Both the position numbers and the translations under genes were made by a program. A model generated the notes under the pieces. The model had not been told where the DNA came from. It was given only the letters and a program-made list of their open reading frames with translations, and made no database searches. From the NCBI GenBank assembly GCA_029068555.1, contig JAIECJ010000149.1:1-64000 (forward strand): 64,000 nucleotides of DNA, read 5' to 3'. This DNA is from Lachnospiraceae bacterium. GTDB taxonomy: Bacteria; Bacillota; Clostridia; Lachnospirales; Lachnospiraceae. Below, one piece after another: positions 1 to 64,000 of the stretch; positions within the stretch are counted from its first letter, which is position 1; every line of letters starts with the position of its first letter.

Positions 1-80
1 AGATTTTGCACACAAAATGCTAAAAGGCAAGCATTTTGGCGCATGATTCCCACTACTTTGGCGTAGGTGTGAACAGGAAC
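1..80 (+). repeat. Miniature inverted-repeat element, copy 1 (cut by window edge)
   Basis: These 80 bases match positions 3814-3893 of the complete copy at 3751-3893 with two differences. They include the internal hairpin AAAATGCT/AGCATTTT and the conserved right end TTGGCGTAGGTGTGAAC. The element would extend left of the window, so its other end and target duplication cannot be seen. It has no coding capacity. Confidence 0.8.
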
Positions 81-145
81 CGGGTGTATTCTGCAATTTA
101 GACAATTATAAAAAACGGTTGCAATCAGAACAAATGTATGATATC

Positions 146-186
146 ATAAGAGCGAACAAAAATTCCAAAAATTTGTTCGCTCTTAT
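146..186 (+). terminator. Intrinsic terminator of a gene left of the window
   Basis: The arms ATAAGAGCGAACAAA and TTTGTTCGCTCTTAT pair perfectly around an A-rich loop, and TTGTTTT follows. It probably ends transcription entering from the left. The stretch between 81 and 145 shows nothing else I can recognise. Confidence 0.65.
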
Positions 187-237
187 TGTTTTAGAGCGTG
201 TTTGAAAAATGTAAGTTGAATCAGGGGAATTTGGGAT

Positions 238-1623
238 ATGGATGAATTAATTCATGACATACAGAATGGCAAAAAATCAAATATAGAGTTGTGTGCGTCG
301 TCGACACAGACTATTATGGACAAGCTTGCGATACTGGCGGATGCCGCCAAGTATGACGTGGCATGCACCAGTTCGGGCGTTGACAGGAAAGGAAACGGTC
401 GGGACATGGGAAACTGTGTCTCAGCGGGCATCTGCCATAGCTTTTCCGCGGATGGCAGGTGTATTTCGCTCCTAAAAATATTGATGTCAAATGAATGTGC
501 CTACGACTGCAAGTACTGTGTAAACCGCAGGAGCAATGATGTCCCGCGTGCGACCTTTACACCGAATGAAATCTGTGAACTCACCATGAATTTTTACAGA
601 AGAAATTATATAGAGGGGCTGTTTTTAAGTTCCGGCATTGTCAACAATCCGAGTTATACGATGGAACTTATCTATCAGACTTTGTTTCGGCTTAGAAATG
701 TGTACCGTTTTCGGGGATATGTGCATGTGAAGGGGATTCCGGGGACAGATCCCCTGCTGATTCAGCAGATTGGATATCTGACAGACAGGATGAGTGTCAA
801 CCTGGAGCTTCCGACAGCGGAAGGGCTTGAAAAGCTTGCGCCAAACAAGCACCGGAAAACAATTCTGACGCCGATGCGGCAGATACAAAACGGGATTGCA
901 CAGGGAAAACAGGAGCTGGCATTGTATCGCAGTGCACCGTCGTTTGTTCCGGCAGGACAGTCGACACAGATGATTATAGGTGCCACACCGGAGAGTGATT
1001 ATCAGATTATGTCAGTGGCGGAGGGACTATATGACAAATTTGGCATGAAGAGGGTATTTTATTCCGCCTATGTAGGTGTGAATGAAGACAAGGCGCTTCC
1101 GGCGGTACAGACGGCATCGCCGCTTCTGCGTGAACACAGACTTTATCAGGCAGACTGGCTGCTGCGGTTTTACCAGTTTCGTGTGAATGAATTACTGAAC
1201 GAGCGCCATCAGAATTTCAATGTGCTGCTGGATCCGAAATGTGACTGGGCACTACAGCATCTTGATCAGTTTCCAGTGGAAATCAACAAGGCGGATTACA
1301 GGATGCTTCTGCGTGTGCCTGGAATTGGCGTGAAAAGTGCACAGCGTATCTGCAAGGCGAGAAGAAGCGGTGCACTGAACTTTGACAATCTGAAAAAGAT
1401 TGGTGTGGTTTTAAAGCGCGCATTGTATTTTATAACGTGCGGCGGGAAAATGATGTATCATACGAAAATCGAGGAAGATTATATTACAAGAAATTTATTG
1501 GCAGATCATGAGAAGCTGCCGTTTGATAAAGACGATATGACTTATAGACAGTTGTCGCTGTTCGATGATGCGCAGGAGAATGTAGAACTGTTTGGAAAAA
1601 ACCAGGCGACGGTGACCGGATAA
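238..1623 (+). CDS. Putative DNA modification/repair radical SAM protein
   Basis: This 461-residue protein carries a radical-SAM iron-sulfur motif C87-x3-C91-x2-C94 (NECAYDCKYC). It also has a helix-hairpin-helix DNA-binding motif near residue 360 (RVPGIGVKSAQRI). That combination and the overall sequence fit the family TIGR03916, the radical SAM protein usually found beside a small DNA-metabolism protein. Such a partner lies directly downstream at 1727, about 100 bp away on the same strand. The biochemical reaction of the family is not established; a role in DNA repair or base modification is inferred from the HhH motif and from fusion of the partner to uracil-DNA-glycosylase domains in other genomes. 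A G-rich ribosome site precedes the ATG. The protein looks complete. Confidence 0.85.
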   Translation: MDELIHDIQNGKKSNIELCASSTQTIMDKLAILADAAKYDVACTSSGVDRKGNGRDMGNCVSAGICHSFSADGRCISLLKILMSNECAYDCKYCVNRRSNDVPRATFTPNEICELTMNFYRRNYIEGLFLSSGIVNNPSYTMELIYQTLFRLRNVYRFRGYVHVKGIPGTDPLLIQQIGYLTDRMSVNLELPTAEGLEKLAPNKHRKTILTPMRQIQNGIAQGKQELALYRSAPSFVPAGQSTQMIIGATPESDYQIMSVAEGLYDKFGMKRVFYSAYVGVNEDKALPAVQTASPLLREHRLYQADWLLRFYQFRVNELLNERHQNFNVLLDPKCDWALQHLDQFPVEINKADYRMLLRVPGIGVKSAQRICKARRSGALNFDNLKKIGVVLKRALYFITCGGKMMYHTKIEEDYITRNLLADHEKLPFDKDDMTYRQLSLFDDAQENVELFGKNQATVTG

Positions 1624-1726
1624 GCTGCATTGTATTGGTTCGGCGGTTAAATATCGCAACAGATTACGCCGGATATGCCAGAGTAATACAGTCTGTGAGC
1701 AGGTGTAAAGTGGATGGAGGATCAAT

Positions 1727-2500
1727 TTGGAAGAGTATGTATTAATATGCGAGGACAGTATAGAGGGAATCCTTACAGGAGTCTATGAGGCATATCAGTT
1801 CAAAAAGAGGAAAGGAATAGAAAGCCATGACAGGATTCATCTCGCAATAAAAGAACCGGATATACAGCGTTTATTTACGCAATATGAGTTTGTGCGGACA
1901 GATCATGAGAAAGCAGACAAAGTAACAGATACCATGGTCAGACAGCTGGGAGACGAGACATGGTACAGAATCAGTATGGCGATGGTGTCCTGTTTCGAGG
2001 ATAAGGCGGACGCGGTATACCACACAATTGTTTTAGGACTGAAACAAAAGGACAGCAATATAACTAACCGGCTGCAGGAGGACTGTGTGCAGCGCACATT
2101 TAAGTGTGCGCGGGCAGCAGATAACGAGCTGTGCCATCTGAAACAGTTTTTGCGCTTCTCGGAGCTGCAAAACGGGATGCTGTATGCCAAAATTGATGCA
2201 AAGCACCATGTGCTCCCGTTTCTGATGCCGCACTTTGCTGACCGGCTGCCTGCTGACAATTTTGTGATTTATGACGAAAACACGCAGATATTTGGGCTGC
2301 ATGCAAGCTTCAAAAAGTGGTATCTCATGCAGGGGGCTGCGTTTGACGAGGACAGTATAGTGTACTCAGCAGTAGAGGAAGCGTACCAGAAACTGTTCAG
2401 ACGCTTTTGCGAGAGCATTGCAATCGAGGCGCGCATCAATCCAAAATTGCAGATGAATATGCTGCCATTGCGTTTTAGACCGAACATGACAGAGTTTTAA
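1727..2500 (+). CDS. Probable DNA metabolism protein, partner of the radical SAM protein (TIGR03915/DUF4130 type)
   Basis: The 257-residue product matches the small DNA-metabolism family that accompanies the TIGR03916 radical SAM protein; recognisable stretches are the N-terminal ICEDSIEGILTGVYEAY and the C-terminal MNMLPLRFRPNMTEF. The start is TTG at 1727, chosen because GGAGG at 1716-1720 lies six bases upstream and no nearer ATG or GTG fits. In other genomes this family can be fused to a uracil-DNA glycosylase domain; that fusion is absent here. Its stop codon directly abuts the stop codon of the convergent LacI gene, leaving no room for a conventional terminator. No catalytic function is assigned. 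Confidence 0.8.
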   Translation: MEEYVLICEDSIEGILTGVYEAYQFKKRKGIESHDRIHLAIKEPDIQRLFTQYEFVRTDHEKADKVTDTMVRQLGDETWYRISMAMVSCFEDKADAVYHTIVLGLKQKDSNITNRLQEDCVQRTFKCARAADNELCHLKQFLRFSELQNGMLYAKIDAKHHVLPFLMPHFADRLPADNFVIYDENTQIFGLHASFKKWYLMQGAAFDEDSIVYSAVEEAYQKLFRRFCESIAIEARINPKLQMNMLPLRFRPNMTEF

Positions 2501-3520
2501 TCATATATTTTCCAATATCCGTATATCGACTGCGGTATAATTGTACTCCCGGTCAGGGCGCTGTCCGGAAGTGAGGTAGTGAAAGAGCAGTTCAAGCGGT
2601 TTTTTGCCCTGAATGCGCGGCTGCTGACAGATGACGGCGGACAATACGCCATCCCGCAGAAATTGTTCAGTCGTTTCGGCTTTGTCGAAGGCAATCGCGC
2701 ACAGTTTCCCTGAAAGCCCGAGGGATGTTATGGCGCGGCAGCCGCCATATACACCACCGGCGGCGAAAAACAGTGCGTTTATCCCAGGATGCTCCCTCAG
2801 GAGGCGGGCAGTCTGTTCGTAGCTTTCAATTTCATCGTCATGTGTCTCGACAACCGACACGATATGAATGCGCTCCTGATATGGCTTCAGTGCATCTGTG
2901 AAACCTGCAATGCGTTCTGTATGGCAGAGAATGTCTGACGATCCTGTAATGATTCCGATCTGGACATCGCCATGCGTCATCAGCCGTAACAGACCTGCGG
3001 CAGTCCTGCCGCTTTTGGTATAATTGCTTCCGACATAGGCCATGCGCGTCGAATTTTCAATGTCTGTATTTAAGGTCACAACAGGAATCCCCTGTTCATG
3101 AAGTTCATTGATGCGAATGCGGATGCGGTCGTCATTTTGCGGAGCGAGTGCAATGCCGTTTACATCTTCCTGGAGTAGTTCGTCAATGGCGTTTAGCTGT
3201 GCATCAACATTGATTGCAATCTGCTTTACGAGAACGGTGCAGTTATATCCGGCTAAGTCCTCCGCTTTTTCATGGACGCCTTTCAATACATCAGCAAAAA
3301 AAGGATTGTCCGTGGAGAAAAGGATAACGCCTAGCTTTATTTTCTTTTTTTGGGCGGCAAGCGCCAGCCCGGCTTTGTTTGGCTTATAGTCAAGCGCTTT
3401 CGCGATTTCATTAATTTTTTCGGCAGTGGCGGGATTGACGGAACCTCGGTTGTTGAGTACACGGTCAACGGTTCCGCGGGAAACGCCAGCCAGTGCAGCA
3501 ATCTCTTTTATTGTTGCCAT
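2501..3520 (-). CDS. LacI-family transcriptional regulator
   Basis: The 339-residue protein starts with a canonical LacI helix-turn-helix (IKEIAALAGVSRGTVDRVLN) and hinge region (residues 1-60). A periplasmic-binding-protein-like effector domain follows (about 65-335), of the type that binds ribose-like sugars. The ATG is preceded by CCGGAGGAAGCT, a strong ribosome site. The gene diverges from the isomerase gene at 4267. Two near-identical palindromes, TGCACGTGCA (3720-3729) and TGCACGGGCA (4108-4117), lie by the two promoters, so it plausibly controls itself and the isomerase. The effector is not readable from the sequence; a pentose or deoxyhexose is plausible given the neighbour. Confidence 0.9.
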   Translation of the reverse strand: MATIKEIAALAGVSRGTVDRVLNNRGSVNPATAEKINEIAKALDYKPNKAGLALAAQKKKIKLGVILFSTDNPFFADVLKGVHEKAEDLAGYNCTVLVKQIAINVDAQLNAIDELLQEDVNGIALAPQNDDRIRIRINELHEQGIPVVTLNTDIENSTRMAYVGSNYTKSGRTAAGLLRLMTHGDVQIGIITGSSDILCHTERIAGFTDALKPYQERIHIVSVVETHDDEIESYEQTARLLREHPGINALFFAAGGVYGGCRAITSLGLSGKLCAIAFDKAETTEQFLRDGVLSAVICQQPRIQGKKPLELLFHYLTSGQRPDREYNYTAVDIRILENI

Positions 3521-3681
3521 AGCTTCCTCCGGTTAAGCATTTAAAGTGTTTTCTGTCAGTTGTGACGATTCTTTTGAATCTTCTTCTATTTTTTCAATAC
3601 GTTTTATAATTCATTCCAGAGCCATTAGATTAGCAGTCGCCGCCCCATAGCTCACCTTTGCAAAAAATTGTTATTAATATC

Positions 3682-3710
3682 AGTATACTGTTTATGAATG
3701 GAAAAAGCAA
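3682..3710 (-). promoter_or_regulatory. Promoter of the LacI-family gene
   Basis: Read on the minus strand, TTGCTT (3710-3705) and TATACT (3687-3682) are separated by exactly 17 bp, a good sigma-A pattern. This gives a leader of roughly 150 nt before the start codon at 3520. A candidate operator lies just upstream at 3720-3729. Confidence 0.55.
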
Positions 3711-3719
3711 GCGGAATGT

Positions 3720-3729
3720 TGCACGTGCA
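3720..3729. promoter_or_regulatory. Candidate LacI-type operator O1
   Basis: TGCACGTGCA is a perfect 10-bp palindrome with a central CG, the usual symmetry of LacI-family operators. It sits upstream of the -35 box of the regulator gene and has a one-mismatch twin at 4108-4117. Confidence 0.4.
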
Positions 3730-3750
3730 CGCTATATGTGTGTCAGCAGG

Positions 3751-3893
3751 GTTACAATTCACACCAACGCCAGTTTTCATCAACTTATAAGTTATTGAGG
3801 TGTGAATTATAACAGATTTTGCACACAAAATGCTAAAAGGCAAGCATTTTGGCGCACGATTCCCACTACTTTGGCGTAGGTGTGAACAGTAAC
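3751..3893 (+). repeat. 143-bp miniature inverted-repeat element (MITE-like), copy 2, complete
   Basis: The ends are imperfect inverted repeats of about 22 bp; the left begins GTTACAATTCACACC and the right, read inward, begins GTTACTGTTCACACC. An 8-bp direct repeat TCAGCAGG flanks it exactly (3743-3750 and 3894-3901), as expected for a transposed element. The left 63 bp form a hairpin of their own (3751-3765 with 3799-3813), and a second hairpin (AAAATGCT/AGCATTTT) follows. The copy at 41787-41929 is identical apart from two bases. It has no ORF of note. The element separates the two candidate operators of the divergent LacI/isomerase promoter region. Confidence 0.85.
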
Positions 3894-4059
3894 TCAGCAG
3901 GTTACTGTTTGTCCCTTCAATGAACATATATTGTGTCAAAATCAGGTGAGGTGAGCAGAGGCAACAATAAAAACAGCGTGAGACACTATGCATTTTTAAC
4001 AGAAAGCATCATACATTTTATTGTATTTTGACGAAAATAAAATATAATAAAATATTCAC

Positions 4060-4088
4060 TTGATTTTTGGATTAATACAAATTATTAT
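4060..4088 (+). promoter_or_regulatory. Promoter of the isomerase gene
   Basis: TTGATT (4060-4065) and TATTAT (4083-4088) are 17 bp apart in an AT-rich tract. The predicted transcription start, near 4095, lies just upstream of the candidate operator at 4108-4117. That position would let a LacI-type repressor block initiation or escape. The rest of 3894-4266 shows no gene. Confidence 0.5.
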
Positions 4089-4107
4089 GAAGATAGCTTT
4101 TAGAGCG

Positions 4108-4117
4108 TGCACGGGCA
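4108..4117. promoter_or_regulatory. Candidate LacI-type operator O2
   Basis: TGCACGGGCA differs in one base from the perfect palindrome at 3720-3729. It lies about 13 bp downstream of the predicted start of transcription for the isomerase. Assignment to the neighbouring LacI protein is inference. Confidence 0.4.
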
Positions 4118-4266
4118 CATTTTAAATAGCTGACTTGGACATATTACAGAGGAAATGGAAAGTGTTTCGGTGTGTGTACTGCATCGGGAACTCTGGAATT
4201 GTCAGGAGCTGGCGTGATATTATGCAGTGATAATGATTACTGTATTCAATTAAGGAGGATTTCAAA

Positions 4267-5751
4267 ATGAACAATTTACCACAGGTTAAAGTAGGTATTG
4301 TAGCAGTGAGCCGTGACTGTTTCCCGGAGAGTCTCTCTGTGAACAGGAGGAAGGCATTAGTCAAGGCATATGCGGACAAATACGGTATGGATGGCATCTA
4401 TGAATGTCCTGTCTGCATTGTGGAGAGTGAGATACATATGGTACAGGCACTCGAGGATATCAAGAAAGCGGGCTGTAATGCACTCTGTGTATATCTTGGA
4501 AACTTCGGCCCAGAGATTTCAGAGACACTTCTGGCAAAGCATTTTGATGGTCCTGCCATGTTTATCGCTGCGGCAGAGGAGACACAGAATGATCTTATCG
4601 GCGGACGAGGGGACGCATACTGTGGCATGTTGAATGCGAGCTATAACCTGAAGCTTCGCAATATCAAGGCATATATCCCTGAATATCCTGTAGGGACAGC
4701 AGAGGAATGTGCGGATATGATCAATGCGTTTATGCCGATTGCAAGGGCGATTGTCGGACTCTCGGATTTGAAGATTATTTCTTTTGGTCCCAGACCGCTC
4801 AACTTCCTTGCATGCAATGCGCCAATCAAGCAGCTATACAATATTGGTGTTGAGATTGAGGAGAACTCAGAGCTTGATCTCTTTGAGGCATTCAAGAAGC
4901 ATGACGGCGATGAGAGAATCCCTGCAAAGGTGAAAGAGATGGAGGCAGAGCTTGGCGAAGGCAATATGAAGCCCGAGGTGCTTCCGAAGCTTGCACAGTA
5001 TGAACTGACACTGCTTGACTGGGTAGAGGCGCACAGGGGTTACCGCAAGTATGTTGCGATTGCCGGAAAGTGCTGGCCGGCATTCCAGACACAGTTTGGC
5101 TTTGTTCCCTGCTATGTAAACAGCCGTCTGACAGGTATGGGTATCCCTGTATCGTGTGAGGTTGATATTTATGGATGTCTGAGCGAGTTCATCGGTACCT
5201 GTGTGAGTCAGGATGCAGTTACACTGCTCGATATCAACAACACTGTGCCGGCAGACATGTACAGCGAGTCTATCAAGGATAAGTTCAACTATACACACAA
5301 TGATACATTTATGGGCTTCCACTGCGGAAATACGAACACGAAAAAGCTTAGCTTCTGCAGCATGAAGTATCAGATGATTATGGCAAGGACACTTCCCGAG
5401 GAGGTTACACAGGGTACATTGGAGGGCGATATCCTTCCGGGTGACATCACATTCTACCGTTTACAGTCTACAGCAGACTGCAAGCTGCGCGCATATATCG
5501 CACAGGGTGAGGTTCTTCCGGTGGCGACAAAGTCGTTTGGAAGCATTGGTGTATTTGCGATTCCTGAGATGCAGCGTTTTTACAGACATGTACTGATTGA
5601 GAAGAATTATCCACATCACGGGGCGGTTGCGTTTGGCCACTTTGGAAAGGCATTGTTCGAGGTATTCAAGTATATCGGTGTACCAGTTGAGGATTTGAAT
5701 TATAATCAGCCGAAGTCACTTCCGTATCCTACGGAGAATCCATTTGCCTGA
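4267..5751 (+). CDS. L-fucose/L-arabinose isomerase-family protein
   Basis: The 494-residue protein belongs to the L-fucose isomerase / L-arabinose isomerase superfamily, which interconverts aldoses and ketoses using a divalent metal. The N-terminal substrate domain (KVGIVAVSRDCFPESLSV), the middle domain with conserved CNALCVYLGNFGPE, and a C-terminal lobe containing the basic/aromatic PHHGAVAFGHFG are all present, at normal family length. The start ATG follows AAGGAGGAT at the right distance. The substrate cannot be fixed by eye; L-arabinose released from arabinoxylan by the GH43 enzymes of this window, or L-fucose, are the obvious candidates. It is a single-gene transcript, bounded by its own promoter (4060) and a strong terminator (5780), and probably controlled by the divergent LacI protein. 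Confidence 0.8.
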   Translation: MNNLPQVKVGIVAVSRDCFPESLSVNRRKALVKAYADKYGMDGIYECPVCIVESEIHMVQALEDIKKAGCNALCVYLGNFGPEISETLLAKHFDGPAMFIAAAEETQNDLIGGRGDAYCGMLNASYNLKLRNIKAYIPEYPVGTAEECADMINAFMPIARAIVGLSDLKIISFGPRPLNFLACNAPIKQLYNIGVEIEENSELDLFEAFKKHDGDERIPAKVKEMEAELGEGNMKPEVLPKLAQYELTLLDWVEAHRGYRKYVAIAGKCWPAFQTQFGFVPCYVNSRLTGMGIPVSCEVDIYGCLSEFIGTCVSQDAVTLLDINNTVPADMYSESIKDKFNYTHNDTFMGFHCGNTNTKKLSFCSMKYQMIMARTLPEEVTQGTLEGDILPGDITFYRLQSTADCKLRAYIAQGEVLPVATKSFGSIGVFAIPEMQRFYRHVLIEKNYPHHGAVAFGHFGKALFEVFKYIGVPVEDLNYNQPKSLPYPTENPFA

Positions 5752-5779
5752 TACAGAACAATTGATTGAATAAGATACT

Positions 5780-5837
5780 GTGCATAGCAAAAACAGCACC
5801 TAAGCCGAAAGGCTTAGGTGCTGTTTTTGCTATGCAC
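5780..5837 (+). terminator. Strong terminator with a 27-bp perfect stem
   Basis: The arms 5780-5806 and 5811-5837 are perfectly complementary and enclose a GAAA tetraloop; the descending arm contains TTTTT. It could work in both directions. Two smaller stems follow, at 5835-5852 (one mismatch) and 5859-5874 (GTCAGC/GCTGAC). The rest, up to the next gene at 6029, shows nothing else recognisable. Confidence 0.8.
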
Positions 5838-6028
5838 ACGGGCATCCGCGTGAAAATTGTCAGCATTAGCTGACGGAAATTACAAAATACTCATAAAAAA
5901 TGGGGATATGTTATTTAATTTAGCGGGTTTTTTAGCATCAGATTTTTTATACAATGAAAAAGTATTAGTAGGCTGTCACATAGAGAGCAATGGATCGAAA
6001 ATAATTGATGGAGAATAGGAGAACAGGT

Positions 6029-8509
6029 ATGATGAACAATGTGAAAAAAACACAAAGTATCAAAATATTTCAGACAATTAAAAGTAAGATACTGCTCATG
6101 GGTATTTTTTCAATATTTGTGGCAGTTGTGATTGGCGTAATAGGAATCAATTCCATCAATAGAAGCAGTACAAACAGTGAAATCGAGTCAATTGCCAATG
6201 AGATTGATGTGCTGCAGGCAAAAAACCTTGCTCTTGAGGCACAGTACCAATATTACATAGAACAAAAATATCTGGATGGCATTTTGGGCAACCTAGAACA
6301 GATGATTGCAAATGTGAAATCGCTGCAGACAATGACAAACGATAAGTATACCGGAGATGTAAGTCAGATGCTTAACAGTCTGACAAGGATTGAGACGAAT
6401 TACGGCGAGATCAGTAATCTGGGAGGTACAAGAAGTTTTAGTAAGGATGCAGGACTGTATCAGCAGTATATTGAGGCCAGCAGAGCCTTGGGAGAAAGCT
6501 TTCTGACACTGGTGGACAAGGAGGACTGGCTTGAAATAAAGTGGATTGATGCCCGCATGTGGACAAGCGGTGAACATGTGACAGTGGACGGTAAAGAATA
6601 TGTAAAAGTAGTTTACAAAGGGCCTGTACCGGAAAATGTCAAACGAAATACGCTGGCATTTCGGGTAGGCGGAACGCTTACCTATGACAAAAATTGCTAT
6701 ATAACGGATGTCAGGCTTACGGACGGCGCTAATTTTGCAGAGATTGATATTAGTGCGCTTGACAAAGTAAATGGAACAGGACTTGCTTATGTAGACAGTG
6801 AGATAACGACATTTGACTTAGTTCCGGCAATCCGTGTCGGTTGTAATTTTAATGCGGCAAACGAGGGATGGGAGGAGTTCGCCGCACAAATTTCGGTAAA
6901 AGAATATGCGCCCCAGAATTATTCAAATATCGAATATACGATGTATTTTGAGCCAAACGGTATGGAATACGAGTACAAGTACGGCGGATCCTATTCTGGT
7001 GTGTACGGCTATGCAGGAAGTGTTGAGCAGCTTGATAAGTATATGGACGAATACAGTAAACTGGTGGTGGAAGGCAAATCCGTCACAGAAGTTTATGGAC
7101 AGATAGAGACGTTGATGGCGGAAGTGGCAGAGAATATCCCGCTCTATACAACCAGTGAGGAGCTTGCGCAGAACGCACTTGCAAAATTGAGTGCAGAGAA
7201 AGATATTATCCAGCAGATGCGGGAAGTGGACGACAGAATACTTGCATTGAAATCGGAAAATGTGCAGTTGAACAGTGAGCTTACAAGTTTGTGCGAGACC
7301 ATTAAAAAGACTGCATCCGAGGATATGGTGGCTATAAAGGTTAATGTAATGAGAGTCAGCGTAATTGTGATTGTGCTTGCCACCATTGTACTGGTTGGGA
7401 TGACTGTACTGATCGGAACGAGCATTGACAGAAATGTTGTGTTATTCAGGAAGACCCTGGATAAAATAACACAAGGCAGAATCGCAGTCAGGGTAAGAGC
7501 TGACGGAAAGGATGAGTTTGCACAGTTTGGGCGAAGCCTGAATGCATTTCTTGATAAGCTTGTGGGCAGCATAGGGAAGCTTCAGGAGATTTCCACAGAG
7601 CTTGCACAGTCAGGGGGTATCCTTGAGGATAAGGCAAACAAGACAAAAACAGCAGCAGAGGTAATTAGTACTGCATTGGAGGAAATTGCGCATGGGGCTT
7701 CTGCGCAGGCAGAGGATATCTCTAGTTCATCGTTGCAGGTTTCCAATATGCAGGAAAACATGCTTCTGATCATGGATGGTGTTAATATGCTGTCAACGAC
7801 TTCAAGGGATATGAGCGAGAATGGCAGGGAAGCGACAAGAATCGTTCAGGAGTTGAGCAGTACAAGTGATATGACAACAGAGGCGTTTCAAAGGATTTCG
7901 GAGCAGATATATAAGACAAATGCATCTGTTGTGAAGATTCAGGAAGTGGTCAATCTGATTGCGGAGATTGCAAGCCAGACGAACCTTTTGTCGCTCAATG
8001 CCAGTATAGAGGCGGCGAGAGCCGGTGAGGCCGGCAGAGGTTTTGCAGTGGTGGCAAGTGAGATACAGAAGCTGGCGGAACAGACAAATTCATCAGCTAA
8101 GATAATTGACGAGATCATTTTGTCACTCTCGGAAGAATCCCGGCAGACAGTACAGTCAATCAATGAGGTGACGGATATCATTGGAAGTCAGAAGGAGAAA
8201 CTGGATGAGACAAAGATGAAGTTTAATACCGTTGAGACGGGAATACGATCCACGTCAGGCGGTATGATGGATGTGCTGCAGCAGGCCGATGTGTGCGGAA
8301 AGGCAGGAAAAAAGGTTGTTGACTTAATGACAAACCTTTCTGCCATTGCGGAAGAAAATGCGGCATCAACACAACAGACAAATGCTTCGATGAATGAGCT
8401 GAACGATGCGACAGCATCACTTGCAAGGACAGCAATGGAGCTGAAGAAACTGTCAATTGTAGTGAATGACAACTTAAATTATTTCAGTATGGAGCCTGAG
8501 AATAATTGA
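6029..8509 (+). CDS. Methyl-accepting chemotaxis protein with a beta-rich insertion in its sensor
   Basis: A transmembrane helix (about residues 20-42) leads into an extracellular region of some 400 residues. Its start ([21 protein letters not shown]) and end are helical, like helical-bundle receptor sensors, but about residues 165-315 (from [13 protein letters not shown] onward) look beta-rich and inserted. A second membrane segment ([20 protein letters not shown]), a HAMP region and a full signalling domain follow, with the conserved hairpin [20 protein letters not shown]. It should signal to CheA/CheW. I chose the ATG at 6029 (826 aa) because AGGAG lies seven bases before it; an ATG at 6008 is in frame but lacks a ribosome site. 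It heads a run of sensory genes. The ligand is unknown; a carbohydrate is inferred from context. Confidence 0.85.
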
Positions 8510-8585
8510 TATAAAGAAAACCGCAAGGGAAAGAAACGAAAACATGGCACAACGGAAACGGATAAAAGTTGCAGAGGGATACAAA

Positions 8586-10478
8586 ATGGGAAAGAAGATA
8601 GCAGTTTTTTCTACCGCTTGGAATGGGGAGCATATTGGTGGGATATTAAACGGCATGCAGCAGAAGATAAATGAGACAAATAATGATATGTATATTTTTA
8701 ATACATATGGAGGGTTTGAGGAGGAAAAGGAGTTTAATGACTGTGAATATAATATATTTAACCTCGCCCTCCAGTCAGATTTTGACGGGGTGCTCATTTT
8801 ATCCAATAATATCGCATCATACAGCAGACTGGGAACACTAATGAAGCAGATCAAGGACAGGAAGATTCCCTGTATCAGCATCGAGCAGGATGTGCCCGAT
8901 TTTCATTTCATCGGTACGAATAATTATACTGCTATGTCAGAGGTAGTGGAACATTTGATTACAGTACATGGATGCCGCATTATGAATTTTGTCGGCGGAT
9001 TTCATGATCACATAGAAAACATGGAGCGGAGAAAAGCCTTTGTGGATGTACTGGTCAGACATGGTATTCCTGTGGAACAGGACAGGATACGGGATTATTG
9101 CTTTTCGAGGGAAAGCGGTGAGCAGGCATTCTGGGACTTTTATGAGATGGGAATGGAGCTTCCGGATGCAGTAGTCTGTGCAAATGATGACATGGCAATA
9201 GGGTATATAAAGATGGCAGAGCAGTTTGGGTATAGCGTTCCTGATGATGTGCTTGTGACAGGCTTTGACAATCTGTCACAGGCATATTGTAATATTCCGT
9301 CGATTTCGAGTGTGGGCAGAAGCAGGGAAAGTCTGGGCAGACAGGCTGTGGAACAGCTGCTTGGCATGATGGAAGGAAGAAAATATCCGCATGCGGTCTA
9401 TGTGAAATCCAGATTCAGTCCCAATCTAAGCTGTGGATGTGGTAAGGGCATTTGGGATTTCAAAAAAGTACAGAAGGAAAAATCGGATATGGAGTATAAC
9501 AATATGGGAATCCGGTGGAGTATTAATATTATGCAGAAGCGCCTTCTGGCATGTCAGGACGAGAAGGAGTTTTGTACGGCACTGGAAAAGGAACGGAAGC
9601 GATTCTCGTTTTCTCGTTTGTGTCTTATGATCAATCAGGAGGAATATGATCTGAATCCCTTGCCGGAAAATACGATAGAGGAGACTGACCAAAAGGGATA
9701 TCCGTCACGGATGCGTCTGCTGTTTCAGGAGGATATGGATGCGGGCAGTGCGCCGGTGATGATACAGACATCAAAACTGGTGCCAGAGAATTATCTGGAG
9801 GACGGTAAGAATGCCCATGTTTTTGTATTTCTTCCCCTGCACCTTCAGGGCAGAAATTTTGGATATTGTATACTACAGGACTGCTTAAAATATATTTATG
9901 ACGGTAATTTGTTTTACTGGGTTAGCGAGCTGAATGCAGCGATCGAGCATATCAAACAGAATTCCTGCATTAGAAAGCTGAACAGGAAGCTGGAGCATAT
10001 GTATATGCATGATTCGCTTACAGATTTGTATAATCGTTTTGCCATCAGGGATCTGGGGGAGCCTTTATTGAAAAAAAATATAGCGGAAAACAGACAGACA
10101 TTATTTCTGTTTGGAGATTTGGATGGCTTAAAGTCGCTTAATGATATTTACGGACATGAGGTTGGCGATCGGGCGATTCAGGCTGCTGCATGGATTTTAA
10201 TGCAGTCCTGTCCTGATCGTAATTATCTATGCATACGCTATGGCGGGGACGAGTTTTTGATGCTGGGTACTTACAGGGAGGATAGGAATGCCGACTGGAT
10301 AAAAAAGAAGATTGAGGACAGGGTATGCGCCTATAATGAGAAAAAGGAGCTTCCGGTTCCACTGAGTATGAGCATCGGCACGATTATCACTTCATCTGCG
10401 GATGAGGCGTCTGACATTAATTACTACATCAGTCGTGCTGATACGCTGATGTATCAGATTAAGAGGAAGAGAAGGTAA
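8586..10478 (+). CDS. Diguanylate cyclase with an N-terminal sugar-binding (LacI/PBP-type) sensor domain
   Basis: Residues 1-290 have a periplasmic-binding-protein fold like the effector half of LacI regulators (GKKIAVFSTAWNGEHIGGI at the start, later AVVCANDDMAIGYIKMAEQF and VLVTGFDNL). There is no helix-turn-helix, signal peptide or membrane helix, so it should act in the cytoplasm. A middle region (about 310-470) resembles no domain I can name. The C-terminus is a GGDEF domain with an intact RYGGDEF active-site loop, preceded by HDSLTDLYNR, so cyclic-di-GMP synthesis is expected. Start: the ATG at 8586 has GAGGG seven bases upstream and begins exactly at the PBP fold; an in-frame ATG at 8544 would add 14 residues. 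It lies between a chemoreceptor and an SGNH esterase, so a sugar cue probably sets c-di-GMP output. Confidence 0.85.
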   Translation: MGKKIAVFSTAWNGEHIGGILNGMQQKINETNNDMYIFNTYGGFEEEKEFNDCEYNIFNLALQSDFDGVLILSNNIASYSRLGTLMKQIKDRKIPCISIEQDVPDFHFIGTNNYTAMSEVVEHLITVHGCRIMNFVGGFHDHIENMERRKAFVDVLVRHGIPVEQDRIRDYCFSRESGEQAFWDFYEMGMELPDAVVCANDDMAIGYIKMAEQFGYSVPDDVLVTGFDNLSQAYCNIPSISSVGRSRESLGRQAVEQLLGMMEGRKYPHAVYVKSRFSPNLSCGCGKGIWDFKKVQKEKSDMEYNNMGIRWSINIMQKRLLACQDEKEFCTALEKERKRFSFSRLCLMINQEEYDLNPLPENTIEETDQKGYPSRMRLLFQEDMDAGSAPVMIQTSKLVPENYLEDGKNAHVFVFLPLHLQGRNFGYCILQDCLKYIYDGNLFYWVSELNAAIEHIKQNSCIRKLNRKLEHMYMHDSLTDLYNRFAIRDLGEPLLKKNIAENRQTLFLFGDLDGLKSLNDIYGHEVGDRAIQAAAWILMQSCPDRNYLCIRYGGDEFLMLGTYREDRNADWIKKKIEDRVCAYNEKKELPVPLSMSIGTIITSSADEASDINYYISRADTLMYQIKRKRR

Positions 10479-10498
10479 TGGACAAGGAGGAACAGAGC

Positions 10499-12199
10499 AT
10501 GAGCAAAGGAGTAGCAGCGCCAACAGACCCGGTGGCAAAAAGACCGTTTTTCTATCTTATACGGGAAAAGGAAATTTTTGCAAGTCCGCAGCCGGATGGC
10601 AAAGGAATACAGTTTTTGTATCAGGACAATGGAAGGCTTACGGATAGCGCCAGAATAACAGGAAACATCAGTGATCAAAGTATGCTGAATTTATTGGAAA
10701 CGACAGAAGGCTTCAGAAAATTGGTACATAGTATTGGCGTGACTGTCTCGGCAAAAGAAAGCAGCCAAAAAGCGGATTTTGTGTTTCAGATGTATGGGAA
10801 AACGGATATATATCATTCTGGTACATCTATTTGCCATACGGTGTGTTGTGATGGTATGGAGAACAGATACGTTTTAGAGGAGGAAAACTGGTCAGAGGAC
10901 GATAACGTGCCAGGGCAGATTCGCTTTGTGTTTGATGAGCCGGAAACGGTAGCGACAGTAAATGTGAAGCTGTATTTAAATGATGGGTTTGAAGCGCCGG
11001 AGGTGATAGAAGATTTTGATATTGACTATACTTCAAAGGCATATCGGGATATGATAGCACGATCTGTCATGTCAATGGGAAATACGGCAAAAATAAAGAG
11101 TGTCATAGACAGGGCAAAAAACGGTGAGCAGGTGACGCTTGCCTATATAGGAGGTTCCATAACGCAGGGAGCCGGCGCCGTACCAATTCATACGAACTGC
11201 TATGCATATCGGTCATACAAGGCATTTGCAGATCAATATGGAACGGGCGACAATGTCCGGTTTGTAAAAGCGGGAGTCGGGGGAACCGCATCGGAACTCG
11301 GGGTAGTTCGCTTTGAAAGGGATATTCTAAACTATGGGAAATGTAATCCGGATCTGGTTGTAGTGGAATATGCCGTCAATGATGAGGGTGATGAGACTAA
11401 GGGGGTGTGTTATGAGAGCCTTGTGCGCAAAATACTGAAACTGCCGAATCATCCGGCGGTGATTTTGCTGTTTCTGGTGTTTTCCTATGACTGGAACCTG
11501 CAGGACAGGTTAAGTCCTGTAGGCTGTCATTATCATCTGCCGATGATAAGCATAAAGGATGCCGTGACAGAGCAGTTTTCATGGAGCAGGGAGGAAGGAA
11601 GGGTACTGTCAAAAAATCAATTTTTCTACGACATTTATCATCCGAGTAATGTAGGACACAGAATCATTGCAGACTGCATGTCAAACCTGTTTCGTGAGAT
11701 AGATCAAAGTGATGCAGACGATGCAGGGACTGTGCTGAGACTGCCTGAGACATATGTGATTGGAGCGGATTTTGAGGATGTGCATCTGCTTGACAGAAAG
11801 GACAATACAGCAGGAGCAGTGATTGACTGCGGCGATTTTTGCAATATAGACTACAATCTGCAGTCTGTGGAGCGCAATGAAGACACCACACAGACGCCTC
11901 AGTTTCCGCATAACTGGTTTCACAAAGATGGCAGCAGACCATTTGTGATGAAAATTCAATGCAGGGCGCTGTTGATTTTATTTAAGGACTCGGCAGATTG
12001 TGATGTGGGAAGGGTATGCGTATATGTGGATAACAGGATGGCTCTCGTGGTTGATCCGCGCGAAGTAGGGTGGACGCATTGTAATGCAAAGATTGTTTTC
12101 AATGATAAAGAAAGTCGTATGCATACGATTGTGATTGAGATGGAGCGGGGGTGTGAGGACAAGCAGTTTACCATTCTTGGATTTGGGTATGTTTCCTGA
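10499..12199 (+). CDS. SGNH/GDSL hydrolase, probable carbohydrate esterase
   Basis: This 566-residue protein has three parts. Residues 1-195 are beta-rich, residues 205-400 form an SGNH hydrolase core, and residues 400-566 form another beta-rich domain. The core shows the nucleophile in YIGGSITQG (S220), the oxyanion glycine block (VGGTASELG), the asparagine block (EYAVNDEGD) and the D-x-x-H pair in YDIYHPSNVGH (D378, H381). There is no signal peptide, so it should act inside the cell, for example removing acetyl groups from imported xylo-oligosaccharides; that substrate is inferred from the xylan operon downstream. An in-frame ATG at 10478 overlaps the previous stop codon, but AAGGAGG at 10484-10490 sits eight bases before the ATG at 10499, which I prefer. 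Confidence 0.8.
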   Translation: MSKGVAAPTDPVAKRPFFYLIREKEIFASPQPDGKGIQFLYQDNGRLTDSARITGNISDQSMLNLLETTEGFRKLVHSIGVTVSAKESSQKADFVFQMYGKTDIYHSGTSICHTVCCDGMENRYVLEEENWSEDDNVPGQIRFVFDEPETVATVNVKLYLNDGFEAPEVIEDFDIDYTSKAYRDMIARSVMSMGNTAKIKSVIDRAKNGEQVTLAYIGGSITQGAGAVPIHTNCYAYRSYKAFADQYGTGDNVRFVKAGVGGTASELGVVRFERDILNYGKCNPDLVVVEYAVNDEGDETKGVCYESLVRKILKLPNHPAVILLFLVFSYDWNLQDRLSPVGCHYHLPMISIKDAVTEQFSWSREEGRVLSKNQFFYDIYHPSNVGHRIIADCMSNLFREIDQSDADDAGTVLRLPETYVIGADFEDVHLLDRKDNTAGAVIDCGDFCNIDYNLQSVERNEDTTQTPQFPHNWFHKDGSRPFVMKIQCRALLILFKDSADCDVGRVCVYVDNRMALVVDPREVGWTHCNAKIVFNDKESRMHTIVIEMERGCEDKQFTILGFGYVS

Positions 12200-12296
12200 T
12201 GAAAGATTTATATAAAAGATATTAGCGTTGTGGGCTGCAATGGCACGGAACAGGCGGTTCACGAGTCTAATTTCTGACTATTCAACGGAGGATAAG

Positions 12297-14348
12297 ATGA
12301 TGAGACGAAAGAAAAAGGTTGCCTATAGGATTACTGGAGCGATGATGGCTGCACAGATTATTGTTTTTGCAGTACTGTATTTGTTTGTAGGCAATACAAT
12401 TACAAAAAATATTCGGGAGAAAACGATTGAAAGTATGCAGACAATTGTTGATGAACGTTCACAGATTATAGAGAACTATGTACGTGAGACAGAAAGTTAT
12501 CTTACCGCATACAGCAGGGCGGGCGAGATCGGGACGCTCTTTCTGAATCCGACAGATGAGAATGCCGTTGCTGCAGCGCAGAAGTATACGGAAGTGTACA
12601 GCGGGGATATTGAAAATCTGGAGGGGATATATGCCAGTGAGTGGAATACGCATGTGCTTGCACATACGAATGCCGCGGTTGTCGGAATCACTACGAGAGA
12701 GGGAGAACCACTGAAAGCATTACAGGATTCTATGCTTGCAGCAGAGGGGGTATATAACGTGGGATTTATCTTTTCACCGGCGAGCGGGCAGCAGATTATT
12801 TCCATGTATCGCGCATGCATGGATGAAAGGGGGGAACCGGTTGGGTTAGTAGGTGCCGGAATCTATATTTCCGGTCTGAAGGAGATGTTGGACAGACTGC
12901 CCAATGCAGGCTTAGATCATGCAAAATACTATCTGGTCAATACACAGACAGGAGAGTATATTTTTCATGAGAATGAAGAAATGTGCGGGAGTGTCGCAGA
13001 GGAAAAATATGTGACCGATATGCTCGCCAAATTAAAACAAAGTAACGGGATGGCGGTTACAGATTATGTGGAATATGATGACAATGGAGTGCGCAGTATT
13101 GCCGCCTATCATTATATGCCGGACAGAAACTGGATGTTTTTGCTGTCCGATACGGCAGATGAGATTTTTGCCACGGTAAATACAGCCAGGATACAGCTGC
13201 TGATGCTGTGCAGTATCGCTTTGCTGTTCCTGATTAGTGTATCTTATCTTATTATTTCAAAATATATGAAGCCCTTGTCAGCGATCACAAAAACGCTGCG
13301 CCAGATTGCAGAGTGTGATATTACGGACCATGGAAGTATGAGAGCGTATGTCAGCCGGAATGATGATCTGGGGGAAATCGCAAATGCTTCCTGCAATGTG
13401 ATTGAATCATTGAATGGCATTGTGCGCACACTGAAAGAATGCTGCCTGAAGCTGAACAGCAAGGCGGCGGCGCTCAACGGCTCGTCGGCAAATCTGGTGG
13501 ACTGCGTATCTGATAATATTGCCACGACACAACAACTCTCTGCAAGCTTGGAGCAGGTCAGTGATGCAATTGATAAAATCAATGATGAGATCGGCAGTAT
13601 GCACCAGTCGATTGGGGAAGTTATGACAAATCTGCAGGGCAGCTCCGAATCCAGTGATGTTATGTTCGCCGATGCGAGTCAGATGAGAGAAAGTGCGAAC
13701 CGTTCTTTCCATAATACGAAAGAGCGGCTGGAGACAACGAAGGTTTCCGTGCAGGATGCCTTAGACAGTTTGAATAGCCTGTCACAGATTAATGGAATGG
13801 CATCAGAGATTTTGGAGATTGCCAATCAGACCAATCTTTTGTCAATCAACGCTTCTATAGAGGCAGCAAGGTCAGGAGAGATGGGAAGGGGATTTGCAGT
13901 AGTGGCAGGGGAAATCGGCAAACTGGCAGAGACTTCCAAGACGACTGCAGCACGGATCAGGGAATTGTGCGAATCTTCTAATGACAGTATAGAGGAAGTG
14001 AACAGCTGTGTTGAGAGGATCATGAAATATATGGAGACGGAGGTTCTGGAAAGCTTCGGCGACCTTGCTGGGAAATCCAATGAATACAGTTCTTCTGTAG
14101 AGATAATCAGACAGGGGATTGAAAAGCTGAATGTACTCATCGGAAATTTGAAGATATCTGTCGGCCAGATATTTGAGAATGTTACGGATGTAAAAAATAT
14201 ATCGGAACAGAACAGCACTGCGATCAATGATATCGTGAAAAAAAGCGAATATACAGCCGACATTGCTGCCGAGATCAGAAGTCAGTCCGATGAAAATATA
14301 CAGATGGCAGATAGTCTGGGAAATATAGTCGACGAATTTACGTATTGA
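12297..14348 (+). CDS. Methyl-accepting chemotaxis protein with dCache-type sensor
   Basis: The 683-residue receptor has a first membrane helix ([18 protein letters not shown], about 15-35), an extracellular sensor to about residue 300 and a second membrane helix ([20 protein letters not shown]). A HAMP-like region and a cytoplasmic signalling domain follow, with the tip [20 protein letters not shown]. The sensor begins with a long helix and two alpha/beta lobes, the pattern of dCache domains. Two adjacent ATG codons (12297 and 12300) follow GGAGG at 12287-12291; a longer reading frame from 12228 has no ribosome site. It lies between the esterase and the YesM-type kinase and probably belongs to the same transcription unit. 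The ligand is not known. Confidence 0.85.
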
Positions 14349-14435
14349 TATACGCTCTTGTTTTTGCTGTTGATATGCTTCATAATAAACCATACAGGGA
14401 GGTGGGGGATTATAATATATAAACTTTATGGGTTC

Positions 14436-16166
14436 ATGAACAATATCAGACTGAGCAGGAAACTGACTATTTTGTATGTGTTATGCGTATTACTTCCGCT
14501 GATTGTGACGGACAGTGTCGTTTTGTATATTGTGTTGAATAACCAGCATGCAAAACAGCGGCATGCCATGGAAAATGAGGCGAGCGCCATACAGTACAGT
14601 CTGACAAACAGCATTGACTATGCGGCAGCTACAGCAAAGCAGATATACATGAATGAGTATATTGAACGATATCTAAATCACAAATATGCAGATGCGCTTG
14701 CGTATGTCGAGGCATACCAGGACTTTGTGAAAACCACACTGTTTAAGGGCGGTGCAGGGATGGATAACACGATCATCACAATGTACGCGGACAATCCCAC
14801 TATCGTAAACGGAGGCGAGTTCTCTCAGCTGTCAGCGATAGAAAATACCAGATGGTACCGAACTTTTGATGAGTCTGGGCAGGACACAATGCTGTATTTT
14901 TATTATGATAATGAAAAGAGTCCGGCAGTTGAGACGAAACGGAAGGTTTTGTTTTTAAAAAAGCTTGATTTTTTCAGTGGAAGCAGGTGTGACAAGTTTT
15001 TGAAAATAGAGCTTGACTACGGCAATATGGTGCGTGGTCTGGTAAAGGTGGGGTATGAATTTCCGGTATATATCTGCCAGGGGAACAGAGTCCTGCTGGC
15101 AAATGATGGCCATAGCAGTATCAATCAGGATTTTATCCAGTTTACGCTGAATGACAAAGTTGGCGTAAGCAAGGAGATGACACTGTATGGCAGTGAGATG
15201 CAGATCTATATCCTGGAACCAGAGATGGATGTGCTCAGAGACCTCTGGGATAATATGCCGCTGATCGCACTGCTTATACTCACAAACGCGATTCTGCCAT
15301 GGAAGCTGATGAGAGAGCTGAACCGCTCGCTTACAGTGAGAATCGAGCAGTTAAGCCAAGTGTTTGATAATGTGGGTGATGAGGAATTAAGCCGGATTGA
15401 TAAGATCAGTGGAAATGATGAGATTGGCAGGCTGATGGAAAATTATAACAGAATGGCAGTGCGTACAAATGACCTGATACAGACGGTTTACAAGGATCGC
15501 ATCCGGGAACAGGAGATGGATATTGCAAGGCAGAATGCGGAATTGCTTGCGCTTCACAGCCAGATTAATCCGCATTTTTTATTCAATGCGCTTGAGACGA
15601 TACGGATGCACTGTGTCCTTCACGACGAGACTGAGATTGCAGAAATGGTAGAGAAACTTGCTGTCATGGAGCGGCAGAATGTGGACTGGGCAACAGATAC
15701 GGTGGAGATCGGTAAAGAGATGGAGTTTGTTGAAGCATATCTTGGCCTGCAAAAGTATCGGTTTGGCGACAGGCTGTCGTATGAACTTGATGTAGATGAG
15801 GCGTGTATGGATATTAATATTCCAAAACTTACTGTAGTTACGTTTGTTGAGAATGCCTGCATTCATGGGATTGAGAGCAAGACGACACAGGGATGGATCT
15901 TTGTGCGCATCTATATGGAAAAAGAAGAATTATGTATAGAAGTGGAGGATACCGGCAGCGGCATGGAGGAGGAGGAGCGGCAGAAACTTCTCGAGCGAAT
16001 GCAGACTGCAAGCATTGACCGTCTGCGGGAAAAGGGAAGGGTAGGGATGGTAAACGCCTGTCTCCGTATAAAGATGGTAACAGAGAACCGGGTGAAGTTT
16101 GCGCTGGAGAGCGAAAAAGGCGTCGGCACAATGGTACAGATACGGATACCACATGAAGCATCATAG
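14436..16166 (+). CDS. YesM-type sensor histidine kinase
   Basis: After a short cytoplasmic start comes a membrane helix (TILYVLCVLLPLIVTDSVVL), an extracellular sensor of about 240 residues, a second membrane helix (NMPLIALLILTNAILPW) and a HAMP-like segment. The His_kinase domain has SQINPHFLFNALET, with the phosphorylated histidine at H380, and the ATPase domain has FVENACIHG and a glycine box (EDTGSGMEEEER). Start choice is uncertain. The only strong ribosome site, GGGAGGTGGGGG (14397-14408), is followed at a good distance only by ATT/ATA codons, while the first in-frame ATG is at 14436. The AraC-type response regulator starts 27 bp downstream. In related clusters such pairs sense extracellular oligosaccharide and switch on the adjacent importer and hydrolase operon. 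Confidence 0.85.
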   Translation: MNNIRLSRKLTILYVLCVLLPLIVTDSVVLYIVLNNQHAKQRHAMENEASAIQYSLTNSIDYAAATAKQIYMNEYIERYLNHKYADALAYVEAYQDFVKTTLFKGGAGMDNTIITMYADNPTIVNGGEFSQLSAIENTRWYRTFDESGQDTMLYFYYDNEKSPAVETKRKVLFLKKLDFFSGSRCDKFLKIELDYGNMVRGLVKVGYEFPVYICQGNRVLLANDGHSSINQDFIQFTLNDKVGVSKEMTLYGSEMQIYILEPEMDVLRDLWDNMPLIALLILTNAILPWKLMRELNRSLTVRIEQLSQVFDNVGDEELSRIDKISGNDEIGRLMENYNRMAVRTNDLIQTVYKDRIREQEMDIARQNAELLALHSQINPHFLFNALETIRMHCVLHDETEIAEMVEKLAVMERQNVDWATDTVEIGKEMEFVEAYLGLQKYRFGDRLSYELDVDEACMDINIPKLTVVTFVENACIHGIESKTTQGWIFVRIYMEKEELCIEVEDTGSGMEEEERQKLLERMQTASIDRLREKGRVGMVNACLRIKMVTENRVKFALESEKGVGTMVQIRIPHEAS

Positions 16167-16192
16167 AAAAGAGTTTGGAGGTGTGGCAAAAT

Positions 16193-17788
16193 ATGTTAAA
16201 GGTATTGCTGGTTGATGATGAACCTTTTATTGTACAGGGACTTTCCGTGCTTCTTGACTGGGAGAAAGAGGGATGCGAGATTGTTGCAACAGCACAAAAC
16301 GGCAGGGAGGCACTGGCATATTTGAGGACGAATAAGGTGGATTTGATTATAGCGGATATCAAGATGCCGGAAATGACAGGGCTGGAGCTTCTAGAGACCA
16401 TACGCAGGGAGCAGGTATCGGACGCGTATTTTGTTATACTTAGCGGTTACAGTGAGTTTTCTTATGCACAGCAGGCGATACATTATTCCTGCATGGATTA
16501 TGTGCTGAAACCTGTTGAGAAAGAAGTTTTGACAGAAATCATCAGGAAAGCTGCCAACATGTCAGCGACCAAGATCCAGCGGCAGGAGGACAAAAGGAAA
16601 CTGGAGAGGGCATATCTGGCAAGAAATGTGATATCCCTGCTGCTTGGCAAGTACGATGACATGAATCTGGAATATGTCGCGAACCACATGCATCTTTCGG
16701 GCGGAGTAAGATATATTGATATACAACTGATGGATGCTTTGAATCCGGAGGATGTGGAGGATATGGAGATGCGTTCCCGGCAGAGAAAGCTTTACCAGAG
16801 CTGCAGGGAATTTCTGAAAGAGGATGAGGCACATTGCATTCTTGATGTTTCATCAGAAGGAAATATATATGATGTGGGTTTCATCTACTGTGATTACATG
16901 GCGGCAAAAAATGACTGTGTGGAAAAGGAGTATCTCGAAAGACTTTTAAGCTACCTGAATGTTGCGCTGAAGCAGCAGCTGGTGATGCTGGTGGGAAAGA
17001 AGGTGGCAGATATTGCGGCAGTGTCAAAATCCTACGGTACGGCTTGTATGCTGAACTCCCTGCAGGCATTTCACGATCGGAAAAGCATTTACTTTTATGA
17101 GGAAGAGATCCAGGTAAATAGCGGCGGCATTCTCCTGTGCAAGACAGAACTTGACAACCTGATTTCTGCCATAGAGCAGAATGACAAGATGCGGATTCAT
17201 GAGGCGGTGGACAGGCTGTACGAGGAGCTGCGCAGGACAGGGGCAATGGGGGAGACCATCAATCTCAATATCAATTATCTCTTGTTTCAGCTGATCCATG
17301 TTGCAACAGAGCAGGACGACTGTGTAAACCAGGAAGAAATCCTGCACCTGATCAGTGAAAGCGCCTTTGAGGATGGCGCGAAAAGGGGGAGCAGGATTCA
17401 TCTGGCAAGATTTGCGTGCGAGTATGCGGAGTATCTTGCGCAGCTTCGGAAGAATGTGTCAAGGGGCGTGCTTTCGCTGATCGAGCAGGAGGTCAGGGAA
17501 CACTATGCGGAAAACCTGACCTTGCGGGATTTGGGGCAGAAGTACTACATCAACAATGCCTACCTCGGTCAGATATTCCGCAAAAAATATAACCAGTCCT
17601 TTAAAGACTATCTGAACAATTACCGTATTGAGCAGGCGGCACAGATGCTTGTGCGGACAGATGATAAGATTTATAAGATTGCGGAGGATGTGGGATATAA
17701 AAATACAGATTATTTTATCAACAAGTTTATTGCGGCAAAAGGCTGTACGCCTTCCAAATTCAGAAAACAGTCCATAAAAAAAGATTAG
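16193..17788 (+). CDS. YesN-type response regulator with AraC DNA-binding domain
   Basis: The receiver domain covers residues 1-120, with the acidic pocket LLVDDEPF and phospho-acceptor D55 in LIIADIKMPEMTG. A long linker of about 290 residues follows, then an AraC-type double helix-turn-helix at the C-terminus (NLTLRDLGQKYYINNAYLGQ ... IAEDVGYKNTDYFINKF). The start ATG at 16193 is nine bases after GGAGGTG. An upstream in-frame TTG at 16175 overlaps that ribosome site and is unlikely to be the start. It pairs with the kinase upstream and is followed by a terminator; the xylan oligosaccharide operon starting at 17957 is its most likely target. Confidence 0.88.
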   Translation: MLKVLLVDDEPFIVQGLSVLLDWEKEGCEIVATAQNGREALAYLRTNKVDLIIADIKMPEMTGLELLETIRREQVSDAYFVILSGYSEFSYAQQAIHYSCMDYVLKPVEKEVLTEIIRKAANMSATKIQRQEDKRKLERAYLARNVISLLLGKYDDMNLEYVANHMHLSGGVRYIDIQLMDALNPEDVEDMEMRSRQRKLYQSCREFLKEDEAHCILDVSSEGNIYDVGFIYCDYMAAKNDCVEKEYLERLLSYLNVALKQQLVMLVGKKVADIAAVSKSYGTACMLNSLQAFHDRKSIYFYEEEIQVNSGGILLCKTELDNLISAIEQNDKMRIHEAVDRLYEELRRTGAMGETINLNINYLLFQLIHVATEQDDCVNQEEILHLISESAFEDGAKRGSRIHLARFACEYAEYLAQLRKNVSRGVLSLIEQEVREHYAENLTLRDLGQKYYINNAYLGQIFRKKYNQSFKDYLNNYRIEQAAQMLVRTDDKIYKIAEDVGYKNTDYFINKFIAAKGCTPSKFRKQSIKKD

Positions 17789-17793
17789 ATGCG

Positions 17794-17825
17794 AAAAAGT
17801 ATAGGTTTATTATCTATACTTTTTT
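17794..17825 (+). terminator. Terminator after the YesM/YesN genes
   Basis: AAAAAGTATAG and CTATACTTTTT pair around a 9-base AT-rich loop and end in a T run. It separates the regulatory genes from the importer operon, whose first gene begins at 17957. Confidence 0.65.
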
Positions 17826-17956
17826 ATGTTTTTATATATTCTTTGTTGGGTTTTTTTAGGCAGATTTTAAAGTAGAATTAGATTACCGGATAACAAGGGA
17901 GGCAGTTTGAAAAATCAGAGATTTTCCAAACAAATTGACAAGAATGGAGGATTTTT

Positions 17957-19693
17957 ATGAGAACAAAAAAGATACTATCTGTTTTGCTGGCAACTGCGAT
18001 GATGTCGGCAATGTTTACAGGCTGCAGCGGCAGTGACTCTGCGCAGACAGGTACAAGTACAAATGAAGGTGCAAGTACAGGTACGCAGGCAGGAGACAGC
18101 GGAAATAAGGAAGCATCAAATTCAGGCGATATAAAAGAGTTTACGGCGTTCTTTGCAGTTCCTGGATCGGAGATCAATGATGACAATGAGATTCAGCAGA
18201 TGATTGCAGAAAAAACCGGGGCAAAGGTAAAGGAGACATGGCTTACGGGGCAGACAGCACAGGAGGCAGTTGGTACCCTGATTGCAGGCGGCGAGTATCC
18301 TGACTTTATTGATGGCGGAGACGGTATGGCACAGCTCTATGATGCTGGTGCGCTGGTGGCGCTGGATGACTATATTGACAAGTACCCGAATATCAAGGAA
18401 TTCCTGACTGAGGAGGAGTGGGACAGACTCAGACAGAACGATGGACATATTTATTGGATACAGCAGTTTGGTAATATTTACGGGGAAGAGAAGGCAACCA
18501 CACACAACGACGAGGCATTCTGGATTCAGACAAGGGTGCTCGAGTGGGCAGGATATCCCGAGGTACATACCATGGATCAGTACTTTGACTTAATTGAGCG
18601 TTACAATGAGGCAAATCCTACCATGGAAGACGGCACGGCAAATATTCAGTATACAATTCTGTGTGATGACTGGCGTTATTTCTGCCTTGAAAACGCACCA
18701 GAGTTCCTCGACGGATATCCCAATGATGGAAGCTGTATCGTTGATCCGGACACACTCACGATCATCGACTATAATACGACGCCGACGGCAAAGAAGTATT
18801 TCCAGAAACTGAATGAGGAGTTTCAGAAAGGTGTTGTAGATCCTGAATCATTTACACAGACATACGACGAATACATTGCAAAGCTTTCTACAGGACGTGT
18901 GCTGGGCATGATCGATCAGTGGTGGAATTTTGCATACAATGTAAATGATTCCTTAAAGCAGCAGGGTCTTGATGTCAAGGGCTGTAACTATGTGCCGCTT
19001 CCGATTACGATTGAGGAGGGCATTAAGAACCAGTGGCACAATTCCGGCGGAACATTGAATGTAGCAAGCGGAATTGCCATCACGACAAGCTGTAAGGATG
19101 TTGAGGGCGCGATGCAGTTTATCAATGATCTGTTAGATCAGGAAGTGCATGATCTTCGTTTCTGGGGTGTAAAGGACGTGGACTACAATGTAGAAGAGAA
19201 CGGTGAGTTTTCCAGAACAGAGGATATGAGAATGCAGTCTTCTGATACAGCGTACAAAGCTTCCCATTCATGCACATATTCATACTTCCCGCAGTATACA
19301 GGTACAAGCAGGGACGGTGTCAATGCCATGAAACCAGAGAACCAGCCGAAAGAGTTTTATGACAGCTTAAGCAAGAATGTGCAGGATTGCTTTGCTGCAT
19401 ATGACGCGGAAACATATGTAGATATGCTTGGAACAAGTGAGGCTCCCGGACCATGGTATCCGATGTACTCTTACTCCAACAACATGACGACAGCTACAGA
19501 AGGCGGCATGGCGTGGGCAAAGATGGGCGAGATTAAACATGAATATCTTCCAAAAGTAGTTATGGCAAGTGATTTTGAGGGCGCATGGGAAGAATACATG
19601 AATGTATATAACGGCTGTAATCCACAGGCATTTGTGGATGAGATGCAGGCAGAACTCGACCGTAGAATGGCGGAGGCTGCAAAGTATAATTAA
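17957..19693 (+). CDS. Oligosaccharide ABC transporter substrate-binding lipoprotein (LplA/YtcQ-like)
   Basis: The 578-residue protein has a lipoprotein signal (MFTGCSG, lipidated C23), then a low-complexity S/T/G linker to about residue 50 and a large extracellular solute-binding domain. GGAGG precedes the ATG. It is followed by two permease genes of the LplB/YtcP type, with no ATPase gene in the cluster, so a shared MsmX-like ATPase elsewhere is expected. In Paenibacillus, homologous clusters with yesM/yesN import aldouronates from glucuronoxylan; here GH115, GH43 and GH8 genes downstream support a (glucurono)xylo-oligosaccharide cargo. A paralogue of the same domain, without the lipid-anchor cysteine, lies at 21681. 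Confidence 0.88.
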   Translation: MRTKKILSVLLATAMMSAMFTGCSGSDSAQTGTSTNEGASTGTQAGDSGNKEASNSGDIKEFTAFFAVPGSEINDDNEIQQMIAEKTGAKVKETWLTGQTAQEAVGTLIAGGEYPDFIDGGDGMAQLYDAGALVALDDYIDKYPNIKEFLTEEEWDRLRQNDGHIYWIQQFGNIYGEEKATTHNDEAFWIQTRVLEWAGYPEVHTMDQYFDLIERYNEANPTMEDGTANIQYTILCDDWRYFCLENAPEFLDGYPNDGSCIVDPDTLTIIDYNTTPTAKKYFQKLNEEFQKGVVDPESFTQTYDEYIAKLSTGRVLGMIDQWWNFAYNVNDSLKQQGLDVKGCNYVPLPITIEEGIKNQWHNSGGTLNVASGIAITTSCKDVEGAMQFINDLLDQEVHDLRFWGVKDVDYNVEENGEFSRTEDMRMQSSDTAYKASHSCTYSYFPQYTGTSRDGVNAMKPENQPKEFYDSLSKNVQDCFAAYDAETYVDMLGTSEAPGPWYPMYSYSNNMTTATEGGMAWAKMGEIKHEYLPKVVMASDFEGAWEEYMNVYNGCNPQAFVDEMQAELDRRMAEAAKYN

Positions 19694-19713
19694 GTTCATA
19701 TAAGCAATCAGAC

Positions 19714-19742
19714 AGGGCGGACAGATCAAATCGGTCCGCCCT
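19714..19742 (+). other. Stem-loop between binding-protein and permease genes
   Basis: AGGGCGGAC and GTCCGCCCT pair perfectly, and the stem can continue inside the loop through GAT/ATC. Only TTTG follows, so it is a weak terminator at best. Such stems are known to protect the upstream binding-protein mRNA and to lower permease expression. Confidence 0.6.
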
Positions 19743-19761
19743 TTGTAAAAGGAGTGAAAAT

Positions 19762-20691
19762 ATGGCTTCACAGGAAAAGAAGAAAAACATAACATGGAAA
19801 GAGATTAAAAAGCAGAAAGTATTGATCATATGGTCGCTTATTCTTGTGATCTATGGCGTGATCTTTTATTATCTCCCACTGGCAGGCTGGGCAATGGCTT
19901 TTCAGAACTATAAGCCTAAGGATGGACTGCTTCATTCAGCCTTTGTGGGGATGGATAAGTTCAAACAGTTATTTTCGGATGACAGTTTTATCCGTGTAAT
20001 CAGAAATACACTTGGCATGGGTGTGATTAATCTTGTTGTGACTTTTGTCATGGCAATTGTGTTTGCTATTCTGTTAAACGAGGTGAAATCAAACGGCGGC
20101 AAGAAGACGGTCCAGACAATTTCGTATTTGCCACACTTCCTTTCGTGGATTATTGTTACAGGTATTTTGCACGATGCATTATCCAGTACAGGTATCATCA
20201 ACGAACTCCTTTTGAAATTTCATATTTTAGATCAGCCGCTTAATTTTTTTGCTCATCCGAAGTTTTTCTGGCCGATTGTGGCTTTTGCAAATGTATGGAA
20301 AGAGACAGGATGGAATGCCATTATCTATCTGTCTGCGATTACGGCGATTGATCCGTCACTTTATGAGGCGGCAAACATGGATGGCGCAGGGCGCTGGGCG
20401 CGTATTCGCTATGTGACACTGCCAGGAATCAAGCCCACGATCATGATTCTGCTGCTGATGAATGTGGGTAATGTTTTAAATGCAGGATTTGAAATCCAGT
20501 ATCTGCTTGGAAATGGACTGGTACAGAGTGTATCACAGACGATCGATATTTATGTGTTGAAATGGGGTATCAGCCAGAACGATTTTTCTATCGGTACTGC
20601 GGCGGGTATCTTTAAAAGCTTTGTAAGTATCGTGCTGATTGTGATTGCAAACCAGATTGCAAAGAAAAACGGGGAAGAACGGTTATTCTAG
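19762..20691 (+). CDS. Oligosaccharide ABC transporter permease (LplB-like)
   Basis: The 309-residue membrane protein has six predicted membrane segments, beginning with IWSLILVIYGVIFYYLPLAG. The cytoplasmic EAA loop (YEAANMDGAGRWARIRYVTLP) contacts the ATPase. AAAGGAG lies ahead of the ATG. It forms the transmembrane pore together with the next gene, whose start lies 14 bp after this stop. Family and gene order correspond to LplB in oligosaccharide/aldouronate importers. Confidence 0.88.
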   Translation: MASQEKKKNITWKEIKKQKVLIIWSLILVIYGVIFYYLPLAGWAMAFQNYKPKDGLLHSAFVGMDKFKQLFSDDSFIRVIRNTLGMGVINLVVTFVMAIVFAILLNEVKSNGGKKTVQTISYLPHFLSWIIVTGILHDALSSTGIINELLLKFHILDQPLNFFAHPKFFWPIVAFANVWKETGWNAIIYLSAITAIDPSLYEAANMDGAGRWARIRYVTLPGIKPTIMILLLMNVGNVLNAGFEIQYLLGNGLVQSVSQTIDIYVLKWGISQNDFSIGTAAGIFKSFVSIVLIVIANQIAKKNGEERLF

Positions 20692-20704
20692 GAAGGAGAA
20701 GCAA

Positions 20705-21607
20705 ATGGAAAAGAATAGAAGCGGTAAAATAAAAACCTCTGTCTGGGATAAAGTGTTTGTTGTGTGCAATACCTTGTTTATGATTGCGTTTGTAGTCATA
20801 ACACTGTATCCGGTGTTGAACACACTTGCAATATCCCTTAATGATGGTACAGATGCGCTTAGAGGCGGCATTTATCTCTGGCCAAGAAAATGGACATTCA
20901 AAAATTATGTCACGGTGCTCCAGAAAGATAACCTGATTACGGGGGCATATATTACTGTCGCAAGGACAATTATAGGAACATTGCTCGCGTTAGTGGCAAA
21001 CGCAATTCTTGCATTTATCGTGAGTCGGAAAAATTTCATTTTCAAGCGTCCGCTTTCCCTGTTCTGGGTTATTACGATGTATGTGAACGGCGGTATGATT
21101 CCTACCTTTTTGCTGTACAGGAACCTTCATCTGACCAACAGCTTCTGGGTATATGTTGTTCCGGGCATGGTCAGCGCATTCAATATGCTGGTAATCCGTA
21201 CTTATATGGCGGGGATTCCTGACAGCCTTGAAGAATCGGCACAGCTTGACGGGGCAGGATATATGACAATTTTTGTCAAAATCATTTCTCCGCTCTGTAA
21301 GCCAGTGTATGCAACCGTTGCGCTTTTCGTGGCAGTAGGACAGTGGAATTCATGGTTTGATGCCATGCTCTACAACAGAATGAGCTCGAATCTGACCACA
21401 TTGCAGTATGAGTTGATGAAGCTGTTGTCATCCGTTACCAATCAGGGTACGTCTGCAGAGGCGATGAAGAATGCGGCGGGAACAGTAACACCGACATCCG
21501 TGCGTGCTGCTGCTACGGTTCTGACCATGCTTCCGATTATCTGCCTGTATCCGTTCCTGCAGAGATACTTTGTGACAGGACTTACCATCGGAGGTGTGAA
21601 AGAATAA
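20705..21607 (+). CDS. Oligosaccharide ABC transporter permease (YtcP/LplC-like)
   Basis: The 300-residue protein has six membrane segments, the first being VFVVCNTLFMIAFVVITLYP. Its EAA-type loop (EESAQLDGAGYMTIFVKIISP) pairs with the ATPase, and the C-terminus FVTGLTIGGVKE is typical of the family. The ATG at 20705 follows GGAAGGAG; an earlier in-frame start would overlap the previous gene and lacks a ribosome site. It is the second half of the permease for the importer whose binding protein is at 17957. Confidence 0.88.
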   Translation: MEKNRSGKIKTSVWDKVFVVCNTLFMIAFVVITLYPVLNTLAISLNDGTDALRGGIYLWPRKWTFKNYVTVLQKDNLITGAYITVARTIIGTLLALVANAILAFIVSRKNFIFKRPLSLFWVITMYVNGGMIPTFLLYRNLHLTNSFWVYVVPGMVSAFNMLVIRTYMAGIPDSLEESAQLDGAGYMTIFVKIISPLCKPVYATVALFVAVGQWNSWFDAMLYNRMSSNLTTLQYELMKLLSSVTNQGTSAEAMKNAAGTVTPTSVRAAATVLTMLPIICLYPFLQRYFVTGLTIGGVKE

Positions 21608-21680
21608 AAGGATAATATTGTCCGCCTATGGCAAAATGGGTATAATAAGAATACAGATACGATGAAAAGAGGGTGACAGG

Positions 21681-23330
21681 ATGAAGAAAAGAATTGTGAC
21701 AGGTATTATCCTGGCTGCAGTTGTCTTGTCTGTGTTCTTGTCAGCAAGGATGGCAGGCGGCAGCAAAAACACAAAAGTCAAAGAATTCACTGCTTTTTTC
21801 GATGTTTCTGAGAATGAGATCGATGAGTACAATGAGATCATGGAACTGATCGCGCAAAAGATCGGCGCACGCTGCCGGGAACAGTGGCTTGTGGGAAAGT
21901 CTTCGGAGGAGGCGATCGCCAGTTATATTGCAAGTGGAGAGTACACCGATTTTATTTCTGGAGATGTAGCTTTGTACGAGGCAGGCGCACTGATTCCCAT
22001 TGATCAGTACTGGGATGATTATCCAAACATCAAAAATTTTATGTCTGCAGAAAAATGGGACAGATTTAGACAGCCGGACGGACACATTTACTGGATTCCA
22101 CAGTTTGATGTTGTACATGGCAAATCCGCAGAGGTATTGCATGAGGGCGAAGCATTCTGGATACAGACACGTGTGCTTAAGTGGGCAGGATACCCTGAAA
22201 TACGGACAGTGGACGAATATTTTGACCTGCTTGAAGCATACGTGGCCGAAAATCGTGTGATGGAAGATCCGTTCCATCAAGGGGAAGTGATGGAGAATAT
22301 TCCGTTTACCATATTGTGTGACGACTGGCGGTATTTCTGTCTGGAAAATCCACCCCAGTTTCTTGACGGATATCCCAATGATGGCAGCTGCATAGTGGAT
22401 GTGGAGACCCAGACAGTGCAGGATTACAACATAACCCAGACAGCCAGGCGATATTTCAGGAAATTGAATGAAGAATACCATAAGGGAATCATTGATCGGG
22501 AATTTTTTACACAGAATTACCAGGAATACCTTCAAAAGCTTTCCAGCGGGCGTGTTCTTGGCATGGTGGATCAGTGGTGGCAGTTTGCATACGTGGTAAA
22601 CGGTTCCCTTGAAATGATGTCTGAGCAGGGCTGCGGCTATGTGCCGCTGCCTATTACGATTGACAGGCATGTGAAGAATCAGTGGCATATCAAACGCGGG
22701 GCAGAACTTAGTGTGGCTGACGGTATTTCCATCACTGTGAGCTGTGAGGATGTTGAGGGAGCCATGAAGTTTATCAATGACCTCTTAGATGAGGAGATTA
22801 TCAAGCTGAGGTACTGGGGCATTGAGGGAATAGACTATGAGGTGTATGAGAACGGAGTATATTACAGAACGGAAGAACAGAGGAATGCAGTGAGAAATCC
22901 GGAGTACAGCAGGGCGCATTTTTGCATGTATCCTTATTTCCCAAGAGTAGAGGGGATGCTGAGTGATGGGATCAATGCTTTTGCACCGGAATATCAGCCC
23001 GGTGAGTTTTTTGATGCGCTTGTGCCGGACGTCAAAGAGTGTCTGATTGCATATGGATGTAGAAATTATGTGGAGATGCTGGGGACGAATGAGGCGCCGG
23101 GACCATGGTACCCGATGTACTCGTATTCTGATATGCTGACGACTGACTCGGAGGCGGGCAGAGTCTGGGAACGGATGAACAGTGTCAAGAGGGATTTCTT
23201 GCCAAGAGTTGTGATGACGGATGATTTTGATGCGATGTGGCAGCAGTACATGGAAAATTATGCGGCGTGTCAGCCTGAAATTTTCTTTGCGGAGATGCAG
23301 CGGGAGCTTGAGCGCAGGGTTCAGCCATGA
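21681..23330 (+). CDS. Second solute-binding protein, paralogue of 17957, lacking a lipobox
   Basis: The 549-residue product is plainly homologous to the lipoprotein at 17957. Both begin the mature domain with KEFTAFF and share DDWRYFCLE, FLDGYPNDGSCIVD and GTNEAPGPWYPMYSYS (GTSEAPGPWYPMYSYS in the other). Its N-terminus (IVTGIILAAVVLSVFLSARMAGG) has a hydrophobic segment but no cysteine, so it should stay as a membrane-anchored protein or be released, not lipidated. The linker after the signal is also missing. It is tightly linked to the GH3 gene (15 bp). It could present a different oligosaccharide to the same permease or act as an extracellular co-sensor for the YesM kinase; neither is shown. 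Confidence 0.85.
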   Translation: MKKRIVTGIILAAVVLSVFLSARMAGGSKNTKVKEFTAFFDVSENEIDEYNEIMELIAQKIGARCREQWLVGKSSEEAIASYIASGEYTDFISGDVALYEAGALIPIDQYWDDYPNIKNFMSAEKWDRFRQPDGHIYWIPQFDVVHGKSAEVLHEGEAFWIQTRVLKWAGYPEIRTVDEYFDLLEAYVAENRVMEDPFHQGEVMENIPFTILCDDWRYFCLENPPQFLDGYPNDGSCIVDVETQTVQDYNITQTARRYFRKLNEEYHKGIIDREFFTQNYQEYLQKLSSGRVLGMVDQWWQFAYVVNGSLEMMSEQGCGYVPLPITIDRHVKNQWHIKRGAELSVADGISITVSCEDVEGAMKFINDLLDEEIIKLRYWGIEGIDYEVYENGVYYRTEEQRNAVRNPEYSRAHFCMYPYFPRVEGMLSDGINAFAPEYQPGEFFDALVPDVKECLIAYGCRNYVEMLGTNEAPGPWYPMYSYSDMLTTDSEAGRVWERMNSVKRDFLPRVVMTDDFDAMWQQYMENYAACQPEIFFAEMQRELERRVQP

Positions 23331-23345
23331 AAAGGAGGTAATCTA

Positions 23346-25475
23346 ATGGAATTAAATGAAAACAAACAGAAGTTAAAGGAGTACCGCGAGCGCGCAAAGG
23401 AGCTGGTGGCGCAGATGACACTCGAGGAGAAGGTAGAGCAGACGCTTCACCGGTCACCAGCGGTTGAGCGCCTGGGTATAAAGAAGTATAACTGGTGGAA
23501 TGAGGCGCTTCACGGTGTGGCAAGGGCAGGCACAGCGACAGTGTTTCCGCAGGCGGTCGGAATGGCGGCAACGTTTGACGAGGATTTGCTGGAACAGGTT
23601 GGAGAAGCGGTTTCCACAGAAGCGCGCGCGAAATTTAATATGCAGCAAAAAGGGAAGGATGCGGATATCTACAAGGGTCTTACGTTCTGGGCGCCAAATG
23701 TCAATATTTTCAGGGATCCGAGATGGGGCAGGGGGCATGAGACGTTCGGGGAAGACCCGTACCTGACAAGCCGGCTGGGTGTGCGCTATATACAGGGACT
23801 TCAGGGACATGATGAGAATTATCTGAAAGTTGCAGCCTGCGCGAAGCATTTCGCAGTACATAGCGGACCAGAGTCACTGCGGCATGCGTTTGATGCAATT
23901 GCCAACAAGCAGGATATGCGGGAGACCTATCTTCCGGCATTCAAGGCTTGTGTGCAGGAGGCGCATGTGGAGACTGTCATGGGCGCATACAACAGAACGA
24001 ACGGGGAACCTTGCTGCGGCAGCCATGAATTGCTGATTGATATTTTGAGGCAGGAATGGGGATTTGAGGGGCATGTGACTTCAGACTGCTGGGCGATTAA
24101 GGATTTTCACGAGGGACATAAAGTGACTTCAAATGCGCAGGAGTCTGTTGCGATGGCGATGGCAAACGGCTGCGATTTGAACTGCGGGAATCTGTTTACA
24201 TATCTGGTACAGGCAGTGAAAGAGGGGCTTGTGGAAGAGTCGCGCATTGATGAGGCTGTCATCAATCTGTTTACCTCGCGCATGAAGCTTGGTGTGTTTG
24301 ACAGAAAAGAGGATAATCCGTTTGACAGGATTCCGTATTCTGTGGTGGATTCCAGAGAAATGAGAGAGCTGAATAGGGAAGTCGCTGCAAAATCTATTGT
24401 TTTGTTGAAAAATGAAAACAATCTTCTGCCATTGGACAAAAGCAAGATTCACACGATCGGCGTGATTGGACCAAACGCGGACAGCAGGACAGCGCTGATT
24501 GGAAATTATGAGGGTACGGCGTCACGATATGTGACGGTGCTTGAAGGAATACAGGACTATGTCGGCGACGACGTGCGTGTGATGTATTCCATGGGATGTC
24601 ATTTGTACAAGGATCGGATGACAAGGCTTGCGGAGGCGAATGACCGGTGTGCAGAAGTACGTGGAGTCTGTGAGGAGAGTGACGTGATTATCGCTGTGAT
24701 GGGGATGGACGCCACACTAGAAGGTGAAGAAGGCGATACGGGAAATGAGTACGGAAGCGGAGACAAGCCAAATCTGAGACTTCCGGGAATCCAGCATGAT
24801 ATCCTTAAAGTCGCAAGCGAGTATGGAAAGCCAGTGATTCTCGTGGTACTCTGCGGCAGTGCGACGGCGCTTACATGGGAACAGGAGCATCTTAATGCGA
24901 TTATTCAGGGCTGGTATCCGGGGGCACAGGGTGGCAAGGCAATTGCGGATATTTTGTTCGGCGAGGCAAACCCACAGGGAAAGCTTCCGGTTACATTTTA
25001 TAAAACAATGGAGGAGCTTCCGGATTTCGAGGACTATTCCATGAAAGGGCGCACCTACCGCTACATGACACAGGAGGCGCTTTATCCGTTTGGCTACGGA
25101 CTTTCTTACACCGATTTTGCATACAGTGATGTGGCATTTGTAGGTACGCCAGATGTAAAGGATGGTGTTGAGATTACCTTTACAGTTAAAAACACAGGAG
25201 ACATGGACGGCACTGAGACGGTTCAGGCTTATGTGAAAGCAAAACGGGAAGGCACGCCAAATGCCCAGCTTAAGGGAATAAAGAAGGTGGACTTGAAGGC
25301 GGGCGAAGCTAAGACGATGACCATGAAGCTGCCCGCTGAGGCGTTTATGCTGTTCAATGAGGACGGCGTGGCAGAGTATATCACTGAAGGATATGAGATT
25401 AGTATCGGCGGTTCCCAGCCCGATGCAAGGAGCGCAGTCCTGACAGGAAAGAAGCCGCAGACATTGCATATTTAA
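23346..25475 (+). CDS. Glycoside hydrolase family 3, probable beta-xylosidase
   Basis: The 709-residue enzyme shows the GH3 N-terminal barrel (NWWNEALHGVARAG, PNVNIFRDPRWGRGHETFGE) with the nucleophile aspartate in HVTSDCWAI (D247). The C-terminal alpha/beta sandwich follows (IGVIGPNADSR), and a fibronectin-like domain ends it (EITFTVKNTGDMDGTETVQ). There is no signal peptide, so it acts on imported oligosaccharides. The sequence style is that of xylan-associated GH3 enzymes; a beta-glucosidase activity cannot be excluded by eye. AAAGGAGG precedes the ATG. It lies inside the importer/hydrolase operon between the second binding protein and a GH43 gene. Confidence 0.88.
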   Translation: MELNENKQKLKEYRERAKELVAQMTLEEKVEQTLHRSPAVERLGIKKYNWWNEALHGVARAGTATVFPQAVGMAATFDEDLLEQVGEAVSTEARAKFNMQQKGKDADIYKGLTFWAPNVNIFRDPRWGRGHETFGEDPYLTSRLGVRYIQGLQGHDENYLKVAACAKHFAVHSGPESLRHAFDAIANKQDMRETYLPAFKACVQEAHVETVMGAYNRTNGEPCCGSHELLIDILRQEWGFEGHVTSDCWAIKDFHEGHKVTSNAQESVAMAMANGCDLNCGNLFTYLVQAVKEGLVEESRIDEAVINLFTSRMKLGVFDRKEDNPFDRIPYSVVDSREMRELNREVAAKSIVLLKNENNLLPLDKSKIHTIGVIGPNADSRTALIGNYEGTASRYVTVLEGIQDYVGDDVRVMYSMGCHLYKDRMTRLAEANDRCAEVRGVCEESDVIIAVMGMDATLEGEEGDTGNEYGSGDKPNLRLPGIQHDILKVASEYGKPVILVVLCGSATALTWEQEHLNAIIQGWYPGAQGGKAIADILFGEANPQGKLPVTFYKTMEELPDFEDYSMKGRTYRYMTQEALYPFGYGLSYTDFAYSDVAFVGTPDVKDGVEITFTVKNTGDMDGTETVQAYVKAKREGTPNAQLKGIKKVDLKAGEAKTMTMKLPAEAFMLFNEDGVAEYITEGYEISIGGSQPDARSAVLTGKKPQTLHI

Positions 25476-25494
25476 AGAAAGAAGACAATGAAAC

Positions 25495-27054
25495 ATGGAG
25501 ACAAAGAGAAATCCTGTGATATATTCTGATTTTCCGGATCCGGATATTATACGTGTAGGTGATACTTATTATATGGCGAGCACTACAATGCATTTTATGC
25601 CAGGCTGTGATATCCTGCGTTCCTACGATTTGATGAACTGGGAATTTGTAATGCATGCGTATGAGATGCTTGATGATACCAGAGGGCATCGTCTGGAAGG
25701 AACAGAACAGATTTATGGACAGGGGATGTGGGCGCCTTCCCTGCGGTATCATGACGGAACATTTTATATATGTTTTACTGCGAATGACACGCATAAGACA
25801 TATCTTCTTATGGCTCAGAATCCGGAAGGACCATGGAAAAAACGGACAATAGAAGGCTTTTATCATGACAGTTCCCTGTTTTTTGATGATGACGGAAGCG
25901 TTTATATTGTTTATGGAAACAAGGAATTATATCTGACGGAACTGAATCCGGAGCTGACAGGACCGCTTGAAGGAGGGCTTTGCAGGCTCCTTGTTGAGGA
26001 TGTTGACAATGTCCATCTCGGGTACGAAGGATCACACCTGTATAAAAAGGACGGACGATACTATTTATTTACCTGCCACATTCCTGCATATGGTAATGCG
26101 TGGAAGTCAGAGGACTGCTTTATTGCGGATTCCCTGACAGACGTATTTAAGGGAAAATGTATTATTGATGACGACATGGGATATCACAGGCTTGGCGTTG
26201 CGCAGGGCGGTATGGTGGATACGCCGGATGGGGACTGGTATGCATTTATGTTTCAGGACAGAGGGGCTGTGGGCAGGGCGCCCCTGATCATGCCATTACA
26301 TTTTGACAAAGATGGTTTTCCGGTAGTTGGGGAGGATGGGACGGTTCCAGAATATGTCACAATCCCCAGTACCAGACCGGGGTATCAATATAAGCCCATT
26401 AATGGGGATGATGATTTTATTTATACACCGGATGCTGACGGAAAGATTCACCTGAAGCCATTTTGGCAGTTTAACCATAATCCGGCAGGCACACTTTGGT
26501 CAGTCACAGATCGTTCTGGTGCGTACAGGATTTATTCTGGTAAGATCTGTTCGAGTCTGACATATGGGTATAATACGCTGACGCAGAGGACATACGGACC
26601 GGAAAGTGAGGCATGGGTGACAGTGGATGCAGGTCATCTGAAGGATGGGGATTATGCCGGAATCAGTGCTTTTACGGGATGTTATGGAGCGATTGCTTTG
26701 ACAAAGGAAAAAGGCAGATATTACATTGTCATGCTTGGAAAACCTGCCCAGAATGATACGGTGTTTGGGGATTCGGATTTTCTTGAACCGGCGAAAGAGT
26801 ATGAGCGCGTTGCGATCGAATCTGAACTTGTCACGCTGAAGATACATGCGGATTTTACGGATATGCGGGATGAGGCGTCGTGCTTTTATCTTTCGAATGG
26901 GGAGTGGAACAGAATCGGCGTCTGTCAAAAACAGTATTTTAAGATGGATCATTTTACAGGATGCCGATTTGGATTGTTCCTGTTTTCTACAAAGCAGACA
27001 GGCGGCTATGCGGATTTTATGCAGTTTAGGTACAGGAAAGGTGACTGGCGGTAA
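25495..27054 (+). CDS. Glycoside hydrolase family 43, beta-xylosidase/alpha-L-arabinofuranosidase
   Basis: The 519-residue protein has a five-bladed GH43 domain with the three expected acidic residues: the base in YSDFPDPDI (D15), the modulator in YHDSSLF (D125) and the acid in GYEGSHLY (E178). From about residue 330 a C-terminal jelly-roll domain of the type found in GH43 xylosidases follows. There is no signal peptide, so the site of action is the cytoplasm. It lies 19 bp after the GH3 gene, and the ribosome site ahead of the ATG is weak, suggesting coupling to the upstream gene. It should remove xylose or arabinose from imported oligosaccharides. Confidence 0.88.
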   Translation: METKRNPVIYSDFPDPDIIRVGDTYYMASTTMHFMPGCDILRSYDLMNWEFVMHAYEMLDDTRGHRLEGTEQIYGQGMWAPSLRYHDGTFYICFTANDTHKTYLLMAQNPEGPWKKRTIEGFYHDSSLFFDDDGSVYIVYGNKELYLTELNPELTGPLEGGLCRLLVEDVDNVHLGYEGSHLYKKDGRYYLFTCHIPAYGNAWKSEDCFIADSLTDVFKGKCIIDDDMGYHRLGVAQGGMVDTPDGDWYAFMFQDRGAVGRAPLIMPLHFDKDGFPVVGEDGTVPEYVTIPSTRPGYQYKPINGDDDFIYTPDADGKIHLKPFWQFNHNPAGTLWSVTDRSGAYRIYSGKICSSLTYGYNTLTQRTYGPESEAWVTVDAGHLKDGDYAGISAFTGCYGAIALTKEKGRYYIVMLGKPAQNDTVFGDSDFLEPAKEYERVAIESELVTLKIHADFTDMRDEASCFYLSNGEWNRIGVCQKQYFKMDHFTGCRFGLFLFSTKQTGGYADFMQFRYRKGDWR

Positions 27055-27108
27055 AACAGGAAGTTGAAGGCTGAACTGTTACGTCGTTTGAGAGAGGAGA
27101 AAGTTACG

Positions 27109-29931
27109 GTGTTGACGATAGCAGACGGTGCAAGACAGGCTAAAATATTTGTCAGTGCGGAAGAATATTCCGGCGTGAAGAAAATCGCCCAAAAAGTATT
27201 AAACGATCTTTGGATTGTCACGGACAGAAAATATGAACTGACAGAAGGCGCACCCCCGGAACAGGAGGCTTGCGACTGCATCATTGCAGGAACCATCGGA
27301 CGCAGCACGGTGCTGGATCTGATGGCAAAGGAGGGGCGTCTTGATTTGTCGCAGGTAAGGGGCAAACGTGAGGTTTACAGCTTTGGCATTATTGAAAAAA
27401 AGGGCGCGGAGGCGCATCATACGCTGGTGATTGCAGGTAGCGACAAGCGTGGCACGATTTACGGATTGTTTCATCTGTCAGAGCTTATAGGGGTATCGCC
27501 ATGGATATATTTTGCAGATGTTATGCCGGATAAAAAAAATCAGGTTATTCTGACAGAAGATGTAAATACCCTGTCAAAAGAACCTTCGGTAAAATACAGA
27601 GGTTTTTTTATCAATGACGAGTGGCCCTCTTTTGGGAACTGGACTTTCCGCCATTTCGGCGGTTTTACGGCGGAAATGTATGACAAGGTGTTTGAGCTTC
27701 TGCTGCGGCTAAAGGGAAATTATCTGTGGCCTGCGATGTGGACATCCTCCTTCAGTCTGGATGGACCTGGGATGGCAAATGCCCTTCTGGCGGATGAATA
27801 TGGTATCGTCATGAGCAATTCCCATCATGAACCTTGTCTGCGTCACAGTGAGGAGTGGGATCTTGTTAAGGGAGAAGATTCCATATATGGATCAGAGTGG
27901 AATTTTGACCGCAATAAAGCGGGACTTACCCAATACTGGAGGGACGGTTTAAAGCGCAATGGCGGGCTTGAAAACATCATTACGCTGGGGATGCGCGGTG
28001 AAAGGGACAGTGAGATTTTAGGACATGCCGCGACACTAAAGGAAAATATCGACTATTTAAAGGAAGTAATCACCACACAAAACCAGCTGATTCGGGAGTG
28101 TGTTGATGATAATCTGGATCAGGTTCCTAGAATGCTGGCGTTGTATAAAGAGGTGGAGGCGTATTTTTATGGAGATGAACAGACAGAGGGGTTAGAGGAC
28201 TGGAAAGAGCTTGATGGTGTCACGCTGATGCTCTGCGAGGACAACTTCGGGAATATGCGGACGCTTCCGGAGAGAGCGCGGCGAGACCGGAAGGGCGGGT
28301 GGGGGATGTATTATCACTTCGACTACCACGGCGACCCGGTGTCTTACGAGTGGGTGAACAGCACGCATTTGTCAAAGGTCTGGGAACAGATGACACAGGC
28401 ATATGATTTTGGCGTGCGTGAGATCTGGATTGTGAATGTGGGAGATCTGAAACCACAAGAGCTCCCGCTTTCATATTTTCTTGATCTGGCATATGATTTT
28501 GACAAGTGGGGAACACAGGCGCCTAATAAGACAGAAGAATATACAAAAAAATGGCTTGCGGCGCAGTTTGGTTCAAAACTTTCGAAGGAAGCACTTGAAA
28601 AGGCGTTTCAGGTTGTCGAAGGTTATACCAGACTCAACAGTATCCGCAGACCAGAATCATTGCAGCCGGATACCTACCATCCGGTACATTATGGGGAATC
28701 GGACTGGGCGCTTTGTAAGGCGCAGAGGATTATAGGGCTTGCGGAGACGATAAAGGAAAATATATCGGATAAAATGACATATGCGTCATTTTATGAGCTC
28801 GTCTACTATCCGGCCGCTGCTTCCATGAATCAGTTAAATCTGATGTTGTATGCAGGGAAAAATAAGCTTTATGCTTCGCAGGGAAGAGTGGATGCAAACC
28901 GATATGCGGATGAAATGCGTGCATGTATTCGAAAAGACAGACAGCTTCAGGAGGAGTACCATAACATTGCAGATGGAAAGTGGGACGGCATGATGCTGTC
29001 GGAGCATGCAGGTTTTGTACACTGGAATGATGAGGAGTGCCGTTATCCGGTTTACCACTATGTTGAACCGGCGAACCGGCCGCGCATGATTGTGGCGTTG
29101 AAAAACGATGAACAGTACAGCATGGGTGGCGACTGGACAAGAAAAACATTGATCGCGCGGGAACCACTGGATATGGGAGCAGACCGGGTAGTGATTGAAA
29201 TTGCAAATGGCTCGGAAGAACCGTTTTCTTATCGGGCAGACTGTGATGCGCCCTGGATATTTATTTCAGAGAAAGAGGGCAGGGTCGTACTGCACAAAGA
29301 GCTGGAAATCTGTATTGACAGAAGTTTGATGCCTGTGGAACAAGAAGGGATAATAGTGGCCGACATTTGTATCCGGACTGTGTTTTCTCATGTTGATGTG
29401 GAAATTTATGCCACAAGACAAAAGAGGGCACCCAGTATGTTTGTGATTGAGGCATGCGATTATGAGAGCAAATCAGAGGAGTACCAGATTTTGATGCCAT
29501 ATGGAAAATATGAGGCAGGGGCAAAAGCATTTCCGCAGACTGTTTCGTACATACCGCTAAAAAATGCGCCTTATATATGTTACAGATTTACTGCTGATGG
29601 AGAAAGCGTGTATGCGTTTGAGATTCTTACGGCTCCGTCAAATCCTGTGGACGCCAAGAACAGGGTTAGGCTGGGTATTCGGTTAAACGATGGGCCTGTA
29701 CAGATTCTCAATACCGTATCAGATGATTACAGGAGCGGTGACAGAAGCTGTGCAGAGTGGGCAAAAGGCGTGCTTGACAACATTCGTGCGACAATATGGA
29801 GAACAAAGGTAAAAAAGGGAGAAAATTACATTACAATATATGCCTGCGATCCTGGGGTTGTGCTGGAGCGTATTGTGGCAAGACAGGAACCATGCGAACA
29901 CAAAGATGGATATATTGGGATTCTTCCCTGA
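27109..29931 (+). CDS. Glycoside hydrolase family 115, xylan alpha-1,2-(4-O-methyl)glucuronidase
   Basis: The sequence matches GH115: an N-terminal alpha/beta domain (residues 1-160, with AGSDKRGTIYGLFHLSE), the catalytic barrel with YRGFFINDEWPSFGNW and LKGNYLWPAMW, a helical domain, and a C-terminal beta-domain. GH115 enzymes remove (methyl)glucuronic acid even from internal positions of xylan, unlike GH67. There is no signal peptide. The frame is open from a TTG at 27064, but AGAGGAG (27093-27099) lies nine bases before the GTG at 27109, so I chose that start (940 aa). Downstream uxuA and uxuB can process the released uronate after isomerisation; no uronate isomerase gene is seen here. Confidence 0.87.
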   Translation: MLTIADGARQAKIFVSAEEYSGVKKIAQKVLNDLWIVTDRKYELTEGAPPEQEACDCIIAGTIGRSTVLDLMAKEGRLDLSQVRGKREVYSFGIIEKKGAEAHHTLVIAGSDKRGTIYGLFHLSELIGVSPWIYFADVMPDKKNQVILTEDVNTLSKEPSVKYRGFFINDEWPSFGNWTFRHFGGFTAEMYDKVFELLLRLKGNYLWPAMWTSSFSLDGPGMANALLADEYGIVMSNSHHEPCLRHSEEWDLVKGEDSIYGSEWNFDRNKAGLTQYWRDGLKRNGGLENIITLGMRGERDSEILGHAATLKENIDYLKEVITTQNQLIRECVDDNLDQVPRMLALYKEVEAYFYGDEQTEGLEDWKELDGVTLMLCEDNFGNMRTLPERARRDRKGGWGMYYHFDYHGDPVSYEWVNSTHLSKVWEQMTQAYDFGVREIWIVNVGDLKPQELPLSYFLDLAYDFDKWGTQAPNKTEEYTKKWLAAQFGSKLSKEALEKAFQVVEGYTRLNSIRRPESLQPDTYHPVHYGESDWALCKAQRIIGLAETIKENISDKMTYASFYELVYYPAAASMNQLNLMLYAGKNKLYASQGRVDANRYADEMRACIRKDRQLQEEYHNIADGKWDGMMLSEHAGFVHWNDEECRYPVYHYVEPANRPRMIVALKNDEQYSMGGDWTRKTLIAREPLDMGADRVVIEIANGSEEPFSYRADCDAPWIFISEKEGRVVLHKELEICIDRSLMPVEQEGIIVADICIRTVFSHVDVEIYATRQKRAPSMFVIEACDYESKSEEYQILMPYGKYEAGAKAFPQTVSYIPLKNAPYICYRFTADGESVYAFEILTAPSNPVDAKNRVRLGIRLNDGPVQILNTVSDDYRSGDRSCAEWAKGVLDNIRATIWRTKVKKGENYITIYACDPGVVLERIVARQEPCEHKDGYIGILP

Positions 29932-29963
29932 AAAGACAGAGAGCATTGGAGGGAATAGGAAAG

Positions 29964-31409
29964 ATGCATCATTTAACATTTAAGACAGGCTATAAAAGAC
30001 AGGGAGAACGGAATCCGGTCATGACCCAGCGGTTCGGGGCGGATCCTTATGCACTGGTGTATGGCGACAGAGTTTATCTGTATATGACAGGAGATACTTT
30101 TATACAGGGGGAAAACGGACAAATTGCCGAGAATGTATACTCCCAGATTGACACAATCAATGTCATATCTTCTGCGGATCTGGTAAACTGGACAGATCAT
30201 GGAACGGTGTATGCTGCGGGCAGCAGCGGCGCCGCAAAGTGGTGCAGAAATTCGTGGGCGCCGGCAGCAGTTTGTAAAGAGATTGACGGAGAAATGAAGT
30301 TTTTTTTATATTTTGCAAACGGTGGGGACGGAATTGCAGTGCTGGAGGCTGACAGTCCTGTCGGACCTTTTGTTGATGTGCTCAATAGACCATTGATTTC
30401 CAGACAGACACCAACCTGCAGTGCGGTTACATGGCTGTTTGATCCCGCAGTGTTGGTGGATGACGATGGTGAGGCATATATCTATTTTGGCGGAGGGATT
30501 CCGGATCCTGAAATGGCTGCAAATCCGGGAACGGCAAGAGTGGCAAGGCTTGGAGGGGACATGAAAAGTATTCAGGGCGAGCCGGTTGTGATCGCTGACG
30601 TACCATACCTTTATGAGGATTCCGGTATCAACAAGATAAATGGAAAATATTACTATTCTTATTGTTCCAATTTTTCCATACCGGAGGAGAAAGCTGCGGA
30701 GCTTGGATTTGACAAGGGCGAGATAATGGTTATGACAGGCGGGAATCCGATGGGGCCGTTTACACTGACTGGTTCCATATTAAAGAATCCCGGCTTTTTT
30801 TTCGGTCTGGAGGGGAATAACCATCACTGTATGTTTCAGTTTCATGATCAGTGGTATATGGCATATCATACAAGGATTCTCGAGGAGAGAATGGGGGTAC
30901 TGCAAAACTACAGAAGTACGAGCATAGATTCTGTTCAGATTGACGCAAGCGGAAAGATCGACATGATACAGGCGACAAGGGAAGGTGTGGCACCGATCAA
31001 GGCGGTTAACCCCTACTGTACGAATAAGGCGGTTACAATGGCAGCGATGGGGGGAGTCACGACGACCCAATATGGGGAGTGTGCCATGCGTTGTGGTTCC
31101 GGGGATATGATTGTTACCGATATATCAGGCGGAAGCTGGATTGAAGTTGGCAATGTTGATTTTGGAGAAAGGACAGTAAAGACACTGGAGATATCTGTGC
31201 GAGGAACAGGATCAGGCTGGGTCAGAGTTTGCCTGGACGGCCTGCAGGGGGAGGAAGCATGCCTTGTGGAGCTGCTTCCTGTGAGTGCAGATGTGTTAAC
31301 AGTCTGCACAGCGGCAGTAAAAAAGTGTTTGAGTGGCACGCATGACCTTTATTTTGTATTTATGGGAGAGGGATATGAAGTGTACACGTGGGAATTTATG
31401 GCAGAATAA
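29964..31409 (+). CDS. GH43 arabinoxylan arabinofuranohydrolase with C-terminal CBM6-like domain
   Basis: The 481-residue protein has a GH43 propeller with the base in FGADPYALVYG (D27), the modulator in WLFDPAVLVDDDG (D160) and the acid in YLYEDSGINK (E218). The sequence resembles the XynD type, which removes arabinofuranose side chains from arabinoxylan. Residues 355-481 form a CBM6-like sandwich (GGSWIEVGNVDFGERTVKTL). The ATG at 29964 follows TTGGAGGG; a frame open further upstream overlaps the GH115 gene and has no ribosome site. There is no signal peptide. Confidence 0.85.
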   Translation: MHHLTFKTGYKRQGERNPVMTQRFGADPYALVYGDRVYLYMTGDTFIQGENGQIAENVYSQIDTINVISSADLVNWTDHGTVYAAGSSGAAKWCRNSWAPAAVCKEIDGEMKFFLYFANGGDGIAVLEADSPVGPFVDVLNRPLISRQTPTCSAVTWLFDPAVLVDDDGEAYIYFGGGIPDPEMAANPGTARVARLGGDMKSIQGEPVVIADVPYLYEDSGINKINGKYYYSYCSNFSIPEEKAAELGFDKGEIMVMTGGNPMGPFTLTGSILKNPGFFFGLEGNNHHCMFQFHDQWYMAYHTRILEERMGVLQNYRSTSIDSVQIDASGKIDMIQATREGVAPIKAVNPYCTNKAVTMAAMGGVTTTQYGECAMRCGSGDMIVTDISGGSWIEVGNVDFGERTVKTLEISVRGTGSGWVRVCLDGLQGEEACLVELLPVSADVLTVCTAAVKKCLSGTHDLYFVFMGEGYEVYTWEFMAE

Positions 31410-31467
31410 TGTTTGAAAGGTGCAAAGAATGGGAAATGCACATTGGCTGATATGGAGGGAAGCTGGT

Positions 31468-32598
31468 ATGGAGAAACAGTACCGCAATGTATTTGCAGAA
31501 ATCGGAATAGAGCCTGCACTGGTGGAGCAGCGTCTTGAGGAGATAAAACAGTATTTTTTTTATGGAAATGAGCAGGAGCGTGTTTACTATCCTGTGGGGG
31601 ACGATATGGCATATATCATGGATACAGGAAACAATGATGCCCGCACGGAAGGAATGTCATATGGAATGATGATTTGTGTCCAGCTGGATATGCATGAGGC
31701 GTTTGACCGGCTATGGAAATGGGCAAAGACATATATGTGGATGCAGGATGGAGATAATGAGGGATATTTTGCATGGTCTTGTGCCACAGACGGGACGAAG
31801 AACGCGGATGGACCGGCACCGGACGGAGAAGAATTTTTTGCGTTGGCACTGTTTTTCGCGTCCCATAGGTGGGGGGACAGGGACGGAATTTACAATTATT
31901 CCCATGAGGCAAAGGAAATTCTGCGCGCCTGTCTGCATAAGGGGGAAAACGGCAGACCTGGGGTGCCGATGTGGAATAAGGAAAATTACCAGATTTTATT
32001 TGTGCCTGGAAGTGACTTTACTGATCCGTCCTATCATCTGCCGCACTTTTATGAATTGTTTGCACTGTGGGCATACGCGCAAGACCAGGCATTCTGGGAA
32101 AGGGCAGCGCTTGAGAGCCGCAGGTATCTTAGGAAAGCGTGCCATGTCAAAACAGGCTTTTCGGCAGAATATGCCGAGTTTGACGGAAGTCCCATGAGCA
32201 GAAAACTGCCGTGGACAGATGAAAGACACGACTGGTTTTACAGCGATTCTTATCGTACGGTGGCAAATATCGGGCTTGATTATGAATGGTTCGGAAAAGA
32301 TGAGGGGCAGTGTGATGCGGCGCGGGCAATACAGGAATTTCTGATCGGGGACTGTCGGAAGAATACATATCATATCTACGAGGTTGACGGAAAGATAGCG
32401 GGAGAGCAGGCGCTTCACCCGACAGCTATTCTGGCGGCGACAGCAGCGTCGGTTCTCGCGGCAGACACAGACAGCAGCAGGGAGTGGGTGGAACGATTTT
32501 GGAAGCTGCCTATGCGTACAGGAGACAGAAGATATTATGACAATTGTCTGTACTTCTTTGCGTTTCTGGCACTCAGCGGAAATTATAGAATCTGGTGA
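31468..32598 (+). CDS. GH8 reducing-end xylose-releasing exo-oligoxylanase (Rex-type)
   Basis: The 376-residue protein is an (alpha/alpha)6 GH8 enzyme of the Rex type. The general acid sits in DARTEGMSYGM (E61) and the likely base in WFYSDSYR (D260), a spacing close to that of the Bacillus Rex enzyme. Rex enzymes release xylose from the reducing end of xylo-oligosaccharides, complementing the GH3/GH43 exo-enzymes that work from the other end. GGAGGG precedes the ATG at 31468 by eight bases; an earlier TTG in frame is unlikely. There is no signal peptide, so it acts on imported material. The stop codon overlaps a GTG upstream of the uxuA start. Confidence 0.87.
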   Translation: MEKQYRNVFAEIGIEPALVEQRLEEIKQYFFYGNEQERVYYPVGDDMAYIMDTGNNDARTEGMSYGMMICVQLDMHEAFDRLWKWAKTYMWMQDGDNEGYFAWSCATDGTKNADGPAPDGEEFFALALFFASHRWGDRDGIYNYSHEAKEILRACLHKGENGRPGVPMWNKENYQILFVPGSDFTDPSYHLPHFYELFALWAYAQDQAFWERAALESRRYLRKACHVKTGFSAEYAEFDGSPMSRKLPWTDERHDWFYSDSYRTVANIGLDYEWFGKDEGQCDAARAIQEFLIGDCRKNTYHIYEVDGKIAGEQALHPTAILAATAASVLAADTDSSREWVERFWKLPMRTGDRRYYDNCLYFFAFLALSGNYRIW

Positions 32599-32612
32599 GG
32601 GGGAATAGGGAT

Positions 32613-33692
32613 ATGGAAATGACATTGAGATGGTATGGCTCCGCATTTGATACCGTTACATTAAGCCAAATCCGCCAGATACCGGGCGTGACAGGCGTGA
32701 TTACAACATTATATAATACGAAGCCGGGAGAAGTGTGGAAAAGGGAAGAAATCCGTCAGCTGGCTGACGAGGTGCAGGCATCTGGTCTGCATATTGCTGG
32801 TATCGAGAGTGTGAATGTACATGAAGCAATTAAGGCTGGACTGCCGGAGCGGGAAATGTATATTGCAAATTATATAGAGACATTGGAGAATCTCGGAAAA
32901 GAAGGGATTCATCTGGTTTGCTACAATTTTATGCCTGTATTTGACTGGACGAGGACAGAGCTTGCAAGAAAACGCACGGATGGTTCCACGGTGCTTGCCT
33001 ATACACAGCAAGCGGTTGATGCCCTGCAGCCTGAAAAAATGTTTGAATCCATATCGGGGGATTCCAACGGAAGCATTATGCCCGGATGGGAACCAGAGAG
33101 GATGGCACAGGTAAAAGAATTATTTGAACTGTATAGGAATGTGGATGATGAGCGGTTATTTGAAAATTTGAAATATTTTCTGGAGAAAATTATGCCGGTC
33201 TGCAATCAGTATGACATCAATATGGCAATTCATCCGGATGATCCTGCATGGAGTGTTTTTGGGCTTCCGCGCATTATTATCAACAAAGAGAATATTCTGC
33301 GCATGATGAAAATGGTTGACAATCCGCATAACGGGGTAACATTCTGCTCCGGTTCCTATGGCACGAACAGGGAGAATGATTTGCCGGATATGATACGCTC
33401 ACTGAAAGGCAGGATTCATTTTGCCCATGTACGCAATTTAAAGTTCCGCTCATCAACGGATTTTGAGGAGACAGCGCATTTGTCCGATGACGGTGACTTT
33501 GATATGTATGAGATTATGAGAGCGCTGTACGAAACAGATTTTGACGGACCCATCAGACCTGACCATGGACGCATGATATGGGGGGAGACAGCAATGCCGG
33601 GGTATGGGCTTTACGACCGCGCGCTTGGAGCTGCTTATCTGAATGGTCTGTGGGAGGCAATTCGGAAATCGTCAGATGGAGAGCGTCAATAG
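32613..33692 (+). CDS. uxuA: Mannonate dehydratase
   Basis: The 359-residue protein matches UxuA, a TIM-barrel enzyme that dehydrates D-mannonate to 2-keto-3-deoxy-D-gluconate. Typical stretches are LRWYGSAFDTVTLSQIRQIP at the start, CYNFMPVFDWTRT, MAIHPDDPAWSVFGLPRII and the C-terminal RPDHGRMIWGE, which holds metal and substrate ligands. The start ATG at 32613 follows GAGGGGG. Together with uxuB it routes the glucuronate freed by GH115 into the Entner-Doudoroff-type ketodeoxygluconate branch. UxaC and KDG kinase/aldolase genes are not in the window. Confidence 0.93.
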   Translation: MEMTLRWYGSAFDTVTLSQIRQIPGVTGVITTLYNTKPGEVWKREEIRQLADEVQASGLHIAGIESVNVHEAIKAGLPEREMYIANYIETLENLGKEGIHLVCYNFMPVFDWTRTELARKRTDGSTVLAYTQQAVDALQPEKMFESISGDSNGSIMPGWEPERMAQVKELFELYRNVDDERLFENLKYFLEKIMPVCNQYDINMAIHPDDPAWSVFGLPRIIINKENILRMMKMVDNPHNGVTFCSGSYGTNRENDLPDMIRSLKGRIHFAHVRNLKFRSSTDFEETAHLSDDGDFDMYEIMRALYETDFDGPIRPDHGRMIWGETAMPGYGLYDRALGAAYLNGLWEAIRKSSDGERQ

Positions 33693-33713
33693 ATATTGAA
33701 TGGAGTGTAGTGT

Positions 33714-35324
33714 ATGAAAATAAACCTGCAGGGAATTTCAGACAGAAAGCAGTGGGAGGAAAAGGGATTTGATCTTCCGCAGTATGATATCGCACAGATG
33801 AAAGAAGCGACAATGGAAAATCCGTTTTGGGTTCACTTTGGAGCCGGAAATTTATTTCGCGCATTTCACGCGTCAATTGCTCAGAAAATGCTGAATGAAG
33901 GCGTGCTTGACAGAGGAATTGTCGTTGCGGAGGGATTTGACTACGAAATTATAGAGAAAGTATATGTGCCGCATGATAATCTGGGAATTTCAATGACGTT
34001 AAGGGCAGACGGGACAGTCGGAAAAATGGTTATTGGAAGCGTTGCGGAGGCATTGCCGTTAGATTCGGATAATAGTGCCGCATATGCACGATTAAGGGAG
34101 ATTTTTGAAAAGGATTCCCTACAGATGGTCACCTTTACAATTACAGAAAAGGGCTATAGTCTGACAGACGCAAAAGGAGAATATTTGTCGGAGGTGTTGG
34201 ATGATTTTGCAAAAGGACCGGAAAAACCGGTAAGCTATATGGGAAAAGTGACAGCGCTGCTTTACGCGAGATTTTGTGCTGGCGAAAAACCTGTTGCAAT
34301 GGTCAGCACAGACAACTGCTCCCACAATGGGGACAGGTTATATGCGGCAGTTTTGGCCTTTGCAGAGGCATGGTCAGCAAACAAAAAGGTAGATACAGGA
34401 TTCCGGAAATATATTGATTCTGAAAAGGTCTCTTTTACTTGGAGTATGATTGATAAGATTACACCTAGACCAGACGCGGCTGTTGAAGAAATTTTAACCA
34501 AAGATGGTGTGGAGGGACTCGAACCTGTCATTACATCCCGAAAAACATATACTGCGCCCTTTGTGAATGCGGAGGAAACGGAATATCTTGTGATTGAGGA
34601 GAACTTCCCTAACGGAAGGCCAAGTCTGGAGGATGCCGGTGTTTTGTTTACCAATCGTGAAACAGTGGATAAAGTGGAGAAAATGAAAGTGTGCACCTGC
34701 CTGAATCCGCTGCATACCTGTCTTGCCATTTTTGGATGCCTGCTTGGCTATCGGAAAATTGCTGATGAGATGAGAGATGAGGCGCTTGTGAGGCTGGTGG
34801 AGGGAGTGGGATATCAAGAAGGACTCCCGGTAGTAGTCAATCCCGGTATTATTGATCCGAAGAAATTTCTTGATACGGTTTTAAACGTGCGGTTCCCAAA
34901 TCCGTTTATGCCGGATACGCCGCAGAGAATTGCGACAGATACCTCACAGAAACTGGCAATCCGGTTTGGGGAAACGCTCAGGGCATATGAGACGAGTGAT
35001 ACGCTGAAAGTAGAAAATTTACAGATGATACCGCTTGTGTACGCAGGGTGGCTGCGTTACCTGATGGCGGTGGATGATAAGGGTGAGCCATTTGATCCAA
35101 GTCCGGATCCGATGCTGGAGGAATTAAGGCCGCAGCTGGAAAAAATCAGACTTGGAGACAGGGATGTAGAAGCTGTCCTGCGTCCGATTATGGAAAATAC
35201 ACAGATATTTGGGGTGAATCTATATAAAACAGGTCTTGCCGAGAAAGTCTGTGGATACTTCAGGAAACTGAATACAGAACCAGGGGCAGTCCGAAGAACA
35301 TTGGATAAGCTGGGAACTTTCTAG
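33714..35324 (+). CDS. uxuB: Fructuronate reductase / mannonate oxidoreductase (mannitol dehydrogenase family)
   Basis: The 536-residue protein belongs to the polyol/uronate long-chain dehydrogenase family: an N-terminal nucleotide-binding domain with HFGAGNLFRAFHASI and a C-terminal helical domain (STDNCSHNGDRLY, CLNPLHTCLAIFG). Next to uxuA, NAD-dependent reduction of D-fructuronate to D-mannonate is the evident role. The start ATG at 33714 follows GGAGTG. It is the last gene of the xylan operon; a strong terminator follows at 35362. Confidence 0.9.
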   Translation: MKINLQGISDRKQWEEKGFDLPQYDIAQMKEATMENPFWVHFGAGNLFRAFHASIAQKMLNEGVLDRGIVVAEGFDYEIIEKVYVPHDNLGISMTLRADGTVGKMVIGSVAEALPLDSDNSAAYARLREIFEKDSLQMVTFTITEKGYSLTDAKGEYLSEVLDDFAKGPEKPVSYMGKVTALLYARFCAGEKPVAMVSTDNCSHNGDRLYAAVLAFAEAWSANKKVDTGFRKYIDSEKVSFTWSMIDKITPRPDAAVEEILTKDGVEGLEPVITSRKTYTAPFVNAEETEYLVIEENFPNGRPSLEDAGVLFTNRETVDKVEKMKVCTCLNPLHTCLAIFGCLLGYRKIADEMRDEALVRLVEGVGYQEGLPVVVNPGIIDPKKFLDTVLNVRFPNPFMPDTPQRIATDTSQKLAIRFGETLRAYETSDTLKVENLQMIPLVYAGWLRYLMAVDDKGEPFDPSPDPMLEELRPQLEKIRLGDRDVEAVLRPIMENTQIFGVNLYKTGLAEKVCGYFRKLNTEPGAVRRTLDKLGTF

Positions 35325-35361
35325 AGCGTGTTTCAAATACGCTCTTAGTGAAGCTTTTTGC

Positions 35362-35389
35362 AATCGAGTGCGCTGGCACTCGATTTTTT
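35362..35389 (+). terminator. Intrinsic terminator of the xylan oligosaccharide operon
   Basis: AATCGAGTGC and GCACTCGATT pair perfectly around GCTG and run into TTTT. A smaller stem AGAGCGT/ACGCTCT begins at the uxuB stop codon (35324-35346). The rest of the 217-bp gap before the GH10 gene holds no clear promoter. Confidence 0.85.
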
Positions 35390-35541
35390 CGTGCGCCGCT
35401 TCATGCGCAGGAGGTATGCCGGCAAAGTTTTCTCCATAAAAATAATAGACATATTCTTTAGTTTGACAGGTTTCATGAGAGATATTTTTCTTTAAAATGT
35501 AAATGTAAGTTGTCAATTGATATAATGATAAGGAGGTTTGT

Positions 35542-38500
35542 ATGTTAAGGAACAAGGACAAAAGAATCATGGCGCTGATTCTTTCAGGCGTGTTACTTGC
35601 GGGGAGTTTGAATCCGATAACATCAAATGCCGCTGAAATTTCTGCGCAAACAGAAATTGCGGAGGAGGGCAGGACAGATGATGCCGGGGAAAAAGCGGAA
35701 GAAGGTTCAGAACCAGAGACAGACACGGACAGAAACAGTGCAGAACAAAGCACTGTGGAGGAAAGTACGGCCGGAGAAGGGACGATGGAGGAAAGTTCTA
35801 CGGACGGTGACACAACCGATGAGCGTCCTGTCGAAGATGACACGGTTGAAGAAAGAACGGACGAAGAGACTACAACAGAAGAAAGCAGCGTCAGCGAAGA
35901 GACGACAGAAGATGATGTGACAGAAACCAGTACAGAGGAAGATACACAGGAAGAGTGCATAGCGCTGGAGAGTGACCGGCAGATTTCAGCGAATATACTA
36001 AAAGACTATAATCCAAGCTTTGAGAACGGCACCGACAAAGCACTTGACTGGTGGAATGATTTATCATGGGGGCAGACATACATTGCTCGTGAGCATTATG
36101 AGGAAAGCGGGAATCCCACCCCAGAATGCGGGGATTATTATTTGGAAGTAATCCCGGATGCAGACAAAAAAAGCGGGGCACAGATTTGCCATGAAGATAT
36201 TGCAAAAATCATCAAGCCAGAGGTAACCTATGAGTTTACATATTTTGCAAAGCTATCGGATGGAATGGACAGCGGAGAAGTTCAGTTTCAGGTGACCAGT
36301 GCCAGTAAGGACTGGGAATCAAAAACAGCTGAAGTAAACTTGGACAGTGAAGTTGAACTTGAATCCGGTCAGTGGAAGCAGGTAAGCGGAACGTTTCAGA
36401 TACCAGCGTATGATAAGAATGAACAGGTTAAGATTGAGTTTTTGGGCTCAGAAGACCTTTCCTTCTGCATCGACGACCTGCGTGTGGCAGCCATTGACAA
36501 AGGCGATATTGAGTACGGCGATAATCTGGTGAAGAATCCATATTTTGCAGAGTCTGATTTATCCGTATGGGAGGCATCAAAGGGAGATGCAGACATAACG
36601 GCTGCAACAGCAGATGAAGCAATCTTTGATGATATCAATACATATGGTGTTATCGGGAACAGGACAAGCAGCTATGACTGTTTTGCACAGGATATGACAG
36701 CAGTGATTCAATCAGGTAATTCGTATGAATATTCCTTCTATGTTATGCTGGATGCCGATGACTATAAGGATGCGCCTCCCGAGCAAAGGGAAGTATCCTT
36801 TGCGCCATATGTGACTGTTGAAGGCGAAAGTACTTATTGGGGATCCCATAATTCAGGGATACTGGACAGCGGATGTATCAAGAAGATTCCGGCAGGAGAG
36901 TGGGTAAAATTTGAGGGAAGCTTCAATCCAAAATTTGAGGGAGAGGCAGAGAAGCTTATCATCAGGATTTTGGAACAGGGTACAAACTACGGAAACGGCG
37001 ATTGCGTAAAAGGCAGATATTATGTCACAGGTGTCACCATTCATGAGGTTAAGAAGCCTGTCAAGGAGATTGAGTGGGATATCCCAAATCTAAAGGATAC
37101 GGTTTCTGGTAAAGATGGAATCGGCTCAGATGCCTACACAGGCGCATTGCTCACTGTTTCGGATCTGTCGGATAAACCGCTGATGGATTTGGTCCAGAAA
37201 CATTTCAATGCAGTTACATTTGAGAATGAGTTGAAAATGGATGCCCTGTTTGGCTACCATGACAACAATAATTCGGCTCCGGGATTTGATACGATCACAT
37301 GGACGCGTGCAGACGGCACAGAGATGAAAGATTACAAGGTTCCGCAGCTCGATTACAGTAGGGCAGAAAAGATACTGGATGCGCTCAAGGTATGGAATAA
37401 AGATCATCCGGACAGCGTCATCAAAGTTAGAGGACATGTTTTGGTATGGCATTCACAGGCTCCGGAATGGTTTTTCCGTGAGGACTGGGACATTAATAAA
37501 CCTGATGTCAGCCCTGCGGTCATGGATGCACGTCAGGAGTGGTATATAAAAACGGTTCTTGAGCATTTTACAGGGGACAGCAGCCCATACAAGGGGATGT
37601 TCTACGGATGGGATGTTGTAAATGAGGCAGTCAGCGATAGTACAGGCACTTACAGGCATGAAGATGAAAAATCAAGCTGGTGGCGGGTATACAAGAGCGA
37701 GGATTTTATTGTAAATGCATTTCGTTATGCCAATTACTATGCGCCGTCAGAACTTGAACTTTATTATAATGATTACAATGAGTGCGTGGGAAGCAAGGTA
37801 CCTGGTATCGAAAAGTTGTTAAAAGAAGTAAAATCCCATGAAGCTGATGACAAGCTTCCGACAAGGATATCCGCTATGGGAATGCAGTCGCACCATACGG
37901 TTTCTTCCCCGACAGTCAATCAGATCAGGGATGCCGCGGTAAGGTACGGAAAGATTGTCGGCAAGGTACAGCTCACAGAGCTTGATCTCAAGGCAAGCGA
38001 TGATTTTGACGGGACAGATGCCACGCTCCAGAATGAGTATACAAAGCAGGCATACAGATATAAGGAAATCTATGATGTCATGCGTGAGGTTGACGCGATG
38101 GATGACATTGATGTCAACGGAATAACGATATGGGGCGTAATAGACGGGAATTCATGGCTTCAGGAGGGCAGCGATGTCGGTGGCGGAGCGGACGGAAGCA
38201 AGAGACAGGTTCCGCTGCTTTTTGATGACGATTATAAGGCAAAGCCTTCCTTCTATGCGTTTGTAAACGCTGATAAATTAGAGCCATACATCCGCAGTGT
38301 CACTGTCATGCAGGCGGCAGAGGAAGATCCGTATGCCAACGGAAAAACTTATGGGATTCAGGGAATAGATGCTGCATTCATTCCCGTCTGGACGGATACG
38401 GAATTGAAAGTGCAGGTAACGGTTTTTGACACGACAGTGAGTGAAGATGATGCAGTCAGGCTGTATATAGACTGGAATAAGTCTGCGTCGGAAAGTACGG

Positions 38501-41500
38501 CAGTCACACCGATCACAAAGAACAGGTCAGAGAGTCAGGCACAGGAAGGCGGATATGTGGCAGAGTTTGTAGTTTCGCGGGATCTTATGCCATCGGTAGG
38601 CTTTCGCATGGATGTGGTTGTTTCAGACAATGGGCAGAACTACGCCTTTAATGACATGACCATGAATCAGGACACAGGAAGTAAATATTACGCTTCGGCA
38701 ATCACCAAGCCTTATATGACCATCGCCGGAGTCGGCAGTGACATTATCAAAGTGGACGGTGAAAAGGAAGCTGTGTGGGATCAGGCAAAGGAAATCGACT
38801 TTCAGATAAGGACAGGTTCCGCAAAGGCATCAGCTTCCGCAAGGCTTTTGTGGGACAAGCAGTATCTGTATGTGCTTGCAGATGTGACAGATCCGGTGCT
38901 TGACAAGACTTCTACGGCAGAGCATGAGCAGGATTCCCTCGAAGTGTTTATAGATGAAAATAACCATAAGTCGGATTCCTATGAGGAGGATGATAAACAG
39001 TATCGGGTGAACTATGCAAATGAACAGAGCTTTAACGGACAGAAATGTAACGCAGACAACATTTTGTCTAAAGCTGTGGAGACAGACAAAGGTTATCGGA
39101 TTGAAGCCGCTTATAAATGGACAGATATCACACCGGCATTGGGAAATAAAATTGGGATTGATTTGCAAATTAATGATGCGGAAGGCGGGACACGAATCGG
39201 AACAGTCAGCTGGTATGACGAGTCCGGACAGGGCTGGACGTCAACAGGTGTATTTGGCACCGCGACACTGGGAGATTTGATCAAGACACCTGATTTGGAT
39301 ATAAGGGAAGAGCTGAACAGTTTAATCAGTGATTGCGAAAATTTCTTAAAAGACGCAAAAGAAGAAGATTATACACCGGAGACATGGACGGCTTTTATAG
39401 AAGCGCTTGAAGCTGCCAAAACTGTTTGGGGAAATGAGGAGGCAGCGCCGGAAACAGTTGAAGCAGCATATGATGCGCTTGCGGAAGCACGGATAGCATT
39501 GAAGCCAAGTACTAAGACAGAAACACCGGCAGAAAAGGAACTAAGAAATCTGATTGCCGAATGCGAAATGCTGAAAAAAGAGGAGTATACAGACGAGAGC
39601 TGGGTTCCGTTTGCAACGGCAATGGAAGAAGCAAAAGCAGTACTGGCAAATCCGGATGCGCCACAAGAAGAAGTGCAAAAAGCTTTGGATGCATTGAAGG
39701 ATGCAAAGGCAAAATTGCAAAAAACAGATGAATCAGAACCAATCAGCAAAGACCAGCTGAAAGAACTGATCGAAAAATGCGAAGAACGAAATCCGAATGA
39801 CTATACAAAGGAAAGCTGGGCGTTTTATGAAAAGGCACTCGCAGATGCAAAGGCAGTGTTGGAAAATGCGGCAGCAACGCAGGAAGATGTGCAGACAGCG
39901 GCAGCAAGGCTGTCAGAGGCCCTGAGTCAGCTGAAAGAAAGAGAAGGTCTCTGGGCATTTGATATCAGCGATATCACATACACCGGAAAGGCATTGAAGC
40001 CGGCGGTGACTGTGTATGACGGCAGGACATTGCTGGCGCTGGGCAAAGATTACACAGTGACTTACAAGAATAACACAAAGCCGACAGAGAGAGCAGAGGC
40101 AGTTATTAAGGGAAAAGGAAATTATGCCGGAAGCATCACGAAAACCTTTAAGATTGTCCCGAAGGATTTGACTGACGAAGATATTACGGTTCCAGATCTC
40201 TATGTCAAGGCGCCAAAGCCGGGCAGGAATGTCACGGTGGCGCCGACCGTGACGAGAAACGGTAAAAAATTGGCGAAGAAAGAGTTCACCGTAGATAGTA
40301 TTAAGGATAAGACAGGCAGCAATGTAGAGCGTGTGACAGAACCGGGTACATATACCGTGGCAGTCAAGGGTGTGGATGCGAACGGCTACACCGGAAGCAA
40401 AGAAATTCAGTTGGTAGTATTGAACAACGAGCAGGTGCTCATGAGTGCGGTAAAGGTGACAGGTATTCAGAACAAAGTGTATACAGGCGATAAAATCGTA
40501 CCTGAATTTACTGTGAAATATGGAAATCATACACTGGTACCCAATCAGGATTATCAGGTTACCTGTGACAGCACGGAGATAGGCACCGCGACAGCAGTCA
40601 TTAAGGGCATTGGGGAAACCTATGTCGGTGAAAAGACAGTCACCTTTAAGATTACAGGCATTGCGTTAAAGGCAAAGGATGTGACGCTGGAAAATGCTGT
40701 GAATTTATCTTACACTGGAAATGAGATAAAGCCGGCTGTGAAGATTGCAGGCGCAGAGCAGGGCCGTGATTTTACAGTGGCATATGACAAAAATGTTAAG
40801 GCAGGTACTGCTTCTGTGACTATAAAGGGTATCGGAAAATATACTGGAACAGTAAAGAAAACATTTAAAATCGCGCCCTTTGATATCCAGAAGAATCCGG
40901 AAGGTAAGCTGGGCTATAATACTGCTGACATTATAGTGCCTTATATGAAAGGCGGCAGTAAGCTAAACGAAACAGACCTAAAAGCAGTCTTTAACGGCCA
41001 AAATCTGATAGAAGGCGTAGACTATACGATGGTCTATTCAGGCAACAAGAAGCTTGACACAGCCACCGTCAAGATAAAGGGAAAGGGAAATTTCAAGGGA
41101 ACAACGGAGCCGATTAGCTTTACGATTGTCCCACAGGATATTGCCAATCTGACAAATATTATCCTATCAGATGTTACAAAAAAGAATGCAAGGAAATACA
41201 GTAATGTGAATCTGACCATCAAAGATTTTGATGGGAAGCCCTTGAAAAAGGGGACAGATTACAAAGTTACATACACAAAGCAGGACGGCACGACACCGAT
41301 AGAGGGAACGCCCAATGTGGGTGATGTCATCCGTGCGACAGTTGAAGGTATCAATTGTTACAGAGGTACTACTTATATGGAGTTTAGGATCATAGAGGAC
41401 AGCGTGGATATCTCAAAGGCAAAAGTAAAGGTGGAGCCGCAGAGTTATACCGGAAAGGAAATCACGTTGTCAGAGATGGATCCCGCTACAGGAAAACAGC

Positions 41501-41757
41501 AGATTTTTGTCACGATGAAAATAGGCGGCGAGGACAAGCTGCTCAGGGAAGGGGAAGACTATGAGATTGTGAAGAATGGATATTCTAAGAATATTTACAA
41601 AGGCACCGGAAAGATGACTATCAGAGGAATCAACGGATATGGTGGGATAAAGACGGTTTCCTTTAAGATTAAGGCACAAAATCTGGATCGTGTTGTATGG
41701 TATGAAAACCTATATAAATGGTCAATGTCATGGTACCGTGAAAATTTTAGCAGATAG
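35542..41757 (+). CDS. Giant secreted modular GH10 endo-1,4-beta-xylanase
   Basis: The 2071 residues read, in order: signal peptide (1-30, cleavage near SNAA); an acidic S/T/E-rich linker (35-148); two CBM22/CBM4-9-type modules (150-316, 327-500); a GH10 barrel (513-907) with acid/base E695 in WDVVNEAV and nucleophile E813 in QLTELDL; two CBM9-type modules (930-1053, 1058-1247); three FIVAR helical repeats (1258-1470); about six Ig/MBG-like repeats (1472-2050); and an aromatic tail (WYENLYKWSMSWYRENF). It should cut xylan outside the cell. No LPXTG, SLH or membrane anchor is visible, so wall attachment may come from the repeats. AAGGAGG precedes the ATG. It is monocistronic, between a terminator at 35362 and one at 41771. 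Confidence 0.9.
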   Translation: MLRNKDKRIMALILSGVLLAGSLNPITSNAAEISAQTEIAEEGRTDDAGEKAEEGSEPETDTDRNSAEQSTVEESTAGEGTMEESSTDGDTTDERPVEDDTVEERTDEETTTEESSVSEETTEDDVTETSTEEDTQEECIALESDRQISANILKDYNPSFENGTDKALDWWNDLSWGQTYIAREHYEESGNPTPECGDYYLEVIPDADKKSGAQICHEDIAKIIKPEVTYEFTYFAKLSDGMDSGEVQFQVTSASKDWESKTAEVNLDSEVELESGQWKQVSGTFQIPAYDKNEQVKIEFLGSEDLSFCIDDLRVAAIDKGDIEYGDNLVKNPYFAESDLSVWEASKGDADITAATADEAIFDDINTYGVIGNRTSSYDCFAQDMTAVIQSGNSYEYSFYVMLDADDYKDAPPEQREVSFAPYVTVEGESTYWGSHNSGILDSGCIKKIPAGEWVKFEGSFNPKFEGEAEKLIIRILEQGTNYGNGDCVKGRYYVTGVTIHEVKKPVKEIEWDIPNLKDTVSGKDGIGSDAYTGALLTVSDLSDKPLMDLVQKHFNAVTFENELKMDALFGYHDNNNSAPGFDTITWTRADGTEMKDYKVPQLDYSRAEKILDALKVWNKDHPDSVIKVRGHVLVWHSQAPEWFFREDWDINKPDVSPAVMDARQEWYIKTVLEHFTGDSSPYKGMFYGWDVVNEAVSDSTGTYRHEDEKSSWWRVYKSEDFIVNAFRYANYYAPSELELYYNDYNECVGSKVPGIEKLLKEVKSHEADDKLPTRISAMGMQSHHTVSSPTVNQIRDAAVRYGKIVGKVQLTELDLKASDDFDGTDATLQNEYTKQAYRYKEIYDVMREVDAMDDIDVNGITIWGVIDGNSWLQEGSDVGGGADGSKRQVPLLFDDDYKAKPSFYAFVNADKLEPYIRSVTVMQAAEEDPYANGKTYGIQGIDAAFIPVWTDTELKVQVTVFDTTVSEDDAVRLYIDWNKSASESTAVTPITKNRSESQAQEGGYVAEFVVSRDLMPSVGFRMDVVVSDNGQNYAFNDMTMNQDTGSKYYASAITKPYMTIAGVGSDIIKVDGEKEAVWDQAKEIDFQIRTGSAKASASARLLWDKQYLYVLADVTDPVLDKTSTAEHEQDSLEVFIDENNHKSDSYEEDDKQYRVNYANEQSFNGQKCNADNILSKAVETDKGYRIEAAYKWTDITPALGNKIGIDLQINDAEGGTRIGTVSWYDESGQGWTSTGVFGTATLGDLIKTPDLDIREELNSLISDCENFLKDAKEEDYTPETWTAFIEALEAAKTVWGNEEAAPETVEAAYDALAEARIALKPSTKTETPAEKELRNLIAECEMLKKEEYTDESWVPFATAMEEAKAVLANPDAPQEEVQKALDALKDAKAKLQKTDESEPISKDQLKELIEKCEERNPNDYTKESWAFYEKALADAKAVLENAAATQEDVQTAAARLSEALSQLKEREGLWAFDISDITYTGKALKPAVTVYDGRTLLALGKDYTVTYKNNTKPTERAEAVIKGKGNYAGSITKTFKIVPKDLTDEDITVPDLYVKAPKPGRNVTVAPTVTRNGKKLAKKEFTVDSIKDKTGSNVERVTEPGTYTVAVKGVDANGYTGSKEIQLVVLNNEQVLMSAVKVTGIQNKVYTGDKIVPEFTVKYGNHTLVPNQDYQVTCDSTEIGTATAVIKGIGETYVGEKTVTFKITGIALKAKDVTLENAVNLSYTGNEIKPAVKIAGAEQGRDFTVAYDKNVKAGTASVTIKGIGKYTGTVKKTFKIAPFDIQKNPEGKLGYNTADIIVPYMKGGSKLNETDLKAVFNGQNLIEGVDYTMVYSGNKKLDTATVKIKGKGNFKGTTEPISFTIVPQDIANLTNIILSDVTKKNARKYSNVNLTIKDFDGKPLKKGTDYKVTYTKQDGTTPIEGTPNVGDVIRATVEGINCYRGTTYMEFRIIEDSVDISKAKVKVEPQSYTGKEITLSEMDPATGKQQIFVTMKIGGEDKLLREGEDYEIVKNGYSKNIYKGTGKMTIRGINGYGGIKTVSFKIKAQNLDRVVWYENLYKWSMSWYRENFSR

Positions 41758-41770
41758 ATGCATAAATATG

Positions 41771-41955
41771 AACAAGGGGCTGTCATGTTACTGTTCACAC
41801 CTACGCCAAAGTAGTGGGAATCATGCGCCAAAATGCTTGCCTTTTAGCATTTTGTGTGCAAAATCTGTTATAATTCACACCTCAATAACTTATAAGCTGA
41901 TGAAAACTGGCGTTGGTGTGAATTGTAACGCTGTCATCGCGGCCCCTGTTTTTTT
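41771..41955 (+). terminator. Xylanase terminator interrupted by a miniature element
   Basis: If the element at 41787-41929 and one copy of its 8-bp target duplication are removed, the flanks join into AACAAGGGGC, a short loop, then GCCCCTGTT and a run of T. That is a normal intrinsic terminator with one bulged A. The element therefore sits in the loop and splits the stem by 151 bp. Whether the terminator still works is unknown. The T run lies at 41949-41955. Confidence 0.7.
41787..41929 (-). repeat. 143-bp miniature inverted-repeat element (MITE-like), copy 3, complete
   Basis: It is inverted relative to the copy at 3751-3893 and differs from it at only two bases, so the two are recent relatives. 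It starts GTTACTGTTCACACC and ends GGTGTGAATTGTAAC. The 8-bp direct repeat GCTGTCAT flanks it exactly (41779-41786 and 41930-41937). It has no coding capacity. Confidence 0.88.
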
Positions 41956-41963
41956 GATACTTT

Positions 41964-42151
41964 TCAGCCCTTGTTAAATCCGGCGTCCTCACATATAATA
42001 GAGATATAGGTTGGCGTACTGTCCAGTGCATATTCAGGCAGACTTGTTTTCCTGATAACACATGTGAAATTCTTCCTGTCGGTGTACTGAGCGTGTAAGC
42101 CGTACAGCTGCGTGATTGAGAAGGCAGCGAAATAGAGATGCTTATGATAAA
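41964..42151 (-). pseudogene. Possible 3' remnant of a minus-strand gene
   Basis: One minus-strand frame stays open for about 60 codons and ends with a TGA at 41964-41966. It reads like protein (for example FSITQLYGLHAQYTDRKNF), and its last residues (YISIICEDAGFN) faintly recall the first half of an AraC helix-turn-helix. There is no start codon with a ribosome site, and the frame runs into the GNAT promoter region. It is either decay debris or a chance open stretch. Apart from this, the terminator and the element, the 436-bp gap before 42194 shows nothing. Confidence 0.25.
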
Positions 42152-42193
42152 GATAACTTATGAGGAGAAAATGATATTGGAGGGATTTTTGAG

Positions 42194-42664
42194 ATGATTA
42201 TAGTCAGAAATGCGCAGAGACAGGAATTAGAGCGCGTTAATGAAATGCGCAGAATGGTGAATGATGTCCATGTCAGCGGTCGGCCGGATGTGTTTCGTGA
42301 GAACTTTTGTGATGAACTTAGGCAGCATATATATGATAAATATGATGCCTGTGATTCGGATGTCCTGGTTGCGGTGGCAGATGAAGTAGTTTGCGGGTTT
42401 GCCATTGTGGAATATATCGAAAGACCCCAGTCCGCATATATTAATTCCCGGCGGTTTTACCATGTCAAGGAGTTCGGCGTGGATGAAAAGTATAGAAGAA
42501 AAGGTGTTGCAACAGCGCTTATTTCATTTATGAAAGACGATGCAAGGAAGATGGGATTTCATAAGATGGAACTGGATATGTGGGAATTTAATGATGGGGC
42601 ATTGGCCTTCTATGAAAATGTAGGTTTCAAAACATACCGCAGGTATATGGAAATGGAGTGTTAA
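42194..42664 (+). CDS. GNAT-family N-acetyltransferase
   Basis: The 156-residue protein has the GNAT core. The acetyl-CoA loop is EFGVDEKYRRKGVATALISF (residues 95-114), followed by the C-terminal MWEFNDGALAFYENVGFKTYRRYMEM typical of the family. GGAGGGA lies nine bases before the ATG. It stands alone between the xylanase and the phosphorylase operon and ends at a terminator at 42701. The substrate is unknown; nothing ties it to polysaccharide use. Confidence 0.85.
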   Translation: MIIVRNAQRQELERVNEMRRMVNDVHVSGRPDVFRENFCDELRQHIYDKYDACDSDVLVAVADEVVCGFAIVEYIERPQSAYINSRRFYHVKEFGVDEKYRRKGVATALISFMKDDARKMGFHKMELDMWEFNDGALAFYENVGFKTYRRYMEMEC

Positions 42665-42700
42665 AGAATGGGGGTAATAGGTATTGATTGGCCTATCAGG

Positions 42701-42727
42701 AAAAAGGGTTTTATAAGCCCTTTTTTT
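42701..42727 (+). terminator. Terminator after the acetyltransferase
   Basis: AAAAAGGG and CCCTTTTT pair around TTTTATAAG, and TT follows, so it could act in both directions. It isolates the GNAT gene from the phosphorylase promoter region. Confidence 0.75.
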
Positions 42728-42794
42728 ATTTTGGGTTATAATTTTATAGTTTCAAAAGCCCTGAAATTATCTTGCAGGTTGTTTTATTTATTTG

Positions 42795-42857
42795 TGTCAT
42801 GAAAATGATATTTTTGCAATGAATATGATTTTCGTTTTGTAAATAATGCGATATGCT
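42795..42857 (+). promoter_or_regulatory. Regulator box and -10 element of the GH94 operon
   Basis: The box runs 42795-42819, beginning TGTCATGA and ending GATATTTTTGCAA. Exactly 32 nt further is TATGCT (42852-42857), a plausible -10. There is no good -35 at the usual place. The same layout, 21 of 25 box bases identical and the same 32-nt spacing, occurs at 49057-49119, upstream of the importer and beside an AraC gene. An activator site is the natural reading. Apart from this and the terminator at 42701, the 311-bp gap holds nothing recognisable. Confidence 0.55.
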
Positions 42858-42975
42858 CATATCAAGAAAGTAGCATTTATATAGCGCAGAAGATAGCTGA
42901 CAGGAGAATGCCAGGCCTGATGCCCATATAGGAATAGATGCAAAATAACGCAATTAGAAAGAATGGAGGAATAAG

Positions 42976-45705
42976 ATGCAATCAGAGACGAATCCTATCA
43001 CATTTAAAAACACAGACGAAGTTTTTACGCTAAACCATCCTGACAATTATACCTATCTGTATTTTCCGGTTGCCGGCGAGCAGGGAATCAAGTCGAGTGT
43101 GACACCCAGTTTCGCGGGCGACAGCAAGCTGGATCAGAACACATTTCTGCTCGAGCCGGTAAGCAGTGAAAACCTGCACAACAATAGGTCTTCCAGAAAC
43201 TTCTGGTGCCGTGTCGAAGGCGCAGGCGCGTGGTCTGCGACAGGTGTGTCGGCGGAGGCGGAGTGTGACAAGTACACGGCGTGTCAGGACGAATGCAGCA
43301 TGGAGGCAGGCTTTATGTGGCAGACAGTGACCCGAATATCGTCCAAGTACAAACTCAAGTCAACAGTCACAAGCTTTGTGCCGGTTGACCACAATGTGGA
43401 ACTCTTGCACGTCGTCATTGAGAATACAGCAGAGAGTGCACAGAAGATCACGCCGGTTGCCGCTGTTCCCATTTATGGAAGAAGCGCGGACAATATCAGG
43501 GATCACAGGCATGTGACCTCATTGCTGCACCAGATTACAGTGACGGGACAGGGCGTGGCGGTCAAGCCAAAACTTTCCTTTGACGAGAGAGGACATCAAA
43601 AGAACCAGATTACATATTTTGTCTACGGCGTATCGGGAAACGGGGAAGCGCCGGAACAGTTTTTCCCAGTCACAGAGGACTTTATCGGGGAAGGCGGAAG
43701 CCTGACTGCACCGCTGGCTGTCAAGAACGGTGCAGAGGGTGTAAAGGCAGGTACACAGATTAACGGGAAGGAAGCGCTGGGTGGTCTGCAATTTCGCAGT
43801 GTGGAGCTGAAAAGCGCAGAGACGGCAGCATATACCATCATAATCGGCGCAACCGCAGAAATGGACACGATGCGGAATGTTGTCGCTGCCTACAATAGCA
43901 CGGAAAAAGTGCAGACAGCACTGCGGAACACGCAAAACAGCTGGCAGGATAAGGTCAATGTCTCTTTCCAGACTGGCGATAAGACGGTAGACAGCTATCT
44001 TCGGTGGATTTGTTTTCAGCCGATATTACGGCGGCTCTATGGCTGTTCTTTTCTGCCGCACCACGACTACGGCAAGGGCGGCAGGGGATGGAGGGATCTC
44101 TGGCAGGATTGTCTGTCACTGTTGTTTATGAATCCTGACGGCGTGCGCCAGATGATAGTTGATAACTACGGCGGTGTCCGGATAGACGGAACCAACGCGA
44201 CGATTATCGGGGAGAGGCAGGGTGAATTTAAGGCAGACAGGAACAGCATCACCCGCGTGTGGATGGATCATGGATTCTGGCCATTTCTGACCACGAAGCT
44301 CTATATTGACCAGACGGGGGACATTGCAATCCTTGGCGAGAAGGTTCCATATTTCAAGGATAAGCAGATACAGCGGGGACTGGCTTCTGACAGCGACTGG
44401 GATGAATCATATGGTATGCAGCAGAAAACGCAGGATGGAGTTGTTTATACTGGAAGTATCATGGAGCATATTTTACTACAGCAGCTGTGTGCATTCTACG
44501 AGGTAGGGGCGCATAACCATATTCGCCTGCGCAATGCCGACTGGAATGACGCGCTTGACATGGCGCCGGACAAGGGCGAGAGTGTGGCATTTACAAGCGC
44601 CTATGCCTACAATCTCAGGGAGCTTGCAGCGTATCTGGAAAAATATGAAGCGGCCACCAAAAAGAACCAGCTGGAACTGACGGAGGAAATCGCGATCCTT
44701 CTCGCAGGAGACATGCACAAGTACGAGGAAATTGAATGGAAGCGCACCATCCTGAACCAGTATGTACTGACCTGCACGCACAATATTTCCGGCAGGACGG
44801 TTCTGGTATCCATCGCCGAGCTGGCACAGAATCTCAGGGACAAGGCAGCATGGGTGGTGGAGCATATCCGCCGCACTGAGTGGGTGACGGACACTGAAGG
44901 AAACGGCTGGTTCAACGGCTACTATGACAACAATGGCAATCAGGTTGAGGGTGTACACGGCGGCAATGTGCGCATGATGCTCACCAGTCAGGTGTTTTCC
45001 ATTATGAGCGGCACGGCTGATAAGGAAATGACGGCAAAAATCTGCCAAAGCGCAGACAAGTATCTGTACAGGGAAAAAGTCGGCGGTTATCGTCTGAATA
45101 CGAAGTTTGACGAGGATAAGTTTGATCTTGGCAGAATGTTTGGCTTTGCTTATGGCGAGAAAGAAAATGGCGCGGTGTTCTCTCATATGACTGTCATGTT
45201 TGCCAATGCCCTTTATCAGCGGGGATTTGTAAAAGAGGGGTACAAGGCACTCCACACGCTGTTGGCGACAGCGATGGACTTTGAGACAAGTAAGATTTAT
45301 CCCGGCGTGCCGGAGTACTTTGACGCGGACGGGCGCGGGATGTACCACTACCTGACAGGTGCCGCAAGCTGGTTTATGCTGACCATGATCACGGAGGTGT
45401 ACGGTGTCAGGGGTGACCTTGGGAATCTGGTGCTTGCGCCGAAGCTGATGGCAGAGCAGTTTGATGCGGATGGAAATGCCTCTATTCAGTTGAATTTTCT
45501 GAAAAAGACATTTTTAATCCGATATCACAATCCTGGGAAGCAGCCCTATGGAGCATATCATATTGAACGGGCAGTGTGCGGGGACATAGAATTGAAAAAA
45601 GTGACAGATATGTCAGGTGCAGTATATATGGAAAAAGAAACAATTGAGTCGCTTGACAGTACCGTTCATGTGATTGATGTGATGTGTTTAAAAAATATTG
45701 ACTAA
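42976..45705 (+). CDS. GH94 beta-glucoside phosphorylase (laminaribiose/oligoglucan type likely)
   Basis: The 909-residue enzyme is a family 94 inverting phosphorylase. It has an N-terminal beta-sandwich (HPDNYTYLYFPVAGEQGIK), an (alpha/alpha)6 barrel with RNADWNDALDMAP holding the general-acid aspartate (within D522-D525), and HHDYGKGGRGWRDLWQD upstream of it. Its length of about 900 residues and its sequence differ from the 800-residue cellobiose phosphorylases and are nearer those acting on beta-1,3-glucosides such as laminaribiose; the neighbouring GH16 beta-glucanases fit this, but the linkage is inference. There is no signal peptide. AATGGAGG precedes the ATG. It starts a two-gene operon controlled by the box at 42795. 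Confidence 0.82.
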   Translation: MQSETNPITFKNTDEVFTLNHPDNYTYLYFPVAGEQGIKSSVTPSFAGDSKLDQNTFLLEPVSSENLHNNRSSRNFWCRVEGAGAWSATGVSAEAECDKYTACQDECSMEAGFMWQTVTRISSKYKLKSTVTSFVPVDHNVELLHVVIENTAESAQKITPVAAVPIYGRSADNIRDHRHVTSLLHQITVTGQGVAVKPKLSFDERGHQKNQITYFVYGVSGNGEAPEQFFPVTEDFIGEGGSLTAPLAVKNGAEGVKAGTQINGKEALGGLQFRSVELKSAETAAYTIIIGATAEMDTMRNVVAAYNSTEKVQTALRNTQNSWQDKVNVSFQTGDKTVDSYLRWICFQPILRRLYGCSFLPHHDYGKGGRGWRDLWQDCLSLLFMNPDGVRQMIVDNYGGVRIDGTNATIIGERQGEFKADRNSITRVWMDHGFWPFLTTKLYIDQTGDIAILGEKVPYFKDKQIQRGLASDSDWDESYGMQQKTQDGVVYTGSIMEHILLQQLCAFYEVGAHNHIRLRNADWNDALDMAPDKGESVAFTSAYAYNLRELAAYLEKYEAATKKNQLELTEEIAILLAGDMHKYEEIEWKRTILNQYVLTCTHNISGRTVLVSIAELAQNLRDKAAWVVEHIRRTEWVTDTEGNGWFNGYYDNNGNQVEGVHGGNVRMMLTSQVFSIMSGTADKEMTAKICQSADKYLYREKVGGYRLNTKFDEDKFDLGRMFGFAYGEKENGAVFSHMTVMFANALYQRGFVKEGYKALHTLLATAMDFETSKIYPGVPEYFDADGRGMYHYLTGAASWFMLTMITEVYGVRGDLGNLVLAPKLMAEQFDADGNASIQLNFLKKTFLIRYHNPGKQPYGAYHIERAVCGDIELKKVTDMSGAVYMEKETIESLDSTVHVIDVMCLKNID

Positions 45706-45720
45706 AGGAGAGAATGAATA

Positions 45721-48135
45721 ATGCAGTATGGCTATTTTGATGATGAGAAAAGAGAGTATGTGATTACCCGGCCCGATACGCCTGCTCCGTGGGCGAACTA
45801 TCTCGGCTCCCCCGAGTACGGCGCAGTCATCTCCAACAACGCAGGCGGTTACAGCTTTGCAAAATCAGGTGCAAATGGCAGGATTCTGCGCTATGTGTTT
45901 AACGGATTTGACCAGCCGGGACGCTATATCTATATCCGGGACAATGACAGTAGTGATTACTGGTCGGCGTCATGGCAGCCTGTCGGAAAGGATTTGGATT
46001 CCTACCAGAGCAAGTGCCATCACGGGACGGCATATACAAGGATGGAGGCGGATTACAGCGGCATTCACTCGGAGGCGCTCTACTATGTGCCGCTTGGTAA
46101 GTCATACGAGGTGTGGAACCTGAAAGTGACAAACAACACGGACAGTGTAAGAAGCCTAAACATCACTGGCTACGCGGAATTTACGAACAACAACAACTAC
46201 GAGCAGGACCAGGTCAATCTTCAGTATTCAATGTTCATTACGAGAACTGCCTTTGAGAAGGATCGCATCCGGCATACGATACACGGCAATCTGGACGGAC
46301 TTGAGGACGGGGAGGAGGTCGACAACAAGCTTGCGATTGACCGCTTCTTCGGACTGGCAGGAGCAGCGGTTGCTTCCTACTGCGGAGATAAGGAGAAATT
46401 CATCGGACGTTATCATGGTTATGGCAATCCCGTAGGCGTCATAAACGGCGATCTTGGCGGGGAGTTAAGCTACAATGAAAATGGATGCGGCGCGCTCACG
46501 GCAGCACTTACGCTTGCGGCAGGCGAGACAAAAGAGATTGCCTTCATACTGGGAATGAAGTACAAGGACGAGGCAGACAGGATTCTGGAGAGCTATCAAA
46601 ATCCGTCACAGACCTGCGCAAAGGAGCTGGAGGAACTTCTTACCTACTGGCATGCAAAGTTGTCTCATTTTCAGGTAAAAACGCCCAGTCCGGCATTTGA
46701 TACCATGATCAATACATGGAATGCCTACAACTGCTTTATGACCTTTATCTGGTCGCGTGCCGCTTCCTTTATCTATTGCGGACTCAGGAACGGCTATGGA
46801 TATCGCGACACAGTGCAGGATATTCAGGGCATAATTCATCTGGCACCGGAGATGGCAGTCGAGAAAATACGTTTTATGCTCTCGGCGCAGGTGGACAACG
46901 GCGGCGGACTTCCGCTTGTTAAATTCACCCACAATGCCGGACATGAGGACACACCGGATGATGCCTCTTATGTACAGGAGACAGGGCATCCTGCGTACAG
47001 GGCGGATGATGCACTATGGCTGTTCCCTACTGTATACAAGTATGTGTCGGAATCCGGCAATCTAGCGTTTATTGACGAGGTGATTCCGTTTGCCAACAAG
47101 GGTGAAGGAACAGTGTATGAGCACTTGAAACGCGCGGTTGACTTTTCAATGAACCATCTGGGACCCCACGGAATGCCGGCCGGACTCTACGCGGACTGGA
47201 ATGACTGCCTGCGCCTTGGGAAGAATGGGGAGTCTTCGTTTGTGGCACTACAGTATTATTATGCGATGACGATTCTCAGGAAATTTGCCGCGTACAAGAA
47301 GGACGAAAGTTATATTGCATTTTTGGATGAAAAGCAAAAGGAACTTGGCGATTTGATTCAGAAACTTTGCTGGAATGAGGATCGTTTTATCAGGGGCTTT
47401 ACGGAGAAGGGAGAAATCATCGGAGAACGCACAGACAAAGAGGCAAATATGTGGCTCAACCCGCAGAGCTGGGCTGTCATCAGCGGTCTTGCCACAGACG
47501 AGCAGGCTGATACGGCGCTCGGTTTGGTGAATGAGCGGTTAAACACAGAATACGGTGCTATACTTATGGATCCGCCCTACCATCTGGACGCGTTTGACGG
47601 TGCGCTTGCAGTGATTTACAATGCAGGCGTCAAGGAAAATGCAGGTATCTTCTCGCAGTCACAGGGATGGATTATTCTCGCGGAGGCGCTGCGCGGACAC
47701 GGGGAGCGAGCCTTTGCCTATTTCATGGAAAATGCGCCTGCCGCCCAGAATGACAGGGCGGAAATACGTAAGCTGGAACCATACTGCTATGGGCAGTTTA
47801 CCGAGGGAAAAGCAAGCCCGCATTTTGGGCGCTCCCATGTGCACTGGCTGACAGGTACGGCATCTACTGTCATGGTTGGCTGCGTGGAGGGAATCCTCGG
47901 TATGCGCCCTGACTTTGGCGGACTGGAAATCGCACCCTCCATACCGAAAGACTGGGAGCAGTTTGAGATTGACAAGGACTTCAGGGGAAGCCGCCTGCAT
48001 ATCACAGTGAAGAATCCCGGGCATGTTGAATCGGGGTGCAAATCATTAAAAGTAAATGGTCAAGAGATGCAAGGCAATTATATACCGGCAAAGATACTTG
48101 CGAAGGAAAATGAAGTGGAACTATTCATGTCATAA
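45721..48135 (+). CDS. GH94 phosphorylase, chitobiose/cellobionate-phosphorylase-like subgroup
   Basis: The 804-residue protein shows the GH94 start EYVITRPDTPAPWANYLG and the acid motif in YADWNDCLRLG (D492). By eye it is nearer to chitobiose and cellobionate phosphorylases than to classical cellobiose phosphorylase. It has the DYWSASWQPVGKDLDS motif and GESSF directly after DWNDCL, and lacks the longer loop of cellobiose phosphorylase. The reaction is phosphorolysis of a beta-linked disaccharide, giving a sugar-1-phosphate without spending ATP. Which disaccharide is unresolved; cellobiose, a beta-glucosyl aldonate or diacetylchitobiose are possible. It follows the first GH94 gene by 15 bp with its own AAAGGAGAG site and ends at a bidirectional terminator. 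Confidence 0.85.
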   Translation: MQYGYFDDEKREYVITRPDTPAPWANYLGSPEYGAVISNNAGGYSFAKSGANGRILRYVFNGFDQPGRYIYIRDNDSSDYWSASWQPVGKDLDSYQSKCHHGTAYTRMEADYSGIHSEALYYVPLGKSYEVWNLKVTNNTDSVRSLNITGYAEFTNNNNYEQDQVNLQYSMFITRTAFEKDRIRHTIHGNLDGLEDGEEVDNKLAIDRFFGLAGAAVASYCGDKEKFIGRYHGYGNPVGVINGDLGGELSYNENGCGALTAALTLAAGETKEIAFILGMKYKDEADRILESYQNPSQTCAKELEELLTYWHAKLSHFQVKTPSPAFDTMINTWNAYNCFMTFIWSRAASFIYCGLRNGYGYRDTVQDIQGIIHLAPEMAVEKIRFMLSAQVDNGGGLPLVKFTHNAGHEDTPDDASYVQETGHPAYRADDALWLFPTVYKYVSESGNLAFIDEVIPFANKGEGTVYEHLKRAVDFSMNHLGPHGMPAGLYADWNDCLRLGKNGESSFVALQYYYAMTILRKFAAYKKDESYIAFLDEKQKELGDLIQKLCWNEDRFIRGFTEKGEIIGERTDKEANMWLNPQSWAVISGLATDEQADTALGLVNERLNTEYGAILMDPPYHLDAFDGALAVIYNAGVKENAGIFSQSQGWIILAEALRGHGERAFAYFMENAPAAQNDRAEIRKLEPYCYGQFTEGKASPHFGRSHVHWLTGTASTVMVGCVEGILGMRPDFGGLEIAPSIPKDWEQFEIDKDFRGSRLHITVKNPGHVESGCKSLKVNGQEMQGNYIPAKILAKENEVELFMS

Positions 48136-48145
48136 ATTTGGGCAT

Positions 48146-48191
48146 CAATAAAAACGTGACTGTCTATGGGGAGACGGTCACGTTTTTATTG
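48146..48191. terminator. Bidirectional terminator between GH94 and AraC genes
   Basis: Two 20-nt arms (48146-48165 and 48172-48191) pair with one mismatch around ATGGGG. Each strand ends its stem in a T-rich stretch (GTTTTTATTG), so it serves both the phosphorylase operon and the convergent regulator. Confidence 0.85.
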
Positions 48192-48247
48192 TGTTACCAT
48201 TGAAATGTAAATTTTCTGTGGCGGTAAGGACCGCAACAGGTGCACCA

Positions 48248-48991
48248 TTACCAGGTCTGGTGGTAGTGGCGGTCGCGGTATTTCTTAGGAGTGAGACCAA
48301 CATACTTCTCAAAAGTCTGGATAAAATGGCTCTGCGAGGAAAATGCAAGATAGTTGGCAATGTCAATCAGACTGTAGTTGGAGTATTTGAGGAGGTTTTC
48401 CGCCTTCTCTATTTTTTTCTCGCGGATATAGTCACTGATGGAGATGCCAAGATTTTGCTTAAAAAGACGGGACAGATAGCTTGGCGACAGCGCTGTATAC
48501 TTTGCAAGCTCATTGATGGTGATGCGCTCGTTGATATGGCTGTAGATATAATCTGTGCAGAGCAGAATCGGCTTTGAGAGAATAGCATTTTTTTGCAGTA
48601 CGAGCATTTTTCCTGTGAAGTCGAGCACCATGTCCTGGTGCAGATCAGCGATAGCCTTGGTGGTGGAGCAGGAGTCCATCTTTAATATATAGAAGTCGCT
48701 GAGACGGTAAGCCTGTTCCAGTTCAAGTCCACCCTCGACACAGTGCCGCGTGAGTAGGGCGGCTGTGACAACAAAATGATATTTCAAATTGGTCAGTGCG
48801 TTTTTTGACAGTACGCCCATCCCTTCTGGGTTGGTGAAATCTCCCTGTTTGAGATTATTTCTGACAAATTCCATATCCCCGTTCTTGACAGCGGCATAGA
48901 AGGAATATTCTTCCTCCATTGGACGGTGATATGTTTCGGATTCGCTCTCGGACAGTTCACGCCTGTACCATTCACTCCTTAAATTGCTCAT
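48248..48991 (-). CDS. AraC-family transcriptional regulator
   Basis: The 247-residue protein has an N-terminal sensory region (1-150) of the helical type seen in many Clostridia AraC proteins, not a cupin. A C-terminal double helix-turn-helix follows (ITINELAKYTALSPSYLSRL ... LIDIANYLAFSSQSHFIQTF, then VGLTPKKYR). The ATG at 48991 follows AAAGAGGT on the minus strand; a longer frame upstream has no ribosome site. It diverges from the importer operon at 49188 and converges with the GH94 operon. Boxes with identical spacing to the -10 precede both, so it is the likely activator of beta-gluco-oligosaccharide uptake and phosphorolysis. Confidence 0.88.
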   Translation of the reverse strand: MSNLRSEWYRRELSESESETYHRPMEEEYSFYAAVKNGDMEFVRNNLKQGDFTNPEGMGVLSKNALTNLKYHFVVTAALLTRHCVEGGLELEQAYRLSDFYILKMDSCSTTKAIADLHQDMVLDFTGKMLVLQKNAILSKPILLCTDYIYSHINERITINELAKYTALSPSYLSRLFKQNLGISISDYIREKKIEKAENLLKYSNYSLIDIANYLAFSSQSHFIQTFEKYVGLTPKKYRDRHYHQTW

Positions 48992-49041
48992 AGCTACCTC
49001 TTTCTTAACAAAAAATTTAATTGTTTTTTCTTCATTTTTTA

Positions 49042-49059
49042 ACATAATTATAATTATGT
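49042..49059. promoter_or_regulatory. 18-bp perfect palindrome in the divergent regulator/importer region
   Basis: ACATAATTATAATTATGT is a perfect inverted repeat between the AraC gene and the importer operon. It overlaps the start of the shared box at 49057 and could be an operator for autoregulation. Such AT-rich palindromes also arise by chance. Confidence 0.35.
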
Positions 49060-49119
49060 CATGATTTTGATATTTTTACAACTGATTTTATATAAGAAAA
49101 AGAAACAGTGCTCTATAAT
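49057..49119 (+). promoter_or_regulatory. Regulator box and -10 element of the importer operon
   Basis: The box 49057-49081 begins TGTCATGA and ends GATATTTTTACAA. Exactly 32 nt later comes TATAAT (49114-49119). The -35 position has no good hexamer, as expected for an activator-dependent promoter. Box sequence and spacing match the GH94 promoter at 42795-42857. Confidence 0.6.
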
Positions 49120-49187
49120 GCTAATTGTAAGTGAAATGTAACAGTTCTGTTACACAGCAAAAGAATAATGCAAGGGAGGATATCAAA

Positions 49188-50657
49188 ATGAAAAGAAAAA
49201 TAATCAGCAGTCTTTTGGCAGCGTCTATGCTTATGACAGCGCTTACAGGATGCAGTGGAAACAGCAGCACACCAGAAGCGAAACAGGACAATGCAGCAGC
49301 GGTAAATAGTGACACTGTGGACACGGCACAGGAACCGGCTGACACAACAGCAGCGCCAGAGGACGGGGACACGGCCGCAGCCGCAGAAGGTCAGGTTATC
49401 AATATCTACAGCTTCAATGACGAACTTCGGACCCGTATTACAGCAGTTTATCCTGAAATTGAGAGTACATCTGAGGATGGAACATCATCTACTTTAAAGG
49501 ATGGAACCGAAATCCGCTGGATTATCAATCCGAATCAGGATGGTGTATACCAGGATAAGCTCGATGAGGCGCTTAGCAATCAGCTGACTGCATCAGACAA
49601 CGATAAAGTAGATATTTTTGCAGCTGAGATGGACTACATTGTAAAATACACGGATGCAGACATTGATGCCGCGATGACACTTGAGTCTCTGGGGATTAAT
49701 CCGGTTACAGATCTGGGAGATCAGTTTGAGTTTACAAAGACAGTTGCCAGTGACCAGAATGGTGTAATGAGAGCTTCTACATGGCAGGCATGCCCAGGTG
49801 TATTGGTATATCGGCGCGATATTGCAAAAGAAGTTTTCGGTACGGATGACCCGGCAGAGATTGGTGAGAAAACCAAGGATTGGGCAACCATGAAGGAAAC
49901 TGCGGAGGAACTTAAGGCAAAGGGCTATTATGCATTCTCAAGCTATGCAGATACGTTCCGGACATACAGCAACAGCATGTCAGAGGCATGGGTTGCACCA
50001 GGTGAAACGGTGGTTAAGGTTGACCAGAAGCTTATGGACTGGGTAGCTGATTCCAAGGAATGGAAAGATGCAGGTTATTTCGATCCCACAGTAAAGGGAC
50101 AGTGGAATTCTGATTGGTTTACAGCAATGAGCTCAAGCTCTAAGGTATTTGCATTCCTGTTTCCGGCATGGGGAATTGATACACAGCTGAAGCCGAATTG
50201 GGACGGTGAGGAAGGCTCATGGGCTGTCACAAATGCACCTTTATCATACAATTGGGGCGGAACATTTGTTCTTGCAGCGGAGGGCACAGATAATCCGTCA
50301 CACGTAAAGGACATTCTTCTCGCACTGACAGCTGACAAGGACAACCTGACAAAGATTTCAAAAGATTATGCGGATTTTACCAATGCAAAAACTGTTATGG
50401 AAGCAGCAGCAACGGATGACACATTTGCATCTGACTTCCTTGGCGGACAGAATCCGTATACATACTTCACACCGGGTGCAGACACGATCCAGATGGCTCC
50501 GCTGTCAGCATATGACCAGGGCTGTGTAGAGTTGATTCAGAATACGTTTGGTGATTATTTGCAGGATCAGATTGACTTCGATAAGGCAAAGGCAAACTTC
50601 GAGACAGCTATCATGGAGCGTTATCCTGAAATCACAGCGGTTCAGTGGCCGGAGTGA
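49188..50657 (+). CDS. Sugar ABC transporter substrate-binding lipoprotein (MalE-like)
   Basis: The 489-residue protein has a lipoprotein signal (MLMTALTGCSG, C22), a D/A/T-rich linker to about residue 65 and a family-1 solute-binding domain (INIYSFNDELRTRI onward). GGGAGGA lies seven bases before the ATG at 49188. Two MalF/MalG-type permeases follow and no ATPase gene, so a shared MsmX-type ATPase is expected. Co-regulation with the GH94 phosphorylases through the shared box points to beta-gluco-oligosaccharides as cargo. Confidence 0.88.
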   Translation: MKRKIISSLLAASMLMTALTGCSGNSSTPEAKQDNAAAVNSDTVDTAQEPADTTAAPEDGDTAAAAEGQVINIYSFNDELRTRITAVYPEIESTSEDGTSSTLKDGTEIRWIINPNQDGVYQDKLDEALSNQLTASDNDKVDIFAAEMDYIVKYTDADIDAAMTLESLGINPVTDLGDQFEFTKTVASDQNGVMRASTWQACPGVLVYRRDIAKEVFGTDDPAEIGEKTKDWATMKETAEELKAKGYYAFSSYADTFRTYSNSMSEAWVAPGETVVKVDQKLMDWVADSKEWKDAGYFDPTVKGQWNSDWFTAMSSSSKVFAFLFPAWGIDTQLKPNWDGEEGSWAVTNAPLSYNWGGTFVLAAEGTDNPSHVKDILLALTADKDNLTKISKDYADFTNAKTVMEAAATDDTFASDFLGGQNPYTYFTPGADTIQMAPLSAYDQGCVELIQNTFGDYLQDQIDFDKAKANFETAIMERYPEITAVQWPE

Positions 50658-50727
50658 TTATAATAAAAGCAAATCATATATGGCAGTATAAAGTAATCAA
50701 AATAAAGTGACATCATAAAACCATTGG

Positions 50728-50751
50728 CTGCGGTGCATAAGTGCACCGCAG
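50728..50751 (+). other. Stem-loop between binding-protein and permease genes
   Basis: CTGCGGTGCA and TGCACCGCAG form a perfect 10-bp stem around TAAG with no T run after it. Like the stem at 19714-19742 in the other importer, it lies in the gap after the binding-protein gene and probably sets unequal expression. Confidence 0.65.
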
Positions 50752-50777
50752 TATTAGAAAGAGGGGAATGGTAGCTT

Positions 50778-51728
50778 ATGAAACAAAAACGTAAAAAGAT
50801 AGATTATTCAAAATGGGGATATATTTTCATCCTTCCATTTTTTGTAAGTTTCTTTATTTTTTCGCTGATTCCTTTGGTAGACACAATTCGATACAGTTTT
50901 TTTGAGTATTATCGTTCGGGGCTTAAACAAATCGGTCCTAATTTTATCGGAATGGACAATTATGTCAGCCTGTTGCAATCAGATATGCTCAAATATGCAG
51001 GAAATACCCTGATTCTGTGGCTTATCGGTTTTGTTCCGCAGATTGTCATCGCGCTGCTGCTTGCCTCATGGTTTGTGGATGCCCGGCTGAAAATCCGTGG
51101 ACAGCAGTTTTTCAAGGTTGTTATTTACCTGCCCAACTTAATCATGGCATCTGCATTTGCGATGTTGTTCTTTACATTGTTTTCAAACAAGGGACCAGTC
51201 AATTCCATTCTGTTGTCATTGGGAATGATAGACAGTCCGATTGATTTTATGGGAACAGTATTTGGAACAAGGGCTTTGGTCGGTGTGATGAACTTCCTGA
51301 TGTGGTTTGGGAATACGACAATCATGCTGATGGCTGCAATCATGGGTATCAGCCCTGATATCTTTGAGGCATCTGAAATAGACGGCTGTAACAGCATACA
51401 GCGGTTTTTCCGTATAACCCTTCCGCTGATTCGTCCGATTCTTGCCTATACACTGATTACATCCATTATCGGCGGTCTCCAGATGTTTGATGTACCTCAG
51501 ATTTTGACGAACGGTCAGGGGAGCCCGGACCGTACATCAACGACACTGATTATGTTCCTCAACAATCACTTAAAGAGCAAAAACTATGGCATGGCGGGTG
51601 CCCTGTCTGTTTACCTGTTCATTGTGAGCGGCATCCTTTGCTTTATCGTATATCGGATAACAAACGATGATGATCCGGACGGTTCAAGGGCAGCAGCGAA
51701 AAAGAGGAAAAAGGCGGGAAGGAGATAA
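50778..51728 (+). CDS. Sugar ABC transporter permease (MalF-like)
   Basis: The 316-residue protein has six predicted membrane segments (first WGYIFILPFFVSFFIFSLIP) and the ATPase-contact loop FEASEIDGCNSIQRFFRITLP. A basic C-terminal tail (AAAKKRKKAGRR) ends it. GAGGGGAATGG precedes the ATG. It works with the next gene, which starts four bases after this stop codon, as the pore for the lipoprotein at 49188. Confidence 0.88.
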   Translation: MKQKRKKIDYSKWGYIFILPFFVSFFIFSLIPLVDTIRYSFFEYYRSGLKQIGPNFIGMDNYVSLLQSDMLKYAGNTLILWLIGFVPQIVIALLLASWFVDARLKIRGQQFFKVVIYLPNLIMASAFAMLFFTLFSNKGPVNSILLSLGMIDSPIDFMGTVFGTRALVGVMNFLMWFGNTTIMLMAAIMGISPDIFEASEIDGCNSIQRFFRITLPLIRPILAYTLITSIIGGLQMFDVPQILTNGQGSPDRTSTTLIMFLNNHLKSKNYGMAGALSVYLFIVSGILCFIVYRITNDDDPDGSRAAAKKRKKAGRR

Positions 51729-51732
51729 GATT

Positions 51733-52578
51733 ATGAAATCAAAAGGATATAATAGTTTTCGTACTGTATTCGCACATGTTCTGCTTGTCATTCTGTCGTT
51801 TATGTGCTTGTTTTTCTTCTATATTCTGCTTGTCAATTCGACACGTTCCCATGCAGATTTGCAGAGAGGTTTTTCTGCGCTGCCCGGCGGTCATTTGCTG
51901 ACAAATTTTAACAACGTAGCAAATGACGGAACCTTTCCGATGGTGCGCGGCATCATAAACAGTCTGATTGTTTCTGGCAGTTCCGCGGCAATCTGTACTT
52001 ATTTTTCGGCGTTGACTGCATATGGACTTTATGCATATGACTTCAAGTTAAAGAAGGTTGCGTTTACATTCATTATGGCAATCCTTGTGATGCCGACACA
52101 GGTTACGGCAATGGGCTTTCTGCGTCTGGTTACAAACATGGGGATGTATGATTCCCTGCTTCCGCTGATTATTCCGTCAATCGCGTCACCGTCTGTGTTT
52201 TATTTTATGTACAGTTATTTGCAGTCCTCTCTCCCGCTCTCACTGGTCGAGGCGGCGAGAATCGACGGTTCAAAGGAGTTTCGTACTTTTAACCAGATTG
52301 TCCTTCCAATTATGAAACCAGCGATGGCGGTACAGGCAATCTTTACATTTGTAGGTTCGTGGAACAATTATTTTGTTCCCGCACTGGTTATCCAGTCAAA
52401 GGATAAGATGACAGTGCCAATCCTGATCGCACTCCTTCGAGGCGCTGATTACATGAACCGTGATATGGGAAAAATATACATGATGATTATGGTTGCAATT
52501 GTTCCGATTATTCTTGTGTACCTGATTCTCTCAAAATACATTATCGCGGGCGTGACGCTTGGCGGTGTCAAGGGATAA
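51733..52578 (+). CDS. Sugar ABC transporter permease (MalG-like)
   Basis: The 281-residue protein starts with a membrane helix (VFAHVLLVILSFMCLFFFYI) and carries the EAA loop VEAARIDGSKEFRTFNQIVLP and the typical C-terminus YIIAGVTLGGVKG. AAGGAG lies before the ATG at 51733; a longer frame overlapping the previous gene is unlikely. It completes the importer, and a terminator follows at 52657. Confidence 0.88.
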   Translation: MKSKGYNSFRTVFAHVLLVILSFMCLFFFYILLVNSTRSHADLQRGFSALPGGHLLTNFNNVANDGTFPMVRGIINSLIVSGSSAAICTYFSALTAYGLYAYDFKLKKVAFTFIMAILVMPTQVTAMGFLRLVTNMGMYDSLLPLIIPSIASPSVFYFMYSYLQSSLPLSLVEAARIDGSKEFRTFNQIVLPIMKPAMAVQAIFTFVGSWNNYFVPALVIQSKDKMTVPILIALLRGADYMNRDMGKIYMMIMVAIVPIILVYLILSKYIIAGVTLGGVKG

Positions 52579-52656
52579 GTAAAGTTTATTGCAGGTGGAG
52601 CGGTTGGCTTGTAATAAGAAAAATGACATTTATAAAATATCGGTATGAGGATAGAT

Positions 52657-52682
52657 GCCCCAATAGTTTCGGCTGTTGGGGC
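52657..52682 (+). terminator. Terminator after the importer operon
   Basis: GCCCCAA and TTGGGGC pair, extended by AG/CT after one mismatch, around a short loop, followed by TTCTTTC. It separates the importer from the binding-protein/chemoreceptor pair. Confidence 0.65.
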
Positions 52683-52757
52683 TTCTTTCAAAATTTTACA
52701 CGGCAGATGTGTGCCTGTGCCTAAGTTTGCAGGATTTGACAAGGATGGAGGAATACT

Positions 52758-53729
52758 ATGAAGAGGAAGAATGGAGTGATACTTCTGACAGCAGCAGTGC
52801 TTGGCCTGTTTGGAAGTGGGTGCGGCAGTAGGGATGCGGCAGCGAACAGCGCAAAAATATTTTATGCAGCAATCGAAAGCGGTGATTATTATGAGGGCTG
52901 GGCAAGCCAACTGCAGGAACAAGCCGATTTGAAAGGCGCTTCATTCGATGTGGGGTATGCTGAAAAGTCTGTGGAGACACAGGATGCCCAGATAAAAAGC
53001 GCTGTTGCAGGTGCGTGTGATGTGCTGCTGTGCGGGTTGGTTTCACCGGAGACTGTGACGGAGATAAAGGCAGCAGCAGGTGACACTCCGATTGTATTTA
53101 TCAATAATGCGCCGGAGGATGGGGCGCTTGAAAAGGATCGTTATGTCTATGTGGCATCGGATGAGTTTATGGCAGGGCAGTACCAGGCAGAATATATACT
53201 AGAGCAGTTCCGTCAGAGAGAGGAAATCAATATTGTGATACTTAAAGGTCCAAAGGACGCATCAGGTGCAATCGGCAGGACGAAAGGGTTAAAGCAGACG
53301 TTGAAAGCGAGTGGTAAGAAGGTTAATTATGTCTTTGAGGATCATGCGGACTGGAATAATGAAAAGGCGCAGGATCTTATAGAGCTGTTTTTAAAGACAG
53401 GACAGCCGGTTGACTGTGTGGCGGCGAACAATGATGATATGGCGCTTGGCGCTGTGGCAGCATTTGAAAAGGCGGGGATGGACACGGGTTCGGTTTTGTT
53501 TCTGGGCGTGGATGCATCTTCGGGGGGCTGTCAGGCGATTGCAGAGGGCAGGATGGATTTTACGGTATACCAGCCGACCTCCGACCAGATTTCATCTGCG
53601 GTTGAGGCGGCAAAAAGGCTTGCATCCGGCGAGTCAGTTGCAGACATGGAGGGGGCGTCGGAAGACGGAAAGTATATTCTGATCCCCTTTGAAAAGGTAG
53701 ACGGCAGCAATGTGGCGCAATATCAATAA
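52758..53729 (+). CDS. Stand-alone ribose-type sugar-binding lipoprotein
   Basis: The 323-residue protein has a lipoprotein signal (LGLFGSGCGSR, C22) and a Peripla_BP_4/RbsB-type fold (KIFYAAIESGDYYEGWASQL; CVAANNDDMALGAVAAFEKAG; VLFLGVDASSGG). No permease or ATPase gene of the ribose type is near it. A chemoreceptor gene starts 31 bp after its stop codon, so the likely role is to present sugar to that receptor, as binding proteins do for enterobacterial receptors. It could also feed an importer encoded elsewhere. AAGGATGGAGG precedes the ATG. Confidence 0.83.
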   Translation: MKRKNGVILLTAAVLGLFGSGCGSRDAAANSAKIFYAAIESGDYYEGWASQLQEQADLKGASFDVGYAEKSVETQDAQIKSAVAGACDVLLCGLVSPETVTEIKAAAGDTPIVFINNAPEDGALEKDRYVYVASDEFMAGQYQAEYILEQFRQREEINIVILKGPKDASGAIGRTKGLKQTLKASGKKVNYVFEDHADWNNEKAQDLIELFLKTGQPVDCVAANNDDMALGAVAAFEKAGMDTGSVLFLGVDASSGGCQAIAEGRMDFTVYQPTSDQISSAVEAAKRLASGESVADMEGASEDGKYILIPFEKVDGSNVAQYQ

Positions 53730-53760
53730 ATACCAAACATGAAGATGCGGAGGAATTAAA

Positions 53761-56259
53761 ATGACAAAGGCAAACAAAATCATTTCCATAAAGATAAAGC
53801 TGCTTGGAATTATCCTGCCGGTCATTGTTGTAATTATGCTTGTTCTGACAGGGTTATCCTACTATGTATCCAAAAATGTCATCAAGGCAGACGCCCATAA
53901 TCTTTTGCAGACGTCGGTGGAGAGCCAGGCAGCTGCGATAGAGGCATGGCTGAACCAGAATCTCGTATCAATAAGTGTCGCAAAGCAGGCGATTGAGCAG
54001 ATGGGCTTGGATGAGAAGCAGATGCAGGATTTTCTGGATTCATATTATGACTACGACAGCAATTACACGGATGGATTTTATGTGGCTGATATGAGGGGAA
54101 CAGTTTTCAGGGCAAAGCCCGTAAAGAGTGTCGAGCTGCGTGCGGCAGGCGCGGACGGAAACTATCTCAACAATGGGGATTTTTCGATTGGTGAAAGTCT
54201 GGAAGACGATGCGGACTGGATGTTTTTTACAGCATTGGAGGGTGATGCGCAGGCGCAGATAAAGGACGGCGAAACGGTTATTGACATTTTGAACGAGGGG
54301 ACAGTGGACTATAGCGTACAGTATGTACAGCCGAATGTACCACTGAAAAAGGATGCAGTCTATCAGGTGCGCTTTGATGCTTATGCGGACGAGGCAAGAA
54401 CGATAAAAGTCAGCGTCACGGCGCCGGACAGAGATTACCAGCGCTATCTCGCAGACACTGTTGTGGATCTCACAACGGAAAAGCAGACATTTACCTATGA
54501 GTTTACCATGACAGACTATGATGATGCAAACGGGCGTATGGAGTTTAATCTGGGTGCGGCTGGATCGACTGCGGGTGTGAAAATCAGCAATGTGTCAATC
54601 AAAATGACGTCACAGCCGTCTGAGAAAGGGGACAATGGGGATTCGCCCAATGTCGATGTGAAGCAGACAGAGTGGTTCAAGGATGGTCTGACAAGGGTAA
54701 ATGTTGGATTTACGGATGCATATACTAACGAGGAAGGAAAACCAGTCATCAGTGTGTGCGGTATGCTGCGTACAGAGTTAAATGACATTCGTGTCATTTC
54801 TATGGATTTGTCACTGGATAAGGTCAGTGTTTATGTCAATAGCTTTGTGAAAATGAAAGAGGCGGAATCACTTCTTGTAAATGCCAATGACTGCACTATA
54901 CTGGCGTCGCGTGACAACGATTTGATTTCCAAAAAGTTAGACGGGCTAGGCAGCAGTTTTATGAAGAATGTGGAGGAAAAAATTTTAGCGGACGAGACAG
55001 ATTTGGTGGAAATGGACGGAAACATTACAGTATTTCAGGAGATAGCTGGTACGGACTGGGTGCTGGTTTCCTATGTTCCGGCAGAAACGGTATATCATGA
55101 CCTTAACGGCATCAGGATAATTATGATTGCTTTCAGTGTCATATCAATACTGGCGTTGACTGTATTAATTGAAAGGATTGTCCACGTTGTAATTAGTCCG
55201 GTGAAGAAACTTACCGAGGTTATTAAAAACATGACCGAGGGAGACTTCGCAGTGTACAAGGCTCCAAAGAACAATGACGAAATCGGTGTGATGAGCCGCT
55301 GTGTCGAGAAATTTATTGTCACAATGCGCACCATGATTCTTTCTATAGATAATGTGTCGCATAAACTGCATGACCAGGCAGATGGCAGCAAGGATGTATC
55401 AGTTCATATGTTTGATGCTTCCAAAAAGCAGAATCAGTCGATGAAAAACCTGAATGCGACAGTTGAGCAGCTTTCGCTGTCTGTCGGTGAAATAGCCCAG
55501 AGTGCGACGACACTGGCTGCGTTTGTGGCAGAGACAAAACAAGACGGAAATGGAATGAGCGACAAGATGTCTAAAACGGTTGCCATTTCCAAGGAAGGAA
55601 AAGTAGTCATGCAGGATGTGGGGACAGCGATGCAGCGTATTGACAGCTCTGTTAGAAAGCTGCAGCAGGCAATTGATGAAGTCGGGAATGTGTCAGGCGA
55701 GATAACTGATATTACACAGGTAATCGGTGAGATTGCAGATGAGACAAACCTGCTGTCACTGAATGCATCCATCGAGGCGGCGCGTGCCGGTGAAGCCGGG
55801 AGAGGGTTTGCGGTGGTGGCGTCGGAAATTGCAAAGCTTGCACAGACATGCATGGAGTCTGTACAGAATATTGACAAGCTTGTTTTGGAGATACAGACAT
55901 TAATCAGTGATGTCATCACACAGGCAAACAGCAGTGTTGAAAGTATCAGTGGCAGCAGTGCCCTGATTGGGAACGCAGTGGTGACCTTTGACACTATTTT
56001 TGAGAACATCATGGCAGTCGGCGGACTGGTTCAGAATATGATGCATAAGGTTGACAAGGTAGAGGATGTTGCCCGGAATGTAGCTGCAATTTCGGAGGAG
56101 CAGGCGGCAAGCTCTGAGGAGATACTCCGGTCTTCGGATGTGTTGGTTGAGCAGGCGGACGGACTGATGGCAAATAGCGAGACTGTGGCAAGGGAATCAG
56201 AGGAACTTACAACTTCTGCAGAAGAACTGGAGACGCAGATTAAGACTTTCAAGGTATAG
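53761..56259 (+). CDS. Chemoreceptor with a CBM4/9-type carbohydrate-binding module inserted in its dCache sensor
   Basis: The 832 residues read: membrane helix (14-36), first part of a dCache sensor up to [13 protein letters not shown] (37-120), an inserted CBM4/9-like module (about 134-286), and the rest of the dCache domain from [14 protein letters not shown] (about 300-450). A second membrane helix ([18 protein letters not shown]), HAMP and the signalling domain with tip [20 protein letters not shown] follow. The insert starts NYLNNGDF and contains [19 protein letters not shown] and DANGR, all found at equivalent places in the CBM of the neighbouring GH16 enzyme (59340-59790). It should bind carbohydrate outside the cell and signal to the flagellar motor. 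GCGGAGG precedes the ATG. Confidence 0.9.
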
Positions 56260-56315
56260 ATTTTTGCACAGAGAGACAGGAGGTGGAAAAACGAGACATA
56301 TTTCATAGAGGTAAC

Positions 56316-56385
56316 GTAACTGTTCAGTAGGTCTGCGCATTTACTGCGCTGACCGTAAGAAAATGTAAATTTACTGAATAGTTAC
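56316..56385. repeat. 70-bp miniature inverted-repeat element of a second type
   Basis: The ends GTAACTGTTCAGTA and TACTGAATAGTTAC are inverted repeats with one mismatch. An 8-bp direct repeat GAGGTAAC flanks it exactly (56308-56315 and 56386-56393). The first 11 bases differ in one position from the end GTTACTGTTCA of the 143-bp element, so one transposase may move both. It lies between the chemoreceptor and GH16 genes and can fold into a hairpin. Confidence 0.75.
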
Positions 56386-56444
56386 GAGGTAACTTGTAAT
56401 AAGGAGCTGCAGCAGTTCCTAAAATGAATCAGTAAGAAAGGAAG

Positions 56445-59400
56445 ATGCGGGTGAAAAAGAAAGTACATAGGTCAATAAAGGGATTGATGCTGGCAGTTAT
56501 GCTCACGCTTTTTGCAGGGAGTATTGCCGTATCGGCGGAAAACATCTTCTCCATCAATTTTGACAGTTATACAGTAAATATCGGAGACGAGGATAAGTTG
56601 GAGCTTCAGATTGAGAATCTGCCGGAAAATAAGAAAACAAAGTGGGTTTCATGGAATGAAAATGTGGCAGCGGTAGATCAGGTGGGAGAAACCGGTGTCG
56701 TGACAGCGATTAGAAAAGGGAAAGCGATTATCTCATCGGGAGTTGGTTTTCCGCGTGAGACATGCGTTGTCACAGTAGTGGAGCCAAGTATTAAGCTGAA
56801 TAAAGCAGCTGCGACAATATATTGTGCGCCTTCTGCAAGTGGGAAGAAAAATGAACTTAGAGGAGAGACAGTTCAACTAAAAGCAAATGTGAAGGGCGCT
56901 GACAAGGCGGTGGAATGGAGCAGCAGCGATAAGAAGATTGCCGTTGTGAACCAAAATGGTCTTGTGACTGCAAAAGGCGCGGGAAATGTAGTGATCACTG
57001 CCGCTGCAAACGGACAGGAAGCCAAATGTATAATTGCGGTGAAAGAGACGAACATTACGCTGAACATGGATGTTATGCGGCTGAGCACGAAAGGCACAGG
57101 AAGTTCGGTAAAGCTTGTGCCGACAGTTGTTGGTGCGAACCAGAAAATAACATGGAAAAGCAACAACACAAAGGTTGCGACAGTGAGCGGAGGTAAGGTA
57201 ACCGGAAAGAAAACAGGATTGACATGGGTTACGGCTTCGGCAAACGGCGTTCAAAAGGGATGCCTTGTTATCGTGGAAGAAGGGCTGATTTCTATTGATG
57301 AGGAACAGGTGCGGCTTTATGCGACAGGATCAACTCCCGAGACAACGCAGTATGAGACAAAACAGCTGAAAACAAATGCTGCAAAAACGGATACCGTGCA
57401 ATGGAGCAGCAGCGACGAGAATATTGCTGTCGTTCAAAACGGACTAGTTACGGCAAAGGGCGTAGGAACCGCAGTCATAACTGCAGAGTGCAGCGGAAAA
57501 AAAGATACCTGTAAGGTGGAAGTAATAGATACAGCTATTGATATAAAAGAGAATGTTGTTCATTTGAAGACAAAGGGGGCTGCCAGAACATATACAGTTG
57601 ACTTTCGCGTAACCGGACGGAAAAATGCGGTCAAATGGACAAGCTCAGACACTAAAGTGGCCTCGGTGAGCAAGGGAAAAATTACAGCGAAAAAGGAAGG
57701 AACAGCAACGATTACCGCAGAGGCAAACGGTGTCAAAGACACTGTGATGGTAACTGTGAAGGCGTTTGATCCTACGATAACCCTGAACCAGAGCGAATAT
57801 ACGCTTTACACGAAGGGCAAAGGAAACACAGTTACACTGAAGGCTGTGGTGGATGGAGCAAACAAAAAGGTTGCCTGGAACAGCAGTAATAAAAACGTGG
57901 CAGTTGTATCGGAAAAGGGAAAAGTAACGATACCTTCCGGTAATGATGCGGTTGATGGGAGAACACTGATTACTGCCACTGCAAACGGTGTGACGGCAAA
58001 ATGCTGGATACGGGTAAGGGAAACAAGAGTCATTCCGGAAAAGAATTATTACTTGTTGAATATCGGAAAGAAAGATAGAATAGATGTTGACATAGTCGGA
58101 GCAGACCAGTCTGTGAAGTACAAGTCAACAGATACAAAAGTTGTAACAGTGGATAGTAAAGGAAATATTACAGGCAAAAAGAACGGAACGGCATATATCG
58201 AAGTGAAGGCAAATAATGTGACCAGAAAATGTCAGGTGACAGTAACAGACTGTACGGAACATGAGTGGGAGCCTGTGACAGAGGTGGACAGGGAAAAGGA
58301 TGACAGGGAAGCTGATTGTGAAGAGAGCGGTCTGACCACATCTGTCTGCAAAAAATGCGGCGGAAAGGAACAGCAGGTCACACTGCCTCTGGGTCATAAG
58401 TTCGGAAGATGGACTGTGGAAGCCAAGGCGACAGAGAATGCAGCAGGTCTGGAAAAGCAGGTGTGCAGCAGGTGCGGTGCGGAAAATACCAGAAGCATTC
58501 CTGTGAAAAACAAGACGGAAGCTGCAGATGCATATAAGCTTGTGTGGGAAGATGATTTTAAAGGCGACAAGCTTGATACCAGTGTCTGGAATTATGAAAT
58601 CCATGATCCTGGCTGGGTGAATGCTGAGCTGCAGGCGTATGTCGATTCTGACAAAAACACTTATGTAAAGGATGGCAAGCTTTATATCCAGGCACTCAAG
58701 GAAGTGAAAGACGGCAAGGCATACTATACATCAGGAAGAATCAACACAAAGGGAAAGAAAAATTACCAGTATGGAAGATTTGAAGTAAGCGCTAAGGTTC
58801 CAAGCGGAAAGGGATTTTTACCTGCTTTCTGGATGATGCCGGAAGACGAAGGTTACTATGGACAGTGGCCGAAGTGCGGAGAGATTGACGTGATGGAGGT
58901 TCATGGAAGCGCGCTTTCCACGACATACGGAACCCTTCATTTCGGGGAACCGCATACGCAGAAGCAGGGGAGCTATACACTGCCGGAGGGGCAGACAAAT
59001 TTTGGGGAAGATTTTCATGTATTTGCCTGTGAATGGGATCCGGGCGAGTTTCGATTCTATGTGGATGACATACTGTTTTATACAGTGAATGACTGGTTTA
59101 CCCAAAAAACAGGATTTGGGAAAGTTGCTTATCCTGCGCCATATGACCAGCCGTTTTATATGATACTGAACTTGGCTGTCGGCGGCAGCTGGGTAGGATA
59201 TCCGGACGATAATGATGTATTTGAAGAAAATGCCCAGTTTGTCATTGATTACGTCAGGGTATATCAGAAAGACAGCTATGATACGGATGTTGACAAGCCG
59301 GAAAACGAGGTGATGCTCAGAGATCCGGACGAGACAGGAAATTATATTATCAATGGTGATTTTGCAAAAGCAGAAGACTTGACCAGAGAGGATGCGAACT

Positions 59401-62400
59401 GGCAGCTGCTTCTTGCCAATGGCGGAGCTGCCACAGCAGAGATTTCGGATAATGCGCTGCATATTACATCAACAAATGCAGGAACAGTGAATTATGGTGT
59501 GCAGGTTGTACAGGCAAATCTGCCGATGGAGAACGGCGCCAAGTATAAACTGACCTACGATGCATATGCGGACGAAGCACGCACGATGATTACAGGGATA
59601 TCGGCTCCCGACAGGGGATATATCCGTTATCTGAACGATGCAACTGTCAATCTGACGACAGAAAAGCAGTCGTATGAGCACATTTTTGATATGACTGGAG
59701 ACAGTGATGCAAATGGCAGGGTAGAATTTAATCTTGGAAATCAAGGGTCTGTTGCGAAAGTCCACATCAGCAATGTGCGGCTGGCAAAGGAAGGCGATGC
59801 CGAGAAAGAGGAAAAAGGCGTACTGCCGGATGGCAATTATGTTTATAACGGGCAGTTTAATGAGGGCAATGAGCCGGGCAGACTACGCCTTGCGTATTGG
59901 GACTGGGATACCAGACAGTGCAAAGGCACAAGTGTATCTGTCACAAATGACAGCATACGCGAATTAAAGGTCGTTGTGCCGGAATCCGTGAAGGGTCTCG
60001 ATAAGGTAACTGTATATCAGGAGGACATTGCGATTGCTGGCGGGAAGAAATACATTCTTAGCTTTGACGCCTATGCGGACAGGGATAAGACGATACAGAC
60101 TACAGTGGCAGGAAAAACTTTTGCGAGTGACTTGACGACAGGTAAGACGGGTTACAAATATGAGTTTGAGACACCCGCAGATTTAAACGGAAGTGCAATC
60201 TGTTTCCTGCTTGGAACTCCAGGCACGACATATATTGACAATGTGTGTGTCCGGGAAGACTGCATGATTGTTAACGGAGATTTTTCCAACGGATTACTGG
60301 GCTATGAGGTGTACGTGAATGATGCGGCAAAGGTTCCGGATTATATTGTGGACTCTCTTAATGAAAAGGATGCATTATCCATGGATATCGCTGACACTGG
60401 TGATCAGGATTGGTATATTCAGTTAAAACAGAGCGGCATTCAGCTCGAAAAGGATAAATGGTATAAGCTTTCGTTTGACGCCAAGTCAACCGTAGACAGG
60501 GAGATTATGTATGCGCTGCAGAGAGACGGCACAAGCGACGATAACTGGACGCCTTACTCCGGACAGCCAAAGGCAGCATTGACCGCAGAATTCCAGAGAT
60601 TTGAAAGAGTGTTCAAAATGAGCTATGACACAGATCCGAATACAGTCCTTAGTATATCTATGGGCGCTGTCGGCGGAAATCAAATATCTCAAAAACACAC
60701 AGTGGTAATTGATAATATTAGTCTGGAAGAGACAGAACCACAGGAAGAACCGCCTGTAGAGACAGGTAAGAACCTGATTGCAAACGGTGACTTTGCGGCA
60801 GGTGAAGAACACTGGGTAAAAGAAATAGGAGGAACAGCCGCAGCACAAGTAAGTTTTGCAGATGAAAAGGCAGTGTTCGACATTGCGGATGTTGGCGAAA
60901 ATGACTGGGATATTAAGCTTCGGCACGAAGAACTTTTGCAGCTGGAAAAAGGTGCAAAATATCAGGTTAAGATGAAGATAAAGTCTACGGCTGCAAGGAC
61001 AGTTAAGTATTCCTTCATGACGCCGCAGTATGCATGGTATGGCGGAGAGGATCTTCAACTGGATGCAGATGTAATAAAAGAAGTAGATTATGAGATGACG
61101 GTAGGAGAAGATCTTGACACAAGCAGTGAGATTACATTTGCAATCTCTATGGGCAAGATTGAGGGGAAAGACACACCGGTATCTATCATCGAAATTGATG
61201 ACATCAGTGTCATAAAAATGAGCGGAGATTCAGAGACACCGGAAGATCCAACTGAAACAAACCTGATAAAGAACGGGGATTTTGCAGACGGTAAGGAACC
61301 ATGGACGGATTATGTGGATAATGCCGCATCTGCGAAAACAGCGTTTACGGGAAATAAGGCGCGGTACGAAATCACCAACACCGGAACAGCAGACTGGAAT
61401 ATCCAGCTCAAGCAGGAGGGTCTGGCGATGGAAAAGGGAGCAAAATATAAAGTAAACTTTAAGATAGCTTCCTCGGTGGACAGACAGGTAAGAGTCGCAA
61501 TTATGGGAACAGGCGATGCATGGTGCGCCGGAGCAGACATTGACCTGACCAGAAATAAGCTGAAATCATTCAGCCAGATTATGACACTGGGAGAAAATTA
61601 TACAGAAGGAACAGTTGCATTCCAGATATCTATGGGCAAGCTTGGAGAGACAGAGCTGGAAGCACATGCGATTGAGATTTCGGCTATCAGCATTACGAAG
61701 GTTGATGATGATGCAGCGGCAGATGAAGTGGCAGACGAGGATACGGAAATAGCGCCGCCGGCCGGAGGTGACGAACCTGAACCAGAGGAGCCGCAGCCGA
61801 CGACTCCGGAAAATCTGATAAAGAACGGGGATTTTGCAGACGGTAAGGAACCATGGACGGATTATGTGGATAATGCCGCATCTGCGAAAACAGCGTTTAC
61901 GGGAAATAAGGCGCGGTACGAAATCACCAACACCGGAACAGCAGACTGGAATATCCAGCTCAAGCAGGAGGGTCTGGCGATGGAAAAGGGAGCAAAATAT
62001 AAAGTAAACTTTAAGATAGCTTCCTCGGTGGACAGACAGGTAAGAGTCGCAATTATGGGAACAGGCGATGCATGGTGCGCCGGAGCAGACATTGACCTGA
62101 CCAGAAATAAGCTGAAATCATTCAGCCAGATTATGACACTGGGAGAAAATTATACAGAAGGAACAGTTGCATTCCAGATATCTATGGGCAAGCTTGGAGA
62201 GACAGAGCTGGAAGCACATGCGATTGAGATTTCGGCTATCAGCATTACGAAGGTTGATGATGATACAGCGGCGGATGAAGTGGCAGACGAGGATACGGAA
62301 ATAGCGCCGCCGGCCGGAGGTGACGAACCTGAACCAGAAGCTGCCGCTGATGACAACAAAAATGCAGAATCAGAGTATGAGGAGCAGAAGACTGCCGGGC

Positions 62401-62555
62401 AGGAGTCAGATGAGCCGCAATCGGCTGAAACCGAGGAATCAGACGAGACCCAGTCTAATAAGACTGAGGAATCAGACGAGATCGAATCGACCGAAACCGA
62501 GGAATCAAAAGAAACAGAATCCATTGAAACAGAGGAAACAGAGGATTCAGAATAA
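56445..62555 (+). CDS. Giant secreted GH16 endo-beta-glucanase (laminarinase/lichenase type)
   Basis: The 2036 residues read: signal peptide (1-30); about seven Big2-like repeats (33-600) with the recurrent W-S-S-x-N/D-x-K-x-A-x-V pattern; a cysteine-containing zinc-ribbon-like segment (603-691); GH16 catalytic domain (698-944) with the E-x-D-x-x-E motif at E813, D815 and E818; six CBM4/9-like modules (966-1116, 1129-1272, 1274-1432, 1443-1592, 1606-1756, 1790-1940); and an acidic S/T/E tail. The motif with a bulge residue (GEIDVMEVHG) is that of beta-1,3- or mixed-linkage glucanases. No LPXTG or SLH anchor is visible. The start is ATG 56445 or GTG 56451; the latter is better spaced from AAAGGA. 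The last two modules are a recent tandem duplication. Confidence 0.9.
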   Translation: MRVKKKVHRSIKGLMLAVMLTLFAGSIAVSAENIFSINFDSYTVNIGDEDKLELQIENLPENKKTKWVSWNENVAAVDQVGETGVVTAIRKGKAIISSGVGFPRETCVVTVVEPSIKLNKAAATIYCAPSASGKKNELRGETVQLKANVKGADKAVEWSSSDKKIAVVNQNGLVTAKGAGNVVITAAANGQEAKCIIAVKETNITLNMDVMRLSTKGTGSSVKLVPTVVGANQKITWKSNNTKVATVSGGKVTGKKTGLTWVTASANGVQKGCLVIVEEGLISIDEEQVRLYATGSTPETTQYETKQLKTNAAKTDTVQWSSSDENIAVVQNGLVTAKGVGTAVITAECSGKKDTCKVEVIDTAIDIKENVVHLKTKGAARTYTVDFRVTGRKNAVKWTSSDTKVASVSKGKITAKKEGTATITAEANGVKDTVMVTVKAFDPTITLNQSEYTLYTKGKGNTVTLKAVVDGANKKVAWNSSNKNVAVVSEKGKVTIPSGNDAVDGRTLITATANGVTAKCWIRVRETRVIPEKNYYLLNIGKKDRIDVDIVGADQSVKYKSTDTKVVTVDSKGNITGKKNGTAYIEVKANNVTRKCQVTVTDCTEHEWEPVTEVDREKDDREADCEESGLTTSVCKKCGGKEQQVTLPLGHKFGRWTVEAKATENAAGLEKQVCSRCGAENTRSIPVKNKTEAADAYKLVWEDDFKGDKLDTSVWNYEIHDPGWVNAELQAYVDSDKNTYVKDGKLYIQALKEVKDGKAYYTSGRINTKGKKNYQYGRFEVSAKVPSGKGFLPAFWMMPEDEGYYGQWPKCGEIDVMEVHGSALSTTYGTLHFGEPHTQKQGSYTLPEGQTNFGEDFHVFACEWDPGEFRFYVDDILFYTVNDWFTQKTGFGKVAYPAPYDQPFYMILNLAVGGSWVGYPDDNDVFEENAQFVIDYVRVYQKDSYDTDVDKPENEVMLRDPDETGNYIINGDFAKAEDLTREDANWQLLLANGGAATAEISDNALHITSTNAGTVNYGVQVVQANLPMENGAKYKLTYDAYADEARTMITGISAPDRGYIRYLNDATVNLTTEKQSYEHIFDMTGDSDANGRVEFNLGNQGSVAKVHISNVRLAKEGDAEKEEKGVLPDGNYVYNGQFNEGNEPGRLRLAYWDWDTRQCKGTSVSVTNDSIRELKVVVPESVKGLDKVTVYQEDIAIAGGKKYILSFDAYADRDKTIQTTVAGKTFASDLTTGKTGYKYEFETPADLNGSAICFLLGTPGTTYIDNVCVREDCMIVNGDFSNGLLGYEVYVNDAAKVPDYIVDSLNEKDALSMDIADTGDQDWYIQLKQSGIQLEKDKWYKLSFDAKSTVDREIMYALQRDGTSDDNWTPYSGQPKAALTAEFQRFERVFKMSYDTDPNTVLSISMGAVGGNQISQKHTVVIDNISLEETEPQEEPPVETGKNLIANGDFAAGEEHWVKEIGGTAAAQVSFADEKAVFDIADVGENDWDIKLRHEELLQLEKGAKYQVKMKIKSTAARTVKYSFMTPQYAWYGGEDLQLDADVIKEVDYEMTVGEDLDTSSEITFAISMGKIEGKDTPVSIIEIDDISVIKMSGDSETPEDPTETNLIKNGDFADGKEPWTDYVDNAASAKTAFTGNKARYEITNTGTADWNIQLKQEGLAMEKGAKYKVNFKIASSVDRQVRVAIMGTGDAWCAGADIDLTRNKLKSFSQIMTLGENYTEGTVAFQISMGKLGETELEAHAIEISAISITKVDDDAAADEVADEDTEIAPPAGGDEPEPEEPQPTTPENLIKNGDFADGKEPWTDYVDNAASAKTAFTGNKARYEITNTGTADWNIQLKQEGLAMEKGAKYKVNFKIASSVDRQVRVAIMGTGDAWCAGADIDLTRNKLKSFSQIMTLGENYTEGTVAFQISMGKLGETELEAHAIEISAISITKVDDDTAADEVADEDTEIAPPAGGDEPEPEAAADDNKNAESEYEEQKTAGQESDEPQSAETEESDETQSNKTEESDEIESTETEESKETESIETEETEDSE
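61263..62338 (+). repeat. 552-bp tandem duplication inside the GH16 gene
   Basis: Positions 61263-61786 and 61815-62338 match over 524 bp with only two differences, at an offset of 552 bp. The unit encodes one CBM4/9-like module plus the acidic DEDTEIAPPAGGDEPEPE linker. The protein copies differ at one residue of the linker. Short-read assemblies could collapse this region. Confidence 0.95.
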
Positions 62556-62653
62556 ACAGGTTCCATCAAAAACAAGGAATCGCGGAACTGACAGATGCGG
62601 TGGAAACACGAAAAAGCGAAAAAATGTCTGCCTGAATCAAGAGGAGAACACAG

Positions 62654-64000
62654 GTGAAAAAGAGACCAAAAGCAGGAAAACTGCTGTCTGTGGCACTCGT
62701 TCTGGCATTGACTGCGGGAGGCTGCGGGACAACAACCCCAAGCGAGCCTCCCTACAGTTCTGCCAAAGGTGCAGCAACAGATACAGCAGAAGAACAAGGC
62801 AAAAATGAATGTGCCGACGGGCATGAATTTGGAGGATGGACAGTGGGAACAGAAGCAACAGAAAACTCAGAGGGATTGGAAAATCAGGTATGCAGCCGCT
62901 GTGGCGCGGAAAATACCAGAAGTATTCCGGTGAAAAGCAAGGGCGAGCATATCTACAAGCTTATCTGGGAAGACGAGTTTGAGGGTGATAGGCTGAATAC
63001 AGACGACTGGAACTATGAGTACCATGAACCAGGATGGGTGAATGCCGAACTGCAGGAGTATGTGGATTCGGAGAAAAATACTTATGTGAAAGACGGAAAG
63101 CTTTATATTCAGGCGCTTAAGGAAATTGTTGACGGCAAGCCGTATTACACATCAGGAAGGGTCAACACGCAGGGCAAGCATGACTTTCAGTATGGAAGAT
63201 TTGAGGCAAGGGCAAAGGTGCCTAGTGGCAAAGGATTTTTGCCTGCATTTTGGATGATGCCGACAGATGAGAGCTACTACGGACAGTGGCCAAAGTGCGG
63301 TGAGATAGACATCATGGAGGTGCATGGCAGCGAACTCACTACAACATATAGTACACTCCATTTTGGAGAGCCGCATACACAGGCACAGACATCTTATAAA
63401 GTAGAGACAGGGGAGAAAAATTTTGGTGAGGATTTTCATGTATTTGCGTGTGAGTGGGATCCGGGCGAATTTCGTTTCTATGTTGACGGCAGGCTGATTG
63501 GGACATTCAATGACTGGTTTTCGAAAAAAGATGGTTTTGGCGAGGTGGCTTATCCAGCACCGTATGACCAGACGTTTTACATGATACTGAACCTTGCAGT
63601 GGGCGGCAGCTGGGTAGGATATCCTGACGATGACGACGTGTTTGCCGAAAATGCACAGTTTGTCATTGATTATGTGCGGGTATATGAGAAGGAAAGCTAT
63701 GACACTAATGTAAGTAAGCCGGTAAACGAGGTGAGCCTTGGAGAACCTGATGAAACAGGAAACTTTGTCATAAACGGCGATTTCTCACAAGCAGAGGACA
63801 TGACTAAGGAAAATTCGCACTGGCGGCTGCTCCTGGCAGAAGGCGGCAGGGGGGAGACAGAGATTTCCGAAAATACACTGCATATCATGTCAGAGAGTGC
63901 GGGCACAGTCAACTACGGGGTGCAGATCGTTCAGGCGGATATGCCGATGGAGAAGGGCGCAAGGTATAAGCTGATGTATGATGCCTATGCAGATGAGGCG
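62654..64000 (+). CDS. Second GH16 beta-glucanase, lipoprotein, truncated by the window end
   Basis: The frame opens with GTG at 62654, seven bases after GAGGAG, and runs open to the end of the window (449 codons, no stop). It reads: lipoprotein signal (LALTAGGCGTT, C24); the same zinc-ribbon-like segment as the upstream enzyme (HEFGGWTVG ... CSRCGAENTRSIPVK); GH16 domain (about 98-345) with GEIDIMEVHG (E217, D219, E222); then a CBM4/9-like module (from about 366) containing YDAYADEA at the edge. It is a close paralogue of the preceding gene without Big2 repeats, and should stay on the cell surface by its lipid anchor while the large enzyme is released or wall-bound. It lies about 100 bp downstream of that gene. 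Confidence 0.9.
   Translation, partial: MKKRPKAGKLLSVALVLALTAGGCGTTTPSEPPYSSAKGAATDTAEEQGKNECADGHEFGGWTVGTEATENSEGLENQVCSRCGAENTRSIPVKSKGEHIYKLIWEDEFEGDRLNTDDWNYEYHEPGWVNAELQEYVDSEKNTYVKDGKLYIQALKEIVDGKPYYTSGRVNTQGKHDFQYGRFEARAKVPSGKGFLPAFWMMPTDESYYGQWPKCGEIDIMEVHGSELTTTYSTLHFGEPHTQAQTSYKVETGEKNFGEDFHVFACEWDPGEFRFYVDGRLIGTFNDWFSKKDGFGEVAYPAPYDQTFYMILNLAVGGSWVGYPDDDDVFAENAQFVIDYVRVYEKESYDTNVSKPVNEVSLGEPDETGNFVINGDFSQAEDMTKENSHWRLLLAEGGRGETEISENTLHIMSESAGTVNYGVQIVQADMPMEKGARYKLMYDAYADEA

Follow-up and report, generated by a model that had tools for sequence, protein, structure and literature searches.

A giant xylanase gene with an interrupted terminator

What becomes of an intrinsic terminator when a mobile element lands between the two arms of its stem, and what kind of element does so? 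We addressed this question at a locus within a 64,000-nucleotide stretch of Lachnospiraceae DNA (hereinafter, the window). Here, a plus-strand gene taken from the list of open reading frames (35542-41757) encodes a giant secreted protein of 2071 amino acids, denoted xylanase-type after an earlier reading of the sequence, and the terminator that follows this gene, also on the plus strand, consists of a 5' arm, AACAAGGGGC (41771-41780), and a 3' arm, GCCCCTGTT (41942-41950), with a T run continuing to 41955. The two arms pair with each other in both the MFE structure and the ensemble, and are separated by a 143-bp MITE (41787-41929, plus strand). The MITE is flanked by two exact copies of the octamer GCTGTCAT (41779-41786 and 41930-41937), that is, by an 8-bp target-site duplication, and is bounded by 22-bp imperfect inverted repeats which are 86% complementary, namely GTTACTGTTCACACCTACGCCA on the left (41787-41808) and, on the minus strand, the repeat with the reverse complement GTTACAATTCACACCAACGCCA on the right (41908-41929). 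An internal copy of the right-end repeat (41866-41881, with GTTATAATTCACACC at 41867-41881) can pair with the right end, yielding a smaller inner hairpin. The element has no coding capacity, the sole ORF of at least 80 amino acids across it being an overlapping frame of 95 amino acids with its start within the xylanase gene, and an Rfam search produced no match. The next gene downstream (42194-42664, plus strand) encodes a GNAT-family acetyltransferase (Pfam Acetyltransf_1, E 5.9e-16).

The first-pass annotation of this DNA had proposed that a 143-bp element with 8-bp repeats interrupts the xylanase terminator and that removal of the element together with one repeat rebuilds the latter. Every part of this arrangement is present, and the joined site, AACAAGGGGCTGTCATCGCGGCCCCTGTTTTTTT (also written AAGGGGCTGTCATCGCGGCCCC), folds at -16.9 kcal/mol as a compact intrinsic terminator with a 12-pair stem, one bulge and a T run located directly after the G+C-rich stem-loop. 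The distance between the arms is 161 nt now compared to 10 nt without the element. The placement of the insertion in the loop requires a correction: the terminator hairpin is indeed interrupted, but the duplicated octamer spans the upper 5' arm as well as the loop, so that the insertion point is the upper stem and loop rather than strictly the loop.

Genomic copies of the element and its distribution

The source genome is a draft assembly of 4.14 Mb in 242 contigs. Using the 143-bp sequence as the query for a search of this genome, we identified, among the matches scored, 40 full-length or near-full-length copies, 17 of them identical over the whole length; 17 of the 59 complete copies are identical. 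The 22-base end pattern has 268 matches in the genome with both ends counted, compared to a single match for the reversed control pattern, and a left-end-specific pattern has 135 matches compared to none for the control. Because numerous contig ends fall within copies, double counting of some of these is possible, and we put the actual number at about 100-135. Among the 59 complete copies for which both flanks are present, 43 are bracketed by exact 8-bp duplications, and in several others the two octamers differ at one or two positions. Given this copy number and the recurrence of exact octamers, chance is excluded as the source of the element. The 57 full-length copies differ from one another by 3 bases on average, and this near-identity points to a recent burst of amplification. 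The family also includes length variants, namely a shorter, 113-bp form and a longer form of about 158 bp.

The window contains a second full copy (3751-3893, minus strand) with the 8-bp duplication TCAGCAGG (plus strand), and the contig starts inside a further copy, the left end of which is located at 59-80 (minus strand). At two other loci (L079, 84-377, and L080, 2955-3182), the MITEs are head-to-tail neighbors, with a start-to-start distance of 151 bp and a single octamer, common to both copies, between them, which suggests either repeated insertion at the same site or duplication of the site. A separate short repeat, AGAGCGTGTTTGAAAAA, is represented with its variants at positions 193-209 and 35323-35345 of the window (up to 2 mismatches) and has 43 matches in the examined MITE loci (up to 1 mismatch, with overlapping loci counted repeatedly), often beside the copies.

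Across the analyzed genomes, the MITE is present in 12 of the 23 congeners (13 of 40 genomes including the source genome) and was found in none of the 16 genomes from outside the genus. The plasmid and phage sequence collections yielded no copies; a pattern match in a viral contig (L112) lies inside a coding region that lacks the element and appears to be due to chance.

Age of the insertion

The search with the xylanase sequence identified orthologs in three congeners (78-82% identity) and thereby reached the orthologous sites, which GNAT-based synteny searches had failed to reach. The comparison of these sites is one of congeners, with a single genome per species in the collection. In one of these (G049), an uninterrupted terminator, AAAAGGGGCTGTCGGGAAATAGACAGCCCCTGAACTTTTTT, with a predicted folding energy of -21.6 kcal/mol, is located shortly 3' of the xylanase ortholog and shares with the window site a 5' segment, AAGGGGCTGTC, and a 3' segment, GCCCCTG. 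With this core uninterrupted at the same place, the sequence comparison supports the order of events held by the first-pass annotation: the insertion most likely postdates the terminator. The corollary of that claim, namely that relatives without the element should possess the joined terminator, agrees with the uninterrupted terminator of the same core in G049; the xylanase ortholog in G023 is followed by a different terminator, and downstream of the ortholog in G040 no terminator is evident. The GNAT gene, which in the window lies between the xylanase gene and the GH94 gene, is missing from this position in G049, in which the GH94 ortholog comes directly after the terminator of the xylanase gene.

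Effect on termination and downstream transcription

With the element in place, the region is predicted to fold into one long hairpin (-68.9 kcal/mol, z -5.3) in which the terminator base is followed by an internal loop that includes part of the right duplicate and then by the element itself. The basal stem has a pairing probability of 1.0 in local folds and 0.83-0.98 when 300-600 nt of upstream context are included. In folds of successively longer transcripts, the ends of the MITE are already zipped before the 3' arm emerges, and, relative to the prefolded element, completion of the 3' side brings a gain of about 16.6 kcal/mol, compared to 16.9 kcal/mol for the empty terminator. These results agree with the suggestion of the first-pass annotation that the stem can still form as part of a long composite structure. 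Among shuffled inserts of equal length, however, 97% also keep the basal stem at equilibrium; thus, thermodynamics alone is no proof that the palindrome rescues the terminator, and we abandoned the view that the stem is preserved solely when the insert is palindromic. By itself, the right half forms only a weak hairpin (-4.7 kcal/mol); this hairpin, which stops some bases short of the T run, is a potential competitor of the full stem. Equilibrium folding ignores the time that transcription takes, and both kinetic effects and this competing hairpin could lower the efficiency of termination. On balance, it appears more likely that termination is retained than that it is lost.

Should the insertion have destroyed the terminator, transcription of the xylanase gene would run into the GNAT and GH94 genes and produce a new operon-like transcript. 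This scenario draws on the wide separation of the arms and on the competing hairpin that stops short of the T run, but we consider it rather unlikely because the basal stem beside the T run is kept with a probability of 0.83-1.0 in the folds and because the GNAT gene is preceded by a candidate promoter of its own. The latter, a sigma-70-type motif (TTGTTA, 17 nt, TATAAT; 41971-41999, plus strand), lies downstream of the terminator and is preserved, with the same spacing, 3' of the xylanase ortholog in G040. Taken as a class, promoter-like sites are not enriched here relative to shuffled sequence, so that it is the conservation that supports this candidate. With such a promoter, readthrough would not be the only source of GNAT expression and would matter less than the first-pass annotation suggested.

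The element itself carries a perfect extended -10 motif, TGT-TATAAT (41866-41874, plus strand), which is kept in 55 of the 59 copies and is present in most of the congener loci inspected. Hence the idea that the MITE is mainly a portable promoter which drives outward transcription toward the GNAT gene. The motif, however, is accompanied by no convincing -35 hexamer, was not listed by the promoter scan of the region, and belongs to the internal copy of the end repeat, so that it may be retained for transposition alone; we would therefore give a promoter role as the main function of the element only a small chance.

Relationship to IS66-type insertion sequences

In the search for a parent of the MITE, we identified a full element in the genome of the congener G023. 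In this genome, inverted GTTACTTTTCACACCCACGCCA ends are located 2.3 kb apart, with the 8-bp duplication AAGAATAG on both sides, and enclose genes for a 573-aa protein containing a DDE_Tnp_IS66 domain (Pfam PF03050, E 3.1e-13) and for a 69-aa ORF product for which the family search gave no match. Of the tnpA, tnpB and tnpC set, only the tnpC-type transposase is recognizable in this element. The transposase scores 130 bits against the NCBIfam IS66 model, below the cut-off of 180, which makes it a divergent IS66 member. The left inverted repeat of the MITE is identical to the end of the G023 element in 20 of 22 bases; over the first 38 bases the two sequences align at 82% and over the last 27 at 85%, the similarity being confined to the ends. 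Other IS66-type transposases in the congeners are located between GTTAC..TTCAC ends as well, one of them with an 8-bp duplication, TATCAATA. Because its ends match those of a full 2.3-kb IS66-type element, the MITE is best interpreted as IS66-derived, with the parent-like element found in a congener rather than in the source genome. Some relatives of IS66, the compact members, lack tnpA and tnpB, and because the G023 element does so too, we limit the assignment to "IS66-type". A further element of about 980 bp in another congener (L122, 805-1787 in G016:C58) has IS66-type ends, and of its transposase gene only the two terminal portions are left; it is a plausible intermediate, and possibly represents a stage on the path from the parent element to the MITE.

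In the source genome, we found no IS66-type element with matching ends, but only an unrelated IS66 transposase fragment (C223) without such ends. Accordingly, the mobilizing enzyme was lost, is missing from the draft assembly, or is a different one, and because no such transposase is present in this genome, mobilization by an IS66-type enzyme is something we infer. An 8-bp target duplication, as observed here, has been described for the IS66 members ISPpa5a and ISPpa7 (PMC3281130). The length of the duplication led us to consider also an IS256 origin; no PF00872 transposase was identified in the source genome. More generally, the element might descend from some other family with an 8-bp duplication and share the IS66-type ends by chance, a possibility that gains something from the absence of a full parent in the source genome, the score of the G023 transposase below the family cut-off and the restriction of the similarity to the ends. 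Nevertheless, the match extends beyond the terminal bases into the subterminal sequence, the duplications are equal in length, several IS66-type transposases of the genus have the same ends, and the search of the source genome for an IS256-type transposase was negative; a non-IS66 origin thus appears quite improbable.

Choice of target

Joining the flanks at the 52 copies with a recognizable duplication reconstructed a credible terminator spanning the insertion point at only one, the xylanase site; one further terminator match among these sites is weak and has a poor T run. Only 5 of 41 insertions are in ORFs of at least 120 amino acids, although such ORFs cover 71% of the flanking DNA, and, apart from A+T richness, no consensus is discernible among the duplicated octamers. 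Genes are either avoided by the MITE family or cleared of its copies, and terminators are not its target. One could imagine that a palindromic MITE in a terminator loop merely produces a longer hairpin with the basal stem closed, so that the family occupies terminators at little cost and turns them into weaker, adjustable ones that couple the xylanase gene to the downstream genes; we regard this as a speculation with very little likelihood. That the element prefers terminator hairpins as targets, as some elements prefer palindromes, is suggested by the xylanase site itself and contradicted by the genome-wide survey of the sites and octamers, and can be dismissed as extremely improbable.

A model of the insertion and its implications

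Taken together, these considerations lead to the following model. In a single transposition event, mobilized in trans by a transposase similar to that of G023, a non-autonomous IS66-type MITE would have entered the pre-existing xylanase terminator at its upper stem and loop, generating the 8-bp duplication. Its arrival in a terminator would simply reflect the general preference of the family for intergenic DNA. Pairing of the ends of the MITE would bring the arms of the terminator together and, because the arms are thus united, the basal GGGGC/GCCCC stem beside the T run would still form, and most of the termination activity would be preserved, although the efficiency might be slightly lower. 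We consider this account likely: the history of the insertion has good support, and termination is more probably retained than lost.

The case of the xylanase site is an ordinary mobile-element insertion, with the MITE behaving as MITEs do. It is also a natural experiment on how far the arms of an intrinsic terminator can be separated and still function, with the uninterrupted version available in a congener. The wider survey shows that an IS66-type MITE has recently multiplied on a large scale across a single bacterial genus. The copies break draft assemblies, many contig ends being located inside them, and will confuse annotation. A search of the open-access literature returned no report of IS66-derived MITEs or of MITEs inside terminators, which is not proof of absence; apparently, this genus-wide family has not been described so far.

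Comparison with known systems

The window element shares with the IS66-family insertion sequences the 8-bp duplication and inverted ends of about 22 bp, with the DDE_Tnp_IS66 transposase contributed by the G023 element, and differs from them in its size of 143 bp and its lack of coding capacity. The ends of classical IS66 elements begin with GTAA, whereas the present ones begin with GTTAC, and the gene content of the parent-like G023 element is limited to a transposase and one small ORF. Like the Correia elements, ERIC and MITECca01, the MITE described here is short, non-coding, mostly intergenic and present in a number of copies that in such families often exceeds 100; it differs from these in its ends and in the parental family, which for MITECca01 is IS982. 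Internal promoter-like motifs, such as the one in the window element, are known in high-copy bacterial MITEs (PMC10969869, PMC9769881). A parallel with respect to termination is SPRITE of Streptococcus pneumoniae, a repeat associated with a Rho-independent terminator (PMC10969869): SPRITE and other terminator-like pneumococcal repeats carry the terminator-like sequence themselves, whereas at the xylanase locus a terminator of the host gene is interrupted by the element.
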